This document shows positions 1 through 57,422 of a stretch of DNA of 57,422 nt, in pieces. Within the stretch, counting starts at the first letter, position 1. Each line of letters starts with the position of its first letter. This stretch comes from Candidatus Magasanikiibacteriota bacterium (GTDB lineage: Bacteria > Patescibacteriota > Patescibacteriia > Magasanikbacterales > GWA2-37-8), in NCBI GenBank assembly GCA_016189025.1, contig JACPGS010000004.1:1-57422 (forward strand), given 5' to 3'. The position numbers and the translations under genes were made by a program. The notes beneath the pieces were generated by a model that worked only from the letters and a program-made list of their open reading frames with translations, was not told the origin of the DNA and made no database searches.

Positions 1-138
1 CTACAAAGATAAATTCTTTGCAGTTGCCACTGCAGCAGGTTTGTAATCTTTCAAAGAACAAGAAACAATTAAATATCGGCGTATCCGACCGGATAATTGT
101 GTGTAGTTTAGTGATTTATTTGACAGGTTTTATGGGTA
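1..138. repeat. Left copy of 138-bp terminal inverted repeat
   Basis: Bases 1-138 are the exact reverse complement of 57282-57419; identity stops at base 139. The last nine bases include the stop codon of the minus-strand res gene. Either the genome carries this sequence as inverted copies and the assembly broke in both, or these are true inverted ends. Both copies open the same 40-residue reading frame, which I consider incidental. Confidence 0.95.
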
Positions 139-2406
139 TTTTTCTGCATTCGAAAGGTACCATGCGCCGAGAAGCGGTTGGATTATGCCGCCGACCAGCT
201 TTTTGTCTTTCTTATTTTGCGCTTTGATGTAGAGGGCTAAGGCTTCGGCTTTTGGCTTTGCATCTTTGGCGGTAAATCCGGATTTAGTATCGTAAATGCC
301 GATTGTGCCATCTCTGAAGCCGACAATGTAATCTGGGTAGAAGGCAGACTCAAAGCCAGTATCCGGATCGGCGTAGGCAACAGCAAAATACCGCTCAAGC
401 GATTTGCCGTTTTTATACCACCAAACAACGGACTTTGATTTTTTGTTTTCGAGCAAAGCCTCAAAATCTTTCTCCGGATGGGTGCGCTTGGTGTAGAGCA
501 GGACTTTATCAGCATCTTTTGCCGACACCATAATCGCCTTATCAGCATCTACCAATTCGTAACTCTCATTGAAATACTCGACCTCCGGTACGTTCCAAAC
601 GTACTCCTTGCGTCGTTGTTTTGCCTCTTTTTCCTTTTTGTCTACCTCCTTAAATCGCTCTTTTGCGCGATCAATGATGTGCTTAAAAATCTTTTGATTT
701 TCTTCCGAGCAGACAACAATGCGCTGGATTACCAACCGGCTCTCTGGCTCATAACCGAGGAATTTATCGAACCACGCGTAAATAGCCATTTGAATTTTGG
801 TATGCGACCGCACCGGCGCAAATGGCAAAGAAGTAAGCTTGGCAAAGGCTTCATATGCCCGTTTGATCTCGGACGGATGCACGGCAAATACCGCTTTGTC
901 TCGCCCGATCACTTCTTTCTGTGCTTGTTCGTCTAGGTTTTCAATTACAGCGTCGGAGATGATGATCCTCGTTAATTCTTCAGGCAGGAGATCGAGCTTC
1001 ACATCTGCTTTTTTCTTTGCCTGCGCCGGGCTATCTTTTTCGGTGATACCGAAATACTTATTGGCCTCGTCATAAAACAATTTACGGAACGCAAGTGTGA
1101 GATCGCCATAATCAATACGGCTTAGGTAGATGGATTGCAAATTTACCGGCTTGTACGAGTCTTTGCGTACGGCGCGGTGGATTTTGAAATAACCCTCACT
1201 GTCACCATCATGCGCGACGGTCACGCGGGGAAGATTGGTATAAACGTACGCCTGATTGAGTGTTTCTTGCTCGTAGTGTTTGGCCTGTGGCATGCGCATA
1301 ATCCGGCCGACAGTTTGGATCTCAAACCGCTCAACTTTGATATCGCGGAACATGAGAAGAATTTGCGCACGCGGACAATCCCAGCCAAGCGCGATAGCCT
1401 GCTTGAAAATGAGCACTTCAATAGGCGAGTCATTATGGGAAATTTCGTCAAAAATCTCTGCGGGGTCGTGCCGATCGGAAAGCCACACACCGAGTTTTTC
1501 ATTGTTGACGGTAATGCCTTTTTCTCTCAAGTAATCCTCAATCTGCATGAGCTTGCTTGCATCAAGCGCACTCATGGTTTTTGACTCGCTAGGCAGTTGG
1601 ATAAGCAAAAGCGGATTTACATTGATGCCTTTTTTGCGGTAAAGCTCGGCGAGCTGTTCACGCTTTGCGAGCGCTGCGTCGAGAATTACCTTATCTTCCG
1701 TGTTTTTGAAATCACTGTACTTGGCGATAGCTTCGTTAATAACAGTCGCGGTCTTGATCATGCCTTCCTTCACCACATCTTCAAACCGGACGGAAACGTA
1801 TCCGGCATCGCCGGCTTCGATCTCTTCTACCGACGGCACAACGGCCGGCGTTGCGGAGATTTCCAAAATGAGTTTAGGTCCAATCACACCCTGCACCAGC
1901 TCCTGAGATTTCTTTGACCAGTAGTGATAATGGCTTTCGTCAACAATCAGTACAATTTCCAGCCCGTCTTTTTTGGTATTAGCGACGACATTCGGGAGAT
2001 TGCGATCAAATTCACTCTCGCGCATGAACAAATTGGTAAACTCACCTGTTGTGCGGTCTTGTTTGATGAGACTTTCCCAATTCACAAAAACAATCTGATT
2101 TTGACTGAAGCGGTTATCAGATAGCTCGTCGAGCAACGCGAACGAATAGCGCGAGTCGGCCAAGTAATCCTGAAGCTTCTTCTTGCTCTGAACATGTAGG
2201 TTGTTGCTCGAAATCCACACAAAAGCGTATCGGCCGGGCATTTCGGCATTAGAGAGTTGGCGCAGAAATTCAGCAGCCATGATGGTCTTGCCCGATCCGG
2301 TCGGTGCTTTGAGTACGCAAATGCGCGTTCCATTCTTACTTAAAAGTGTACGCGCTTTAGCGAGGAGTTTCGAAACTGCGTTTTGTTGATAGGTTTTGAG
2401 TGTCAT
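130..2406 (-). CDS. res: Type III restriction endonuclease subunit (Res)
   Basis: This 758-residue protein is the helicase-nuclease subunit of a type III restriction-modification system, which translocates on DNA and cuts near unmethylated sites together with Mod. A Walker A loop (APTGSGKT, residues 34-41), a DEAD-box-like DESH motif (156-159), an SATP motif near 185 and a motif VI-like QTVGRIMRM stretch give an SF2 helicase. Near the C-terminus P691-D692 followed by D706-T-K708 fits a PD-(D/E)xK nuclease. Length is somewhat under the usual 900 or more. It is the last gene of a four-gene minus-strand operon, 6 bp after the unknown gene, and its stop lies in the terminal inverted repeat. Family call is firm; activity is inferred. 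Confidence 0.9.
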   Translation of the reverse strand: MTLKTYQQNAVSKLLAKARTLLSKNGTRICVLKAPTGSGKTIMAAEFLRQLSNAEMPGRYAFVWISSNNLHVQSKKKLQDYLADSRYSFALLDELSDNRFSQNQIVFVNWESLIKQDRTTGEFTNLFMRESEFDRNLPNVVANTKKDGLEIVLIVDESHYHYWSKKSQELVQGVIGPKLILEISATPAVVPSVEEIEAGDAGYVSVRFEDVVKEGMIKTATVINEAIAKYSDFKNTEDKVILDAALAKREQLAELYRKKGINVNPLLLIQLPSESKTMSALDASKLMQIEDYLREKGITVNNEKLGVWLSDRHDPAEIFDEISHNDSPIEVLIFKQAIALGWDCPRAQILLMFRDIKVERFEIQTVGRIMRMPQAKHYEQETLNQAYVYTNLPRVTVAHDGDSEGYFKIHRAVRKDSYKPVNLQSIYLSRIDYGDLTLAFRKLFYDEANKYFGITEKDSPAQAKKKADVKLDLLPEELTRIIISDAVIENLDEQAQKEVIGRDKAVFAVHPSEIKRAYEAFAKLTSLPFAPVRSHTKIQMAIYAWFDKFLGYEPESRLVIQRIVVCSEENQKIFKHIIDRAKERFKEVDKKEKEAKQRRKEYVWNVPEVEYFNESYELVDADKAIMVSAKDADKVLLYTKRTHPEKDFEALLENKKSKSVVWWYKNGKSLERYFAVAYADPDTGFESAFYPDYIVGFRDGTIGIYDTKSGFTAKDAKPKAEALALYIKAQNKKDKKLVGGIIQPLLGAWYLSNAEKYP

Positions 2407-2412
2407 AGACGT

Positions 2413-3165
2413 TTACTTGTAATTGACCTGAACAGCAAAGAATTTAACTTGTGTTGGGTCTAATCCAGTGGTTTGTTTTTGCGCCACAATTTTACCTCCC
2501 TGAGTCATATCCAAAGCGTGGTTAACCGCAGTCCATTCTACTTTGATCGCTTTTGGCATTCGTTCAGTCTTAATCTCATAATCTTTATGCGCTCGAGCAA
2601 GTTCACCATCCAGTGCTTTGATCTTTTTCCGCACCTGCCCAACCAAGCTTCGCAGACTTTCTACGGAGCCATATTCAACGTCATTGATAGAAAAGTTTGC
2701 ATCATAACGACGGTGCGTATGGTGCTTATATCCACGAACTCTATCAAGCGCTTTCAGAAAAGGTACATCTGTTTTATCTTCAAGTTTTATATTTGCGAGA
2801 TTGCTATATGCCTTAACTGACTCAGATATGCTGTTCATCCTGTACTTCAGCTTGTCATTAACCGCAATGAGTTTCAGGCGGTTTTCCAAATATACGAGTG
2901 TTTCTGCGATGAGATCGTCAAGGATGGAATTAAACGTACTTTGAAATTCCTCTGAGGGTAAATCCACTTGATTTAATCTATTTAGAGTATTTGTAATTCC
3001 ATAGTTAAACGCCCAGATCGGTGGACAGATTAGCGCACTGCTTTGCTTTCCGTCTTTGCTAAAATAGCCTGCGCCCAGCACTACTCCATCAAAAATTTCA
3101 AAACCACCAACTTCTTTTTTTGGTCGTTCTTCTTTCCGAAACAAATTTTTGAGCCAATTAAACAT
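2413..3165 (-). CDS. Unknown protein inside the type III RM operon
   Basis: I do not recognise this 250-residue protein. It starts with a short amphipathic, basic stretch (MFNWLKNLFRKEERPKK), followed by a mixed alpha/beta part and a long charged, probably coiled-coil region around residues 165-205. No membrane segment or catalytic motif is visible. It lies between mod and res with gaps of 6 bp on both sides, so it is almost certainly co-transcribed and probably functions with the restriction system, as an accessory, inhibitor or specificity factor. That role is inference from position only. Confidence 0.75.
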   Translation of the reverse strand: MFNWLKNLFRKEERPKKEVGGFEIFDGVVLGAGYFSKDGKQSSALICPPIWAFNYGITNTLNRLNQVDLPSEEFQSTFNSILDDLIAETLVYLENRLKLIAVNDKLKYRMNSISESVKAYSNLANIKLEDKTDVPFLKALDRVRGYKHHTHRRYDANFSINDVEYGSVESLRSLVGQVRKKIKALDGELARAHKDYEIKTERMPKAIKVEWTAVNHALDMTQGGKIVAQKQTTGLDPTQVKFFAVQVNYK

Positions 3166-3171
3166 AATTTC

Positions 3172-4887
3172 TCATTCGTCTTTATCCTTATCTCCGAACA
3201 ATCGGCGGTACACTTCAAGAATTGACTCTGGTATCGGACAAAGCGTGTGATCTACTTCAAGATTTTCAAAATCCTCGGCGTGGTCATCGTTTGAAAGAGA
3301 GAAGACGTAAATGTGCGCTGGCAGTTTGAGCACGTCCAGCTTTTTTCTGAAATCGGCAACGCTTTCCAAATCAAATAAAATGCCGGTATTGGTTTTACCA
3401 TCGGTGTAAACTTTAAATTCCTTTATGTCGTACTTTTTGGTAAAAGTATTCTCGCGTACACAGATCATCTCTGTAGATCGCTTCACGAGCTCACGGCGTG
3501 CGTTGTCGGATACTTCATCGCGAGGTACAAATGCAGTTTTGAAGTAGCGAACGTTAGCAGGAATACCGGTGATATCCGGTAATTCCTTCACGCCGTCGAT
3601 CACCTTTTTAATGCGAGGATACGTTACTTCTTCCGCGATATTGTTTTCGTTGTTTGTGCAGAGGATAAACTGGCGTTTTCCGCCATCCTCTTTATTTAGA
3701 GCTAAAACTGCGTGGCCGGTGGTTCCAGAGCCAGCAAAGAAGTCCAAAACTATGCCATTTTTACGGTGGTTGACGGCAGCGATACACTCACGAACGAGGT
3801 AAAGGGATTTCGGAAACGAAAATTTTGTTTTGATAATTTTCGTTAGCAATTGAGTCCCAAAAAGATTTGCATTAAAAAGTTTGTCGTCCCATACGGTCTT
3901 GTAATTGAAACGGGTCTTCTTTCTTATCACGTCCCAAATTTTTCGCTGCTTGTTGTATTCAACGGACAACTCATCTTTTATCTTTTCGACAGACTGTCGC
4001 GCAAAGACCCATTTCCGCTCATTACCTTGAGGATCGATGGGATAGATTTCCATCACCCCGTCTTTGCGCATGATATTTGCTGATTTTGGATGGAATGAGT
4101 CGGGCGAGACATTACCAAAGCCAGTGATTTTGCCGGCCTCCACGTAGATAGGATAGAAACAATTTTTTGCATCTGTTCTTAAATGATTACCCGTAGAAAC
4201 ATCGCGTAGCGGCCTAATGTCCGGTCTATCTTCGCGGTTTTGGAGTTCGATATACTTTTTACCGGCAGGAAATATAAAATAGGCATATTCGTGGTTATAT
4301 GAGAAGTTTTTTCCTTGTACTCCGCCGGGGTTATGGATGACGGTTATACAGTGTCTTTCATGTGCAGGGAAAAGCTCCTCAATCAAAACGCCTAGGTGTG
4401 CTTGCTCATTATCGTCGATTGCGCAAATTAACACACCATCTTCCTTTAACAAAGATTTCGCTAACCTCAAGCGTTTCCCCATCATTGAAAGCCATTTGCT
4501 GTGACGGAAAGTATCGTTACTATCAACGTAGTTATTGTTGTATTTCCAATCTTGCGCGCCGGTATTGTAGGGAGGATCAATGTAAATCACGTCGATCTTA
4601 CCAGCATGCGTGTAATTCAAAACCGAGAGTGCATGATAATTGTCACCCTCGATAATGAGATTGGTCGGCTCATCAGGAGTCTTCTCAATGGCTCGACTCG
4701 TGACTTGCTCAAGCACCGGTAACTCTGCCTCGCATTGAACTGCGACGTCTTCAGGCTTATCCTCCCAAACAAGGCCGAATTTTTTCTTTCTTCTTAATTT
4801 TCTAACCAAATCAAGAAGTTCCTCTCGTGTATATTCCTCGAGCGGTTTTCCGTTGCCATTGCCATTTTTGTGATTTCCATTCGCCAT
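3172..4887 (-). CDS. mod: Type III DNA adenine methyltransferase (Mod)
   Basis: This 571-residue beta-class methyltransferase should methylate adenine in a short asymmetric site and supply specificity to Res. The catalytic DPPYNTG motif is at residues 104-110 and the SAM-binding motif (DFFAGSGTTG) lies near residue 385, so motif IV precedes motif I as in Mod proteins; the region between holds the target recognition part. The N-terminus carries a low-complexity Asn/Gly/Lys run before a helical segment. The gene begins 2 bp after the small HTH gene and is followed by the unknown gene and res. The family call is secure; the recognition sequence cannot be read from the protein. Confidence 0.93.
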   Translation of the reverse strand: MANGNHKNGNGNGKPLEEYTREELLDLVRKLRRKKKFGLVWEDKPEDVAVQCEAELPVLEQVTSRAIEKTPDEPTNLIIEGDNYHALSVLNYTHAGKIDVIYIDPPYNTGAQDWKYNNNYVDSNDTFRHSKWLSMMGKRLRLAKSLLKEDGVLICAIDDNEQAHLGVLIEELFPAHERHCITVIHNPGGVQGKNFSYNHEYAYFIFPAGKKYIELQNREDRPDIRPLRDVSTGNHLRTDAKNCFYPIYVEAGKITGFGNVSPDSFHPKSANIMRKDGVMEIYPIDPQGNERKWVFARQSVEKIKDELSVEYNKQRKIWDVIRKKTRFNYKTVWDDKLFNANLFGTQLLTKIIKTKFSFPKSLYLVRECIAAVNHRKNGIVLDFFAGSGTTGHAVLALNKEDGGKRQFILCTNNENNIAEEVTYPRIKKVIDGVKELPDITGIPANVRYFKTAFVPRDEVSDNARRELVKRSTEMICVRENTFTKKYDIKEFKVYTDGKTNTGILFDLESVADFRKKLDVLKLPAHIYVFSLSNDDHAEDFENLEVDHTLCPIPESILEVYRRLFGDKDKDE

Positions 4888-4889
4888 AG

Positions 4890-5087
4890 TTATTTTTTCT
4901 TTTTCGGTTTTACGTTGCTCGTCTGCTCCAAAAATGCATCCAAATCGGATTGCTTAATGCGCCATACGCCGATCTTGGATGCTTTAAGTCGGCCGGACTC
5001 AATGTAGCGATTGACCGAGCGCGTGCTAACGCGAAGGATTTCCGCCACTTCCTCAATGGTCAAAAGTTTTTCTGTTGGTTCGCTCAT
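4890..5087 (-). CDS. Small HTH (excisionase/MerR-like) DNA-binding protein
   Basis: This 65-residue protein has the HTH_17 pattern of excisionase-type winged helices: TIEEVAEILRVSTRSVNRYI, then a basic GRLKASKIG turn, WRIK, and a lysine-rich tail. It is the first gene of the operon, 2 bp before mod, behind a near-consensus promoter that overlaps palindromic sequence. It may autoregulate the restriction operon like a controller protein, or act as the directionality factor of the nearby serine recombinase. The sequence does not decide between these roles. Confidence 0.85.
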   Translation of the reverse strand: MSEPTEKLLTIEEVAEILRVSTRSVNRYIESGRLKASKIGVWRIKQSDLDAFLEQTSNVKPKKKK

Positions 5088-5111
5088 AATGTCGCAAATA
5101 CCTTATGCTTC

Positions 5112-5140
5112 ATTTTACTCTCATCAATGAGTGATGTCAA
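5112..5140 (-). promoter_or_regulatory. Promoter of the RM operon with overlapping palindromes
   Basis: On the minus strand TTGACA (5140-5135) and TAAAAT (5117-5112) are separated by 17 bp. The spacer contains CATCA-N5-TGATG, and a second near-palindrome (TGATGACACTTTTGACATCA) overlaps the -35 box. These are good operator candidates for the HTH protein encoded just downstream. Confidence 0.8.
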
Positions 5141-5232
5141 AAGTGTCATCAAATGTCGGAGGGCTTGCCCACAGTTATTGAATAAAACCGGATACTGATT
5201 TGATTACAAACTTTGATGTGTATAAATGCTGG

Positions 5233-5262
5233 TTGTGCAAACTTGCTGCACTCTGCTATCAT
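5233..5262 (+). promoter_or_regulatory. Candidate promoter for the 5404 gene leader
   Basis: TTGTGC (5233-5238) and TATCAT (5257-5262) are spaced by 18 bp. Transcription from here would pass the terminator-like hairpin at 5296-5357 before reaching the gene at 5404. The match is moderate. Confidence 0.45.
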
Positions 5263-5295
5263 AAAATCAAGAACGGTTACTCTTGTAGGCCAAGA

Positions 5296-5357
5296 GAGCC
5301 GAGAAGTCCCCACTAAACACCAATGCGTGTTTTTGTGTGAATTTCTCGGCTCTTTTT
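5296..5357 (+). terminator. Terminator-like hairpin in leader of recombinase module
   Basis: GAGCCGAGAA (5296-5305) pairs with TTCTCGGCTC (5343-5352), followed by five T. The 37-nt loop holds shorter repeats. It lies 46 bp before the first gene of the module with no obvious promoter between, so it could be an attenuator or the end of a short RNA of about 90 nt. Confidence 0.65.
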
Positions 5358-5403
5358 CGTTTGCGCCCAGAAGTTCCACTAAAATACACGAAAAGCCACT
5401 CAT

Positions 5404-5943
5404 ATGGCTGAAGTCAATTCAAAACAACAGCGAGCGATCGAGCTCAAGTACGAAGGCGAAAACTACCAGGCAATTGCCAAAACGCTGCACGTCAGCGTAG
5501 ACACCATCAAAAACTGGTTTGCTTCCGACGGCGTCCTGTTTGAGAAATACCACGCCTACGCCAAAAGCATGAACCGCATGCGCGTACTTGAAGCGTCTAT
5601 CACCATCGCCCAACAGGTACATCTCGCTTCGCGCATGCTCATATCGCTCATGGGCAGTAAGCGGGACGAAGTTAAACTCAAAGCGGCGCGGGAAATTTTG
5701 AGCTATGCGTTCAAAGATGCCGGCATTGGCTCTCCTGATGCTGATGACGACTTGGACGTAGACAAAATGCGTTACGAAGAACGGCTCAACCTCTTTGAAA
5801 AACTCAAGAAGGAAGACAACCGCGTAACCGACAAATATCTTGAAGCGCTCGAAGAGGCCATACGAGCGGCACTGCCAAACTATGCTCACAATCAAAGCTT
5901 GCAGGAAGCTCTTGGGAACGTCCGGAAACGGGCTCTCCGATGA
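5404..5943 (+). CDS. HTH protein resembling phage terminase small subunit
   Basis: The 179-residue protein opens with a helix-turn-helix (SKQQRAIELKYEGENYQAIAKTLHVSVDTIKNWF; key residues at about 6-38) followed by an all-helical, charged body. This resembles the N-terminal DNA-binding domain of phage terminase small subunits and related transposase-like HTH proteins. No large terminase or capsid gene is seen, so packaging is unlikely; a DNA-binding role in the integrated element is inferred. It overlaps the next small gene by 62 bp in another frame and precedes the recombinase. Confidence 0.7.
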   Translation: MAEVNSKQQRAIELKYEGENYQAIAKTLHVSVDTIKNWFASDGVLFEKYHAYAKSMNRMRVLEASITIAQQVHLASRMLISLMGSKRDEVKLKAAREILSYAFKDAGIGSPDADDDLDVDKMRYEERLNLFEKLKKEDNRVTDKYLEALEEAIRAALPNYAHNQSLQEALGNVRKRALR

Positions 5944-6091
5944 AGAAATCGAGCGCAAGCGCGATCAGTATTACGAGGTCGCGTACATGCTGTTTGACCT
6001 CTGGCGCGATACACAGCGCAGGAAGCCGAGATTGATCACGGTTTCCTTTGAAATGCGCTATTCTGTCAGCTTCGCCCCTGTGGGGCAGTGA
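5882..6091 (+). CDS. Small helical protein upstream of the recombinase
   Basis: This 69-residue reading frame starts at an ATG inside the end of the previous gene (a longer frame opens at 5840). It contains a conserved-looking LTIKACRKLLG start and an acidic helix with SDEEIERKRDQYYEVAYMLFDL. I recall short genes of this type just before serine recombinases in Patescibacteria, but cannot verify this here. No function is assigned; a recombination accessory or directionality factor is possible. Confidence 0.6.
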   Translation: MLTIKACRKLLGTSGNGLSDEEIERKRDQYYEVAYMLFDLWRDTQRRKPRLITVSFEMRYSVSFAPVGQ

Positions 6092-6148
6092 GCTCGACTT
6101 GTCCACACGGTTAGCGCATTGTGTTGTTGACCCCTATTGAACCCCGCT

Positions 6149-7801
6149 ATGATCACTTCTGCAGAAAAATCACACGAAAAATTACGGGCAATCATTTACG
6201 CTCGCGTGTCCACCGAGGAACAGGCGAAGCATAATTTTAGTTTGGAGAACCAGGTCGAGGTATGCACGCGGTGGGTTAACGACCGCGGCTATGAGCTTGC
6301 GACTGCGCCATTTATAGACGCAGGACAATCGGCCAAAACAATGAACCGGCCGGCATTGCAGAAGTTGCTGGAATACTGCCGAAAACACAAAGATAGAGTG
6401 GACGCTGTGGTTATTTACAAAATTGATCGCGTCGCCAGAAATCTTGTCGATCACACAGCCATCAAGCTCATCCTCAGCCAAAATGGCATTTCTCTTTATT
6501 CGGCTACGGAAGCCATAGACAACACCACAACCGGCAAGCTGGTGGAGAACATTATGGCCACCATTGCCCAATTTGATAACGACACGAAAAGCGACCGCAC
6601 CAAAGACGGCATCAGAAAGCGAGTCGGCAAAGGTCAAATTTCGTGGGTCGCCTCACGTGGATACCGGCACGTGCTCACAACCGAGGGCAGAAAAACGATT
6701 GAACCCGATCCGGAGATTGCACCATTTATCAAACGTCTTTTTGAGGAGTACGCCAAAGGAATTTACAAAGTGAGTGAGCTAACGCGCATGGCACACTCGT
6801 GGGGTATGCGCGCAAAGAGAAGCAATAAGCCGATCCGCCAGCAGGCAATCCACAAAATCCTCCGCTCCAAACTCTATACCGGACGCTTTGATTATAAGGA
6901 CGAAGAAATAGAAGGCGGTTTTGAGCCGATCATCTCGGTCGAACTTTTCAATAAAGTCCAGTTTTACTTGGGAACGAATACCAACAACACCAGCCATCCC
7001 AAGCGGATGCTCAATCCTGATTTTCCGCTCCGCGTTACGGCACGATGCGCCAAGTGTAGCGGTAAATTTACCGGCAGCTGGTCGCGCGGCAATGGCGGAA
7101 AATATGCCTATTACCATTGCGCGAAATGCCATGCTCCCAACATTGCCAAAGCCGTCTTTGAGACACAGTTCATAGAGTTTCTGCAAAAGCTATCCCCTAA
7201 AGCAGGTGATGCACGACTTTTCAAATCAGTTGTTACAGACGCATGGCAGAAAAAGCAAAACGAGATCGGTCAGGATATTGCGCTGTTCGACAAACAAATC
7301 CAAAAAGCCGAGGATGAAAAGCAAAAAGTCATCGATCTTGCCAAGCGCGGCGTGTTAGACGACGAAACGGCAAAAGATGAGCTTGCTAAAGCAAAAGAAA
7401 AAATCGCTCTGTTACGAATAGAGCGCAATGAGTACCAGATTGACGAGTTTGATCTTGAGGCCGGCCTTAACTTCTGCTTGTTTTTCATGGAGAACGTTCA
7501 CCGGCTCTGGCATGAGGCCACGTTAGCCCAAAAGATAAAGTTCCAAGAGATGGTCTTCCCGAAAGGCGTGACGTACGACTATGAAAGATTTGGAACCACG
7601 GAAATTGCCAGTATTTACGAGCTAAAACAGGCAATTTCCGAGAAAAAATCTACGATGGTGCCGCCGGAGGGACTCGAACCCACAAGACCTTACGGTCATA
7701 GCATTTTGAGTGCTACGCGTATACCAATTTCGCCACGGCGGCTAAAACATCTACATTTTACCGCTCCTTTTGCCCTGCTGTCAACGGATGTGCTATACTA
7801 A
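6149..7801 (+). CDS. Large serine recombinase (site-specific integrase)
   Basis: About 550 residues from the ATG at 6149 (a TTG at 6137 is in frame). The N-terminal resolvase domain has YARVSTEEQ with the catalytic serine at residue 21, followed by the YKIDRVARN helix. A recombinase domain (about 160-260), a zinc ribbon with two Cys-x2-Cys pairs (CAKC and CAKC, about 305-335) and a coiled coil (380-430) complete the large-serine-integrase plan. The last roughly 45 residues (from MVPPEGLEPTRP) are translated antisense from tRNA-Leu and the parA promoter, ending 5 bp before parA. This suggests integration into the tRNA 3' end, with the host supplying the C-terminus. Confidence 0.92.
   Translation: MITSAEKSHEKLRAIIYARVSTEEQAKHNFSLENQVEVCTRWVNDRGYELATAPFIDAGQSAKTMNRPALQKLLEYCRKHKDRVDAVVIYKIDRVARNLVDHTAIKLILSQNGISLYSATEAIDNTTTGKLVENIMATIAQFDNDTKSDRTKDGIRKRVGKGQISWVASRGYRHVLTTEGRKTIEPDPEIAPFIKRLFEEYAKGIYKVSELTRMAHSWGMRAKRSNKPIRQQAIHKILRSKLYTGRFDYKDEEIEGGFEPIISVELFNKVQFYLGTNTNNTSHPKRMLNPDFPLRVTARCAKCSGKFTGSWSRGNGGKYAYYHCAKCHAPNIAKAVFETQFIEFLQKLSPKAGDARLFKSVVTDAWQKKQNEIGQDIALFDKQIQKAEDEKQKVIDLAKRGVLDDETAKDELAKAKEKIALLRIERNEYQIDEFDLEAGLNFCLFFMENVHRLWHEATLAQKIKFQEMVFPKGVTYDYERFGTTEIASIYELKQAISEKKSTMVPPEGLEPTRPYGHSILSATRIPISPRRLKHLHFTAPFALLSTDVLY
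7656..7742 (-). tRNA. tRNA-Leu (anticodon CAA)
   Basis: The 87-nt minus-strand gene has a 7-bp acceptor stem (GCCGCCG/CGGCGGC), the anticodon loop CTCAAAA in a TAGCA/TGCTA stem, a long variable arm (ACCGTAAGGT) typical of class II tRNAs, a TTCGA T-loop and an encoded ACCA end. Anticodon CAA reads UUG. The serine recombinase frame crosses it on the other strand, making it the likely attachment site of the island. Confidence 0.96.
7755..7784 (-). promoter_or_regulatory. Promoter of tRNA-Leu
   Basis: On the minus strand TTGACA (7784-7779) and TAAAAT (7760-7755) are separated by 18 bp, with the tRNA 5' end 12 bp further. It overlaps the divergent parA promoter. Confidence 0.8.
7770..7799 (+). 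promoter_or_regulatory. Candidate promoter of parA
   Basis: TTGCCC (7770-7775) and TATACT (7794-7799) are spaced by 18 bp. The start codon of parA is only 7 bp after the -10 box, which predicts a nearly leaderless transcript. Confidence 0.65.
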
Positions 7802-7806
7802 ACCGG

Positions 7807-8580
7807 ATGCCTATTATTATCTCCATCGTCAACCAAAAGGGGGGCGTCGGTAAAACCACTACCGCGGTTAATCTCGCGGCGGCGCTCGCTGAAGCGGGTA
7901 AATTCGTATTATTGGTAGATGCCGACCCCCAGGGCAACGCCACCTCGGGCCTCGGCATCCCCTATCGCGAATTGGAGCGCGGCCTGTACGAAACGCTCAT
8001 CGGCGCCACGCGGCTCTCCGAGGTGGTGCGCAACACCCCCCACGAAGGGTTGCGCCTGGCGCCGGCCACGCCAGACCTGGCGGGCGCCAATGTAGAACTG
8101 GTAACCGTGGAGGGGCGCGAAGGGAAGCTCTCGGAGGCGCTGCAGGAAGTGAGCCATGCTTATGATTTTATTCTGGTAGACTGCCCGCCCTCGCTCGGCC
8201 TACTGACCGTGAACGGGCTGGTGGCGGCAGACCAGGTGCTGATTCCGGTACAAGCCGAGTACTATGCGCTGGAGGGGCTGGGGAGCCTGCTCCAAACCCT
8301 TAATCTGGTGCGGGAACATCTTAAACCGTCGCTGCAGGTGCTTGGCGCCGTGCTGACGATGTTTGATGGCCGCAACAAACTGTCGGGAGAAGTGCTCCAG
8401 GAACTTTACCGCTATTTCCCGGACAACATTTTTCGCTCCGTGATTCCGCGCACCGTGCGCCTGGCCGAAGCGCCGAGCTTCGGCAAAAGCATTTTCCACT
8501 ACGAACCAGGCGGCAAAGGCGCCCGGGCCTACGAACGCCTGGCGCGGGAGCTCCTAGACCGCTTTCAACAACAATCATGA
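7807..8580 (+). CDS. parA: Chromosome partitioning ATPase ParA (Soj)
   Basis: This 257-residue protein is a ParA/MinD-family ATPase that forms nucleoid-bound gradients and moves ParB-parS complexes. It shows the deviant Walker A motif KGGVGKTT (residues 11-18), the switch motif DADPQGNAT (about 40-48) and the later DCPPSLG Walker B-type stretch (about 126). It has no N-terminal HTH, so it is the small chromosomal type. parB follows after a 140-bp gap containing a decayed mobile element. The start sits just after a good -10 box. Confidence 0.95.
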   Translation: MPIIISIVNQKGGVGKTTTAVNLAAALAEAGKFVLLVDADPQGNATSGLGIPYRELERGLYETLIGATRLSEVVRNTPHEGLRLAPATPDLAGANVELVTVEGREGKLSEALQEVSHAYDFILVDCPPSLGLLTVNGLVAADQVLIPVQAEYYALEGLGSLLQTLNLVREHLKPSLQVLGAVLTMFDGRNKLSGEVLQELYRYFPDNIFRSVIPRTVRLAEAPSFGKSIFHYEPGGKGARAYERLARELLDRFQQQS

Positions 8581-8600
8581 AACTACGGAATCATTACCTG

Positions 8601-8683
8601 GTCTGCCGCGACCAACCAAGTAAATTCCAGTAATAGCGATAGCGCCCAGGCGGATAACAATGTCGTAATCGTTCTTCATTCAG
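8601..8683 (-). repeat. Decayed half copy of MITE family A
   Basis: The parA-parB spacer contains sequence clearly related to one half of element 35924-36103 in the same orientation, including GCGACCAACCA, AATAGCGATAGCG and CCAGGCGGATAAC followed by TTCTTC. One terminal repeat and the other half are missing, so I read it as an old remnant. Confidence 0.7.
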
Positions 8684-8720
8684 CCGTCTTTTTTTGCTTA
8701 ATTTGCTTACTAACTCAAAT

Positions 8721-9599
8721 ATGTCTCTCGGCCGCGGCCTCTCGGCCCTTCTCTCTGCTACTGCTCCCCGCAAAAAACTGACGCTAGAAACCAGCGGTAC
8801 GCCGACGTCTATATCGGTGCCCGCACCGTCCCCCTGGCAAGTGCCGGTTTCGGCCATCGCGCCGAGCCCCCGCCAGCCCCGCCGGCGCTTTGCCGAAGCC
8901 GAACTGGCGGAGCTGGCCGAATCGCTGCGCCAGCACGGCGTGCTGCAGCCGCTCCTCGTTACCGAACTCCCGGGCGGCAAATTTGAGCTGGTTGCCGGCG
9001 AGCGCCGGCTGCGGGCCGCGGAGCAGGCGGGACTCCCCACGGTGCCGGTGATGATTAAAAAATTCGCGGCGGATCGCGACAAACTGGCGGCCAGCCTGGT
9101 GGAAAATCTGCAGCGCGAGGACTTGAACCCGATTGAAGAAGCGTTCGCCTACCAGCGCTTGACTAATGAATTCGGTCTAACGCAAGCGCAAGTAGCCGAC
9201 ACGGTAGGAAAAAGCCGCCCGGCCGTAGCCAATACCCTGCGCCTGTTGACCTTGCCCAAAGAAGCGCAGGAAGCTCTGATTGAGAAAACCATCAGCGCCG
9301 GCCAGGCCCGCGCTTTGCTTTCCCTGGAGCGCCCGGCCGAACAGCTCCAGCTCCTCGCCGAACTGCTCGCCTCCCCCCGCCCGGTGCGCGCCCTGGAAGC
9401 CGAGGTGGTGGCGCGCCGCGGAACCCCCAAGCGCCGCGACCCTAATTTAGCCTATTTAGAAAATCAGCTCCGCACCGCGCTCGGCACTAAAGTGCGTATC
9501 AGCCGGCGCGGCGGGCGCGGCACCATTGTGCTCTACTACTTTTCGGAAGAGGAACTGAAACAACTGCTCTCCCGCCTCACTCCCCGCCGCGATCGCTAA
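8721..9599 (+). CDS. parB: Chromosome partitioning protein ParB (Spo0J)
   Basis: This 292-residue protein from the ATG at 8721 (a TTG at 8694 is in frame) starts with the typical SLGRGLSALL. It binds parS, clamps DNA in a CTP-dependent way and partners ParA. The CTP-binding motifs GERRLRAA (about 98) and ENLQREDLNP (about 128) and the HTH (LTQAQVADTVGKSRPAVANT, about 152-171) are all present, followed by the dimerisation end. No perfect parS site was noticed in the window. Its stop overlaps the convergent relA/spoT gene by 4 bp. Confidence 0.95.
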   Translation: MSLGRGLSALLSATAPRKKLTLETSGTPTSISVPAPSPWQVPVSAIAPSPRQPRRRFAEAELAELAESLRQHGVLQPLLVTELPGGKFELVAGERRLRAAEQAGLPTVPVMIKKFAADRDKLAASLVENLQREDLNPIEEAFAYQRLTNEFGLTQAQVADTVGKSRPAVANTLRLLTLPKEAQEALIEKTISAGQARALLSLERPAEQLQLLAELLASPRPVRALEAEVVARRGTPKRRDPNLAYLENQLRTALGTKVRISRRGGRGTIVLYYFSEEELKQLLSRLTPRRDR

Positions 9600-11101
9600 A
9601 CGCGCTTGCGTTTGGGTAAAATCAGCTTAATCCACCCATCCAGGGGGGAACGCTTCAGCCCCGATTTAATGTGCGACCGGGCCACGTGGGTTTTGGCAAT
9701 CTTCAGCCAATCGGGGCTGGGGCCGCGGCGGTTTTTGTCGGTAATAATTTCTACTACGTCGCCGCTTTTCAGGAGCGTGTCCAACCCCACTAATTGATCA
9801 TTCACCCGCGTACCCGTGCAGGTATTGCCGACTTCGGAATGAATATGGTAGGCAAAATCTACCGGCGTGGCGTCTTCCGGCAGGTCAATTACGTCCCCGG
9901 CCGGGGTAAATACAAAAATACGGCTACGGAAAAAATCCACTTTTAATTCTTCCAGGGCCGAAGCGCTCACCAACACCTCCTGCTGAATGCGGGCGAGCTC
10001 TTTGGCCCAACCGATGTCGCGGCTCGGCAGCCGCCGCCCGCCTTCATCATAGTGCCAGTGCGCCGCCACCCCGTATTCCGCTTCCTGATGCATCGCCAGG
10101 GTGCGGATTTGAAACTCCACCACCTGGCCGTTGGCGCAAAATACCGTAGTATGGAGCGACTGGTAGCCGTTGGGTTTGGGCTGGGCAATATAGTCTTTAA
10201 TCCGCCCCTTTAGGGGCCGCCACAGTTTATGCAATACGCCGAGCGCCGCATAGCAATCGCTCACATCCGGCACAATTATCCGCAACGCAATAATATCATA
10301 AATTTTTTCGGTCTCGCCCTCTTTTTTTAACAGCTTCTGATAAAAACTGTACAACTGCTTCTTGCGGCCGTGAATGTCTAGATAACGGATGCCGGAAGCG
10401 GTTAATTCTTCGCGCAGCCGGTTTAGCACGCTCTCAATTACCGCCTCCGAGCCGCTAAGCAGCTCATCGCGCAGACGCTTCACCCGTTCGTATTCCTTGG
10501 GGTATACCCAGGGGAACGACAAGTCTTCCAACAGCCCCTTGAATTCTCCCATGCCTAGACGATTAGCGATGGGAGCAAAAATTTCCAGGCTCTCCAGGGC
10601 TACCCGGTAACGTTTTTCTTCTTCCAACGCCTCCAAGGTCAGCAAATTATGAACCCGGTCGGCAAACTTAATAATCATCACCCGCACGTCTTCGGCCATC
10701 GCCACAAACATCTTGCGCAAATTTTCAATGTAGCGCTCCACTCCGCGGTATTTAAGTTTCCCCAATTTAGTAATGCCGCGGATCATGCTGGCAACATCCG
10801 CCCCAAAATTTTTTTCAATTTCTTCCAGGGTTACCGCCGTATCCTCGGGCACGTCGTGGAGTAGCGCCGCTATCACAATCGGCAAATCAATCCGCAGACT
10901 AGCCAAAATATACGCCACCGCCAAGGGATGGGTAATGTAAGGCTCGCCGGATTTGCGCGTCTGCCCCCGGTGGGCGCTCTCGGCCACCTCGTACGCCAAC
11001 CAAACCAGATCCAGGTCTTTGCTCCGGAAATATTGCTTAATCTTTCCGACCAAATCTTCCGCGGTAATCACTGCTGGCAGGGGTAATAATGGCGCCGGCA
11101 T
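9596..11101 (-). CDS. RelA/SpoT-family (p)ppGpp synthetase/hydrolase, short form
   Basis: A 501-residue Rel protein making and degrading the alarmone (p)ppGpp. The hydrolase HD domain is intact (H44, H58, HD at 82-83, ED at 86-87). The synthetase domain has RIKD, KPNGYQSLHT and EFQIRT motifs, with RIKD resembling the RxKD type of bifunctional enzymes. A TGS domain follows (FVFTPAGDVIDLPEDATPVDFAYHIH; about 405-430). The helical, zinc-finger and ACT domains of the usual 700-plus residue enzyme are missing, as in compact genomes. It converges on parB with a 4-bp overlap and has its own extended -10 promoter. Confidence 0.93.
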   Translation of the reverse strand: MPAPLLPLPAVITAEDLVGKIKQYFRSKDLDLVWLAYEVAESAHRGQTRKSGEPYITHPLAVAYILASLRIDLPIVIAALLHDVPEDTAVTLEEIEKNFGADVASMIRGITKLGKLKYRGVERYIENLRKMFVAMAEDVRVMIIKFADRVHNLLTLEALEEEKRYRVALESLEIFAPIANRLGMGEFKGLLEDLSFPWVYPKEYERVKRLRDELLSGSEAVIESVLNRLREELTASGIRYLDIHGRKKQLYSFYQKLLKKEGETEKIYDIIALRIIVPDVSDCYAALGVLHKLWRPLKGRIKDYIAQPKPNGYQSLHTTVFCANGQVVEFQIRTLAMHQEAEYGVAAHWHYDEGGRRLPSRDIGWAKELARIQQEVLVSASALEELKVDFFRSRIFVFTPAGDVIDLPEDATPVDFAYHIHSEVGNTCTGTRVNDQLVGLDTLLKSGDVVEIITDKNRRGPSPDWLKIAKTHVARSHIKSGLKRSPLDGWIKLILPKRKRV

Positions 11102-11111
11102 ACGCCACCAT

Positions 11112-11138
11112 AGTATACCAAGAGCCGGCTCTTGACAA
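11112..11138 (-). promoter_or_regulatory. Extended -10 promoter of the rel gene
   Basis: On the minus strand TTGTCA (11138-11133) precedes TGG-TATACT (TATACT at 11117-11112) with a 15-bp spacer. The start codon is 10 bp beyond the -10 box, implying a leaderless or very short 5' UTR. Its -35 box overlaps that of the divergent small RNA promoter, so the two may compete. Confidence 0.65.
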
Positions 11139-11160
11139 TGGCGGTAAATTATGTTAAAAT
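11132..11160 (+). promoter_or_regulatory. Strong promoter of a probable small RNA
   Basis: TTGACA (11132-11137) and TAAAAT (11155-11160) with a 17-bp spacer. The only downstream feature on this strand is a short stretch ending in a strong intrinsic terminator. Confidence 0.8.
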
Positions 11161-11166
11161 AGCCCT

Positions 11167-11237
11167 CGTGATGCTACAGGTGAAAGCCTTAACGCCAACA
11201 CCCCGCCCTTCCTTTTGGAAGGGCGGGGTCGTTTTTA
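11167..11237 (+). ncRNA. Probable small RNA of about 70 nt with intrinsic terminator
   Basis: Transcription from the promoter at 11132 would start near 11167 and end at the hairpin 11200-11229 (ACCCCGCCCTTCC pairing with GGAAGGGCGGGGT), followed by CGTTTTT. About 33 nt of unpaired-looking 5' sequence (containing CTACAGGTGAAAGCC) precede it. I could not match it to 6S, SRP, tmRNA, RNase P or a known riboswitch, and no gene lies downstream on this strand before the terminator, so a free-standing RNA is the best reading. Confidence 0.55.
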
Positions 11238-11317
11238 GCTAACAATAGCGTCTAAAATCTCGACTGTAGACTGGCTCGCTCTTGCTTTTTCGCTCCTGAT
11301 CTGTTAACATAGCCCGC

Positions 11318-11376
11318 GTAGGTGGTGAGCGAGCCTGAGCATCACCATTGGCATCAAGGCCTGCGCTCACCCCTAC
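11318..11376. other. Large hairpin between the small RNA and topA
   Basis: GTAGGTGGTGAGCG (11318-11331) pairs with CGCTCACCCCTAC (11364-11376), with a smaller inner helix around GCATCACCATTGGC. It could be part of the topA 3' UTR (minus strand) or of a read-through plus-strand RNA. No function is assigned. Confidence 0.4.
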
Positions 11377-11378
11377 AT

Positions 11379-11411
11379 AAAAAATCTCCGACTAAGTCGG
11401 GGATTTTTTAT
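11379..11411 (-). terminator. Bidirectional terminator at the end of topA
   Basis: A hairpin (CTCCGACTAAGTCGGGG core) is flanked by A6 on one side and T6 on the other. It overlaps the last codons and stop (11392-11394) of topA. Confidence 0.8.
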
Positions 11412-13629
11412 AGCTGCACTCTTTTTTGCTGCACTTAATGATGCCGCGGGCGCCGTACACCAGCAGGTCGCCCGAGTCCGGGCAGGTTTCGCCGGTGGGC
11501 TTATCCCACAGGGCAAAGTCGCACTCCGGATAGCGATTACAACCGTAGAAAATTCTGCCGCGCTTGCTCCGCCGCTGCACGATATCTCCCTCCCGGCATT
11601 GCGGGCATTTGACGTCTGTTTTTATTTCAATCCTTTTGATATTCCGGCATTCAGGGTACCGGGAACACCCCAGAAAAGACCCGAAACGCCCGCGCTTAAC
11701 CTGCATCGGAGCGCCGCACTTGGCGCACTTCTCATTGCTCTCCTCCGCCCGGGCGGCCGCTTCTTTTTCTTCTTGGCCGAATGGTTTGGTATTTTTGCAG
11801 CCCGGGTACCCGCGGCACGCCAAAAATTTCCCGAATCGCCCCAGTTTAATCACCATCGGCTGGCCGCATTTCTCGCAAACCTCTTCGGTAGGTTCCTCAG
11901 TCAGCGCCTTTTTATTAAGGGTGGCATCTTTCTGGTCCAGATTTTCCTTAAACGGATGATAAAAAGTGGCGATAATCGGCTGCCAGTCTTTGGTACCGGC
12001 GGCAATGGCATCCAGATTCTCTTCCATTTGCGCGGTAAACTGATAATCCACCACCTGGGGAAAATGCTCCGTCAGCAAATCGTTCACCACCAGGGCAATG
12101 TCTTTGGGTTTCAGCTTTTTCTTGTCATCGCGCTCCACGTAGCCGCGCTCCTCAATGGTGGCGAGGGTCGGCGCATAGGTGGACGGCCGGCCGATGCCGT
12201 ATTCCTCCAGCGCTTTTACCAGAGTAGCATCGGAATAGCGCGCCGGCGGCTCGGTAAAGTGCTGTTCGGGCTTAAGCTCGCGGCAATTCACCGGTTGCCC
12301 CGAAGTTACCCGCGGCAAAATATTTTCTTTGGCCCGGTCGGGATACAGCTTTAGGAAGCCGTCAAACATTATAGTCTGCCCGGTGGCGCGGAAACCGTAA
12401 TCATTATGGCTGACAATGTCAATCGTGGTGGCATTGAGTTCCGCCGCCGCCATTTGCGTGGCCACGGCCCGGCGCCAGATTAAATCATATAATCTGAACT
12501 GGGGGCGATCCAGGTAAGGCTGCACGGCTTCCGGGATATGCTGCACTTCGGCGGGGCGGATTGCTTCGTGCGCTTCCTGGGCTGTTTTATTTTTATTCTT
12601 AAACCGGCGGGGCGCGGTTAATTGATAGGACGACCCAAATTGAGAACCGATCAGATTGTGCGCTTCCGTTAAAAACTTTTCTGACAAATTCACCGCATCA
12701 GTGCGCATATAAGTAATCAGGCCAACCGAGCCTTCGGTCCCCAACTCCACCCCTTCGTACAGTTGCTGGGCCAGGCGCATGGTTTGTTTGGCGGAAAATC
12801 CTAATTGATTGTTAGCTTCTTGCTGTAAACTGGAGGTGGTAAACGGCGCCGGGGGCAGACGACTGACTTTTTTCTCGGTAACGTCCGCGATAGTATAAGC
12901 AGCGCCACGCAGTGCCGGTACAATCTCCTCCACCTGGGCTTTAGTTTTCAGGTCAAATTTCTCCAGTCTTTTACCAGCAATTGAATACAATTTTGCGATA
13001 AACTCTTGATCTTTGATCTTTGATCCCTGATCTTCACTCACAAACTTACCCTCAATCGTCCAGTATTCCTCCGGCTTAAAATTCTGAATCTCCCGCTCCC
13101 GCTCCACCACCAGGCGCACGGCCACCGATTGCACCCGGCCGGCCGAGAGCCCCCGAGCCACCTTGCGCCACAAAAACGGCGACAAGTTATAGCCCACCAG
13201 CCGGTCCAGCACCCGCCGCGCCTGCTGGGCATCTACCAAGCGCAAATCCAGGGCGCGCGGGCTTTTCAGCGCTTCCTCAATCGCCGATTTAGTAATTTCA
13301 TGAAAAACAATCCGCTGCGCTGCGGCCGGTTCAATTCCCAATAAATGAGCCAGGTGATAGGAAATCGCCTCGCCTTCGCGGTCTTCATCGGTGGCGAACA
13401 GCACTGCTTTGGCTTTGCCGGCCGCCGTCTTCAGCTCTTTGACCACCGCGCTCTTGTCGCGGCTGACCACATATTGCGGAGTAAAGCCGTGCTCAATATC
13501 CACGCCCAATTTTGATTTAGGCAGATCGCGCACATGGCCAAACGAAGACTTGACGGTAAAACCGCGCCCTAAAAATTTGCTGATCGTTTTGGCTTTGGTG
13601 GGAGATTCAACAATGACGAGCTGGGACAT
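11392..13629 (-). CDS. topA: DNA topoisomerase I
   Basis: A 745-residue type IA topoisomerase that relaxes negative supercoils. The Toprim domain starts the protein (VIVESPTKAKT with E8, and TDEDREGE with D81/D83), and the active-site tyrosine is Y307 in ITYMRTD. The C-terminus has three Cys4 zinc-finger repeats (CEKC...C...C near 585, CAKC near 640, CPQC near 680) and a final partial one with CPDSGD...CSKKEC. Length is slightly shorter than in E. coli. A consensus promoter lies 20 bp upstream, overlapping the folC stop. Confidence 0.97.
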   Translation of the reverse strand: MSQLVIVESPTKAKTISKFLGRGFTVKSSFGHVRDLPKSKLGVDIEHGFTPQYVVSRDKSAVVKELKTAAGKAKAVLFATDEDREGEAISYHLAHLLGIEPAAAQRIVFHEITKSAIEEALKSPRALDLRLVDAQQARRVLDRLVGYNLSPFLWRKVARGLSAGRVQSVAVRLVVEREREIQNFKPEEYWTIEGKFVSEDQGSKIKDQEFIAKLYSIAGKRLEKFDLKTKAQVEEIVPALRGAAYTIADVTEKKVSRLPPAPFTTSSLQQEANNQLGFSAKQTMRLAQQLYEGVELGTEGSVGLITYMRTDAVNLSEKFLTEAHNLIGSQFGSSYQLTAPRRFKNKNKTAQEAHEAIRPAEVQHIPEAVQPYLDRPQFRLYDLIWRRAVATQMAAAELNATTIDIVSHNDYGFRATGQTIMFDGFLKLYPDRAKENILPRVTSGQPVNCRELKPEQHFTEPPARYSDATLVKALEEYGIGRPSTYAPTLATIEERGYVERDDKKKLKPKDIALVVNDLLTEHFPQVVDYQFTAQMEENLDAIAAGTKDWQPIIATFYHPFKENLDQKDATLNKKALTEEPTEEVCEKCGQPMVIKLGRFGKFLACRGYPGCKNTKPFGQEEKEAAARAEESNEKCAKCGAPMQVKRGRFGSFLGCSRYPECRNIKRIEIKTDVKCPQCREGDIVQRRSKRGRIFYGCNRYPECDFALWDKPTGETCPDSGDLLVYGARGIIKCSKKECSYKKSPT

Positions 13630-13648
13630 AATTTGCTAACAAGCGCCC

Positions 13649-13677
13649 AGTATACCGGGGAGCTTCTCGCTTGTCAA
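13649..13677 (-). promoter_or_regulatory. Promoter of topA
   Basis: On the minus strand TTGACA (13677-13672) and TATACT (13654-13649) with a 17-bp spacer. The -35 box overlaps the folC stop region. Confidence 0.8.
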
Positions 13678-15014
13678 TTCTTTTTAAATTTTTTACGCAA
13701 CTGTCCACTTAAAAATATGGAACCAGTTACCAGCAATAAATCGTTGTGCTTCTGCTGTCGCTGGCTCCAGGACAGCGCCGCAGTTGGCTCCAAAAACAGC
13801 TCGATTTTAGTCCGCGGAAACAGTAGCCGGCATTGCCGCGCCAGCATTGCTGGGCTGGCGGCTTTGCGCAAAATGTTATTAGTAAAACGAGTGCAGGCAA
13901 CCGTGGCCGGCCGGAGCGCCGCCAGCTGCTTTAGCATCGCTCTAATATCCTTATTCGCCGCAAACCCAAGTACTAAATGCACCCTTCTGACTACTGAATC
14001 TGCTGGATACTGAATCTGCTGAATCTGCTCAATCGCCTCCACCGTCGTCCTCATTTTATCCGGATTATGCGCCCCGTCTAAAATTATGAGCGGCCGGCGC
14101 GATACTACTTCGCAGCACACCGGCAGCCGCACCCGCGCCAGCCCCTGTTTAACCGCCGCTTCCGGCACGCCTAAATCAAGCGCCGCGCGCCGCGCCAGCA
14201 GCGCGTTGCCCACCTGGTGCGCGCCGATTACCGATAATCGGTAACACTCCTTCCCGGCCAAAAACCTACTGCCTGATAGATCGCTCTCAATGACTTCGCC
14301 CTCGCTCGCGCGCACCCGTATTAAAGCAGCGCTGGTACGCCGGCACTCCCGGGCGATTACCGCGAGCACGCGGGGGTTGGTTTCCGCGGTGAACACGCGC
14401 ACCCCGCGTTTAATAATGCCGGCCTTTTCGTAAGCAATTTTGGGTTTAGTATTACCAAGAATCTCCGTATGGTCCAGTCCGACGTTGGTGATAATCGCCG
14501 CCTCTTTATGGGGAATGATATTAGTAGCGTCATAGCGCCCGCCGCAGCCCGCCTCTAGCACTACCCACTCCGCCCGCGCCTGCGCAAAATGACAAAGCGC
14601 CAGAATGGTCGTAAGCTCGCTAAAAGAAGGAACGTCGTAAGGCGAACGGCGGATGTATTGTTCTAATTTATTTTTTAGCTGTGCTACCCACCCGGCGAAC
14701 GCCGGCCGGTCCATCGGTCGGCCGTCTACTTCCCACCGCTCGCCAATGGCCGAAGGATGCGGCGAGGTAAGGAGCCCGACCCGCGCGCCGGACGCCCGCC
14801 AAATTGACGCCAACATCCGCGCCACCGACCCTTTGCCGCTGGTGCCGGTAACGTGCAAATAATGGGGAATCCGGCGTTCCGGGTGGCCGAATAAGGCGAG
14901 TAGCGCCACCATCCGCTTCAGGTACACGCCGCAATGCCGCGGGTCGGAGAGATACTCGCGCCGCGGCAGATTATTAAGCGACAGCAAATACTCGTAAGCC
15001 GCGCGATAAGTCAT
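13674..15014 (-). CDS. folC: Folylpolyglutamate/dihydrofolate synthase-like Mur ligase
   Basis: This 446-residue protein belongs to the FolC branch of Mur ligases, which add glutamate to folates (or pteroate) with ATP. The P-loop HVTGTSGKGSV is at residues 54-64, a GCGGRYDATN motif occurs near 155, VGLDHTEILG near 177, and ILDGAHNPDKM near 310 marks the C-terminal domain. Other folate genes are not in the window, so substrate use is inferred from the family. It lies downstream of the membrane protein gene on the same strand, after a GC-rich hairpin. Confidence 0.88.
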   Translation of the reverse strand: MTYRAAYEYLLSLNNLPRREYLSDPRHCGVYLKRMVALLALFGHPERRIPHYLHVTGTSGKGSVARMLASIWRASGARVGLLTSPHPSAIGERWEVDGRPMDRPAFAGWVAQLKNKLEQYIRRSPYDVPSFSELTTILALCHFAQARAEWVVLEAGCGGRYDATNIIPHKEAAIITNVGLDHTEILGNTKPKIAYEKAGIIKRGVRVFTAETNPRVLAVIARECRRTSAALIRVRASEGEVIESDLSGSRFLAGKECYRLSVIGAHQVGNALLARRAALDLGVPEAAVKQGLARVRLPVCCEVVSRRPLIILDGAHNPDKMRTTVEAIEQIQQIQYPADSVVRRVHLVLGFAANKDIRAMLKQLAALRPATVACTRFTNNILRKAASPAMLARQCRLLFPRTKIELFLEPTAALSWSQRQQKHNDLLLVTGSIFLSGQLRKKFKKN

Positions 15015-15029
15015 AAAGATAAAAGCAGA

Positions 15030-15050
15030 GCCCCTCCAGCGGGGAGGGGC
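15030..15050 (-). terminator. GC-rich hairpin between the membrane protein gene and folC
   Basis: GCCCCTCC and GGAGGGGC form an 8-bp stem with a 5-nt loop. On the minus strand it is followed by the T-rich TCTGCTTTTATCTTT, so it may partially terminate upstream transcription just before the folC start codon. Confidence 0.5.
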
Positions 15051-15062
15051 AGCGGTGGATCT

Positions 15063-15728
15063 TTAGGGAATTGACGGCGGTGCCGCGGCCGCTTTAAGGG
15101 AGAGCCACCCCCGCGCCGTGAGCGCCGCCCGCACATAGCGCAATAACAAAAATGCCAGGGTGATGCCGAGCGCCATCAGACCGCGCTCTTTCCAGACCAC
15201 CGGAAAAATCCCCCCCAGCCAGACTGCGGCTTTGGTATTAAAAGTCCAAATCCACAAGGCGCCGCCCACCGCGTGCGCCGCAAAAGTAGTGCCGAGCGCC
15301 CGGGCGAAAATAAATTTATCGTGGAAGAAATACGCGGCGATCGGAATCAGCCAATAAACCGGAAAATACCAGGCCAGCCGGCCCTCGGGATGCGCCCAAA
15401 AAGCAATCATCGCGGCCGCCGGCACCAACAATGTCCACTTTGATTTTTTGGCGAAGTATACTACGGCAAACAGCATCGGGAAAAAACGGATAATAGTAGC
15501 GGCATCGGTAGCAAACCCGTGCCACCCCCAGTTAATCAGTTGCATCAGCAATACCGTCAGCAGGCCCGGAATTGAGCCTAGGAAGCTGCCGATGATGGGG
15601 CCGTAAAAATCAAACATGGTAAACCGCGCCTTGGCGCCTACCAAAGCGGTAAAGGGAATTTGCATCAATACTAACCCCAGCGCCACGAATACCAGAAAGA
15701 GGATAATTTTTTGAGTTTTGGGGGACAT
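15063..15728 (-). CDS. Multi-pass membrane protein, possibly ECF-type S component
   Basis: This 221-residue protein has about six hydrophobic segments (near 9-28, 45-68, 78-95, 102-120, 128-150, 165-205) and few charged residues inside. Its small size, the early glycine-rich helix pair and the FYGPIIGSFLGSIPG stretch recall vitamin or queuosine-precursor S components of energy-coupling factor transporters. No ATPase genes are nearby, so this is only a suggestion. The hydrophobic topology itself is clear. It precedes folC on the same strand. Confidence 0.6.
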   Translation of the reverse strand: MSPKTQKIILFLVFVALGLVLMQIPFTALVGAKARFTMFDFYGPIIGSFLGSIPGLLTVLLMQLINWGWHGFATDAATIIRFFPMLFAVVYFAKKSKWTLLVPAAAMIAFWAHPEGRLAWYFPVYWLIPIAAYFFHDKFIFARALGTTFAAHAVGGALWIWTFNTKAAVWLGGIFPVVWKERGLMALGITLAFLLLRYVRAALTARGWLSLKAAAAPPSIP

Positions 15729-15800
15729 AGAAAATGAATAATGGATCGTGAATAGTAAGATTACTTGGACCCAAGTAAGTTAGATTCTGAAATCAAACTT

Positions 15801-15915
15801 ACTAAAAACTCACCAATTGTCATCCCCGTGCAAACGGGGATCCAGCTAATTAAGATTTATCAAGGACGCTACCTGGATTCCCGCTAGAGCGGGAATGACA
15901 AAAAACGATTCTGGA
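15801..15915. repeat. Degenerate family B / REP-like palindrome
   Basis: ACTAAAAACTCACCAATTGTCATCCCCG resembles in parts the left end of family B (here AAAACTC and GTCATCC are conserved). The inside has two hairpin-forming arms (CCCCGTGCAAACGGGG, and TTCCCGCTAGAGCGGGAA). It ends GGGAATGAC at 15899, after which a weak right end follows. The rest of the 15729-15988 gap shows nothing I can name. Confidence 0.6.
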
Positions 15916-15988
15916 GACGACTTCATTACAACATAGTAGCGGAAAATTTATGCCTTCAATAATATATTGATTTAAGGAAGATGTCAAT

Positions 15989-17083
15989 TTAAGAATGGCG
16001 CAAATGTACCAGACCGCCCTGCGCGCGCACCTGGCCTTTTAGCTCCAGCATCACCAACGCGCTGCTGACTGCCGCGGCCGACAGGCCGCTTTGCTCCACC
16101 AAAACATCAATCGCTACCGGGGTCCGCGACAGGAGCGGCAATAATTTGGCTTCCTCCGGCGTGGCGGGCGGCGCTGTCCTACTGGCGATATCGGTTAGCA
16201 GATGCGACAACCGTAATTCTTCCAAAACATCAGCGGCGGCAGTAACTAATTTTGCTCCCATTTTAATTAAATTATTGCTGCCTACCCCGGTGGCCGCCGT
16301 AATCGGGTGGGGCACGGCAAACACCTCGCGGTTGTAATCCAGGGCGCACTTCGCCGTAATCAACGCCCCGGATTCCGCCGGCGCTTCGGTCACTAATACG
16401 CCAAGCGACAACCCGGCGATAATCCGATTACGCTCCGGAAAAGAATAGGCGGTGGGTTTGAATCCAGGCGGGTACTCCGATACCAACGCGCCGCCCTGGG
16501 CTAATATCTCTTCGGCCAACGGCTGATGAGCGGCGGGATGCACTGTTGCCTGGTCCACGCCCGAACCCAGCACCGCAATCGTTTTCCCACCGGCACGCAC
16601 CGCGGCGTGGTGCGCGTAACTGTCAATCCCGAACGCCAAACCACTCACCACTGCCACTCCGTATGTCACCAGCTCGCGCGTTAACTCTTCCGTGATCTGG
16701 ATGCCATACGGGCTACAGGTGCGGGTACCCACTACCGCTACGGCAGGCGCTGCGTCGCCCGGAAGGGCGCCGCGCACAAACAGCGTGTGCGGCGGGTCAG
16801 CAATTTCCGCAAGCAACCGGGGATACCTCGGCTCGCCTAGCGATACCGTGCTGATACCCTCGCGGGCGAGCTGTTCGGTAATCGCGGCTACCGAACAATC
16901 CCGGCGCCAGGCCACGAACTCCTCGGCCACTTCGCGCTCTAAACCAGCACGCCGGAGTTCAGCCAGATTTGCCTGCCACAGCGCCGCGACATCGCCAAAA
17001 TACTCGCGCCACCGGCGGTAGCGCGCCGGAGTGATTTTGCGGAAACCCGCCAGAGCAGCGTGATAATTATTTTCTGTCGACAT
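15989..17083 (-). CDS. dprA: DNA-processing protein DprA
   Basis: A 364-residue DprA/Smf, which loads RecA on incoming single-stranded DNA in natural transformation. The ATG at 17083 (MSTENNYHAALAGF) is chosen; an in-frame extension to 17257 only translates a repeat. The helical N-terminal domain is followed by the Rossmann-like core with VGTRTCSPYG (about 116-125), SGLAFGIDSYAHHAA, VLGSGVD and PERNRIIAG, and a C-terminal winged helix (about 300-360). DprA is widespread in CPR bacteria, which often have competence genes. Confidence 0.93.
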   Translation of the reverse strand: MSTENNYHAALAGFRKITPARYRRWREYFGDVAALWQANLAELRRAGLEREVAEEFVAWRRDCSVAAITEQLAREGISTVSLGEPRYPRLLAEIADPPHTLFVRGALPGDAAPAVAVVGTRTCSPYGIQITEELTRELVTYGVAVVSGLAFGIDSYAHHAAVRAGGKTIAVLGSGVDQATVHPAAHQPLAEEILAQGGALVSEYPPGFKPTAYSFPERNRIIAGLSLGVLVTEAPAESGALITAKCALDYNREVFAVPHPITAATGVGSNNLIKMGAKLVTAAADVLEELRLSHLLTDIASRTAPPATPEEAKLLPLLSRTPVAIDVLVEQSGLSAAAVSSALVMLELKGQVRAQGGLVHLRHS

Positions 17084-17113
17084 AATGAAGCGTATCAACT
17101 GAAGCGTAAACCT

Positions 17114-17279
17114 TAGACCGTTGCCAAACTCGCCCAACAGTGTCATTGCGAGGAGCGAGGAACGAGCGACGCCTGCCCGCCTCTGGCGGGAAGCAATCCG
17201 CTTTTCCACTAAAACAGCGGATCGCCACGTCGGCCTATGGCCTCCTCGCGATGACACAACGAATTTTTTAATGGTCCAT
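17114..17279. mobile_element. Family B MITE-like element, copy B3
   Basis: It begins TAGACCGTTGCCAAACTCGC and ends with a decayed mirror (ACGAATTTTTTAATGGTCC). The interior is a different palindrome from the other copies: GTCATTGCGAGGAGCGAGG on the left and CCTCGCGATGAC on the right, with an inner CGCCTCTGGCGG-type arm. It lies between dprA and the VapBC promoter. Confidence 0.65.
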
Positions 17280-17290
17280 AAATCTACCCC

Positions 17291-17319
17291 TTGACAAAAA
17301 CTAAACTTTGGATTATAAT
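17291..17319 (+). promoter_or_regulatory. Perfect consensus promoter of the VapBC-like operon
   Basis: TTGACA (17291-17296), a 17-bp spacer and TATAAT (17314-17319): both boxes match the sigma-70 consensus exactly. Such a strong promoter needs repression, fitting an autoregulated toxin-antitoxin operon. Confidence 0.92.
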
Positions 17320-17329
17320 TATAATCAAA

Positions 17330-17349
17330 TATGTATTAACTATGTATTA
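17330..17349 (+). promoter_or_regulatory. Direct repeat, candidate antitoxin operator
   Basis: TATGTATTA occurs at 17330-17338 and again at 17341-17349, 11 bp apart (about one helical turn), between the promoter and the antitoxin start. Ribbon-helix-helix repressors commonly bind such tandem sites. Confidence 0.55.
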
Positions 17350-17354
17350 GCTTT

Positions 17355-17591
17355 ATGCTCACTTCCTCACAAATGCTCACCATCACCATGCCCAGACCGG
17401 TATATCGCCGCCTTAAGAACCAGGCCCGGCAGCGCCAAACCACGATCTCGGGTCTATTGCGCCAGTCATTTGAGTACTTTACGAAGCGGGCAGACGAGGT
17501 GTACTCCGACGCCGAACTGCAACAGCTGCTCCGCCGCGACCAATTAAGCCCCCTGCTGAAGAAAGACTTAGATCGCTTGCTCCGCCGCTAA
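17355..17591 (+). CDS. Ribbon-helix-helix antitoxin (VapB-like)
   Basis: This 78-residue protein has an RHH pattern: a short strand LTITMPRPVYRRL, then a helix with KNQARQRQTTISGLLRQSFEYF, and a charged C-terminal tail with several leucines and arginines to bind the toxin. ATG 17355 is used; ATG 17373 (MLTITMPRP) is an equally good start. It is followed after 4 bp by the PIN-domain toxin gene. It should both neutralise the toxin and repress the operon; family call from pattern only. Confidence 0.8.
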   Translation: MLTSSQMLTITMPRPVYRRLKNQARQRQTTISGLLRQSFEYFTKRADEVYSDAELQQLLRRDQLSPLLKKDLDRLLRR

Positions 17592-17595
17592 GATT

Positions 17596-18033
17596 GTGAA
17601 AATTTTTCTTGACGCTAACGTTTTTGTTGCCGCCAGCGGCAATGAGAGCGGCGGTTCGCATTACCTCTTTCGGGTTGCCCGCCATGATTCCTCCTGGCAG
17701 CTACTCACCAGCGCCTACGCCCTGGAAGAGGCGCGGCTCAATATCCTCAAAAAACTCCCGCTCGCTGGTGAAATTTTTAGCGCTTTGATTACGGCGCCGG
17801 AATTAACTATTGTACATCCGCCCTCGCCTCTATTCGCGGCACAGGTACGCGGGATAGTACCACTAAAAGACGAAGCGATTCTGGCGGCTGCCCTATTTGC
17901 CCAGGCGGATTTTTTGTGCACGCTTGACCAGCGTGATTTCCACACTACCCAGGCGAAACACTTCTGCCAGCGCTATGGTCTCAAAATAGTTAAACCGCAA
18001 GACTTGCTGCGCCAGTGGCGTCAGTGGCAGTAG
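17596..18033 (+). CDS. PIN-domain ribonuclease toxin (VapC-like)
   Basis: A 145-residue PIN domain with a GTG start. The four acidic residues are placed as expected: D6 in KIFLDANVF, E in YALEEARLN (about 46), D in LKDEAILAA (about 95) and D/D in CTLDQRDF (about 114-117). These coordinate metal for RNA cleavage. It directly follows the RHH antitoxin, forming a type II toxin-antitoxin pair. The RNA target is unknown. Confidence 0.88.
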   Translation: MKIFLDANVFVAASGNESGGSHYLFRVARHDSSWQLLTSAYALEEARLNILKKLPLAGEIFSALITAPELTIVHPPSPLFAAQVRGIVPLKDEAILAAALFAQADFLCTLDQRDFHTTQAKHFCQRYGLKIVKPQDLLRQWRQWQ

Positions 18034-18060
18034 TAATCAGCCTCCAAATTGTAAAGGTCG

Positions 18061-18089
18061 TTGACGAAAGTGTCAAATGTGTGATAAGG
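18061..18089 (+). promoter_or_regulatory. Promoter of the MntA/HepT-like pair
   Basis: TTGACG (18061-18066) with ATAAGG (18084-18089) at a 17-bp spacing. The -35 region lies in a palindrome, TTGAC-N6-GTCAA (18061-18076), a possible operator. Confidence 0.55.
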
Positions 18090-18098
18090 TAAAGGCGT

Positions 18099-18539
18099 AT
18101 GGACCTCAAGTTTGACGCCAAAAAATTATCACGGGTGGCTCGCCAAAACGACCTTAAATTTGTAATACTCCACGGCTCGTATGCCGCAGGTAAAACGCGG
18201 CCGGATAGCGATGTAGATATTGCCGTGTTAGCTCACCAGAAGCTGCCATTTGATAAATATATGAGTCTCCAGGGGAAATTAGGAGAAATTTTTGAAGATT
18301 ATCAAAATCATCCGGAGCGCGATCTGGATTTAAAGGATGCCTATGGGGTTGATCCGTTTTTTCGCTACGAGATAGTCCGGGGAGGTAAACTGCTCTACGG
18401 CAATCCGGCGGCCTATGAAGAATTTAAAGCCGGTGCGCTCCGCGCCTACGAGGATGCCGCGCCACTATTTGCCTTAGAGCATGCCCTAATTGGCAAATAT
18501 CAAAAACATCTAAACCAACTTGCCCTCCAGTATGCTTAA
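18099..18539 (+). CDS. MNT-type nucleotidyltransferase antitoxin (MntA-like)
   Basis: The 146-residue protein has the minimal nucleotidyltransferase signature HGSYAAGKTRPDSDVDIAVL (residues about 25-44) with the two catalytic aspartates in DSDVD. A third acidic site is plausible in ERDLDLKDA (about 79-87). In characterised MntA-HepT systems this enzyme AMPylates the tyrosine next to the HEPN active site and so inactivates the toxin. It overlaps the HEPN gene by 8 bp, indicating translational coupling. Function is assigned by family and gene pairing. Confidence 0.87.
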   Translation: MDLKFDAKKLSRVARQNDLKFVILHGSYAAGKTRPDSDVDIAVLAHQKLPFDKYMSLQGKLGEIFEDYQNHPERDLDLKDAYGVDPFFRYEIVRGGKLLYGNPAAYEEFKAGALRAYEDAAPLFALEHALIGKYQKHLNQLALQYA

Positions 18540-18963
18540 TCACGAATTCATCCAGCGCAAAATTAAACTAATCCAAGAGGACTTAAGCCATCTGGAGCCG
18601 CTCAGCAAATATTCATTTACCGAATTGGCCCAAGACTCAATTAAATATGACGCTACGGAACGCATTTTAGAACGGATCATCACCCGTGCCATTGACCTAA
18701 ACCGGCATTGTCTTGCCGAACTGGGCAAAGGCAATGAGATAGTGCGAACGCATCAGGATACTTTTCTTCGCCTTGCCGACCTGGGTGTATATCCAGCTGA
18801 ATTTGCCGCCGAGATCGCGCCCTCCGCTGGCTTGCGTAATGTGCTGGTGCACGAATACGATCAGGTTGATCCGCGACAGGTATGGGAATCACTGGGCAAA
18901 GCGCTGGCGCAGTATGCCAAGTATTGCGAGTATCTGATTAAATTTTTGGAGAAGCATAACTGA
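18532..18963 (+). CDS. HEPN-domain ribonuclease toxin (HepT-like, DUF86)
   Basis: A 143-residue all-helical DUF86 protein from the ATG at 18532 (an in-frame ATG at 18520 lies inside mntA). The HEPN active-site motif is RNVLVHEY (near residue 103), i.e. R-x4-H-x-Y with the tyrosine that MntA modifies in known systems. It is the toxin half of the pair starting at 18099. Confidence 0.87.
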   Translation: MLNHEFIQRKIKLIQEDLSHLEPLSKYSFTELAQDSIKYDATERILERIITRAIDLNRHCLAELGKGNEIVRTHQDTFLRLADLGVYPAEFAAEIAPSAGLRNVLVHEYDQVDPRQVWESLGKALAQYAKYCEYLIKFLEKHN

Positions 18964-18985
18964 TTAACTATTAATAACGGGCCAT

Positions 18986-19369
18986 ATGAACGAGCGTGAA
19001 AAGAAAGACCCCCAACCAATGTTTACGAATGACGAGCAGCGAAAGAAATTAATTGCTGCACACTATGACGAGCTAATGCTGGCGAAACTAGCGGAGAAAG
19101 TCGAGCGGCACAATTGGACTCAGGTTGTTCACCCGCCATCACAGGAAATAACGAAGGCCGTTAATGACCCGCGGCTTAGGGAGCTATTGGATGAAGAAAC
19201 AGCTTTACGACAAGGTGAAAGAGAAGACTTTATACAATTAGAGCAGATAAAAACCCAAGCTAGGGCGTTACTACAAACGGCTCAAATGATAGGCAAAAAC
19301 CCGGAAGCACGCCGGGTATTACTGGAACTGCTCGATCATATTAAAACGGCTGCCGAATCAGAGGAATAA
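18986..19369 (+). CDS. Hypothetical charged helical protein
   Basis: I do not recognise this 127-residue protein. It is rich in Glu, Lys, Gln and Arg and predicted helical, with a central VVHPPSQEITKAVNDPRLREL segment. There is no signal or membrane segment. It starts 22 bp after the HepT-like gene, so it may be the third gene of that operon, and its end overlaps the convergent peptidase gene by 12 bp. Confidence 0.6.
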   Translation: MNEREKKDPQPMFTNDEQRKKLIAAHYDELMLAKLAEKVERHNWTQVVHPPSQEITKAVNDPRLRELLDEETALRQGEREDFIQLEQIKTQARALLQTAQMIGKNPEARRVLLELLDHIKTAAESEE

Positions 19370-20422
19370 TTTTTTATCAATTTGAGTAAGCTGATGTGGA
19401 CCGTTTTTGTTACAGACGAACACTTCCTCTAACCGCGCCCCACCCCAACCGGGAAGGTAAATCCCCGGCTCAATGGTAAATACCATTCCGGCTGCTAAAA
19501 TATCCTTGCTCGTCGGCGAGAGCACCGGCCGCTCGTGCACTTCTAAACCAACGCCGTGCCCCAGGGCGTGGCCGAAATATTTGCCATAGCCCTGCTTGGC
19601 GATATAATCGCGCGCGGCCTTATCAATGTCGGAGCATTTGACGCCTGGCCTTACCTTTTCCATCGCGTACAACTGCGCATCGTAGACGATCTGCCAGATC
19701 ATTTTTTGTTTTGGGGTAAGTTTGCCGACGCCGATTGTTACTGTCTCATCCGCGTGATAGCCCTGATACACCCCGCCGAAGTCAATGGTCACCAATTCGC
19801 CGGCGCGAATTTTTTTATCTGACGCCTTGCCGTGCGGCAAGGCCCCCCGCCATCCCGAGGCAACGATCGTGTCAAATCCAATCCGCTCGGCGCCGTGTTT
19901 AAGCAAAGCGCACTCCAGCTTCCGGGCAATATCAATTTCTTTGGCGCCAGGTTTGATCTGCGGCCGAATTTCCGCCCAGGCAAGTTTGTTTATCGCCAAA
20001 GCTTTGGCAACCTTCTCAATTTCAATCTTCGTCTTAATTATCCGCCACTCGGCTGGATCCTCGGTCATCGGCACCAACGTTACCCCCGGCAAACCTTTCT
20101 GCAGACGAAGATATTGCGCATAAGCGGTGGCTCCGGCTGCAAATCCCAGCCGCCGCAATTTTTTCGGCGGCAAAATTTTGAGAATGGTGTTAAAAAGATC
20201 GCGGTCCGAACGCACCAGGGCAAAACCTTTTACCTCCTGTTTCGCCTGCTCGGTATAGCGCGAATCAGTAAAGAAAAATTTCTGTTTTTTAGTAATCAAA
20301 ATTAACCCGTTGGTGCCGGTAAAACCGGAAAGATAACGAACATTGAGAAGATCGGCAATCAGAATGGCGTTGAGGCGGTAGCGGGAGAAGCGGGGAAAGA
20401 AAGTTTGAATAAAAAAGCGCAT
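19358..20422 (-). CDS. Xaa-Pro aminopeptidase (M24 family)
   Basis: This 354-residue protein has a creatinase-like N-terminal domain and an M24 pita-bread domain. The five metal ligands are visible: D in TIDFGG and D in GYHADETV (about 208-222), H in GHGVGLEVHE, E in FTIEPGIY, and E in ARLEEVF. It should remove N-terminal residues before proline, in the cytosol. It is the last gene of the der-pth-pep operon, 4 bp after pth. Confidence 0.9.
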   Translation of the reverse strand: MRFFIQTFFPRFSRYRLNAILIADLLNVRYLSGFTGTNGLILITKKQKFFFTDSRYTEQAKQEVKGFALVRSDRDLFNTILKILPPKKLRRLGFAAGATAYAQYLRLQKGLPGVTLVPMTEDPAEWRIIKTKIEIEKVAKALAINKLAWAEIRPQIKPGAKEIDIARKLECALLKHGAERIGFDTIVASGWRGALPHGKASDKKIRAGELVTIDFGGVYQGYHADETVTIGVGKLTPKQKMIWQIVYDAQLYAMEKVRPGVKCSDIDKAARDYIAKQGYGKYFGHALGHGVGLEVHERPVLSPTSKDILAAGMVFTIEPGIYLPGWGGARLEEVFVCNKNGPHQLTQIDKKLFL

Positions 20423-20426
20423 ATTG

Positions 20427-20954
20427 TCATGATGACAATATTCGTTTTATCTCTTCCCCGGCCCGTTCAATTGCCTGAAGCAAAATGCCTTGTTCCTCCT
20501 TGGTAAATTTAGCCAGCACAAATTCCGCCGTGTCCCCCCTCACGCCCGCTGCCGGGGCAATGCCCACCCGCACCCGCCAAAAATCCTTGGTGCCTAGGCG
20601 CTCAATAATGGACAACACGCCGTGATGCCCGGCCGCGCCCCGCCCCGGCTGCGCCCGAATCTCGCCGAGCGGAATGTCCTTGTCATCGTGCACGACGATA
20701 ATATCAGCGGACTTAAGGCCGTGCTTTTTGGCAACATAAGCTACCGCCACTCCCGATTCATTCATGTAGGTAGTAGGCTTCAATAATTCTACGGCCATGC
20801 CGTTTAAATCAATTTTTGTGTATAACGCCCGCGCCCGGGCGCTCTCTTGCCAGCGCATCTCACCCGCTAACCAATCTACCGCCAGGAACCCGACATTATG
20901 CCGTGTCCGCTCGTATTTTTTCCCGGGATTACCCAGGCCGACAATCAATTTCAT
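20427..20954 (-). CDS. pth: Peptidyl-tRNA hydrolase
   Basis: A 175-residue Pth that frees tRNA from stalled peptidyl-tRNA. The start IVGLGNPGKKYERTRHNVGF carries N9 and the catalytic H19. The second catalytic part, VVHDDKDIPLG, is near residue 90, and GAAGHHGVLSI follows near 109. The length is slightly below the usual 185-195. The gene starts 1 bp after the der stop. Confidence 0.95.
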   Translation of the reverse strand: MKLIVGLGNPGKKYERTRHNVGFLAVDWLAGEMRWQESARARALYTKIDLNGMAVELLKPTTYMNESGVAVAYVAKKHGLKSADIIVVHDDKDIPLGEIRAQPGRGAAGHHGVLSIIERLGTKDFWRVRVGIAPAAGVRGDTAEFVLAKFTKEEQGILLQAIERAGEEIKRILSS

Positions 20955-20955
20955 A

Positions 20956-22326
20956 CTATCTCTTCATCTTACTTAACTTAATAATAATCGGCGTGGCGAA
21001 AAAATCCCTTTCTTCGCGCAGGCGATTGGCCAAAAAATGCACGTAGGAAATGTGCAGCGAGGTTTTGGCTTTAATGCGGATATCAAACATCGGCGGGTCG
21101 GCGCGCAGCTGGGTCATCCCCAAAATTTTAGGGTGGCGTACCCCCTTGCCGCGGGTGGGCCGGTGTTTTTTGGTAACGCGAGCCAGCCAATCGCCGAGCT
21201 GCTGGTCGGTGAGTTCAGTGTGCCGCGCCGCGGCCGCCCGCTGGATTAAAGGAAAAATCTGCGCCACGCGATAGCCGGTTTTGGCGCTCACAAATACCAC
21301 CGGCGCAAAACTTAAATGCGGAAAAGCTCCGTAGACCATTTTTTTCACCTCATTGCGGAAGCGGTCGCTGTTATCGACGGCGGTATCCCATTTATTAAGG
21401 ACAATAATCGCGCTTTTGGTCTGTTCGCGCAATAAGCCGCCGAGCTGTTGATCCTGGTCAGTAATCGGCTCGCTGGCGTCTAACAGCAGAAGCACGACCA
21501 GAGAGCGCTTAATTGCTTCTAGGCTCTTCTGAATGCCCAGGCGCTCCAGCTCGCCCCCCACCTTGGCCTTGCGCCTAATGCCAGCGGTATCAATAAACAG
21601 AATCGGCTCGCCCTCCACCTCTACCAGGGTGTCGTGCGGCTCGCGCGTGGTGTGGGGCAGGGCGCTGACGATTACCCGCTCTTCGCCGATCAGCCGGTTA
21701 AATAAAGACGACTTGCCCACGTTCGGACGCCCCACAATGGCCACCGGCAAGGGTTTTACTTCCGGCGCTACCCGCGGCGGCGTCCCGCGCTTTTTTAATT
21801 GTTCGTAAATGACGTCCAGCAAATCACCCACCTGCCGGCCGGTGACCGCCGAAATGGCGCGGGGCGCCCCCAGCCCCAGCGAGCGCCATTCCCTCTCCGC
21901 CGCCCGCGTCGCCAGCGCCGCGCTATCGGCTTTATTAGCCACTAAAATTACGGGCAAACGAGCTGCCAACCGGCGCAATTGCTTCGCCAGCTGCTTCTCT
22001 TGCGGCAAAATCCCCTCGCGGATATCGGTAACAAAAATAATCAAGTCCGCTTCGCGCACCGCGATCTCGGTCTGTTTAATCACTTCTTCCTCCAGGGGAA
22101 TCCGGCGGTCAAAGGTCAGGCCGCCGGTATCAATCAGCCGGAATTGCCTGCCTCGCCAGGTGGCCAAAGCGATATTGCGGGTGCGGGTAGTGCCGGGAAC
22201 CTCGGAAACAATTGCCAGCGGCGCTTCGATAATCCGATTAAACAAAGTGGATTTGCCCACATTAACCCGGCCGACTAAGGCAACGGTAGGAACAGTCGGG
22301 GTAATGATGATAGCGGGAGTAGACAT
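20956..22326 (-). CDS. der: Ribosome-associated GTPase Der (EngA)
   Basis: This 456-residue protein has the two tandem GTPase domains unique to Der, needed for 50S assembly. G1 motifs are GRVNVGKST (about 19-27) and GRPNVGKSS (about 196-204). DTGG/DTAG G3 motifs and NKAD/NKWD G4 motifs are present in each domain. The C-terminal KH-like domain follows (about 355-450). It heads a der-pth-pepP run; the upstream gap holds hairpin element C1. Confidence 0.96.
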   Translation of the reverse strand: MSTPAIIITPTVPTVALVGRVNVGKSTLFNRIIEAPLAIVSEVPGTTRTRNIALATWRGRQFRLIDTGGLTFDRRIPLEEEVIKQTEIAVREADLIIFVTDIREGILPQEKQLAKQLRRLAARLPVILVANKADSAALATRAAEREWRSLGLGAPRAISAVTGRQVGDLLDVIYEQLKKRGTPPRVAPEVKPLPVAIVGRPNVGKSSLFNRLIGEERVIVSALPHTTREPHDTLVEVEGEPILFIDTAGIRRKAKVGGELERLGIQKSLEAIKRSLVVLLLLDASEPITDQDQQLGGLLREQTKSAIIVLNKWDTAVDNSDRFRNEVKKMVYGAFPHLSFAPVVFVSAKTGYRVAQIFPLIQRAAAARHTELTDQQLGDWLARVTKKHRPTRGKGVRHPKILGMTQLRADPPMFDIRIKAKTSLHISYVHFLANRLREERDFFATPIIIKLSKMKR

Positions 22327-22375
22327 AATTTAGCAGGCAGAGTAAGCAAGAGGAAAGTAGATTGCTGCTTGTTTT

Positions 22376-22502
22376 AGGATGATTTACGCGTTTGGATGCA
22401 GTTCAAGGCGGCAGCGAGCAGCGGAGTGAGCCGTAGCTAGAGCCTACGGCGAGCGAGCAGCGCAGCGACAACGCCGAAATGCGCCAAACGCGTAAATCCT
22501 GT
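22376..22502. repeat. Inverted repeat family C, copy C1
   Basis: AGGAT-GATTTACGCGTTTGG on the left mirrors CCAAACGCGTAAATCCT on the right, enclosing about 90 bp with GCAGTTCAAGGCG and CGCCGAAATGCG and an inner CCGTAGCTAGAGCCTACGG hairpin. Related copies lie at 52931 and 41280. It sits between the LCP gene and der. Confidence 0.8.
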
Positions 22503-23971
22503 TATTCCTTGAAATCTTCGCCTAACACTACTACTATGCCGGGGGCAGAGCCCGTTGCCGTGACCGCTTCAGTGGTCAGCCAGTTCGGCAAACTGGTAGA
22601 AAGCGGCGCGCGCAGGCGTTTACTTAACGCTTCCAGGGTGGCCACCGCCGTGGCGGTATCACGCACATATATAGTGGTAGAGGCCAGGGGACGCTGGGCA
22701 GTGTTGTCTACCGCCGTCACGCTGAACCCCTCCCGCCGCAATTCTGCGGATAGCCGTGCCGCGAGCCCCAAGCGCCAGGTGCCGTTCAAAACTGCCAGTC
22801 CCGCCGTGGTAGTGGCTGTGTTTACTGCCGACCGACTCAGCGGGCCGGTAACACCCGCGGCGGCCGGCTCGGCCGCGGCAAAAATATCGGCAATCGCCCG
22901 ATTAATCTCATTAAAATTACCGCTCTTAGGCGCCAGAATAAAAGCGCCGTTCTCGCCCGTGGTGTCCACTAGATAACCAGTCGGGCTGGTATCTAATACC
23001 AATAGCCGGGGCGACTGGGGCACTTCCCGCGCTAAACTTCCCAGGTACATCAGTTCGCTGAAGGTAAGATTAGTAGTTAAATGCTCGGCCACCGCCGCAT
23101 ACAGGGCTTGCACCCTGACCGGGTTAAGGTAAGTCCCCCAGGAGAGCAATTTATCGCGCAGCGCCAAAAGCACCAGTTGCTGGCGCCGCGCCCGGGCGAA
23201 ATCCGATCCCTCGCCGCTGTCGCCGTGCCGAGAGCGCACGTACTGCAGCACCCGTTCTCCGGTCATTATTTCGCGCCCGGCCGCAAAACGGACGGTTTGA
23301 TAAGATTCATTAGGGCCCGGGTACTGGGTGTCGGTAAAAGCGCGCGGCACGTCCAGCGGGAGCCCGCCTAAAGCATCCACCAATTTTTCCACCGCCCGGA
23401 AATCTACCCGTAGATAATAAGGAACGCTGAGATTAAAGGTGGCGGAAAAAACCTGCCGCGCCAGCTCGCCCCCGCTGTCCTTTTGTTGCGCTTCGCCAAT
23501 GGCATTGGCATTGTTGACCCGGCGCCAGCCGTGCCCGGTGATTGCTACCCCTAAATCGCGCGGCACCGAAATCAGCGCCGCTTCTTTGCGGGAGGGTTTA
23601 AGGCTGACGATAATATTGGTGTCGGTAAGATACGGGCCTTCGTGCCCGGCGCCGCCCATCCCCAGCAGCAAAATGTTAATCCGATCTTCGGTATTGCCGG
23701 CGAGCGACGTTTCCGGACGCCAAAAAAAATGCTTTACCACCTGGAGCAGGTTAATCCGTTGCCGGCCGATGGTTACTTGGCGATGCGTCCCGGACTGTCT
23801 TGATAAATTAATATCCAAAAAATAAGCGCCGCTATACCCCACCAGAAGAAGCAGCGCAACATAAACTAAACGCTTTGCCCAAAAGCGGCGCGGCGCGCCC
23901 GGGGCGGGAAGCTTGGGAGATAACAAATTAGGCGGCTGGCCGTCGGAATTGGGAATCGCTTGATCTGCCAT
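22502..23971 (-). CDS. LytR-CpsA-Psr (LCP) family cell wall ligase
   Basis: About 489 residues from the ATG at 23971 (frame opens at 24010). An N-terminal cytoplasmic tail is followed by one membrane helix (KRLVYVALLLLVGYSGAYF, about 33-51) and the extracellular LCP domain, with LLGMGG near 100, TDTNII near 113, SVPRDLGV near 132 and the arginine-rich YVRSRHGD near 243. A LytR_C domain ends it (VLNGTWRLGLAARLSAELRR). LCP proteins transfer undecaprenyl-linked polymers to peptidoglycan. Its own promoter lies just upstream. Confidence 0.92.
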   Translation of the reverse strand: MADQAIPNSDGQPPNLLSPKLPAPGAPRRFWAKRLVYVALLLLVGYSGAYFLDINLSRQSGTHRQVTIGRQRINLLQVVKHFFWRPETSLAGNTEDRINILLLGMGGAGHEGPYLTDTNIIVSLKPSRKEAALISVPRDLGVAITGHGWRRVNNANAIGEAQQKDSGGELARQVFSATFNLSVPYYLRVDFRAVEKLVDALGGLPLDVPRAFTDTQYPGPNESYQTVRFAAGREIMTGERVLQYVRSRHGDSGEGSDFARARRQQLVLLALRDKLLSWGTYLNPVRVQALYAAVAEHLTTNLTFSELMYLGSLAREVPQSPRLLVLDTSPTGYLVDTTGENGAFILAPKSGNFNEINRAIADIFAAAEPAAAGVTGPLSRSAVNTATTTAGLAVLNGTWRLGLAARLSAELRREGFSVTAVDNTAQRPLASTTIYVRDTATAVATLEALSKRLRAPLSTSLPNWLTTEAVTATGSAPGIVVVLGEDFKE

Positions 23972-23981
23972 AGCGTGCGGG

Positions 23982-24010
23982 ATTATAGCACGGCGCACGC
24001 TCTTCCTCAA
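23982..24010 (-). promoter_or_regulatory. Promoter of the LCP gene
   Basis: On the minus strand TTGAGG (24010-24005) and TATAAT (23987-23982), 17-bp spacer. The chosen start codon is about 11 bp after the -10 box, which rules out the longer start at 24010 and predicts a near-leaderless mRNA. Confidence 0.78.
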
Positions 24011-24022
24011 GGCCGGGGCCGC

Positions 24023-24052
24023 TTGCTTTAGGCTAATCCTTTATGCTATAGT
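24023..24052 (+). promoter_or_regulatory. Probable original promoter of tRNA-Val, interrupted by MITE A1
   Basis: TTGCTT (24023-24028), 18-bp spacer, TATAGT (24047-24052). The last T is the first base of MITE A1 and the TAG before it is the target duplication. Without the element the -10 box would stand about 20 bp before the tRNA gene. Confidence 0.5.
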
Positions 24053-24232
24053 GAGACTGTAGAAGAATGCCGACCATAATCGTTATCCGCCTAGTCGCCA
24101 TCGCTATTGCTAAAACCAGCCTGGTTGGTCGCGGCAGACACTCTTTGGGTGCTCATTCCATTGCGCGCCCAAAGACACTCGTCTGCCGCTCCCTGATGCT
24201 AATTGGTATTTTTCAATTCTTCTACAGTCTCA
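24052..24232 (+). mobile_element. MITE family A, copy A1 (181 bp)
   Basis: A non-coding element bounded by perfect 17-bp inverted ends, TGAGACTGTAGAAGAAT, and flanked by a 3-bp target duplication TAG. Its interior has a long hairpin (GGCAGAC...GTCTGCC) whose loop TGCTCATTCCATTGCGCG is identical in copy A2. The TG...CA ends and 3-bp duplication recall IS3-type elements, but no transposase is present in the window. Confidence 0.85.
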
Positions 24233-24253
24233 TAGTAAAAATGACCCTGCTAG

Positions 24254-24327
24254 GGTCGTGTAGCTCAGCTGGTTAGAGCGCTGCGTTCACATCGCAGAGG
24301 TCTCTGGTTCAAGGCCAGACACGACCA
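24254..24327 (+). tRNA. tRNA-Val (anticodon CAC)
   Basis: 74 nt with a GGTCGTG/CACGACC acceptor stem, a standard D arm (AGCTCAGCTGGTTAGAGC), anticodon loop TTCACAT in a CTGCG/CGCAG stem, and T loop TTCAAGG. Anticodon CAC reads GUG. The sequence after the discriminator is CCT, so the CCA end is not encoded, unlike the other two tRNAs here. Confidence 0.95.
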
Positions 24328-24357
24328 CCTAAATCAACTAAGGCTAATTGCTGAAAT

Positions 24358-24864
24358 ATGCCCGTTAATCTCAACCGCCAGGAAGCTAACCTCGGCAATA
24401 TCATTTTTCAGTGGACCGTGCCGGAATACGAACGCCACCAGCGCAGCCGGCGCTGGTTTATGGTGATGATCACCCTCGGCGCCCTGCTGGTGGTCTACGG
24501 CCTGTTGGCCCGCAATTATCTGTTCGCCCTGATTATTGTGCTCTTCGGCGTTATTCTTTACCTGCACCAGGTGCAAGAGCCGCTGCAGGTGCCCTTTGCC
24601 ATTACCGAAACCGGCATTGTCATCGGCCGCAAATTTTACCGCTACTCCGAACTCAAAAGTTTCTGGGTAATTTATAATCCGCCCCAGGTGAAAAATCTTT
24701 ACTTCGCGCCGGGCAATTTTATCCGCCACCGCTTACAGATTCCGCTGTTGGACTACGACCCGCGCCCGGTGCGCGAATATCTGTCCCAATTCCTGGCGGA
24801 AAATCTGGATGAAGAAGAAGAGCCGGTGAGCGACCGCCTGGGCCGGGTCTTGAAACTCCATTGA
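24358..24864 (+). CDS. Small membrane protein with two adjacent membrane helices
   Basis: A 168-residue protein of unknown function. After about 30 soluble residues come two hydrophobic helices (about 33-50 and 53-70, ending in VILYLHQV), then a beta-rich domain (PFAITETGIVIGRKFYRYSELKSFWVIY) resembling bacterial PH-like domains, and an acidic end. This arrangement suggests a membrane-anchored PH-like domain protein. The gene lies between two tRNA genes on the same strand. Confidence 0.7.
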   Translation: MPVNLNRQEANLGNIIFQWTVPEYERHQRSRRWFMVMITLGALLVVYGLLARNYLFALIIVLFGVILYLHQVQEPLQVPFAITETGIVIGRKFYRYSELKSFWVIYNPPQVKNLYFAPGNFIRHRLQIPLLDYDPRPVREYLSQFLAENLDEEEEPVSDRLGRVLKLH

Positions 24865-24878
24865 AGCGGTGGTATAAT
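24850..24878 (+). promoter_or_regulatory. Promoter of tRNA-Arg
   Basis: TTGAAA (24850-24855), 17-bp spacer, TATAAT (24873-24878) with an extended TGG. It overlaps the last codons of the preceding gene, and the tRNA starts 15 bp after the -10 box. Confidence 0.85.
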
Positions 24879-24892
24879 GCTCTTCTAGAATT

Positions 24893-24967
24893 GCCCTCGT
24901 CGTTCAATGGATAGGACACAAGATTGCGGATCTTGTAATTGAGGTTCAACTCCTCACGAGGGCACCA
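24893..24967 (+). tRNA. tRNA-Arg (anticodon GCG)
   Basis: 75 nt with a GCCCTCG/CGAGGGC acceptor stem, anticodon loop TTGCGGA in a CAAGA/TCTTG stem, T-loop TTCAACT and an encoded ACCA end. Anticodon GCG reads CGC and CGU. Most bacteria instead read these with an ACG tRNA edited to inosine by TadA, so this is an unusual choice. Confidence 0.9.
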
Positions 24968-25017
24968 GAATTAGGCCGTTTCCACCCCGCTAAATTTTTT
25001 ACCCTAACTATCTAATT

Positions 25018-26514
25018 ATGGCTTTCTTTAACCGCCTTGCTACCGCGGGGCAACGCTGGGGAAATAGCCGCGCCTTTACCCTGCGCCTTCTGGTAATCGG
25101 TTTTTTGCTGCTGATTTTCTTCTTCCCCACTTATCTGGTGCAGAATTTAATCCGCGAGCGCGCCGGGCGCCAAACCGAAGCAGTGCGCGAGGTAAGCAGC
25201 AAGTGGGGCGAATCACAGGTAGTGGCCGGGCCCATTTTAGTGGTCCCCTATCACCCTTACGGCCCCATTCCCATTCCCCAAAACCCCAAAAGCGCCGGCT
25301 ACCTGGACCCCGGCCAACTGCGCCAGGCGTATTTTGTGCCTGATCAGCTGAAAATTTCCGGCCTGGTAAAAACGCAGCTGCGCTCCCGCGGCATCTACCG
25401 CGTGCCGTTATACGAAGGAGACCTCCAGCTGGCCGGCTCCTTTACCATGCCCGAACTTGCCCCGCTTAATTTGGGTCCGGAACGGATGTATTGGAACAAG
25501 GCGTACGTGGTAATGGGGGGCCTGGATTTAAGCGGCCTGCGCGGGCCGATTAACCTCAACTGGCAGTCCGGGGCCAGCCAGTTTGCCAGCGGCAATAAAA
25601 GCAAAATTTTTACTTCCGAGGTAGCAGCGCCGGTAGCTTTCACCCCGGAGCCTAATAAAAAATACTCCTTTACCATTAGCGTGCCCCTGCGCGGTAGCGG
25701 CAATCTGTTCTTTGTGCCGGTGGGCAAACAAACCGAAGTCGCTCTGCAGTCAAACTGGACCGCGCCGAGTTTTGACGGCACCTTTTTGCCTACTTCCCAC
25801 CAAATGGATGACAAAGGGTTTTCCGCCCAGTGGCAGGTATTTGATTTGAATCGCACCCTGCCCCCGAGTTGGACCGACACCCAACAAATTTCCCTGGCCT
25901 CCGCGGTGCAAAATGCCAGCTACCAGGCCACGGCGCTTACGCGCTACTACGACAACCGGTATAACCGGTACTCTAACAGCGCCAATAAATATTCCCTGGG
26001 CGAATTCGGCGTGCGCTTTTACCTGCCGGTGGATATTTACCAAAAAACCACCCGCTCGGCTAAATACGCTATGGCGGTAATCGGCCTGGTCTTCCTGATT
26101 TATTTTTTGGTAGAAGCGGCGGCGCGGCGGCGCGTCAACCCCTTACAATATATTCTGGTCGGGCTGGCCTTATGCATCTTCTACACCCTGCTGCTGTCCA
26201 TTTCCGAATACCTCTCTTTTGGCTATGCCTATTTAATCGCCAGCACGGCGATTGTGGGGATGATTGGCCTCTTCACCAAAAGCATCCTTAAAAGCGGGCG
26301 GCTGGGGCTGGTGCAGGGGGGCATCCTGGCCTTTCTCTACGGCTTTATTTTCATCCTGCTGCAATCCCAGGATTACACTTTACTCATCGGCAGCATCGGC
26401 TTATTCCTTATCCTCGGGGTGCTAATGTACTTCTCGCGCTTTGTTAACTGGTACGACGAAGACCGGGTAGAGCATCATTCCGCCGCCCCGCCGGCAGACA
26501 CCCCTCACTTCTAA
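25018..26514 (+). CDS. CreD-like inner membrane protein
   Basis: This 498-residue protein matches the CreD (cell envelope integrity) family: an N-terminal membrane helix (about 23-42), a long extracytoplasmic beta-rich domain, and five or more C-terminal membrane helices (about 345-480) starting KYAMAVIGLVFLIYFLVEA. The conserved early segment VVAGPILVVPYHP is recognisable. CreD affects envelope stress and colicin tolerance in enterobacteria; the role here is unknown. No Cre two-component genes are nearby. It begins 50 bp after tRNA-Arg. Confidence 0.87.
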   Translation: MAFFNRLATAGQRWGNSRAFTLRLLVIGFLLLIFFFPTYLVQNLIRERAGRQTEAVREVSSKWGESQVVAGPILVVPYHPYGPIPIPQNPKSAGYLDPGQLRQAYFVPDQLKISGLVKTQLRSRGIYRVPLYEGDLQLAGSFTMPELAPLNLGPERMYWNKAYVVMGGLDLSGLRGPINLNWQSGASQFASGNKSKIFTSEVAAPVAFTPEPNKKYSFTISVPLRGSGNLFFVPVGKQTEVALQSNWTAPSFDGTFLPTSHQMDDKGFSAQWQVFDLNRTLPPSWTDTQQISLASAVQNASYQATALTRYYDNRYNRYSNSANKYSLGEFGVRFYLPVDIYQKTTRSAKYAMAVIGLVFLIYFLVEAAARRRVNPLQYILVGLALCIFYTLLLSISEYLSFGYAYLIASTAIVGMIGLFTKSILKSGRLGLVQGGILAFLYGFIFILLQSQDYTLLIGSIGLFLILGVLMYFSRFVNWYDEDRVEHHSAAPPADTPHF

Positions 26515-26516
26515 AT

Positions 26517-26819
26517 ATGCCTCAACCCTGGACTGCCACGGCGCCAGTATTGTCCCCTGACGAAATTGCTCCAGAGGAAGAACCAGAGGAGACACTCCCA
26601 GAATCTGAGTCGCCCCCAATTAAAGAACTAACAGCGGAATGGCAAAGACGGCGCGCCCAAATCCGGGAATTAAACCGCCGTCCTAATCTATCAACTACCG
26701 AAAGAAATGAACTTCAGGCCGCTCAAAAACGCAAAGCGGAAATTGACCAAGAGCTTATTAGGCTACGACAGCCGCGGGAAAGCGCTGCTCAACCCCTCGG
26801 CCGGCCTGCCCACGGGTAA
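26517..26819 (+). CDS. Hypothetical protein, acidic N-terminus and coiled coil
   Basis: A 100-residue protein I do not recognise. Residues 15-35 are Glu/Pro-rich, and residues 36-85 form a charged, heptad-like helix rich in Arg/Glu/Gln. It starts 2 bp after the creD stop and precedes another small gene by 16 bp, so it is probably part of that operon. Confidence 0.5.
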   Translation: MPQPWTATAPVLSPDEIAPEEEPEETLPESESPPIKELTAEWQRRRAQIRELNRRPNLSTTERNELQAAQKRKAEIDQELIRLRQPRESAAQPLGRPAHG

Positions 26820-26835
26820 ACCGCCGCTGAAACCC

Positions 26836-27249
26836 ATGTTTACAAAAACTGACCTCTACCAAATTTTCCGCTATCCGGTAGCCCTGTTTGGCATTAACTT
26901 GTTCCTTTATACTCTGTTCCCCCGGTGGTCCGAGTATTGGCACGCGGATATTCCCCTGCACTTTTTGGGGGGCTTAAGCATTGCCTGCGGAGCACGCCGC
27001 GTGTGGGAAGTGTTGCGGCGGGAAAGAGTATTAACTTCATCTAGCAAACTGGCTCTCGGATACGTGATGGTAGCTACCGTCGCCCTGGTCGCCGTACTCT
27101 GGGAAGGGTATGAATTTTTTTGGGACTTGACCTTTGGCACCTACTACCAAAAAAGTAACTTTGACACTTCTAAAGATTTACTGCTGGGCCTTGCTGGCGG
27201 CCTGGTTTATACTCTAGCGAAACTTAAAAATCGCTTTCCCAAAACGTAA
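26836..27249 (+). CDS. Small membrane protein, DUF2238-like pattern
   Basis: 137 residues from the ATG at 26836 (the frame opens earlier). It has about four membrane helices; LHFLGG near residue 41, WEGYEFFWD near 92 and DTSKDLLLGLAGGLVY near 112 recall the DUF2238/YjdF pattern of conserved His, Glu and Asp inside membrane segments. Function unknown. It ends the creD-side gene group and is followed by a hairpin. Confidence 0.6.
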   Translation: MFTKTDLYQIFRYPVALFGINLFLYTLFPRWSEYWHADIPLHFLGGLSIACGARRVWEVLRRERVLTSSSKLALGYVMVATVALVAVLWEGYEFFWDLTFGTYYQKSNFDTSKDLLLGLAGGLVYTLAKLKNRFPKT

Positions 27250-27266
27250 CTCATGCTCTTATGACA

Positions 27267-27290
27267 AGCCCGACGCAGTAGCGTCGGGCT
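27267..27290 (+). terminator. Hairpin after the creD gene group
   Basis: AGCCCGACGC and GCGTCGGGCT form a 10-bp stem with loop AGTA. It is not followed by a T run (ATTCCCC), so it is a weak terminator or an mRNA end-stabilising hairpin. The rest of 27291-27545 is GC-rich with short hairpins and no gene I can support. Confidence 0.5.
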
Positions 27291-27557
27291 ATTCCCCATC
27301 AGGGGATTGCTGGCCTTTGCTTGGCCGCCCCCTCCTCCCGGCGGGGCTATGTCCGGTTCTGTTCTTGGCCGGCTGGCTGCGCCACCGCCCTCCTTCACCT
27401 CCACCTCCGGTCAAAATCCCTGAACCGGGCTGCCATTTACGGCTGGCAGCAGCCATGGTCCGACTGCCCGGGCACCTGTTTCATGCAGATCCTCCTCGGT
27501 TTGCAGGTTAGTCTTAAGTATACTGCCAAAAACTTTTTTTTACAATGAGGCTGTAGA

Positions 27558-27761
27558 AGATCGTTGAAAAACTCGCCCACTTGTCATTCCGAGCCCATTC
27601 GACTCGCAACGCTCGCTCAGGGTAAACTCCGCCGAGAGCCTGCCCTGAGCCTGCCGAAGGGAATCCCTTGTCGCTATGTTAAGCGATTCCTCCACTCCCT
27701 CCCCCGACTTAGTCGGGGTCGGTCGGTCGGAATGACAATTAACGAAGTTTTTCAACGGTCT
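27558..27761. mobile_element. Family B MITE-like element, copy B2, between two family A ends
   Basis: Ends AGATCGTTGAAAAACTC and AAGTTTTTCAACGGTCT are near-perfect inverted repeats. Inside are GTCATTCCGAGCC and GGAATGAC arms and the common dispersed unit CCTGCCCTGAGCCTGCCGAA. The element is flanked by 10-bp direct repeats CTGTAGAAGA (27551 and 27763) that match the left end of family A, suggesting one element inserted into the other. Confidence 0.75.
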
Positions 27762-27797
27762 ACTGTAGAAGAATGGACCGCCGCGCGCGCGGCCCAG

Positions 27798-29093
27798 CTA
27801 GGGCCGCAGGCGTCCGATGGTGCGCGGAAAAGGAATACACTCGCGGATGTGTTCCGCCCCGGCAATCCAGCGCACCACCCGCTCCAGCCCCAGGCCAAAA
27901 CCAGAGTGAGGAACAGAACCGAAACGGCGGGTATCCAGGTACCATTCGTAATCAGCCTGGTTTAATCCTTCGGATTTCATCCGCTCAATCAGCACATCAA
28001 CCCGCTCCTCGCGCTGGCTGCCGCCGACAATTTCTCCCCCGCCTTCGGTGGCGATTAAATCAGCGTTAAAAACAACATCGGGATTGTTCGGATCGCGTTT
28101 CATGTAAAATGGCTTAATCTCTTTGGGCCATTTTTCTATAAACACCGGCACCGCGCTGTTTTTAGTCAACCGCCCTTCATCATCGTTGCCCAGATCTTCG
28201 CCGTATTTGATGTCAGAACCCAGCTCATTTAGTTTTTTGATTGCCTGCTTGTAGGTATACCGCGTAAACGGCGCGTCGGCTTGGCGCAAATTATCAAGGT
28301 TGCGCTCCCGGATGGCTAATTCTTCCTGGCAATGCTCCAGGCAATAACGAATAATATGGCGCACCAGCCCTTCCTGAATTTTTAAATTCTCATCGTGCTC
28401 CACAAAGGCCGCTTCCGCATCCATCATCCAGAATTCGGTTAAATGCCGCTTGGTTTTGCTTTTTTCGGCGCGGAATACCGGGCCAAAATCATAACAGCGC
28501 CCCACGCTGGCGATCGCCGCCTCCAGGTAAAGCTGGCCGGATTGCGCCAGGTAGGCCGTGCCGAGGTCAAAGTATTCTACCGGAAAAAGCGTAGTAGTGC
28601 CCTCGCAGGCGTTGGGCGTAAAAATAGGCGTATCCAGCCGGATAAAATTCTGCTGGTGCAGATATTCGTTGACCGCCGTGGTTACGGCGTCGCGCAGGCG
28701 CAAAATCGCCCATTGCTGGCGGCTGCGCAGCCACAAGTGGCGGTGGTCCATTAGAAACTCCGGCCCGTGCTCTTTTTTAGTAATCGGGTAATCGTGAGCA
28801 AGCTGGAGAATTTGAAAATCAGTAACCTGGAGTTCGTACACTCCCTCGCGTTTGGGATGTTGGGCAACTTTCCCGGTAACACTCACCGACGATTCCTGGG
28901 TAGCTGCTTCTACCGACCGCCAAACTTCCGCCGTTACCGCCTCTTTATTAACCACCGCCGGCGTCCAGCCTGACCCGTCGCGGATTTCCAAAAACGCAAT
29001 CGGCCCAGAGGAGCGTTTATTGTACAGCCAACCTAATATGGTAACGGTGGCATTGATATGCCGCCCTAGATTACGAGCAAGCATCTGGGGCAT
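27798..29093 (-). CDS. asnS: Asparaginyl-tRNA synthetase
   Basis: A 431-residue class IIb synthetase that charges tRNA-Asn. It has an N-terminal OB-fold anticodon domain ([26 protein letters not shown]), motif 2 ([21 protein letters not shown], about 210-230) and motif 3 ([15 protein letters not shown] near 400). The absence of an AspS-type insertion and the STK/TKRHL pattern support AsnS over AspS. A second ATG at 29084 may be the real start. It is followed upstream, 4 bp away, by the PIN toxin gene on the same strand. Confidence 0.93.
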
Positions 29094-29097
29094 ATTA

Positions 29098-29463
29098 TTA
29101 ACACTTGATAATTGTCAACTCGGCAACTTTGTTTAATTTTTGATCGCGGGTTACTAGGGGTGCGGAAAAGAAAAACGCGGTAGCTGCCACTACCGCATCC
29201 GGAGTCTTCAACCCGTAAACACGCCGCAAATGCGCCGCCTGACGAGCTAAAGATGAATCGAGAGGAACAGCCTGTAATTCTCCTAACCAACGAACAATCT
29301 CCAGCGTTTGTGCGCTCGTTAAGCTGGGAAAGCTAAATAATTCTACCTCGGTAATAGTCGAAATTGCTATCTGATGACGAGCTCGCAGCTTGTCGATTAC
29401 CCGAACACAACGTCGATCGTTTTGTAGATAGTAAATAACTGCATTAGTATCAAGTATGATCAT
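29098..29463 (-). CDS. PIN-domain ribonuclease toxin (VapC-like)
   Basis: This 121-residue PIN protein starts [13 protein letters not shown] with D5, has E in ITEVELFSF (about 41), D in [10 protein letters not shown] (about 91) and D in TRDQKL (about 109): the full acidic set. The ATG overlaps the antitoxin stop in an ATGA arrangement, so translation is coupled. It stands directly before asnS on the same strand. Confidence 0.88.
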
Positions 29464-29654
29464 ACCCACTCTTTGCGCAGTCGCTGTTGCACCGTAAGAC
29501 CGCTAGGCCGTTTGGGCAGGACGCCTCTTATGCGACGCCAAATATCTTGCTTTTTAGGCAACGCTAAAACAGCAGTAACATCAAGGTCTAACCGCTGCAG
29601 CTTTTTAATTAACTGTTGATAAGGAGTAACAGTTTTAGTAATGGTAGGATACAT
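29460..29654 (-). CDS. Small antitoxin of the VapC-like toxin
   Basis: A 64-residue protein from the ATG at 29654 (MYPTITKTVTPYQQL); the longer frame adds an unlikely hydrophobic leader. It has a helical middle and a basic C-terminal end ([13 protein letters not shown]). I recognise no named family, but the ATGA overlap with a PIN toxin makes an antitoxin role likely. Confidence 0.65.
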   Translation of the reverse strand: MYPTITKTVTPYQQLIKKLQRLDLDVTAVLALPKKQDIWRRIRGVLPKRPSGLTVQQRLRKEWV

Positions 29655-29721
29655 AAAAATGGCTAATTTTATCAGTGCTTTTATTATACTACATATTGTT
29701 AAAATGTAAAGGGTCTGACCA

Positions 29722-29900
29722 AACAAAAACCCCGCCGTTTCCGGAAAGGGTTTTGTTTACCCCGCACCGTGGCCGCACGCCATAACGGGCGGACACTGGT
29801 GCGGGGCCTCGTTGGTGCCCCTCGACTGCGCTCGGGACAGGCGCCAAGTGAGATACCGGATTGGGAAAGTGTCCGGCGCACTCCGCGATCTATTGGCAGC
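29722..29900. repeat. Dispersed repeat R, copy R1 (with an extra hairpin inserted)
   Basis: Shared units with R2 and R3: AAAAACCCCGCCGTTTCCGG-AAAGGG-TTTT, then GAGATRCCGG, GGGAAAGTGTCCGGCGCAC and CTCCGCGATCTATTGGCA. R1 alone contains an added hairpin (CCCCGCACC...GGTGCGGGG at 29760-29806). It also carries the CTCGACTGCGCTCGGGACAG unit found in R3. Confidence 0.85.
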
Positions 29901-29922
29901 CGATCGGGAGGCTGGTGTCTTT

Positions 29923-30132
29923 TTACTCCAAGTAGGAGAGGAGAGCCTTGTGGGCCGCCGCGTCCCCTGCGCTCTTTTCGCCACTGGGGGTGAAGCACGA
30001 GATGATGAAGTTGTTCCATATCTCGGGGCCGGCGCAAGAAGGGGGCGAAGGGTGCAAAAAGATGGCGATGATCACTCCCTTTCTATGGAAGTGAGTTGGA
30101 AGCGCGTAGGCTAGCCACCAGGCCAGCCCCAT
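29923..30132 (-). CDS. Possible small protein, unknown
   Basis: A 69-residue frame overlapping the end of the 30111 gene by 22 bp. Its second half (EIWNNFIISCFTPSGEKSAGD) looks protein-like, but an overlapping plus-strand frame is equally long, and no good ribosome site is visible. It is listed as doubtful. Confidence 0.3.
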   Translation of the reverse strand: MGLAWWLAYALPTHFHRKGVIIAIFLHPSPPSCAGPEIWNNFIISCFTPSGEKSAGDAAAHKALLSYLE

Positions 30133-30380
30133 CCCTCACCCTGGCTGGGCGCGGGGCGCCGCCAGCCGTCTTCCGACAGCCGCCTATCATCAACCTCGCA
30201 CGGGTCGATCTTCTCCAAGTAAACCGTCGCCACTTTCCCGCCCGCTATCGTACCCTTCACCTCGCAGAGAATGTGGCGGCTGTCCTCCCCGATCGGAAAG
30301 CACATGGTCTCCCCGACCTCCGGGAGTTTCCGCCTCTCAACACCCTTCACGTACCCCATCAGATCCAATTCTATTTTCAT
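30111..30380 (-). CDS. Small hypothetical protein with strong Shine-Dalgarno
   Basis: An 89-residue protein of unknown function, beta-rich in its first 65 residues (KIELDLMGYVKGVERRKLPE, and later HILCEVKGTIAGGKVATVYLEKI) with a Pro/Gly/Trp-rich tail. A clear AAGGAGAG site lies 6-12 bp before the ATG, which is rare in this window. A terminator-like hairpin sits 58-90 bp upstream. It resembles accessory cargo rather than a housekeeping gene. Confidence 0.55.
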   Translation of the reverse strand: MKIELDLMGYVKGVERRKLPEVGETMCFPIGEDSRHILCEVKGTIAGGKVATVYLEKIDPCEVDDRRLSEDGWRRPAPSQGEGWGWPGG

Positions 30381-30437
30381 CTCTCTCTCCTTGGAATACA
30401 GTTAAGTTTTTCCGGCTTCAGCACTATTGCCTTGGCC

Positions 30438-30470
30438 AAAAATAAAACCCCGTCTCTTTCGAGACGGGGG
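30438..30470 (-). terminator. Intrinsic terminator/attenuator upstream of the 30380 gene
   Basis: CCCCGTCTC and GAGACGGGG form a 9-bp stem around GAAA-type loop bases, followed on the minus strand by TTTTATTTTT. A further hairpin (CAACTC...GGGTTG, 30501-30528) lies upstream. Together they form a structured leader in front of the small gene. Confidence 0.75.
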
Positions 30471-30626
30471 TAAGTTGAAAGATTTTAAAAAAATTCAACG
30501 CAACCCGCTCCCGAAAGAGAGTGAGTTGGTGTCCCAAGCCTGATTATGCTGGTTGAATAAGTTCATATACTAACAAGCAATACACTACCATTTTATGATT
30601 CTTTTGTCAATGGAGGCATCTGTGGA

Positions 30627-30986
30627 TTACTTTTTTGCCTTGTTTTTCTGTAAGTCCCGTTCAATTTTTAAAATCTGCTTTTTTAGCCTGGGCAAATCGC
30701 GCTTAACGATTCCCCAGGTCAAAGCCATATCTACGCCAAAGTATTCGTGGATAAATTTATCGCGCGTACCGGCAATCTGCCGCCAGGGCGTCTCCGGATA
30801 ACTTTGGCGCAATGTCTCGGGAAGATGACGGACGGCTTCGCCTACAATTTCCAAACGGCGGATTACTTTATCTTGCAAAGGAACCGAGCGGACAAAATCC
30901 GCTTCGCTCTTGCCTTTGGTATAACTTTCAATTAAACGGACGCTTGCCAAAATATGCGCCAGAAAAATTTTAGGATCCTTGTCCAT
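30627..30986 (-). CDS. HEPN-domain toxin (DUF86, HepT-like)
   Basis: A 119-residue DUF86 protein. The active-site motif is RDKFIHEYFGVD (about 75-86), the R-D-x3-H-x-Y variety rather than R-N, common in one DUF86 branch. It overlaps the upstream nucleotidyltransferase gene by 17 bp. It represents the second HepT/MntA-like pair of the window and differs clearly in sequence from the first, so they are not recent duplicates. Confidence 0.85.
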   Translation of the reverse strand: MDKDPKIFLAHILASVRLIESYTKGKSEADFVRSVPLQDKVIRRLEIVGEAVRHLPETLRQSYPETPWRQIAGTRDKFIHEYFGVDMALTWGIVKRDLPRLKKQILKIERDLQKNKAKK

Positions 30987-31269
30987 AAATAATACGTTGT
31001 TCTTTGAGAATGCGGTCGCGTAATAAAGGATGAAGCGAATTGTAAGTTACCATGTCAACCTTTCGGCCATATTGTTCCGCCAAATCTAACTCAAGCGCTA
31101 CTAAATCCAGCAGGCTTTTTTTATCCTTAAATTCGATGAGCATATCAACATCACTCGCCCTCGTCGCCTTCCCCCGAGCCATTGACCCAAACACTGCTGC
31201 CCGTTTAACACCATAGCTTTTGAAAAACGGCGAGGCAGTCTTTTTAATTTTTTGTAGGCTAGGATTCAT
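30970..31269 (-). CDS. MNT-type nucleotidyltransferase antitoxin
   Basis: 99 residues from the ATG at 31269; the frame extends upstream only through repeat R2. The motif FGSMARGKATRASDVDMLIEF (about 29-49) has the GSxARG and DVD residues, and KVDMV near 72 could give the third aspartate. It should AMPylate and neutralise the HEPN protein encoded downstream. Confidence 0.87.
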   Translation of the reverse strand: MNPSLQKIKKTASPFFKSYGVKRAAVFGSMARGKATRASDVDMLIEFKDKKSLLDLVALELDLAEQYGRKVDMVTYNSLHPLLRDRILKEQRIIYGQGS

Positions 31270-31316
31270 ACGAGTTAAGGATACCTGTTTTAACGAAAAA
31301 AAGCAAGTCGCCGATG

Positions 31317-31420
31317 AACAAAAACCCAACCGTTTCCGAAAGAGTTTTTTGCCTTGTTTGCGCGCAAGTTGAGATGCCGGATGGGAAAATGTCCGGCGCA
31401 CTCCGCGATCTATTGGCAAG
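31317..31420. repeat. Dispersed repeat R, copy R2
   Basis: About 104 bp sharing ACAAAAACC..CCGTTTCCG, GTTTTTTGCCT, GAGATGCCGGATGGGAAA and GTCCGGCGCACTCCGCGATC with R1 and R3. It lacks the CTCGACTGCGCTCGGGACAG unit. It separates the mntA-like gene from the divergent DUF4143 ATPase. Confidence 0.85.
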
Positions 31421-31451
31421 CATTCTATCCACACCCCCCAAGTCCGTGAGA

Positions 31452-31480
31452 TTGACTTTTTTTATAAACTATGATAATAT
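31452..31480 (+). promoter_or_regulatory. Promoter of the DUF4143 ATPase gene
   Basis: TTGACT (31452-31457), 17-bp spacer, TAATAT (31475-31480) in a very AT-rich patch with a GATAATATAAGATTATC palindrome (31473-31489) that may be an operator. Confidence 0.65.
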
Positions 31481-31520
31481 AAGATTATCATTTAATTTAT
31501 CCTGTAATTTTAAATCAACT

Positions 31521-32663
31521 ATGTATAAAAGGTTGCAAAAATTCAAAGGTTTAGGCCAAGAAAGCTGTTTTTTGTGGGGACCTCGCCAAAGCGGCAAAAG
31601 TACTTTGCTTAAGGCATTGTTTCCCGATTCCCCTTATTATGATCTGCTTTTATCGGATGAGTTTGAACGGCTTAATCGCCGTCCGGCGCTATTGCGCGAA
31701 GAGCGGTTGGTCCGCCCCCACCGCGCCCCGGTCATTATTGACGAGGTGCAAAAAATTCCTCAACTGCTCGACGAAATCCAGTGGCTGATGGTCAATCAGA
31801 ATATCCAGTTTATCTTGTGCGGTTCCAGCGCCCGCAAGCTCAAACGCGGCGGCGGCAATCTGCTCGGCGGACGGGCCTTGCGCTACGACCTGTTTCCGCT
31901 GGTGTCGTCAGAAATCCCCAATTTTGATCTAACGAGGGCCTTGAATAATGGCCTATTGCCCCGGCACTATCAAACCGATCAACCGGCGCTGCGGCACCGA
32001 TCATATATCGGGGATTACCTGAAAGAAGAAATTGCGGCCGAAGCGCTTACCCGAAACCTGCCGGCTTTTGCCAAATTTCTGGAGGCAGCCGCTTTTAGCA
32101 ATGGCGCCGTAGTGAATTTTACCAATATCGCGCGGGAATGCGGCGTCAGCGTGCCTACCGCCAAAGAATATTTTCAAATTTTAGTTGATACGCTGGTGGC
32201 GCGTTTTGTTCCTTCGTTCCAAAAAAAGGCAAAGCGGCGGGTCATTCAAGCGCCCAAATTTTATCTGTTTGATATCGGCATCGCCAACGCTCTGCTCAAG
32301 AGAGGGGCCATTGTTCCGGGAAACGAAATGTTCGGGCGTGCTTTTGAACAATTTATTTGGCAAGAGATCGTTGCGCATAGCCATTATTCGGGCTTGGAGT
32401 ATCCGATTGCTTACTGGCGGACCGCGTCTGGATTGGAAGTAGATTTTATTCTCGGCGATCGAGAGGTCGCTCTGGAAGTAAAAGGCGTGACCGAGGTGCA
32501 TTCGCATCAGGTGCGCGGCGTCCATGCCTTTCGCGCGGAGCACCAGCCCAGAAAAACGATCGTTGTTTCGCTGGACGCCAGGCCCAGAAATATGAACGGC
32601 ATTAGCATTATGCCCTGGGATATCTTTCTTAGGGATTTATGGTCAGGCTCGGTAATTACTTGA
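31521..32663 (+). CDS. AAA_14/DUF4143 ATPase
   Basis: 380 residues from the ATG at 31521. Walker A is WGPRQSGKST (about 21-30), Walker B VIIDEVQKIP (about 72-81), and an LCGSSARKL sensor motif follows (about 100). The C-terminal DUF4143 part has a winged helix (GVSVPTAKEYFQIL) and a nuclease-like fold with EVDFILGDREVALEVKG, where D, E and K form a PD-(D/E)xK-like set (about 322-337). Such ATPases are common, mobile accessory genes of unclear function. It stands alone between repeats R2 and R3. Confidence 0.9.
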   Translation: MYKRLQKFKGLGQESCFLWGPRQSGKSTLLKALFPDSPYYDLLLSDEFERLNRRPALLREERLVRPHRAPVIIDEVQKIPQLLDEIQWLMVNQNIQFILCGSSARKLKRGGGNLLGGRALRYDLFPLVSSEIPNFDLTRALNNGLLPRHYQTDQPALRHRSYIGDYLKEEIAAEALTRNLPAFAKFLEAAAFSNGAVVNFTNIARECGVSVPTAKEYFQILVDTLVARFVPSFQKKAKRRVIQAPKFYLFDIGIANALLKRGAIVPGNEMFGRAFEQFIWQEIVAHSHYSGLEYPIAYWRTASGLEVDFILGDREVALEVKGVTEVHSHQVRGVHAFRAEHQPRKTIVVSLDARPRNMNGISIMPWDIFLRDLWSGSVIT

Positions 32664-32685
32664 ATTAAATTTTGATTTGTACGGT

Positions 32686-32797
32686 GAACAAAAAACCCCG
32701 CCGTTTCCGGAAAGGTTTTTTGCCTGGTTGGTGCCCCTCGACTGCGCTCGGGACAGGCACCAAGTGAGATGCCGGTTGGGAAAGTGTCCGGCGCACC
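32686..32797. repeat. Dispersed repeat R, copy R3
   Basis: About 112 bp: ACAAAAAACCCCGCCGTTTC, GGAAAGGTTTTTTGCCTGG, TTGGTGCCCCTCGACTGCGC, GAGATGCCGG, and GGGAAAGTGTCCGGCGCAC. It ends a few bases before the recO stop. Confidence 0.85.
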
Positions 32798-32803
32798 TCT
32801 GTT

Positions 32804-33550
32804 TTATTTGTTCTCGCCCAACATTTTATCCGCATCCTGCCAGGCGGGAAAGACAACGCCGGTGTGATATGCCGCGTAGGCGTAAGTGAGATTATTAAGG
32901 GTCGTAAAATCTTTTTTGGCTAACGATAGCTGAAAAATTACACTCCAAGAACCGGCTAAAAATAATTTGAGGACAGCGACTAAATGACCGGTGAGAGAAA
33001 AAATTTGATCTCCCTCCGGAATATCCGGAACAGCGGAAACGCCGGCGCTAACTATGCCGCCCTGGGAAACGCTAAAAATAGTAGCCGTGGTTTTACTGGC
33101 AGCAGCGCCGGTCAAATCGGGCCGAAAACCCAGCTGGTCAAGCAGCCGCCAAACCAAAGCAAGGATTCCGGTTGCCTCTGGTTTGCTTGCCCGCTCCAGC
33201 GCGATTAACCACTCCTCAAGCAATTTAAATAAAGCGGGCTGTTTTTCTCCCACGTGCGTCAGCCGATCAATCAAATGTATTGCCCGCTGCGCCTGCCAGC
33301 TTTTAATTAAATCCGAACGCAAACCAGGGAATAACGCCAGGGGCTGGGCCGTAGCCAGGTAATCAATCTCACGCCCGGGCACAATTTCCACTGCCGAGAG
33401 CGACGCCGGTTCCAGCGCGCCGGCATTTTTGGCAATAATTTTTTTTATTCCCCGCGCCAGCACTTCACGCTTGCCCGACTCTGCCGTGTAGAGTGAAACT
33501 ACTTGATCGTATTCACGAAAGTTGCGGCGAGAGAGAACGATAGCGAGCAT
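32804..33550 (-). CDS. recO: DNA repair protein RecO
   Basis: 248 residues from the ATG at 33550 (a GTG at 33559 is in frame). RecO anneals strands and loads RecA in the RecFOR path. The N-terminal OB fold (LAIVLSRRNFREYDQVVSLYT, about 2-22, then KREVLARGIKK) is typical; the C-terminal helical domain lacks the zinc cysteines found in some members. It is the last gene of the adk-map-ruvX-recO run. Confidence 0.88.
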   Translation of the reverse strand: MLAIVLSRRNFREYDQVVSLYTAESGKREVLARGIKKIIAKNAGALEPASLSAVEIVPGREIDYLATAQPLALFPGLRSDLIKSWQAQRAIHLIDRLTHVGEKQPALFKLLEEWLIALERASKPEATGILALVWRLLDQLGFRPDLTGAAASKTTATIFSVSQGGIVSAGVSAVPDIPEGDQIFSLTGHLVAVLKLFLAGSWSVIFQLSLAKKDFTTLNNLTYAYAAYHTGVVFPAWQDADKMLGENK

Positions 33551-33559
33551 AGGTGACAC

Positions 33560-33946
33560 TCACTTATTTCTCTCTAAATACCCTTCTAAAATCGCCGTGG
33601 CCGCCAGCTCATCGCGGCTGACGTCCGATCGCGCCAGGCGATCGGCTAATTGCGAAGTAAAACGCTCGTCAAATAATTCTACCGGGATGTTAAGCGCTTT
33701 CTGCAAAGTAAAAGCAAATTGTTTTACCCGGTCGGTGTTGCGGTTTTCCTGGCCATCGAGACCCAGCGGAAACCCGACTATCACCTTCCCAATGCTTTCG
33801 TTGACAATCAGCTCCTGGATTTCTTTGAGCGGCGCGGCGGCCGTCTGTTTGGCAATTACCCCGAACGGCAGCACGGCCGAGAGAGTAGTATCGGCCCAGG
33901 CCAGCCCGATTCGTTTGGTGCCGTAATCAATCCCCAGCAATTTCAT
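33560..33946 (-). CDS. ruvX: Putative pre-16S rRNA nuclease / Holliday resolvase YqgF
   Basis: This 128-residue RNase H-like protein starts LLGIDYGTKRIGLAWAD with the catalytic D6, has VGFPLGLDGQENRN in the middle (about 72-85) and DERFTSQLAD near 100 with the acidic active-site residues. It processes 16S rRNA 5' ends in E. coli. Its ATG overlaps the map stop (ATGA), so the two are coupled. Confidence 0.92.
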   Translation of the reverse strand: MKLLGIDYGTKRIGLAWADTTLSAVLPFGVIAKQTAAAPLKEIQELIVNESIGKVIVGFPLGLDGQENRNTDRVKQFAFTLQKALNIPVELFDERFTSQLADRLARSDVSRDELAATAILEGYLERNK

Positions 33947-34797
33947 AATTTGGATTCATCCGGTCTCCGGGTCGCTACGACATTCCCCTGCTCGGTAATT
34001 ATCACCGTGTGCTCAAAATGCGCGCACAACGAATGATCGGCGGTCTTAATCGTCCACCCGTCGGGGAGCGTGGCTACCGCCAAGCCGCCTAGGGAAATCA
34101 TCGGCTCAATGGCAATTACCATCCCCGGCTTGAGGATAATACCTTCCAGGGCGCGATCATAATAATTGGGGATATAGGGTTCTTCGTGTACCGCGTGCCC
34201 TACTCCGTGACCCACCAAATCGCGAATAATGCCGTAATTGCCCTGCGCTTTAACATAGGTTTCCACCGCTTTACCGATCGCCGCCACACTATTCCCGGGT
34301 TGCGCTGCCTTAATACCCTCTGCCAGCGCTGCCCGCGTTACCGCCATCAGTTTGCTGACTGCCGGCTTCGCTTTCCCGACGCTTACGGTAATTGCCGTAT
34401 CGGTAAACACTCCTCCATCGCTTTTCCCTTTTCCCCCTTCGGCCTTGCTCAGGGCAAGCTTTCTCCTTTTTCCTTGATACGGCCACTCCATCCCGATATC
34501 CAAGCTCACCAGGTCGCCGCTTTTAAGCACGCGGCTATGGCGGGGAATGCCGTGCACCAGTTCCTCATTGAGGGAAACGCACAGCGTGGCAGGAAAAGGA
34601 TAGGAAGCGTGAACCGTTTCGTATCCTTTGAAAGCGGGGCGCCCGCCGGCCTCCCGCACCAAGGTTTCTGCCAGCTGATCCAGCTCCCAGGTAGAAACGC
34701 CCGGGGTGCAGCGCTTGACCAGAGTGGCAAGAATTTGACCAAGCAGAGCGCCGCTCCGTTTGATATTTTTAAGATCGCGAGGGGATTTAATTAACAC
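33943..34797 (-). CDS. map: Type I methionine aminopeptidase with a repeat-derived insertion
   Basis: A 284-residue enzyme removing initiator methionine. The metal ligands are present: D in SLDIGMEW (about 97), D in VFTDTAIT (about 128), H in GHGVGHAVHE (about 192), E in AIEPMI (about 227) and E in FEHTVI (about 258). About 20 residues (KRRKLALSKAEGGKGKSDGG) are inserted in frame between the two aspartates. Their DNA contains the dispersed GCCCTGAGCAAGGCCGAAGG-type unit. The insertion falls in a strand connection and is probably tolerated. Confidence 0.93.
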   Translation of the reverse strand: MLIKSPRDLKNIKRSGALLGQILATLVKRCTPGVSTWELDQLAETLVREAGGRPAFKGYETVHASYPFPATLCVSLNEELVHGIPRHSRVLKSGDLVSLDIGMEWPYQGKRRKLALSKAEGGKGKSDGGVFTDTAITVSVGKAKPAVSKLMAVTRAALAEGIKAAQPGNSVAAIGKAVETYVKAQGNYGIIRDLVGHGVGHAVHEEPYIPNYYDRALEGIILKPGMVIAIEPMISLGGLAVATLPDGWTIKTADHSLCAHFEHTVIITEQGNVVATRRPDESKL

Positions 34798-34845
34798 AGA
34801 TTACACGGATTTAACTGGGATTACCCTGATTTTAACCTGAATAAT

Positions 34846-35532
34846 CTATGATGAGGTTGCATTATCCTGGCTAATCGCTGCCTCAATCTCCTTGGCTACG
34901 TCCTCAATGCTCTGCTGACCATCTACCGAGCGCAGCACGCCTCGCTCCCGATAATATTCCCGAATCGGGGAGAGCGCTTGGTTGCCTTGGAGCCTCAAGC
35001 GGCGTTGCACCACTTCCCCTTGATCATCAGGCCGACTGGTCAATTCACCGCCGCAGGGCGGGCAACGGTTGTCCGCGGGGCGCGCGGACGCCGGATCAAC
35101 AATCGCAATTGCCCCACAACGGCGACAAACGCGCCGGCTGGTAATCCGCCGCACTGCTTCCGCATCAGGAATAGCCACTTCAATCACCAAAAGTTCCGAC
35201 TCCAGACCTTCAGCGCTAAACCACTTTTGGAATTCTTCCGCCTGGGGCAGGGAACGGACGGCGCCATCCAATACTAGGCCGGGATGGCTGGCCAACAACC
35301 GTTTCATTGCCGCAAACACCAAGCGATACAATAACTCATCGGGGATAAGCTCACCGCGCTGTAAATGCTCGGCGATGATCTGTTCCTCGCCGGACTGGGC
35401 TGGCTGCTGCGTTACGGCACGCAGCAAATCGCCGGTGGACAGATGCGCGTAACCGTAGCGCTCGGCCAATCGTTTGGCCTGGGTGCCTTTGCCGGAGCCC
35501 GGCGGCCCCAGCAGTAAAATAATTTTATGCAC
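34846..35532 (-). CDS. adk: Adenylate kinase
   Basis: 228 residues using the GTG at 35532 (VHKIILLLGPPGSGKGTQ); the frame continues to an ATG at 35571 inside the previous gene. The P-loop is at residues 8-15. The LID has four zinc cysteines (CRRC and CPPC). The usual LDGFPR motif is LDGAVRSLPQAEEF here: Arg is kept but Phe-Pro is replaced. It makes ADP from ATP and AMP. adk-map is the conserved order of spc-type operons after secY, here separated from secY by an element and a small gene. Confidence 0.9.
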   Translation of the reverse strand: MHKIILLLGPPGSGKGTQAKRLAERYGYAHLSTGDLLRAVTQQPAQSGEEQIIAEHLQRGELIPDELLYRLVFAAMKRLLASHPGLVLDGAVRSLPQAEEFQKWFSAEGLESELLVIEVAIPDAEAVRRITSRRVCRRCGAIAIVDPASARPADNRCPPCGGELTSRPDDQGEVVQRRLRLQGNQALSPIREYYRERGVLRSVDGQQSIEDVAKEIEAAISQDNATSS

Positions 35533-35536
35533 ACTG

Positions 35537-35830
35537 CTACTCGCCAAATTTTTCTTTAAAATATGCTTCAAAAGCTGCCATTAGCACTTTGCGGTCGGTT
35601 TCGCTTAATTTATGTTCGTTCTTCAGACGGGTGAGCAGGCGCCAAATCTGCTGCAGGCTGATTTTGCCGTCGCCGTGCCGGCCTTCCGCCACCAGGCACT
35701 CTACTATTTCCTCTTCCGTTTTACTGACACTGCTGGAGTGCGCGTTTACCTGCCGAACAATTTTCCGGATGTCCTCTTTAGCAAAATAATGCTGGTGCGT
35801 GGAGTATTTGATGGTATCAAACCAGCCCAT
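35537..35830 (-). CDS. Conserved-looking small helical protein
   Basis: A 97-residue protein of unknown function beginning MGWFDTIKYSTHQHYFAKEDIRKIVRQV. It is mostly helical, with HGDGKISLQQIWRLLTRL in the middle that looks EF-hand-like (D-x-D/G-K-I-S) but lacks the full acidic set. It is first in the adk-map-ruvX-recO transcript, 4 bp before the adk GTG. Confidence 0.7.
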   Translation of the reverse strand: MGWFDTIKYSTHQHYFAKEDIRKIVRQVNAHSSSVSKTEEEIVECLVAEGRHGDGKISLQQIWRLLTRLKNEHKLSETDRKVLMAAFEAYFKEKFGE

Positions 35831-35867
35831 AGGGAAAAATTAAGAATTAAACTACCGAGTTTTCCCT

Positions 35868-35896
35868 AGTATAACAATAAATAACCAACCTGGCAA
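35868..35896 (-). promoter_or_regulatory. Promoter of the 97-aa gene-adk-map-ruvX-recO operon
   Basis: On the minus strand TTGCCA (35896-35891) and TATACT (35873-35868) with a 17-bp spacer. It lets this group be transcribed independently of the ribosomal operon. Confidence 0.78.
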
Positions 35897-35923
35897 CGGG
35901 GTGCAGCTATCATCCGTGCACTA

Positions 35924-36103
35924 TGAGACTGGAGAAGAATTAAAAGTACCAGTTAGCATTAGGGAGCGGCAGACGAGTACTCTTTTGGCGCGCAATGGAA
36001 TGAGCACCAAAAGAGTGTCTGTCGCTACCAACCAGGCAGCCCCAGCAATAGCGATAGCGACCAGGCGGATAACGATTATCGTCAACATTCTTCTACAGTC
36101 TCA
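35924..36103 (-). mobile_element. MITE family A, copy A2 (180 bp)
   Basis: Reverse-oriented relative of A1 with ends TGAGACTGGAGAAGAATT and ATTCTTCTACAGTCTCA and a 3-bp target duplication CTA on both sides. The internal hairpin has changed arms (ACTCTTTTGG / CCAAAAGAGT) that still pair, while its loop sequence is identical to that of A1. Confidence 0.85.
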
Positions 36104-36110
36104 CTATATA

Positions 36111-36240
36111 AAAAGAATGCCTGTTTAGCATTCTTACCGCCAGCGGTACCCCGGCGCTATTATTAGAAGTCCGCGAATACCCTGCGGCTCTGCCGCAGGG
36201 TAAGCGGACAAGTAAAGATAGATCCGTCGGCGGAGCCGAC
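36111..36240. other. Tandem hairpins downstream of secY
   Basis: Several hairpins follow each other: AAGAATGC/GCATTCTT (36113-36135), TACCGCCAGCGGTA, a long one with GTCCGC..ACCCTGCGGC/GCCGCAGGGT..GCGGAC (36172-36211), and GTCGGCGGAGCCGAC (36226-36240). Four in a row is more than a terminator needs. Confidence 0.6.
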
Positions 36241-36248
36241 TCCGCTAC

Positions 36249-36303
36249 TAAAAAACCCGCCCCGATACCCTGCAGCTCTGCTGCCGGGTCGGGTTTATTA
36301 ATC
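36249..36303 (-). terminator. Terminator after secY
   Basis: On the minus strand AAACCCGACCCGG pairs imperfectly with CGGGGCGGGTTT around an inner CAGCAGAGCTGC-type hairpin, followed by TTTTTTAG. It lies 37 bp after the secY stop and probably ends the tuf-to-secY transcript. Confidence 0.7.
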
Positions 36304-36339
36304 CGTAAACCTGCGCTCGCTAAATCCTGGTAATCCATT

Positions 36340-37614
36340 CTACACCGCATCGTACTGATGCATGGTGAGCTGCGCTTCAATCTGCTTAGCAGTTTCAATC
36401 GCCACTGCCACCACGATCAAAAGCGAGGTGCCGCCAATGGCGAGCGACTGGGTGCCCATCAGCCCCTGCACCAAAAGCGGCAGAATGGCAATCATCCCCA
36501 AAAACAGCGACCCTACTAAATTCAGACGATTCATGGTGCGCCCCAGATACCTTTCGGTTTCCGGACCGGGGCGAGTGCCGGGAATAAAGCCGCCTTGCTT
36601 TTGCAGATTCTCGGCAATTTTTTGAGGATGAAAAATTACCGCTGTGTAAAAATAGGTGAAAGCCACCACCAGCGAAAAATAGGCGGCGCCGTAAAAAATC
36701 TGATTCTGAAACAGGCGAATGGTGCTGGTGGCTAGATTCACCATCCAACCCGCCTTGGCGCTGACAAAAAACTGGGCGATCATCGGCGGAAACAGAATCA
36801 GGGAAATGGCAAAGATGATGGGAATGACGCCAGCCATGTTCACGCGCAAGGGCAAATGAGAGGAAGCGCCGCCAAACAGGCGGTTGCCGCGCACCTGGCG
36901 GGCGTAAGTTACCGGAATATTGCGCTGGCCTTCGCTGACAAATACCACGCCGACTACCGTGGCAACGGCCGCCGCGGCAAACAAGAGATAAGTAGACAAG
37001 TCCGACGGCGTGTAATTAACATAAGCCGTACGCAACGCGGTAGGCAGCCCGGCGATAATGCCGGCAAAAATCAAAAGCGAGATGCCGTTGCCCACTTTTT
37101 GCTCGGAAATCAGCTCCCCCACCCATACCAAAAACATCGTGCCGGCGGTAACCGTGAGCATAATGGTGAGCATCCGCCCCAGGGTAAGGCTGGTAAGGAT
37201 ATTGTTACCCGATTGCCCCAGCAGCCGGATCATGCCATAGGATTGCAAAAAGGCCAGCGGCACCGTAAGCCAGCGCGTATACAGATTAATGCGCTGCTGG
37301 CCGCTTTCGCCTTCTTTAGAAATCTCTTCCAGCTTGGGCACGATCATGGTTAAAAGCTGCAGAATAATGGAAGCGGTGATGTAAGGGCCGACGCCAAGCA
37401 ACACCACAGAAAAATTCTCCAGGGTGCCGCCGGAAAACAGATTAAGCAAGCCCAGAATCTGGTTGCCGGCTAAATAATTGCGTAGTGCCGTAAGATCCAC
37501 GCCCGGGAGGGGAATATGTGCCACTATCCGGAATACTACCAGCAAGCCGATGACAATCAGCAATTTGCGGCGCAGGTCAGGCGTGTACCAAATTTGTTGC
37601 AGTTTATTCCACAT
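36340..37614 (-). CDS. secY: Protein translocase subunit SecY
   Basis: A 424-residue, ten-helix membrane channel of the Sec translocon. HIPLPGVDL in the first periplasmic plug region, GIGPYI-like LGVGPYITASIILQLL (about 74-89), the NGISLLIFAGI loop after helix 4, and KIAENLQKQGGFIPGTRPG (about 333-351) in the cytosolic C5 loop are characteristic. It ends the spc block of the ribosomal operon; upstream lies an 8-bp minisatellite. Confidence 0.97.
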   Translation of the reverse strand: MWNKLQQIWYTPDLRRKLLIVIGLLVVFRIVAHIPLPGVDLTALRNYLAGNQILGLLNLFSGGTLENFSVVLLGVGPYITASIILQLLTMIVPKLEEISKEGESGQQRINLYTRWLTVPLAFLQSYGMIRLLGQSGNNILTSLTLGRMLTIMLTVTAGTMFLVWVGELISEQKVGNGISLLIFAGIIAGLPTALRTAYVNYTPSDLSTYLLFAAAAVATVVGVVFVSEGQRNIPVTYARQVRGNRLFGGASSHLPLRVNMAGVIPIIFAISLILFPPMIAQFFVSAKAGWMVNLATSTIRLFQNQIFYGAAYFSLVVAFTYFYTAVIFHPQKIAENLQKQGGFIPGTRPGPETERYLGRTMNRLNLVGSLFLGMIAILPLLVQGLMGTQSLAIGGTSLLIVVAVAIETAKQIEAQLTMHQYDAV

Positions 37615-37620
37615 AAATTT

Positions 37621-37808
37621 AGGACGGTAGGATAGTAGGCTGGTAGGCTGGTAGGCTGGTAGGCTGGTAGGCTGGTAGGCTGGTAGGCTGGTAGGCTGGT
37701 AGGATAGTAGGCTGGTAGGCTGGTAGGCTGGTAGGCTGGTAGGCTGGTAGGCTGGTAGGCTGGTAGGCTGGTAGGATAGTAGGCTGGTAGGATAGTAGGA
37801 CGGTAGGA
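37621..37808. repeat. 8-bp minisatellite between secY and rplO
   Basis: About 23 tandem copies of an 8-bp unit GGCTGGTA, with a few GGATAGTA and GGACGGTA variants at both ends and in the middle. It fills almost the whole 208-bp gap, the longest within the ribosomal operon, and must be transcribed with it. Copy number is likely to vary between strains. Confidence 0.97.
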
Positions 37809-37822
37809 GAGGAGGTTTGGGA

Positions 37823-38266
37823 TTAGCTACTCACGGTGCCGCCGGCGGCGCGAATCTGCTCGGCCGCCCCCCGGCTACAGGGAATCCCCGCCACGGTGAG
37901 CGCTTTAGTTAAAATGCCAGTGTTAATAATTTTAACCAAACTAACGCCGGCCGGAATAATCTGCCGCTCCCGTAGCGTCTGACGGCTGACGGTATCGCCG
38001 GCGTTGAATTTTAATTCCAGGATGCGCAGGGTTAATTGCCGGGACGGCGCCTGCTGGCTGCGAAAACCCCGCAGTTGCGGCGTCTGCAATAACAACGGTC
38101 GGAAGCCCAGGCGCCGCAAGCCCCGGCTGCCGCCGGAACGCGCAGTCTGGCCTTTGCCGCCGCGGGTGGAATAAGTGCCGTGGCCCGAGGCATTGCCCCG
38201 GCCCACCCGCTTGGGACGATGGCGCGCCCCGCGGTTCGGCGCCAAAGTATGAGGTTGCAGAATCAT
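37823..38266 (-). CDS. rplO: 50S ribosomal protein L15
   Basis: 147 residues with the glycine-rich N-terminus RVGRGNASGHGTYSTRGGKG that threads into the 23S rRNA, a central RGFRSQQ segment, and the C-terminal fold ending AGGTVSS. It follows rpsE with a 6-bp gap; the rpmD (uL30) gene that usually lies between them is absent. Confidence 0.96.
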   Translation of the reverse strand: MILQPHTLAPNRGARHRPKRVGRGNASGHGTYSTRGGKGQTARSGGSRGLRRLGFRPLLLQTPQLRGFRSQQAPSRQLTLRILELKFNAGDTVSRQTLRERQIIPAGVSLVKIINTGILTKALTVAGIPCSRGAAEQIRAAGGTVSS

Positions 38267-38272
38267 AAAAAT

Positions 38273-38791
38273 TTAGGCTGACGCGATTGCTGCCGAGGAC
38301 TTGGCAGCCGCCCCGGCCGCCCGCTTAAAACTCTTTAAAGCGGCAAAGGTCGCCTTGACAATGGCAATTTTATTTTTGGTGCGGCCGATGATTTTCGCCG
38401 AAACATTGGGCACGCCGGCTAATTCCAGCGCTGCCCGCACCGCGCCGCCGGCAATCAGCCCCGCGCCTTCCGGCGCCGGCTTGAGCATTACCTTGGCCGC
38501 TTTATACTTTTTAATCACCGCATGGGGAATAGTGCCTTTTACTAGCGGCAGAGAAATAATCTGTTTTTTGGCCTGGTGCAGGGCTTTTTCCACGGCTAAT
38601 TGCACGTCAGCGCCCTTGGCCACGCCGTATCCCACCCGCCCCTTGCGGTCGCCGATTAACAAACAAACCCGAAAATTCATCTGCTTGCCGCCCTCGGTAA
38701 CGCGGGTAACGCGGGCTAAATCTAAAATATACTGCTCATACGGCGATTTTTCTTCGCCGCGTCTTTCTCCTCGAAAAAATTGTCGGGGCAT
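38273..38791 (-). CDS. rpsE: 30S ribosomal protein S5
   Basis: 172 residues. The N-terminal dsRBD-like domain is seen in RVTRVTEGGKQMNFRVCLLIGDRKGRVGYG (key positions about 27-57), followed by the S5 C-terminal domain with VMLKPAPEGAGLIAGGAVRAALELAGV. The end is an alanine-rich tail (KRAAGAAAKSSAAIASA), one of several low-complexity tails on ribosomal proteins here. Confidence 0.96.
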   Translation of the reverse strand: MPRQFFRGERRGEEKSPYEQYILDLARVTRVTEGGKQMNFRVCLLIGDRKGRVGYGVAKGADVQLAVEKALHQAKKQIISLPLVKGTIPHAVIKKYKAAKVMLKPAPEGAGLIAGGAVRAALELAGVPNVSAKIIGRTKNKIAIVKATFAALKSFKRAAGAAAKSSAAIASA

Positions 38792-38808
38792 AAATTTTAT
38801 GCTGTCAA

Positions 38809-39183
38809 TTAGAATTGAAGTCCGCCGGCGCGCGCGCCTTCGGCCACCGCCGCTACCCGGCCGTGATAAAGATAGCCGCCGCGGTCAAACACTACCCGGC
38901 GAATTCCCTGGCGTTCCGCTGCCTCGGCCAGCCGCTGACCGACCAGATAAGCGGCTGCCACTTTGGCGGTTTTCCCTGCCACCGGTGCGGCCGCGATCTG
39001 GATACTGCTGGCCGCCGCCAAAGTCCGCCCGGTCGTGTCGTCAATCAGCTGGGCCACGGTGTGGCGCAACCCCCGGAATACCGACAGGCGCGGCTGCACG
39101 GCCGTGCCACGCTGCCTGGCGCGGCCCCGGGCATGTCTAATCGCCCGTCGTTCGCGTTTGGTATTATGATACAATCGCTTCAT
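38809..39183 (-). CDS. rplR: 50S ribosomal protein L18
   Basis: 124 residues; RPRLSVFRG-type strand ([20 protein letters not shown]), then [42 protein letters not shown], the canonical 5S rRNA-binding L18 core. The basic N-terminus is arginine-rich. The gap to rpsE is 17 bp. Confidence 0.96.
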
Positions 39184-39212
39184 AGAATCAAAGAAGAGCT
39201 AACCGGCCTTGG

Positions 39213-39764
39213 CTAAGCGGCCGCGGTTTTTGCCGCGGTCTTGCCGGCTTTGCGCCGGATTACTTCTTCCCCATACTTAATGCCTTTGCCTTTATAAGGC
39301 TCGGGTTTTTTTGTTGCCCGGATTTCCGCTGCCAGCTGCCCTACCGCCTGTTTATCCGGCCCGGCAACGGTAATAATATTCTTTTCTACCTTAAAACTCA
39401 CTCCGGCGCGGGGAGGAATTACTATCGGGTGCGACAAGCCGATTTCCAGGGCCAATTCGCTGCCGCGCAAGGTTGCCTTATACCCCACCCCGCTAATCTC
39501 CAGCTGGCGGCTGAATCCAGCCGTCACGCCGGTAATCATATTGCCGATTAAACTGGAAATAGTGCCCCACAACGCCCGCTGCCGGGTATTGTCGGTTTCT
39601 TTAATCTCTACGGCGAGCGTGCGGTCGCGCTGAATCACCTTCACTCCGGCGGGCAAAGCTAACGACAGCTCCCCTTTCGGGCCTTTAATCAGAAGCTCGG
39701 TATCTTTAATCTCGGCGGAAACGCCCGGCGGTAAGGGATGAATTTTTTTGCCGATTCTGGACAT
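39213..39764 (-). CDS. rplF: 50S ribosomal protein L6
   Basis: 183 residues, starting MSRIGKKIHPLPPGV with two L6 folds and the signature PEPYKGKGIKYGEEVIRRKAGK near residue 155. The C-terminus is extended by an AAKTAAA tail. The gap to rpsH is 3 bp. Confidence 0.97.
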   Translation of the reverse strand: MSRIGKKIHPLPPGVSAEIKDTELLIKGPKGELSLALPAGVKVIQRDRTLAVEIKETDNTRQRALWGTISSLIGNMITGVTAGFSRQLEISGVGYKATLRGSELALEIGLSHPIVIPPRAGVSFKVEKNIITVAGPDKQAVGQLAAEIRATKKPEPYKGKGIKYGEEVIRRKAGKTAAKTAAA

Positions 39765-39767
39765 AAT

Positions 39768-40157
39768 TCAATAAATTTCACACAATACTTCACCGCCCAC
39801 TCCCAGTTCCCGCGCTTCCCGGTCGGTCAATAGCCCGCGCGGCGTAGAAATAATAGCGAGTCCCCGCCCCTGCAACACCGGCCGCAGGGCGGCGCGTTTA
39901 ACATAACGACGGCTACCGGGCTTGCTCACCCGCGCCAGGTGCGTCGCCGCCGGCGCTCCCTCTTCGTACTTAAGCGTCAGCATCAATTCCGGCCGCGGCG
40001 CCCGGGATTCTTCGGCCGCCGCCAAATATCCGGTCCGCACCAGAATATCCGCCAGTCTTTTTTTCAGCCGGGAAAACGGCACCGTCACCTGGTGTTTACG
40101 CGCCCGCTGTCCGTTGCGGATGCGGGTTAAAAAATCAGCAATAGGGTCGGTCATCAT
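39768..40157 (-). CDS. rpsH: 30S ribosomal protein S8
   Basis: 129 residues with the N-terminal DPIADFLTRIRNGQRA and the C-terminal GLAIISTPRGLLTDREARELGVGGEVLCEIY, both diagnostic of S8, which binds helix 21 of 16S rRNA and in E. coli represses the spc operon. Confidence 0.97.
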   Translation of the reverse strand: MMTDPIADFLTRIRNGQRARKHQVTVPFSRLKKRLADILVRTGYLAAAEESRAPRPELMLTLKYEEGAPAATHLARVSKPGSRRYVKRAALRPVLQGRGLAIISTPRGLLTDREARELGVGGEVLCEIY

Positions 40158-40197
40158 AATAATAATTTCGTCAAACGATTGGCGATAAACTTAAATT

Positions 40198-40383
40198 TTA
40201 CCAGCTGCTCTTGCGCACTCCCGGAATCAATCCCTGATTAGCCAATTCCCGGAAACAAATGCGGCAAAGCCGGAATCGCCGTAAAAATCCGCGGCGCCGC
40301 CCGCAGCGGAAACACCGCCGCACTACCCGGGTGGTAAATTTGGGGCGACGCTTGGATTTGGCAATTTGCGCAGTAGTGGCCAT
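40198..40383 (-). CDS. rpsN: 30S ribosomal protein S14, zinc-binding (type Z)
   Basis: 61 residues with four cysteines in two pairs (CFRC and CRIC, about 24-43) that bind zinc, as in the short type Z S14. It lies between rplE and rpsH as usual. Confidence 0.97.
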
Positions 40384-40390
40384 AAATAAA

Positions 40391-40948
40391 TTACTTACTG
40401 GTCAAGCTCTTGGCAAGCGGAAAACCTAAAGCCGCCAGCAGGGCGCGCCCCGCTTCCGGGTCCCGGGCGGTAGTGTGGACAATTACCTGCACGCCGTGTA
40501 ACTTGTCAACATCTTCCATCGTTACTTCCGGGAACGCCGTATGTTCCTTAAACCCTAAAGTATAATTCCCTTGGCCGTCAAAACTGCGGGGCGAGAGTCC
40601 GCGAAAATCGCGCACCCGCGGCAAAGTTACCCGCAGGAGTTTCTCTAAAAAATCATACATCCGGCTCCCCCGCAAGGTGACCATTACCCCGATTTCCTGC
40701 CCTTCCCTAATCTTAAAATTAGAGATGGATTTTTTGGCCCGGGTGCGCACCGCTTTTTGCCCGGTAATTTTCGTCAAAGTTTTTTCCACCTGCTCCAAAA
40801 ACCCAGGTACCTTAATAGTTTTGCCGACGCCGGCGTTCACTACCACCTTCACCACCCGCGGCACCTGCCACCGGTTGCGCAACCGCAGCGTCTGCTGCAG
40901 CGCCGGCACCAGTTCGGTCTGAAATTTTTTACGCAAATTGTTAGGCAT
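40391..40948 (-). CDS. rplE: 50S ribosomal protein L5
   Basis: 185 residues. The core has [12 protein letters not shown] (about 36), [25 protein letters not shown] (about 79-103) and the [23 protein letters not shown] segment (about 118-140). It binds 5S rRNA in the central protuberance. It ends 7 bp before rpsN. Confidence 0.97.
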
Positions 40949-40951
40949 AAA

Positions 40952-41257
40952 TTAGATAGTCTCTTGGCATTTGCGGCACGCCCGCAATTTAACTCCGCCT
41001 TCCCGCCGGTAACCTACCCGGGTGGCTTTGCTGCATTTAGGGCACACCAGCGCCACATTAGCCACCGGCACCGGGGCAAATAATTCCAATACCTGGCCTT
41101 TCTCCGAGCGGCTTTTGGCGCGCAGATGGCGTTTTATTTTATTGGTTCCTTCCACCACCACCCGCCGCTCGGTCGCCAATACCTGAATCACTTTGCCGCT
41201 TTTGCCGCGGTCTTTGCCGGTAGTTATTTTTACCGTATCGCCGGTTTTAATTCGCAT
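40952..41257 (-). CDS. rplX: 50S ribosomal protein L24
   Basis: 101 residues with an N-terminal KOW motif ([24 protein letters not shown]) and a C-terminal zinc-ribbon-like region with CPKC and CRKC pairs, which many L24 proteins retain. Upstream, between it and rplN, lies hairpin C3. Confidence 0.96.
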
Positions 41258-41279
41258 ATGCTTGGAATTTGATTGATTT

Positions 41280-41329
41280 AGAACTTTCGCGTTTGAGCGC
41301 AGTTCTAGGCGCTCAAACGCGAAAGTTCT
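41280..41329. repeat. Compact inverted repeat C3 between rplN and rplX
   Basis: A perfect 21-bp stem (41280-41300 with 41309-41329) and an 8-nt loop AGTTCTAG. The inner arm CGCGTTTGAGCGCAGTTC is related to copies C1 and C2; the outer arm AGAACTTT differs but still pairs. In the operon RNA this would form a very stable hairpin between rplN and rplX. Confidence 0.9.
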
Positions 41330-41333
41330 ATGA

Positions 41334-41705
41334 TCATACTACCTCCGGAGCCAGGGAGATAATCGGCTGGAACCCCCGCGCCCGCAGTTCCCGGGCTACC
41401 GGCCCAAAAATGCGCGTGCCCCGGGGTTCCCGGGTTTTCCGGTCCACAATCACCGCCGCATTATCGTCAAAGCGCAGGTAAGTGCCGTCGGGGCGGCGCG
41501 TTTCTTTGTGGGTGCGCACAATTACCGCGTGCACTACTTCGCTTTTCTTTACCAGGCCGCGCGGCGCCGCTTCTTTTACTACCGCCGTCACCATGTCGCC
41601 CAACCGGGCATAGCGCTTGCGATAGCCGTCCAGCACGCGAATACACTGGAGTTTTTTGGCTCCGGTGTTATCGGCTACTACTAACATGGTGCGGTGTTGA
41701 ATCAT
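41334..41705 (-). CDS. rplN: 50S ribosomal protein L14
   Basis: 123 residues, [25 protein letters not shown] at the start, [34 protein letters not shown] in the middle: the conserved L14 barrel. It stops with TGA, evidence that TGA is not reassigned here. Confidence 0.97.
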
Positions 41706-41737
41706 ATCCTAAAGTATTAAGCGCGCGGGGCAGGGCG

Positions 41738-42010
41738 TTAGGCAAGAGGCGTTAAAACTTTCACTAACCGCCAGCGTTTAGTTTTGGAGAGCGGACGACA
41801 CTCGGCAAAAGTAACTAGCTGGCCCGCTTTGGCTTCGCCGCGCTCGTCGTGCACCTGGTACTTGCGGCTCACCCGGTATTTTTTATGATATTTAGGATGC
41901 AGACGAAAACGGTCCACCCGCACGGTAATCGTTTTGGGGGCCTTAGCGCTGATTACGGCGCCCTGGAAAGTACGATGAGGCGCCAAAGAAGCGGCGGCGG
42001 TATTAGTCAT
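41738..42010 (-). CDS. rpsQ: 30S ribosomal protein S17
   Basis: 90 residues with the OB fold of S17: FQGAVISAKAPKTITVRVDRFRLHPKYHKKYRVSRKYQVHDE (key residues KTITV about 26-30), and GQLVTFAECRPLSKTKRWRL near the end. Confidence 0.96.
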   Translation of the reverse strand: MTNTAAASLAPHRTFQGAVISAKAPKTITVRVDRFRLHPKYHKKYRVSRKYQVHDERGEAKAGQLVTFAECRPLSKTKRWRLVKVLTPLA

Positions 42011-42026
42011 ACTGTTTTGCTAATGT

Positions 42027-42224
42027 CTAACCAGTAGTTGACTGGCGCTCTTTAAGAATAGTTAAACTGCGGGCAATGTCTTTACGCAATTGGCGTAGCC
42101 GGTGCGCCTGCTTAAAAGCTCCCGTGCGCGAGCGCAGGCGCAGCTGATGCAGTTCCTGCCGCGCCGCCGTTAACGCCTGATTAAGCTCGGCAGTGCTCTG
42201 ATTGCGCAATTCCTTAATTGACAT
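42027..42224 (-). CDS. rpmC: 50S ribosomal protein L29
   Basis: 65 residues, two-helix L29: MSIKELRNQSTAELNQAL at the start and HRLRQLRKDIARSLTILKER in the second helix. It lies between rplP and rpsQ in the standard order. Confidence 0.95.
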   Translation of the reverse strand: MSIKELRNQSTAELNQALTAARQELHQLRLRSRTGAFKQAHRLRQLRKDIARSLTILKERQSTTG

Positions 42225-42247
42225 AAATCGTTGATAATAAAGGGGCG

Positions 42248-42664
42248 TTAGGCGGCAGATTCCACTAAACGCGTCGGTACGCCGAATTTATGCCCGGCTA
42301 ATAATAGCGCCTCCCGCGCCTGGGGGCCGGCCACGCCTACCATCTCCAATAAAACTGTCCCGGGCTTTACCACCGCTACATAATGATCCGGCGCTCCTTT
42401 GCCGCCCCCCATGGGAATTTCGTTGCCTTTTTTGGTAACCGGTTTATCGGGGAACACCCGAATCCAGATTTTGCCGCCGCGCCGGACATAGCGGGTAAGC
42501 ACGCGGCGCGCCGCTTCCAGCTGGCGGCTGGTTACCCAGGCGTGGCCCAGCGCCTTCAGGCCATGATTACCGAAAGCCAGACGCCCGGCGCGGCTGGCAA
42601 TCCCCTTCCCGCGCCGCCGCCCTTTGTGCCATTTGCGGTGTTGTACTTTTTTCGGTAATAACAT
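42248..42664 (-). CDS. rplP: 50S ribosomal protein L16
   Basis: 138 residues with [15 protein letters not shown] near the N-terminus, [14 protein letters not shown] and [27 protein letters not shown] (about 88-113). It lines the A-site region of the 50S. The start codon is only 2 bp from the end of MITE A3, so no Shine-Dalgarno of its own remains. Confidence 0.97.
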
Positions 42665-42666
42665 AT

Positions 42667-42751
42667 TGAGACTAGAGAAGAACGCCGTCTTTATTTCCCG
42701 CTCTGCCGCGCCCTAATGCTAACTTGCTATTCCTATTCTTCTTTAGTCTCA
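42667..42751 (+). mobile_element. MITE family A, short copy A3 (85 bp)
   Basis: Ends TGAGACTAGAGAAGAAC and ATTCTTCTTTAGTCTCA with the 3-bp duplication TAT on both sides. The interior is deleted compared with A1 and A2 but keeps CTGCCGC..CCCTAATGCTAACT from their right halves. It exactly fills the gap between the rpsC stop and the rplP start. Confidence 0.85.
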
Positions 42752-42756
42752 TATTG

Positions 42757-43452
42757 TTAATTCGCCCGCCGGCGGCGGCTGGGAGCCGCGGCCCGGGCCT
42801 CAAACCGGTCGGAGCGCGCAAACGATTCGCCCCGATAAACCCAGACTTTAATGCCGATTTTGCCGTATACGGTGTGCGCTTCGGCAAAAGCATAATCTAC
42901 GTTGCTGCGCATGGTAATGAGCGACATTTTGCCGGCCGCGAGCTTCTCCCGCCGGGCAATTTCCACGCCGTTCAGCCGCCCGGACATTTTTATCTTCACC
43001 CCCAGGGCGCCGCCGGACATCACCCGTTCAATCGTATGCTTCATCACGCGGCGGAACGGCATCCGTTTCTCAATATCCAAGGCAGCCTGGGCCGCGACAA
43101 TCGCCGCCGACAGCTGGGGATGCTCCACTGCCTGGATATTCAGGGACACCCGCTGCTTAAAACGCATCATTTTGCGCTCAATCGATTTGCGCAGCAATTC
43201 TATCCCCTGCCCGCCGCGGCCGATTACTACTCCGGGCTTGCCTACCAACAAGGTGAGCTTCACTTCTTTGGGGGAGCGCTCAATGCTGATGCCGTCTAAT
43301 CCGGCGTCTTTTAATTTGGCGGTTAGCCAATCGCGAATCGCTACCTCCTGCTCCAACAGAGCGGCCAGTTGATCTTTGCGCGCAAACCAGCGCGAATCCC
43401 ACAGGTGGAGCGCGGGGGTGCGGTAAATGACCGGATGAACTTTGTGTCCCAT
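42757..43452 (-). CDS. rpsC: 30S ribosomal protein S3
   Basis: 231 residues from the ATG at 43452 (MGHKVHPVIYRTP); the in-frame extension to 43491 is a translated REP-like arm. The KH domain has VIGRGGQGIELL (about 80-91), followed by the S3 C-terminal domain with SGRLNGVEIARREK and TVYGKIGIKVWVYRGE. The tail is arginine/alanine-rich. Confidence 0.97.
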   Translation of the reverse strand: MGHKVHPVIYRTPALHLWDSRWFARKDQLAALLEQEVAIRDWLTAKLKDAGLDGISIERSPKEVKLTLLVGKPGVVIGRGGQGIELLRKSIERKMMRFKQRVSLNIQAVEHPQLSAAIVAAQAALDIEKRMPFRRVMKHTIERVMSGGALGVKIKMSGRLNGVEIARREKLAAGKMSLITMRSNVDYAFAEAHTVYGKIGIKVWVYRGESFARSDRFEARAAAPSRRRRAN

Positions 43453-43464
43453 AAAGATGAAATT

Positions 43465-43491
43465 GTCATTCCCGTGTAAACGGGAATCCAC
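43465..43491. repeat. REP-like hairpin between rplV and rpsC
   Basis: GTCATTCCCGTGTAAACGGGAATCCAC contains an 8-bp stem (TTCCCGT/ACGGGAA) and is one arm of the REP-like units seen inside family B copies. It abuts the rplV stop codon. Confidence 0.75.
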
Positions 43492-43850
43492 TATGATTGC
43501 GGCGCGGCCGTTCTGCGGCGCGGCGCCAAAACCAGCTTGACGTGGCTGGTGCGCTCGCGGATCGGAGTCGCCCGGCCGTGCGCCCGCGGGGTCCAGCGCT
43601 TTAATACCGGCCCCCCGTCTACGGTAATGGCGCGCACTACCAGGGTATCCGGATCCAGCTTAAAATTGTGCTGCGCATTGGCGACCGCCGAATTTAACAG
43701 CTTCAACAGGGGACGCGCCGCCCGTTTATTCAGGTGGGTCAAGGCCGCGATGGCCCGCGCCACGGTTTTGCCGCGGATTAAATCGGCCACCAGCCGCACC
43801 TTGCGGGGGCTTTGCCGGTAATAGCGCAACTGAGCGTCAACTAAAGTCAT
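43491..43850 (-). CDS. rplV: 50S ribosomal protein L22
   Basis: 119 residues from the ATG at 43850; the longer frame overlaps rpsS and is not L22-like. LRYYRQSPRKVRLVADLIRGKTVARA (about 7-32) and the exit-tunnel hairpin end RAHGRATPIRERTSHVKLVL are typical. Confidence 0.96.
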   Translation of the reverse strand: MTLVDAQLRYYRQSPRKVRLVADLIRGKTVARAIAALTHLNKRAARPLLKLLNSAVANAQHNFKLDPDTLVVRAITVDGGPVLKRWTPRAHGRATPIRERTSHVKLVLAPRRRTAAPQS

Positions 43851-43863
43851 AATACCAACTAAC

Positions 43864-44196
43864 TTACTTCTTGGAGCCGGCCGCCGGAGCCGGGGTGGCA
43901 GCCGCGGCGGCGGCTTTGGCCTCCTGTTCTTTCTGCATCTTGCCGCCGTGGCGGATAAATTTGCGGGTAGGCGAAAATTCACCCAGCCGGTGGCCTACCA
44001 TATTTTCTTCCACCAAAACGTCAATAAAATTCTTGCCGTTATGCACCGCAAAAGTTATTCCCACCATTTCCGGGGTAATGGTGCAGGCGCGCGACCAGGT
44101 TTTAATCGGCGCGCGCTTGCCGGTTGCTTTCTGCGCCCGCACTTTTTTCAGCACGCGCTCGTCTAGGTAAGGGCCTTTTTTAAGACTGCGAGACAT
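43864..44196 (-). CDS. rpsS: 30S ribosomal protein S19
   Basis: 110 residues with [46 protein letters not shown] and [19 protein letters not shown]. The last 23 residues form an Ala/Glu/Lys/Pro-rich tail not present in most S19 proteins. Confidence 0.96.
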
Positions 44197-44206
44197 ATCG
44201 GCTTAA

Positions 44207-45043
44207 TTAACCTTTTCTAGGTTTAATGATGAATTTATTGCTCCACTTGTTGCGCCGGCGCCCCAATACCCCGCGCGCCTTTTTGCCGTAAACCGTCATC
44301 GGGCCGCGCCGCTGGCCGATGGGGCTGTGCCCCTCGCCGCCGCCGTGCGGATGGTCAACCGGATTCATATTTTTCCCCTTCACGGTGGGGCGGATGCCGC
44401 GATGACGCACCCGCCCGGCCTTGCCCCAGCGAATCAAGCGGTGGTCCGGATTGCTTAAAGTTCCCAAAGAAGCGGCGCAGGCTTTGGCGACCTGGCGAAT
44501 TTCGCCGGAAGGGAGTTTCAGCTGGGCATATTCGCCCTCTACTCCCAATAATTCCGCGGCCAGCCCAGCCCCGCGCGCCAACACTCCGCCGCCGCCGGGA
44601 GTAAGTTCAATATTATGCAGGGGAATCCCGGGGGGAATAAATTCCAGAGGCATCCGATTGCCGATTTTCGCTTCGGTTGCCCCCCGCGCTGAACTTACCG
44701 TGGCGCCGGGCGCCAGACTATCCGGGGCAAGAATATACGACTTAACGCCGTCGGCATATTGAATCAGGGCAATGCGGGCGCTGCGGTAAGGGTCGTATTC
44801 AATCGCCTGGACTGTCGCCGGTACATCATAACGCTGTTGCTTAAAATCTACCAGCCGATACAAGCGTTTGGCGCCGCCGCCGCGGTGCCGCACCGTAATG
44901 CGGCCCTGGTTATTGCGGCCGGAGCGCGGTTGCAGACGCACTATCAGCGATTTCTCCGGCTCCTGCTTGGTAATGTCAAGCCGGGCGTCGGCGCTGGCTA
45001 GCCGTCGGCCGCTGGTGGTGGGGCGGTATTGCTTCAAAGGCAT
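44207..45043 (-). CDS. rplB: 50S ribosomal protein L2
   Basis: 278 residues from the ATG at 45043 (MPLKQYRPTTSGRR). The SH3/OB core and the peptidyl-transferase-proximal VDHPHGGGEGHSPIGQRRGPMTVYGKKARG segment (about 228-257) are intact. The start is 1 bp after the rplW stop. Confidence 0.97.
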   Translation of the reverse strand: MPLKQYRPTTSGRRLASADARLDITKQEPEKSLIVRLQPRSGRNNQGRITVRHRGGGAKRLYRLVDFKQQRYDVPATVQAIEYDPYRSARIALIQYADGVKSYILAPDSLAPGATVSSARGATEAKIGNRMPLEFIPPGIPLHNIELTPGGGGVLARGAGLAAELLGVEGEYAQLKLPSGEIRQVAKACAASLGTLSNPDHRLIRWGKAGRVRHRGIRPTVKGKNMNPVDHPHGGGEGHSPIGQRRGPMTVYGKKARGVLGRRRNKWSNKFIIKPRKG

Positions 45044-45044
45044 A

Positions 45045-45503
45045 TTATACTCCTTCGTGCAGGGCAAGCGTGACGCCGGAGGGCAAAATAACAATGGCTT
45101 TTTTGGTATCGCGCCGGGTGCCGGCCATCCGGCCGAACCGGACTGCCTTCCCTAACTGATGCATTACCCGCACTGCCCGGGGACGCACGCCATACAGCTC
45201 TTCCACAGCGCGGGTAATTTCACTCTTGGTGGCACTCCGGCTGACCAAAAAAGTATACTGGCCGCGACTCTCGCCCCGGGCCGATTTTTCGGTTACCAGG
45301 GGTCGCACTATTACTTCCGTGGTGCGCCGGCTGACGGCACGGGGGGCAGCCGCGGCTTGATGCTCCGCCGGAGGCAGTGCGGGCGCCGACGGCGCGGGCG
45401 CTGCTTGCCGCGGCGCCTGCTCTTTTTTGCCGGACGCCGGCGCTGCCTGGCTCTGCAGCTGGGTTCGGGCTTTCTTTTTAAACCACCGATCAAGTAATCC
45501 CAT
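45045..45503 (-). CDS. rplW: 50S ribosomal protein L23 with N-terminal extension
   Basis: 152 residues. The L23 domain starts near residue 62 (VIVRPLVTEKSARGESRGQYTFLVSRSATKSEITRAVEELYGV). Before it are an amphipathic basic helix (MGLLDRWFKKK) and about 45 residues of Ala/Pro/Gln-rich sequence. L23 sits at the tunnel exit where SRP and trigger factor bind, so the extension could reach a membrane or factor; this is inference. Confidence 0.95.
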   Translation of the reverse strand: MGLLDRWFKKKARTQLQSQAAPASGKKEQAPRQAAPAPSAPALPPAEHQAAAAPRAVSRRTTEVIVRPLVTEKSARGESRGQYTFLVSRSATKSEITRAVEELYGVRPRAVRVMHQLGKAVRFGRMAGTRRDTKKAIVILPSGVTLALHEGV

Positions 45504-45544
45504 ACTTCTTGCTGATTACTGAATCTGCTGATTGCTTATGATAA

Positions 45545-46177
45545 TTACTTCTTCTTCAACAACGTCTCTAACTTCCTAATTCCTTCCACCGTAGTGATCA
45601 CTGCCTGCCGGTTCACAATATCCTTTACCGACACATCTTCGGCCCGTTGTACGCTAACCTGGCGCAAATTCCGCCCCATCCGCATTACGCCCAGGTGCCG
45701 GCCCGGGGTAAGAATTAACCATGTCCGCGGCGCCTGCGGCAGGGCCCCGAGCAAGCTGACCAATAATTTGGTCTTGGGTTCGGCAAAAGAAAACTGCTGC
45801 AGCACGTACAAGGCTTTTTCTTTAACGCGGGCCGACAGCGCCATGCGGGTCGCCAGGCGCCGCTCCGTACGGTTAATCTTCAAGTGATAATGGCGCACGT
45901 TGCGCGGGCCAAAAGTGACGCCGCCGCCTTTCCAGATCGGGGAACGGATGGAACCGTGCCGGGCGCGTCCGGTGCCTTTTTGGCGCCAGGGTTTGCGTCC
46001 GCCGCCCCGCACCTCGCCGCGCGTTTTGGTGTGCGCCCAGGGCTCGCGCTCGCGCGCCTGCTGGGCTACCAGCACCGAATGCAGCACCGCCGGCTTTACC
46101 CGGACCTTAAAAATCTCATCGGCCGCTTCCATTTCTTCTACCGGCTGACCGGTTAAATTATACACGGGTAACTTCAT
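45545..46177 (-). CDS. rplD: 50S ribosomal protein L4
   Basis: 210 residues with the tunnel loop WAHTKTRGEVRGGGRKPWRQKGTGRARHGSIRSPIWKGGGVTFGP (about 47-91) and the C-terminal Rossmann-like domain. L4 represses the S10 operon in E. coli by binding its leader. The ATG overlaps the rplC stop (46174-46177). Confidence 0.97.
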   Translation of the reverse strand: MKLPVYNLTGQPVEEMEAADEIFKVRVKPAVLHSVLVAQQAREREPWAHTKTRGEVRGGGRKPWRQKGTGRARHGSIRSPIWKGGGVTFGPRNVRHYHLKINRTERRLATRMALSARVKEKALYVLQQFSFAEPKTKLLVSLLGALPQAPRTWLILTPGRHLGVMRMGRNLRQVSVQRAEDVSVKDIVNRQAVITTVEGIRKLETLLKKK

Positions 46178-46944
46178 ACGGTTGATACGGGAGCGGCTTC
46201 GGCCGGGGCCGGAGACTCGGCGGGCGCGGAGGACTTAACTTCTACTCCGCCCGACTCGGTAACCGGCGCCGCTGCCGCGGAAACTGATTCAGAGGCGGCC
46301 GCGGCGGGAATGGCGGATTGTGTTTTCAGCTCTCCGGCGGCATAAATTTCCAACAGCCCCTCGCGCGCGCCCGGCAAGGCCCCTTTGATAGATAATTCAT
46401 TGATTTCCGGGTGAATTTCCACAATTTCTAAATTTTTAACGGTTACCTGGTCGCCGCCCAGCCGGCCGGCCATGCGGCGGCCTTTAAACACCCGCTGCAC
46501 CCCGCCGGCGCCGATGCTCCCCGGCGCGCGCAAATTGTCTTTGTGCCCGTGGCTGGCCGGGCCGCCGGCAAAATGATGGCGCTTAACCACACCGGCAAAA
46601 CCTTTGCCCTTGGATACGCCGGTAACCGTTACCCGGTCGCCAACGGCAAACGTTTCCACGGTGATAAAATCGCCGCGCTTAATTGCTACCCCTGATTCCA
46701 GGGGGAAATCGCGCAAATGGCGCACTGCCGGTAATCCCTTAAGATGCCCGGCCTGGGGTTTAGCGAGGCGGAAGGCGGGAATGGCTCCCCAGCCGATCTG
46801 CACCGCCGCCGCGCTCTTTTGGCCGGCGGCTTTTACCTGCACCACCGGGCACGGCCCTGCCTGCACCCGCGTTACCGGCACCACTTCGCTAAGGCCCCGG
46901 AATACCTGCGTCATCCCTAATTTTTTGCCCAGAATAAACTTCAT
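46174..46944 (-). CDS. rplC: 50S ribosomal protein L3 with C-terminal extension
   Basis: 256 residues from the ATG at 46944 (MKFILGKKLGMTQVF). The signature SKGKGFAGVVKRHHFAGGPASHGHKDNLRAPGSIGAG (core about 113-149) is clear. The last 45 or so residues are Ala/Pro/Ser/Glu-rich and outside the L3 fold. A strong terminator hairpin ends 13 bp before the start codon. Confidence 0.97.
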   Translation of the reverse strand: MKFILGKKLGMTQVFRGLSEVVPVTRVQAGPCPVVQVKAAGQKSAAAVQIGWGAIPAFRLAKPQAGHLKGLPAVRHLRDFPLESGVAIKRGDFITVETFAVGDRVTVTGVSKGKGFAGVVKRHHFAGGPASHGHKDNLRAPGSIGAGGVQRVFKGRRMAGRLGGDQVTVKNLEIVEIHPEINELSIKGALPGAREGLLEIYAAGELKTQSAIPAAAASESVSAAAAPVTESGGVEVKSSAPAESPAPAEAAPVSTV

Positions 46945-46957
46945 ACCCAGTGTTAAC

Positions 46958-47009
46958 AAAAAACTAGAAGCGCTTACCGGGGTTAACTCACCCCCGCAAA
47001 CGCTTCTAG
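46958..47009 (-). terminator. Terminator-like hairpin just before rplC, candidate attenuator
   Basis: CTAGAAGCG (47009-47001) pairs with CGCTTCTAG (46972-46964), with an inner GGGG/CCCC stem, followed on the minus strand by six T. It lies 13 bp before the rplC ATG, too close for a promoter in between. Upstream hairpins CTCGCCGTTGGCGCGAG and TCCCGTTTTATCGGGA (about 47010-47055) complete a structured leader. Confidence 0.85.
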
Positions 47010-47176
47010 CCTTTATTCCCGATAAAACGGGATGGACCTCGCGCCAACGGCGAGATAATTAAAGGCTTGAGTTGATAGACAATAATTTTTCAATTCTTTC
47101 GGCTATCGCTTTTCGCCTCAATGGTTTCCTAGGGACCTTATTGAGAAAAAGCAATTAGCGGCAGAAATTTTTGACT

Positions 47177-47611
47177 CTATTGCAAATCTTTTACTAATTC
47201 CGCAATCGCCTGATAATCTGGTAAATTACTAACCTCCGGCTTATTCCACTTGTCTGGGTCAATCACCTCCTGTAGCGCCTGCTGCAAACGTTCCCGATGC
47301 ATTTTTACTTCCTGATCGGAAACCCAGGGCACATCAACTTCCTTGCCACCTCTGCTTTCTGTTCTCTCCGTTTCTAGCCACCTCCGTATCTCGACAACGG
47401 CCTGACTAACAGTGATGGCATTATACTCGGCTAAAGTTTTAGTATCATTAGGGGGCGGCATACCGCCAAATACCTCCCGCCAATTTATCGGGACCCTCGG
47501 ATTGGCCATGAAGCCAAGTTTGGCAATTAACAAATTCACCAGCGTGGAAAAATTCAATGCGGTTTCTTTCCCTGCTGCCTCTCTGCCTTCCTGGCGTGTT
47601 TCTCGTATCAT
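47177..47611 (-). CDS. Hypothetical protein inserted in the S10 operon
   Basis: A 144-residue protein I do not recognise. It is hydrophilic and helical, with a central VPINWREVFGGMPPPNDTKTLAEYNAITVSQAVVEIRRW stretch (key residues about 41-79) and no membrane segment. Its base composition is more AT-rich than the ribosomal genes around it. It sits between rpsJ and rplC, where no gene is usual, followed by a leader and terminator-like hairpin. Confidence 0.65.
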   Translation of the reverse strand: MIRETRQEGREAAGKETALNFSTLVNLLIAKLGFMANPRVPINWREVFGGMPPPNDTKTLAEYNAITVSQAVVEIRRWLETERTESRGGKEVDVPWVSDQEVKMHRERLQQALQEVIDPDKWNKPEVSNLPDYQAIAELVKDLQ

Positions 47612-47736
47612 ATTTTTTACGTAATCTGTTTCCGCCTCTATTCAAGAACCGCTTCCGCGTTTATCCGCGTTGCTGCCCGCCTCGACTCGCTGAACGAGTT
47701 TCGGCAAGGCAGATCCGCGTTTATCCGCTTCTACAT

Positions 47737-48228
47737 TTACATCTTCACCTCCACATCCACCCCGGCCGGCAGCTGCAGGCTCATCAGGGCGTCCAGGCAC
47801 TTGGGGCTGGCGTTGATAATGTCCACCAGCCGCTTGTGCACCCGCATTTCAAACTGTTCGCGCGCATTTTTGTGGACAAAGGTGGAGCGGTTGACGGTAA
47901 TTTTTACCTTTTCCGTGGGCAGCGGCACCGGCCCCACCACCCGCGCTTCGTAGCGCTCGGCGGTTTCCACTATGGTGCGCGTGGCCTGGTCAATAATGCG
48001 GTGGTCGTAGGCGCGGATTTTTACCCGAATCCGGCTTACCGGCTCCTCGCGCTTTTCCGGCTTAACCGGCGCTTTAGCGGACTTGAGATCGGCCGGCGCT
48101 GCCGATACTTCTGATACTCCTGATTTTTTCACCCCGGCTTTTTTCGGAGCTGGCTTAGACCGAGCCGCTTTAGCTGGTTTAGCCGCGGCCGGACGCGCCG
48201 CTTTGGTGGTGCTGGTAGCAGGGGTCAT
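47737..48228 (-). CDS. rpsJ: 30S ribosomal protein S10 with basic N-terminal extension
   Basis: 163 residues from the ATG at 48228 (48243 also possible). The S10 domain starts near residue 65 ([26 protein letters not shown]) and is complete. The first 60 residues are Ala/Lys/Pro-rich with [20 protein letters not shown], resembling histone H1-like tails. Usual S10 has about 102 residues. The gap 47612-47736 holds two GCGGATAAACGCGGA direct repeats around a hairpin. Confidence 0.95.
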
Positions 48229-48285
48229 GTTGATAAAGAACAATTTAAGGGCGGTTCAGTATTATTTCATCAGTATTGAATCAGT

Positions 48286-49479
48286 CTACTTAATAATTTT
48301 GGTTACCACGCCCGCGCCTACCGTATGCCCGCCTTCGCGGATGGCAAAATTCATTTTGTCTTCCATTGCTACCGGCACCAGCAGCTTGACTTTAATGCTT
48401 ACCGTGTCGCCCGGCATTACCATTTCCGTACCGCCCGGCAGCTCGGTCACCTCGCCGGTTACGTCCGTAGTGCGGACGTAAAACTGCGGCTTGTAACCCT
48501 TAAAGAACGGCTTGTGGCGGCCGCCTTCTTCCTTGGTCAGCACGTATACTTCGCCTTCAAATTCCGTATGCGGGGTGATGGAGCCGGGTTTAGCCAGCAC
48601 CATGCCGCGCTCTACTTCTTCTTTTTTGGTGCCGCGCAGCAAAATCCCGGCGTTGTCGCCGGCCTGGCCTTCTTTCAGAGTTTTATTGAACATTTCAATG
48701 CCGGTTACCACGGTCTTCATCGGCTCCTCGCGCAGGCCGACAATGGCAATTTCATCGTTTAAGTGCACCATGCCGCGCTCAATACGTCCGGTTACCACGG
48801 TACCGCGGCCTTCAATGGAAAAGACATCTTCCACCGGCATCAGAAATGGCTTGTCTACGGCGCGCACCGGCTCGGGGATATACTCATCTACCGCTTTCAT
48901 CAAATCCAGCACCGGCTTGGCTGCGGCTTCGTCGGTCGGGTTCTGCAGAGCCTGCAGGGCGCTGCCGCGGATAATCGGCGTAGTGTCGCCGGGGAACCGA
49001 TACTTCTTCAACAGGTCGCGCACTTCGGCTTCCACCAAATCAATCAGCTCCGGGTCGGACACCTGGTCTACTTTGTTCAGAAATACAACGATGTAAGGGA
49101 CGCCCACCTGGCGCGCGAGCAAAATGTGTTCGCGGGTCTGGGGCATGGGGCCGTCGGCGGCGGATACCACCAAAATCGCGCCGTCCATTTGGGCGGCGCC
49201 AGTAATCATATTTTTGATATAATCGGCATGCCCCGGGCAATCCACGTGGGCATAGTGGCACTTCTCGCTTTCGTATTCTACGTGAGCGGTAGAAATAGTA
49301 ATACCGCGCGCCTTGGATTCCGGCGCCTTGTCCAAATCATCCACGCCTTTCTTTTGGGCGGTAAACCCGCGGGCGCCCAGCACTTTGAGGATCGCGGCCG
49401 TCAGGGTAGTTTTACCATGGTCAACGTGGCCGATCGTGCCGATGTTGACGTGCGGTTTGGTGCGGACAAATTCCGCCAT
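48286..49479 (-). CDS. tuf: Elongation factor Tu
   Basis: 397 residues. [11 protein letters not shown] (about 18-28), [12 protein letters not shown] (about 80-91), NKVD (about 135) and GSAL (about 172) are the G motifs; domains II and III are complete. It delivers aminoacyl-tRNA to the ribosome. A strong promoter with a leader of about 135 nt lies upstream and probably starts the tuf-rpsJ transcript. Confidence 0.98.
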
Positions 49480-49622
49480 ATAATTAAAGCTTTCCGCGGC
49501 ACTGCCCCGAGTGGTCAGGGCATGTTTTGTAATCCAGCCGCCTTGAACTTGAATAACTTGAATTTTTGCCTAAAATAACAAAAAATTATTCCCTGGTTTA
49601 GCTCTTAAAACAAGGCTCCGCC

Positions 49623-49651
49623 ATTATACCAGGGCGCCGGAAAACTGGCAA
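49623..49651 (-). promoter_or_regulatory. Promoter of tuf and the ribosomal operon
   Basis: On the minus strand TTGCCA (49651-49646), 17-bp spacer, TATAAT (49628-49623) with extended TGG. Transcription would start near 49616, giving a leader of about 135 nt that contains a GCCCTGACCACTCGGGGC hairpin before the tuf ATG. Confidence 0.85.
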
Positions 49652-49749
49652 GGGGATAGCGTGTGGACAAGATCAGCAGAGTCAGTTAACCAGCAAAGTC
49701 AGCAGATTCAGTAAATGTGACAAAATGCTGATTCGGCTGAACTAGCCAA

Positions 49750-50124
49750 TTATTCTACGGGCTCCAGATAAAATTTCTCTTCTTCGGCTTCGTGGGGGAT
49801 GTCGGAAAGATCTTCAGATTCAGGAGGCAGAGAAGCGGCGGCGGAAGCAGCCGGGGCGGCGGGAGAAGCAGGCACCGCCGGCAAGGGATAAGGTTCGTTA
49901 GAAACAGGCGCCTCCCCTTCTGTTGCTTCGTCAAAATCATCAAGCAAAGACGACGAATTGCCGGCCGATAATGCTTGGTCTGCTCGGCCGCCGGCGAGCA
50001 AGGCCTCGTAGCGGTCTAAAGGCACCAGGGCATAAAGCCCGTCGCTCCCCGCATCGCAAACAATACCGGTATCGCCGGTACGGCGGACAAAATTTAGCAG
50101 ACGCTGGAGCTGAATCGGGGTCAT
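49750..50124 (-). CDS. Hypothetical protein with acidic, Ala/Pro-rich tail
   Basis: 124 residues from the ATG at 50124 (MTPIQLQRLLNFVRRTGDTGIV). The first 55 residues form a compact domain (VCDAGSDGLYALVPLDRYEALL) that looks like a prevent-host-death-antitoxin-like or small alpha/beta fold; the rest is disordered, Ala/Pro/Glu-rich and ends EEEKFYLEPVE. Function unknown. Confidence 0.65.
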   Translation of the reverse strand: MTPIQLQRLLNFVRRTGDTGIVCDAGSDGLYALVPLDRYEALLAGGRADQALSAGNSSSLLDDFDEATEGEAPVSNEPYPLPAVPASPAAPAASAAASLPPESEDLSDIPHEAEEEKFYLEPVE

Positions 50125-50169
50125 AAGCATTACCGAGTATCGCACGAAAAAAGACAAAAGTCAATCAAA

Positions 50170-50480
50170 GCTTTAACACCGAGGAGGGGTGGGGGCGGCG
50201 GCAGGGGCTTGGACTTCGGTGTGTCACTCGCTTGAGCCTTGCCTGCCGCCACCTCCCGTTCCGCTTTGCCGTACCGACCCCAGGGAGACGGTGAACAGCG
50301 CACGGGGGAACTACCTCCCTAGGGGTCAGGCGTTACCCGATTAGATCTCTCGGGAAGGGGGGAGGATTGAAAAAATCGGGAACGCCTCTATATTTAGGTT
50401 GCCTCCTGTTCTGCCAGCGGGGAGAGTAATGGCGCGAGGTTGCGGTAGCGTCCTCGCTGTTGTCCGCCGGCCCCCGCACC
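50170..50480. other. GC-rich structured locus without a recognisable gene
   Basis: Four or more nested hairpins occupy this stretch: GGCGGCAGG/CCTGCCGCC (50195-50252), GACCCC-GGGAG/CTCCCT-GGGGTC (50277-50329), GGCGTT-CCCGATT/AATCGGG-AACGCC (50329-50386), GCGAGG/CCTCGC (50434-50459). Candidate -10 boxes flank it on both strands near 50492. It may encode a structured RNA of about 300 nt. I searched by eye for RNase P, tmRNA, SRP and 6S signatures and found none. Confidence 0.45.
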
Positions 50481-50523
50481 TTACCACACTGTATACTACA
50501 TAGACAAGAGCTAGGGAGGTAAC

Positions 50524-50548
50524 AAAAAAACGCCCCTGACCAAAGGCG
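50524..50548 (-). terminator. Terminator-like hairpin upstream of the structured locus
   Basis: On the minus strand CGCC-N10-GGCG is followed by seven T (CGTTTTTTTG). It would end minus-strand transcripts before the structured locus. Confidence 0.5.
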
Positions 50549-50569
50549 AAAGTAACTGACTTATGGGAA

Positions 50570-50710
50570 TTGGTCACCATTATCATCAGTACCGCCTACC
50601 TGATGATGGCGCCCGCCCTGTACCATCGCTCCCTCGGCAGTTTTGAGGAGGTGATGAGCGACAGAAGAGGAATGCATAAAATCCCCCCGACCCAGTCGGG
50701 GGGATTTTGA
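50570..50710 (+). CDS. Possible small membrane protein, broken or frameshifted
   Basis: A 46-codon frame that reads ELVTIIISTAYLMMAPALYH (with TTG as a possible start) followed by RSLGSFEEVMSDRRG. It looks like a real small membrane protein, but no ATG with a ribosome site precedes it. A good GGGAGG site at 50514 leads instead into an overlapping frame (TPLTKGESN) that stops at 50560, one frameshift away. It ends inside a terminator. Weak call. Confidence 0.3.
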   Translation: MVTIIISTAYLMMAPALYHRSLGSFEEVMSDRRGMHKIPPTQSGGF

Positions 50711-50712
50711 TT
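50683..50712 (-). terminator. Terminator of the AbiEii-like gene
   Basis: CCCCCCGAC and GTCGGGGGG form a 9-bp stem with loop CCA, flanked by AAAAT and ATTTTGAT, so it can work in both directions. It lies 11 bp after the stop of the minus-strand gene. Confidence 0.85.
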
Positions 50713-50722
50713 TGCGGGCTGG

Positions 50723-51340
50723 TTATATTTTATACTGCCGCACCGTTTTCTCCAAGAATTTTTGAATCGTTCCCCGCTCAACCTCGCCGCGCAAAAAATC
50801 TATTTTCTGCGTTGGCACGTCTGCCAACGAAACTAATTGGCCCAAAAATAAACGGTCACTAAAATCATGCTTAAACTTTTTCTTCGCCACCCGTATTACC
50901 TCGGCTAGCTGTACATGTTTCTCTTTCAGCATAAAGTACCAATCCACATAATCTTTATACGCCAACCGTTTACCGATAGCAAACGCTTTCATGGCGGCTA
51001 GTTCCCGTAGGCTGACCAGCGGCACCCGATGGTAATGTGATACTGCTTCTACTATCGGATACTCGAACCGAAAAAAAGTACACTTGACATTATCAATGAG
51101 CAAATTCAACTGTTCCGGGGCCCGATAAGTTACGGTGACGGAGGCTCTGGCAAATATCCGTTTTACTCGCCGCAGGAGCGTCGGCGGCAAGGCTTGAGCA
51201 GAAAATAAATCAAAATCAACTGAGATGCGGTGCCCGATATGCAAAGCCAGGGCGGTACCGCCGACTAAATAAAAATTTTTAAACCGAGCCAAACGAGGAA
51301 ACAGCGCCGCCGCCCGGGGCAGCAGAGCTTCAGCGTGCAT
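50723..51340 (-). CDS. AbiEii/AbiGii-family nucleotidyltransferase
   Basis: 205 residues with the type IV toxin/abortive infection nucleotidyltransferase signature YLVGGTALALHIGHRISVDFDLFS (residues about 24-47), including GG and the D-x-D pair. ELAAMKAFAIGKRLAYKDYVDWYFML (about 112-137) is the second conserved part with the K and D residues. Such proteins transfer nucleotides to tRNA or other targets and defend against phage in AbiE. It overlaps the upstream DUF6922-like gene by 11 bp. Confidence 0.87.
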   Translation of the reverse strand: MHAEALLPRAAALFPRLARFKNFYLVGGTALALHIGHRISVDFDLFSAQALPPTLLRRVKRIFARASVTVTYRAPEQLNLLIDNVKCTFFRFEYPIVEAVSHYHRVPLVSLRELAAMKAFAIGKRLAYKDYVDWYFMLKEKHVQLAEVIRVAKKKFKHDFSDRLFLGQLVSLADVPTQKIDFLRGEVERGTIQKFLEKTVRQYKI

Positions 51341-51611
51341 AGCGAAGCAGCGGGACGTTAAATATTACTTGAGCGAGCCGCAAAGATTCGGGATGGAATT
51401 CGGACGCCAGTCTCTTCTTCAAGATCCGCCGAATGGTATCATTACCATAAATATTCTGAATCCAATGCCAGTGCGCTAAAGTGCCTTCATTGATCGTATT
51501 GACAATAATATCAGCCTTATCAGTATCAATATCAACAGTTTCCCATCGCAAAGACCACAACAGGGGGCGAAACATCAACGGGACTTTTGTTTTATGAGGG
51601 CGATGTAACAT
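51330..51611 (-). CDS. DUF6922-like partner of the AbiEii-like protein
   Basis: 93 residues from the ATG at 51611 (a second ATG at 51575 is also reasonable). FRPLLWSLRWETVDIDTDKADIIVNTINEGTLAHWHWIQNIYGNDTIRRIL (key parts about 14-64) matches the pattern I know for DUF6922 antitoxin-like proteins. Overlap with the nucleotidyltransferase gene indicates a coupled two-gene system. Confidence 0.75.
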   Translation of the reverse strand: MLHRPHKTKVPLMFRPLLWSLRWETVDIDTDKADIIVNTINEGTLAHWHWIQNIYGNDTIRRILKKRLASEFHPESLRLAQVIFNVPLLRYAR

Positions 51612-51671
51612 AATGCGCGGCAATTCTGTAATTATTATAGCAAAAAAATCACTGTCTGTCAACCGGCAGAA

Positions 51672-52922
51672 TCACCGCAACTTACCGATAAACGTAATAA
51701 TAACGGCAAGGCTGATGCCCGCGGTGGCGAGCCGCACAAAAGCGCGCGAGAAGCGGCCGGGCAGGTGTTTGTCGCCGACCAATTCGCGGTCTTCGGAAAA
51801 TTTAATCAGGAAGTAGAAAATCACCGGCAGCATGGCGCCGTTTAAGTAATCGGCGTAAAGCGTCAGGTTAAAGAGGTTGATTTGGGGGAACAGCGCCATC
51901 ACCAGGCCCAGGGCAATCTGCAAAACAAAAAACACGTAAAACGGCTTGCCCTTTTTGAAGCTGGCGTTAAGGGTGCGCTCGTAACCGAACAGCTCGCTGA
52001 AAACATAGGAAGTGGCGAGCGGCACGATGGACAAACCCAACAGAGACGCTCCGAACAGGCCGGTGGCAAACAAGGCGCCCGCAGCGGGGCCGGCGAACGG
52101 CCGGATGGCGAGCGCCGCGGCGCCGGCATCGGCCACCGGAATCCGGTTAACGAAAAGAGTATAAGTAACCGCGAGCGCCATCAGCCACGATAATACGTTG
52201 GTAACGATAGCGCCAAAATAAATCTCCCAGCGCGCCTCGCGCAGCTGCCGCGTATGCAATCCCTTGTCTACGATGTAACTGCTGACGAAAAACTGCCCCC
52301 AGGCCGTGATGGTGGTGCCGAGCACCGCGATGAGGGAAAACCAATAACCGACATTAGCAATGTTTACCTGGCGGGGGAATACCAGGCTCTCGCGCAGCGC
52401 CTCGGCCCAGTTGGGGTTAGCGAGAAATGCGGAAACTACATAAGTAAGGTAAAACAAAATCATTACCAAAAAAATCTGCTGCAAGCGGCGATAACTTAAA
52501 CGGATTACCAAAAACGTCAGAGCGACGCAGGTGGCGATGAGCAGCGGCCGCCAGGGAAAAATTGTCAGTTGCAGGGCTGCTTTCAGACCGCTGACATTCT
52601 GCAGAATCACCCCCTGATTGACGATAAAATAGAGGCCGAATACCACGGCGGCCAGGCGCAAACCATAGCGCTCGCGGATCAGCGACCCCAAGCCTTTGCC
52701 GGTAATAATAGAAACCCGCGCCCCGAGCTCCTGGGACAGGGCCAGCAATACGGTAACCGGAATAATCAGGTACTGCGAAGCCATGCCGTAGAGCGACGCC
52801 GCCACCGTGTAGGTAGCCACGCCGCCGGCGTCATTGTCCGCCACGGCAGTAATAATGCCAGGGCCCACCACGGCCAAAAATAGCAACAGGCGGCGCTTAA
52901 AACCCGAACGCGGCAAAGTCAT
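51672..52922 (-). CDS. NRAMP-family divalent metal transporter, divergent
   Basis: 416 residues with about 11 membrane helices. The first helix has GPGIITAVADNDAGG (about 20-34) in the position of the DPGN metal site. In helix 6 the canonical MPHN is replaced by TAWG (LGTTITAWGQFFVSSYI, about 208), so the methionine that selects manganese and iron is missing. This resembles NRAMP-related magnesium transporters more than MntH. The gene 300 bp upstream encodes an MgtE-like regulatory protein on the same strand. Confidence 0.88.
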   Translation of the reverse strand: MTLPRSGFKRRLLLFLAVVGPGIITAVADNDAGGVATYTVAASLYGMASQYLIIPVTVLLALSQELGARVSIITGKGLGSLIRERYGLRLAAVVFGLYFIVNQGVILQNVSGLKAALQLTIFPWRPLLIATCVALTFLVIRLSYRRLQQIFLVMILFYLTYVVSAFLANPNWAEALRESLVFPRQVNIANVGYWFSLIAVLGTTITAWGQFFVSSYIVDKGLHTRQLREARWEIYFGAIVTNVLSWLMALAVTYTLFVNRIPVADAGAAALAIRPFAGPAAGALFATGLFGASLLGLSIVPLATSYVFSELFGYERTLNASFKKGKPFYVFFVLQIALGLVMALFPQINLFNLTLYADYLNGAMLPVIFYFLIKFSEDRELVGDKHLPGRFSRAFVRLATAGISLAVIITFIGKLR

Positions 52923-52930
52923 ATTTTACT

Positions 52931-53052
52931 AGGACCGGCGCGTTTGGCTGCAGTTCAAGGCGGCGCCGAGCAACGAAACGAGACGTATTAATATATCCGG
53001 CGAGTGAGTAGCGGAGGCGCCAACGCCGAAATGCGCCAAACGCGCCAGTCCT
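52931..53052. repeat. Inverted repeat family C, copy C2
   Basis: AGGACCGGCGCGTTTGGC pairs with GCCAAACGCGCCAGTCCT. Internal units GCAGTTCAAGGCG and CGCCGAAATGCG match C1. It lies between the NRAMP-like and MgtE-like genes, next to element B1. Confidence 0.85.
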
Positions 53053-53057
53053 ATTTA

Positions 53058-53216
53058 TAGACCGTTGAAAAACTCTTTATGGGTGCCTTATTTGTCATCC
53101 CCGCGAAAGCGGGGATCCAGAAACTTGGCTAATTAAAAGGCTATTTATCCTGGATTCCCGCTTACGCGGGAATGACACGGGGACGGGAATGACAGACGAG
53201 TTTTTCAACGGTCTTA
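53058..53216. mobile_element. Family B MITE-like element, copy B1
   Basis: Ends AGACCGTTGAAAAACTC and GAGTTTTTCAACGGTCT are perfect inverted repeats, flanked by TAT on both sides (3-bp duplication). The interior has REP-like arms (CCCCGCGAAAGCGGGG and TTCCCGCTTACGCGGGAA). It abuts the stop codon of the MgtE-like gene. Confidence 0.85.
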
Positions 53217-53217
53217 T

Positions 53218-54438
53218 TTAAGCATGCGGCACCAGGCGCCGCATTACATCGTCAATGGAGAGCACGCCGGCCAGCCGCCCTTCGGTGTCCAGCACCGCCG
53301 CTGAATACAGATTGTAGCGGGTCATTACTTTAACAATCTCATCAATTTTTTGTTTTACCGACAACACCGAGTGGCGGGGTAATTTTTTGACAATATCTTT
53401 AAGCCGGGCGGTGGGCGCCGCCGTAAGCAGGCGGCGCAGTGATACGGCGCCGCGGAATTTACCCGATTCTTCGGTAATATACACGTACAACAGCGAGCGC
53501 AGATGCGGCGAAACCTGCCGGACTTCTTCCAGGGTTTTGGCCACGCTCCAGTCGGGGCGGGCGGAAACATATTCAATGGACATCATGCCGCCCGCCGTAT
53601 CGTTGGGATAGGGCAGAAGTTTTTCCAATTTTTTGGTCTTGCCCTGCTGCAGATAGGAAAGAAAAGCCGCGGCCTCGGCCCGGGGCAGGGTTTTTAACAA
53701 ATCCACCGCTTCGTCCAGCGACATCCGCTCCAAAATCCGCGCGCTACGCTCCGGCCCCAGGTAATGGATAATCATTTTTTTAATTTCCGGATTCATTTCC
53801 TCTACTGCATGAGCGGCCGCTTCGGTATCCAGCGACCCGATCAACCGGCCGCCCTGCTTGATGGTAAGGTCCTCAATGATATTAGCCAGGTCAGCCGGAT
53901 GGAGTTTGGTCAACTGGGCGGCCAGGGAATCCAGCTGCACCGCGCCGCCCGCCGTTTTCCGTTTTACCAAATGCGCCTTGCGCCAATCAATCAGATTAAC
54001 CTTGAATAAATTAAGAAAATCAAACCGGCCCAGGCCCAGCCGGCGCAACATTCCTTTTAAGCTCACGTCGATCCCGATTACCGACATCGCGTTGTCCACC
54101 GGCCCCAGTTTAAGATCATTGACGCGGACAATCCGCGCTCCTTCCACGTCCACAATCTGCTGGTCCAGCACGTCTTTGGCCAGCCGCACCCAATCGCCCG
54201 CCGGGTAATCGCCGGGGATGGTGCGCGAGAGGTGGGTGAGCGTAAGGTCGGCCCGGCTTAAGGTTGCGACGTATTCGTAAGGCAGGTAGCGCTCGGCGCC
54301 GCCGCGCCGCCGCACTACCAAAAATTTAAGCGGCGCATAAATGCCCGGGGTGCTGGGTACCAGAATATCGCGCAGCCGCCCCACCGACACCTCGGAGCTG
54401 TCGCGCACCGGCCGGCCTAACAGTTGGCTTAAATACAT
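53218..54438 (-). CDS. Soluble PRC-barrel / MgtE_N / CBS protein (magnesium sensor-like)
   Basis: 406 residues from the ATG at 54438 (MYLSQLLGRPVRD). Two PRC-barrel-like repeats (about 1-80 and 90-160) precede an MgtE N-domain (LHPADLANIIEDL to TAGGMMS, about 180-290) and a CBS pair (about 290-406). The five-helix MgtE channel is absent, so the protein is cytosolic. In MgtE these domains sense magnesium and gate the pore. The NRAMP-like permease downstream is the obvious partner. DTAGGMMS and VLSIDDVMRRL are well kept. Confidence 0.88.
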   Translation of the reverse strand: MYLSQLLGRPVRDSSEVSVGRLRDILVPSTPGIYAPLKFLVVRRRGGAERYLPYEYVATLSRADLTLTHLSRTIPGDYPAGDWVRLAKDVLDQQIVDVEGARIVRVNDLKLGPVDNAMSVIGIDVSLKGMLRRLGLGRFDFLNLFKVNLIDWRKAHLVKRKTAGGAVQLDSLAAQLTKLHPADLANIIEDLTIKQGGRLIGSLDTEAAAHAVEEMNPEIKKMIIHYLGPERSARILERMSLDEAVDLLKTLPRAEAAAFLSYLQQGKTKKLEKLLPYPNDTAGGMMSIEYVSARPDWSVAKTLEEVRQVSPHLRSLLYVYITEESGKFRGAVSLRRLLTAAPTARLKDIVKKLPRHSVLSVKQKIDEIVKVMTRYNLYSAAVLDTEGRLAGVLSIDDVMRRLVPHA

Positions 54439-54514
54439 AGAGGACGCCACTAGTGTACGCCCCAGGGCAAGAAAAAGCAACCGAGGGGTAACCGTAATGT
54501 TGTGCACAGGGAGC

Positions 54515-54543
54515 TTGGGATTGGCAGGAAAATAGTGTATAAT
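54515..54543 (+). promoter_or_regulatory. Promoter of the DUF4012 gene
   Basis: TTGGGA (54515-54520), 17-bp spacer, TATAAT (54538-54543). The leader contains a near-perfect palindrome (54569-54593, arms AAAGTTCAAAGT and ACTTTGAACTTT). Confidence 0.75.
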
Positions 54544-54620
54544 ATCGGGAGCCGCCAAATTCAAATCTAAAGTTCAAAGTCACTTTGAACTTTGCCTTTT
54601 GAGTTTTAAATTTTCTCTCC

Positions 54621-57128
54621 ATGCCTCGTCGTCTTCGCCGGGTACAGCTGCGGCGCTGCCGCCGCTGTACTACCCCCGGGCACAACGCCGCCACCTGCCG
54701 GGCAATTCTCTCGGCGCCGCCGGTATCGTCCCCCCTGCCGGTGGCGGGCGCGTTTGACAACGCTCCCCGGCGGTATTATCAGGCGCCCGCCGCGCCGCCG
54801 CCCTCTGCTCCCACCGCCGCGGGAATCAGCGTACCGCTTAAATTTTTCATCCACCATGTTACCGCGCCGCCGGCGCCGTCGCCGTTTGAGCTGAACCTGA
54901 AACAGGATCACTACAATGTCTGGAGCTACCTCCCGGCTGCCAAGCCGGAGACGACTGCCGATAATGATTACCGGCTGGCCGCCACCCGCGCCGCCCGCTT
55001 TCTCGCTCCGGAAAGACTGCCGGCTTTAACCGGTGCCGTACCGGAAATCGCTAAACCACCACAATCACCTTACCGGCAGAAGCTGGTACAACATTATCGG
55101 CAAAAATTAGCTGATGCTGGCGCTGCCTTAGTTGAGGCAGTCCGCCAGCGGCTGCCCGCTGCTTCCCCGGGAAATTCTACCCTCTGGCGCCCCTTACGAC
55201 TGGCCGGCGTTACCGGCTTGCTGCTGTTATTGGTAATCGCTCCGGGGCAGCTGCTGTGGGCTAGGGGGCGGACGGTGCAAAATTATCTTGCCGAGCGCGG
55301 GCTGGCCGGGTTTGTTTCGCTGCAACACACCCTGGAGGCGCTGCGCGCCGCCCGCTTGTTTTCGGCCGAGGCGGCTTCGGCCAAGGCGCTGGATGAATTC
55401 AGTGCGGCGCTCGCGACCATCAGCGAACACCGTCAGCTGGAGCGGCTCTCCGGTCTGATCCCTGGATTAAATAACAAAGTAGAGAGCGGCCGCGCTCTGC
55501 TGGTGGCGGGTCAGGAAATTTCCCTCGGGCTGAATTATCTTTTACAGCAGTCACTGTCATCAGCGGCGGAGCCGCCCCGACCCGATAATATCACCGCGAT
55601 TTTTGCCAACCTGAACACGGCGCAGCCCTATTTTTCCCGGGCGCTCGCCCACCTGCAAATGGTGGAAGCAGCCACCCTGCCGCCTGACCAGCAGGAAAAC
55701 TTCCGGCGCTACCGGCAGACGCTCTCGGGTTTGACGCGCGACCTGGCCGCCCTCGGGGCGCTCCAAACTTTATGGCCGCAACTCTCCGGCGCTACGGCCC
55801 CGCAGCGCTATTTATTGGTATTTCAAAATCCCCACGAACTCCGGCCGACCGGCGGTTTTATGGGGTCCTACGCCATTGCCGAATTCTCGGGCGGGCGCCT
55901 GGCGCGCTTTACCCTGCCCCCGGGCGGCACTTATGATTTGCAGGGGCAGCTGGCAACGATTGTCAAACCGCCGGAACCTTTGCTCCTGGCCAATAAACGC
56001 TGGGAATTCCAGGATGCTAACTGGTTCCCGGATTTTCCCCAAAGCGCCGCCAAAATGCTGTGGTTTTACGGCCAGGGGCGGGGCGAGCAGCTGGACGGGG
56101 TGATTGCGATCAACGGTACGGTGCTCTCCCGTCTGCTCGCAGTGTTAGGGCCGGTTACCGACCCGGAACGCGGCGTAACTTTTACCGCCGATAATGCGCT
56201 CACCGAGCTGGAAACCATAATTAAAGACAGCCCTGACCGCGCCAGCCGCCGGCCCAAGCAAGTGCTCTCCGACCTGGCAGCAACGCTGCGCGAGCGCCTG
56301 ACCAAACTGGCGCCGGATCAGCTGTTACCCACCCTCGCGACCGTGGCCGCGGCGCTGGAAAATCAGGAAATTCAGGCTTACTTTACCCTCCCGGCGCCGG
56401 AAAATTTTGTCCGCCAGCAGGGCTGGGGCGGAGAAATTATCGCTACCGCTCCTAATCAGGATTATCTCCTGGTAGTAAATGCCAATATCCAGGGGAGCAA
56501 AACTGATGCTTTTATTAAACAAACCATTAATCTGGAAACTGCGCTCTCTCCGGACGGTACCTGGGAGAATACGCTGACGATTACCCGCCGCCACGAGGGC
56601 GACCCGGCCGACCCGGTCGCCGGCAAAACCAATCTCACCTATCTGCGCGTTTACGTGCCGCGCGGCGCCAGTTTGCGCGAAGCTCGCGGCTTCTCGGCTC
56701 CGCCCGAAGGATCGTTCCGCGCTCCGCTCCCCTCTGCCAAAGCCGACGATACGCTGGCTGCCGTAGAAAATAATATCGGCTATCACGAACAGTCCGGCAC
56801 GCGGGTCAGCGAAGAATTTGGTAAAACCGTATTCGGCAATTGGACGATTACCGAAGCCGGCGGCGTTTCCGTAATGCAGCTTACTTACCGGCTGCCTTTT
56901 CCCGGGCGGCTCCCCCCGGGGAATCGCGCCGCTTACCAGCTGGTGGCGCAGCGCCAGTCCGGCGCGCCGTCCGAATGGAGCAGCCGGGTGATTTTGCCGT
57001 CCGGCTGGGAGCCGGTCTGGAGCGAGGGCGAGGCAGCGCAGGCGGTCGGCAACGGACTGTTAGTGAAGCGCCAGAATCTGCAGAAAATTAATGTCTGGAG
57101 TCTGCTGGCGGAGAAAAAATATAAATAG
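54621..57128 (+). CDS. DUF4012 membrane-anchored protein with N-terminal zinc knuckle
   Basis: 835 residues. The basic N-terminus holds CRRCTTPGHNAATC (residues 13-26), an exact C-x2-C-x4-H-x4-C zinc-knuckle pattern. After a long Pro/Ala-rich linker comes one membrane helix (LAGVTGLLLLLVIAPGQLLW, about 193-212), then a helical part and the DUF4012 domain (FQNPHELRPTGGFMGSYAI near 404, and DANWFPDFPQSA near 465). DUF4012 proteins are common in CPR and Actinobacteria and are thought to act at the envelope. The function is unknown. The knuckle would be cytosolic. Confidence 0.88.
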   Translation: MPRRLRRVQLRRCRRCTTPGHNAATCRAILSAPPVSSPLPVAGAFDNAPRRYYQAPAAPPPSAPTAAGISVPLKFFIHHVTAPPAPSPFELNLKQDHYNVWSYLPAAKPETTADNDYRLAATRAARFLAPERLPALTGAVPEIAKPPQSPYRQKLVQHYRQKLADAGAALVEAVRQRLPAASPGNSTLWRPLRLAGVTGLLLLLVIAPGQLLWARGRTVQNYLAERGLAGFVSLQHTLEALRAARLFSAEAASAKALDEFSAALATISEHRQLERLSGLIPGLNNKVESGRALLVAGQEISLGLNYLLQQSLSSAAEPPRPDNITAIFANLNTAQPYFSRALAHLQMVEAATLPPDQQENFRRYRQTLSGLTRDLAALGALQTLWPQLSGATAPQRYLLVFQNPHELRPTGGFMGSYAIAEFSGGRLARFTLPPGGTYDLQGQLATIVKPPEPLLLANKRWEFQDANWFPDFPQSAAKMLWFYGQGRGEQLDGVIAINGTVLSRLLAVLGPVTDPERGVTFTADNALTELETIIKDSPDRASRRPKQVLSDLAATLRERLTKLAPDQLLPTLATVAAALENQEIQAYFTLPAPENFVRQQGWGGEIIATAPNQDYLLVVNANIQGSKTDAFIKQTINLETALSPDGTWENTLTITRRHEGDPADPVAGKTNLTYLRVYVPRGASLREARGFSAPPEGSFRAPLPSAKADDTLAAVENNIGYHEQSGTRVSEEFGKTVFGNWTITEAGGVSVMQLTYRLPFPGRLPPGNRAAYQLVAQRQSGAPSEWSSRVILPSGWEPVWSEGEAAQAVGNGLLVKRQNLQKINVWSLLAEKKYK

Positions 57129-57235
57129 GATTGTAGGCGCGTAGGATAGTAGGATTGTAGGGCAACAAATTATTTTTCTCCAGACTAAATTTAATTTTCT
57201 CTACTGTCCTACCGGCCTACCATCCTACTAACCTA
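57128..57235. repeat. Inverted remnants of the 8-bp GTAGG repeat
   Basis: GTAGGATT/GTAGGCGC/GTAGGATA units (57133-57163) are mirrored by CCTACCGG/CCTACCAT/CCTACTAA units (57207-57235). The repeat period is 8 bp, as in the secY-rplO minisatellite. The arms could pair and act as a transcript end. Nothing else is recognised between here and the terminal repeat. Confidence 0.7.
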
Positions 57236-57281
57236 TAGGTCAAAAAGTCAAAACTATTAGCAATTAATCTAACAATTAACT

Positions 57282-57419
57282 TACCCATAAAACCTGTCAA
57301 ATAAATCACTAAACTACACACAATTATCCGGTCGGATACGCCGATATTTAATTGTTTCTTGTTCTTTGAAAGATTACAAACCTGCTGCAGTGGCAACTGC
57401 AAAGAATTTATCTTTGTAG
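57282..57419. repeat. Right copy of 138-bp terminal inverted repeat
   Basis: Exact reverse complement of 1-138. The three last bases (57420-57422) extend beyond the left copy. Confidence 0.95.
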
Positions 57420-57422
57420 TTA

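Follow-up and report, generated by a model that had tools for sequence, protein, structure and literature searches.

The window, that is, the whole analysed stretch of 57,422 nt from a Candidatus Magasanikiibacteriota genome, carries on its minus strand tuf (49479-48286), rpsJ (48243-47737), an orphan frame called orfX here (47611-47177), a noncoding stretch and rplC (46174-46944), in that order. The gene for ribosomal protein L3, rplC (Pfam PF00297), displayed the conserved start MKFILGKK and precedes the rest of a presumed operon, the 18 further r-protein genes rplD to rplO plus secY (36340-46177). Its products were identified by Pfam as L3, L4, L23, L2, S19, L22, S3, L16, L29, S17, L14, L24, L5, S14, S8, L6, L18, S5 and L15, followed by SecY, so that all 19 ribosomal genes and secY reported in an earlier note on this DNA were confirmed. 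Gene rpsJ (S10, PF00338) adjoins tuf, and this order was the same in relatives. Upstream of tuf, a strong extended -10 promoter (TTGCCA-17-TATAAT with TG, 49651-49623, minus strand) is, from its sequence, the probable driver of tuf-rpsJ. Another minus-strand frame (50723-51340) resembled by eye an AbiEii-type nucleotidyltransferase; the promoter accompanying it at 51662-51634 reads as a perfect TTGACA-17-TATAAT.

Directly before rplC lies an intrinsic terminator (46958-47009, minus strand). Its arms CTAGAAGCG (47009-47001) and CGCTTCTAG (46972-46964) form a perfect 9-bp stem followed by TTTTTT (46963-46958), which leaves 13 nt to the rplC ATG (46944); exact sequence and fold both bore out the earlier description of this hairpin. 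With the inward extension UUUGC/GUAAG plus CGGGG/CCCCG, the stem reached 14 pairs. A perfect 9-bp stem with T6 occurred only once in the window, both strands considered, against 0.025 expected from dinucleotide shuffles. The 181 nt of positions 46930-47110 (minus strand) folded at -68.6 kcal/mol (z = -6.3), a value equalled by none of 200 shuffles. The two small hairpins previously noticed 5' of the terminator were present as well, namely TCTCGCCGTTGGCGCGAGG at 47055-47037 and TCCCGTTTTATCGGGA at 47032-47017 (minus strand). Both were found to be enclosed by an outer stem absent from the earlier note, AGCCTTTA/TAAAGGCT (47067-47060 with 47015-47008). The resulting unit, Hp2 (47008-47067, minus strand; outer stem AGCCUUUA/UAAAGGCU), corresponds to an AGCC...GGCU hairpin in most relatives, and its last two bases also belong to the terminator stem.

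A longer conserved leader ends, on its 3' side, with this terminator. The coordinates first given for the element (46945-47100) fall short of its full span, as conservation extends to ~47170. The additional part, domain A (47088-47170, minus strand), is a long stem (P1-P4) with a conserved symmetric internal loop. Its core (47117-47145) consists, in the window, of P3 (CUCAAU/AUUGAG), the loop AAGG/AACC (consensus AAGA/AAAC) and P4 (UCC/GGA). In relatives the centre reads [P3]-AAGA-U[P4]...[P4]A-AAAC-[P3], with an invariant AAGAU/AAAAC internal loop. The helix flanking this loop varied freely (UAAAU/AUUUA, CAGAU/AUCUG, GAUAGA/UCUAUC); in the loop itself, AAG.U and AA.C were nearly unchanged. 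Among 28 sequences, 86 % of cells were paired and covariation amounted to 0.555, against 0.20 after shuffling and no more than 0.17 after sliding. Among 65 sequences, 12 of the 14 pairs were changed on both sides with a score of 0.61 against 0.22 in shuffles, in an alignment that was fitted to the structure and is therefore biased toward it. Judged from these sequence comparisons, domain A is a genuine RNA structure, and the pattern is that of a recognised loop within a helix.

Covariance model R1 displayed a single match in the window's own genome. Because the window sequence had been part of the training sets of R1 and R2, a holdout model (R3) was built without it; in the 57-kb window, R3 produced a single match (E of only 0.019), exactly at the leader (47088-47170, minus strand). 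A search of ten loci against the covariance models of Rfam 15, including riboswitches, T-box and known r-protein leaders, returned only chance-level matches with E up to 5.

The comparison covered Magasanikbacteria-like Patescibacteria, in which rplC was found in 56 of 57 relatives and about 80 loci were read in the stretch preceding rplC. The usual order within the rpsJ-rplC gap was promoter, domain A, AGGAG, an A/U-rich linker with the AGCC...GGCU hairpin overlapping the terminator, the terminator (typically GGCTAGAAG...CTTCTAGTTTTTT) and rplC. In 54 loci a consensus promoter (TTGACA-17-TANNNT) preceded the domain A core, mostly by 31-77 nt, so transcription must pass the terminator. The distance from terminator to rplC ATG ranged from 8 to ~170 nt; it was usually below 100 nt and in many cases only 8-20 nt. 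Both observations agree with the earlier proposal that no room is left for a promoter and that read-through is obligatory. Relatives lacking the hairpin, which had been named as the case that would speak against an attenuator, were looked for, and a terminator-like hairpin before rplC turned out to be nearly universal in the ~80 loci. Outside the class, rpsJ-rplC gaps were mostly 0-150 nt long (~60 loci) and only two of these ~60 loci displayed a terminator just before rplC; in a few more, the gap was long and a hairpin lay far upstream.

This layout bears on two alternative explanations. The hairpin, which sits behind rpsJ, could be the plain terminator of a tuf-rpsJ operon, with the rplC promoter downstream of it; given the conserved promoter upstream of the leader and the 8-20 nt left before the ATG, this is scarcely plausible. 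The leader might also be a stand-alone gene for a trans-acting small RNA that lies before rplC by chance, as an RNA of ~200-300 nt is neatly delimited by promoter and terminator. This appears very improbable, since the position before rplC was kept across families and in some other orders, even where the leader had no promoter of its own in the gap (families f2 and f6 and genome G123), and since several genomes left only 8-20 nt from terminator to ATG.

Of 65 leaders, 58 contained an AGGAG/GGAGG-like site 17-30 nt beyond the loop on its 3' side, where 12.6 were expected. A properly spaced AUG was almost absent from these 65 leaders, and reading frames starting from AUU or UUG were not conserved among four close relatives (L139, L147, L148 and L151). 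A leader peptide was consequently rejected. The start-less Shine-Dalgarno-like site may serve as a landing place for 30S subunits, or its sequence alone may be what is recognised. These same features favour an alternative in which the attenuator responds to something other than an r-protein, either ribosomes docking on this site through 30S binding or a small molecule. It is nevertheless considered unlikely: the window copy has no AGGAG, no known riboswitch was matched, and the domain A locus was always tied to the r-protein operon and never to metabolic genes.

By direct inspection, domain A was identified in 65 of 75 rplC loci, about once per genome and between rpsJ and rplC. Under strict filters, 52 of the 86 genomes of the order each gave a single R1 match. 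Within the class but beyond the order, R2 matched few genomes; in all seven such loci that were read (G123, G128, G158, G186, G228, G303 and G371) domain A preceded rplC. Elsewhere in the phylum R2 gave no credible match. Two hits were taken as false positives: an R2 match from the rest of the phylum (G639), whose locus contained neither rpsJ nor rplC, and an R1 match (G052:C11) that was not near rplC. Five loci from other Patescibacteria (L034, L062, L069, L070 and L075; Uhrbacteria, Falkowbacteria, Parcubacteria or unnamed) showed gaps of ~200-270 nt in which a terminator preceded rplC. They displayed loops such as AAAG/UAAC or the same strands in reversed order (UAAC...GAAAG), which could represent permuted or distantly related versions of domain A.

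Domain A was absent from family f7 and a few further genomes, all of which kept the terminator; it is thus not essential everywhere. In f7 (L030, L160, L162, L164, L165 and L166) the terminator hairpin was longer and had an internal loop of its own (ACG-UCC...GGA-UACG), which possibly replaced the recognition site; a G-rich hairpin (AUUUCU..GGGGGG..AGAAAU) preceded it. The persistence of the terminator where domain A was lost would also suit a partial terminator of fixed, unregulated strength that keeps S10/spc expression below that of tuf-rpsJ, domain A then having a role in RNA stability or processing; so would the failure to find an alternative fold (see below). An invariant internal loop within covarying helices in 65 loci, however, implies recognition by something, and we give such a fixed terminator only a small chance.

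The window copy is a divergent member of the family with a probably displaced promoter. Its rpsJ-rplC gap measured 792 nt, against mostly 280-450 nt in the family, because of the presence of orfX. This frame of 144 aa occurred only in the window genome, had no Pfam or NCBIfam match and no homologue in 82 relatives, and was rejected as a regulator on these grounds. It is likely an insertion or a decayed gene, and probably an insertion that displaced the promoter. Between rpsJ and orfX (47641-47735), repeated GCGGATAAACGCGGATC-type units beside a GCTGAACGAGTTTCGGCAAGGC stretch look like a small repeat element. No consensus promoter was found at the usual distance from the window leader, and the best candidate (ATGATA-17-TATAAT, 47448-47420) falls inside orfX. 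Besides lacking AGGAG, the window leader displayed AAGG/AACC in place of AAGA/AAAC, the AACC strand being shared with one locus of another order (L142). The window leader may be transcribed from the tuf promoter through rpsJ; the same must hold for families f2 and f6, in whose gaps no promoter occurs.

Conserved alternative pairings had been suggested as a check on the attenuator. When partners of both terminator arms were computed in 51 leaders, no consistent one emerged for either arm beyond the 2-nt overlap with Hp2. Wherever scored, the terminator state was ~5-22 kcal/mol better than the alternative. A two-state antiterminator is therefore not supported.

Mimicry of an r-protein binding site on rRNA was likewise not apparent. 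A pattern search for the domain A loop in 23S rRNA returned only chance-like matches, and nothing was found in 16S rRNA. In the L3 region, 23S domain VI (GGAUAAACGCUGAAAGCAUCU) showed only a weak sequence likeness to the leader (AGAUAAGAUC..GAAAACAUCU); this candidate was discarded because the two differ in topology and the AUCU of the leader varies. The best rRNA model match was located in 23S domain I (GAAACAUCUCAG, in L186, E = 1.2); it is presumably inconsistent with the rRNA structure and was rejected as a mimic of domain A. During these searches, matches to the 23S model spanned 3.6-4.5 kb in 23S rRNA genes at four loci (L188, L189, L192 and L193), and from these spans 23S rRNA insertions appear to be present in some relatives and in the window genome.

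For the largest r-protein operon, E. coli offers the best-known case of control. The L4-dependent S10 leader of this species is confined to some gamma-proteobacteria; once bound upstream, L4 stabilises a pause at the terminator hairpin that depends on NusA, without any need for an antiterminator (review PMC10931766). The Patescibacteria leader resembles it in its folded RNA, with hairpins ahead of a Rho-independent terminator, in facing the same r-protein gene set and in lacking a two-state antiterminator. In contrast, the E. coli leader precedes rpsJ, whereas the one described here follows rpsJ and precedes rplC, mostly has a promoter of its own and matches no Rfam family. It shares the terminator in the leader with the E. 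coli type and not the position, rpsJ being upstream and adjoining tuf in the window as in relatives.

The B. subtilis L20 leader acts through terminator/antiterminator alternatives. The same is true of the B. subtilis L10 (rplJ) leader (PMC10931766). Both are leaders of r-protein operons ending in an intrinsic terminator, like the present one, which differs from them in displaying no conserved antiterminator. The rpsL-leader and rimP-leader are also conserved terminators before translation-machinery operons, the latter with sequence conservation in the terminator stem, but they belong to other operons (Naville and Gautheret 2010, PMC2965389); the main text of that study makes no mention of rplC or rpsJ. 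No published r-protein leader from Patescibacteria was found in the open-licence literature. While attenuation of r-protein operons is known, what is new is the leader RNA itself, absent from Rfam 15, together with its own promoter between rpsJ and rplC in most relatives.

Two features of r-protein leaders were found here, namely a position 5' of an r-protein operon within the transcribed leader and a structure with compensatory changes. That the leader RNA is conserved, covaries and has no Rfam counterpart supports the suggestion, already made from the window sequence, of a new ribosomal-protein leader, with a putative r-protein ligand. We assign a probability of about 0.6 to the reading that it is a new cis-acting leader RNA of the ribosomal-protein type attenuating transcription of rplC to secY (19 r-protein genes plus secY); that termination is regulated is our inference. 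In most relatives, polymerase starts at the strong sigma-70-type promoter recognised by sequence just after rpsJ, and the nascent RNA, as covariation and folding show, forms domain A, then Hp2, then the strong terminator before rplC. Free r-protein from the operon itself, L4 or L3 being the likeliest candidates, would bind the AAGAU/AAAAC loop of domain A whenever it exceeded the available rRNA, and would favour pausing and release at the terminator; once the protein was consumed by ribosome assembly, polymerase would read through. The mode would be that of an RNA-protein complex acting on an always-forming terminator, as for L4 and NusA in E. coli, rather than that of a two-state antiterminator. 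The choice of L4, or of L3 as the first product, is a guess by analogy with the E. coli L4 attenuator.

Rather doubtful, by comparison, is an extended version in which the leader acts as a two-input sensor, domain A reporting free r-protein and the start-less Shine-Dalgarno docking free 30S subunits. If true, read-through into the 19 r-protein genes would be set directly by the number of unused ribosomal subunits. The conserved ribosome-binding-like site that starts no gene constitutes a new puzzle, and the leader, with its covariance model and invariant loop, offers a defined RNA testable against ~20 candidate proteins.

Patescibacteria are a vast, mostly uncultured group of tiny organisms whose gene regulation has been little studied. 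Their cells probably ration the genes for building ribosomes by premature ending of the message, with an RNA other than that of E. coli. This would represent an independent leader RNA in Patescibacteria, as opposed to the L4 leader, a late invention of some gamma-proteobacteria.
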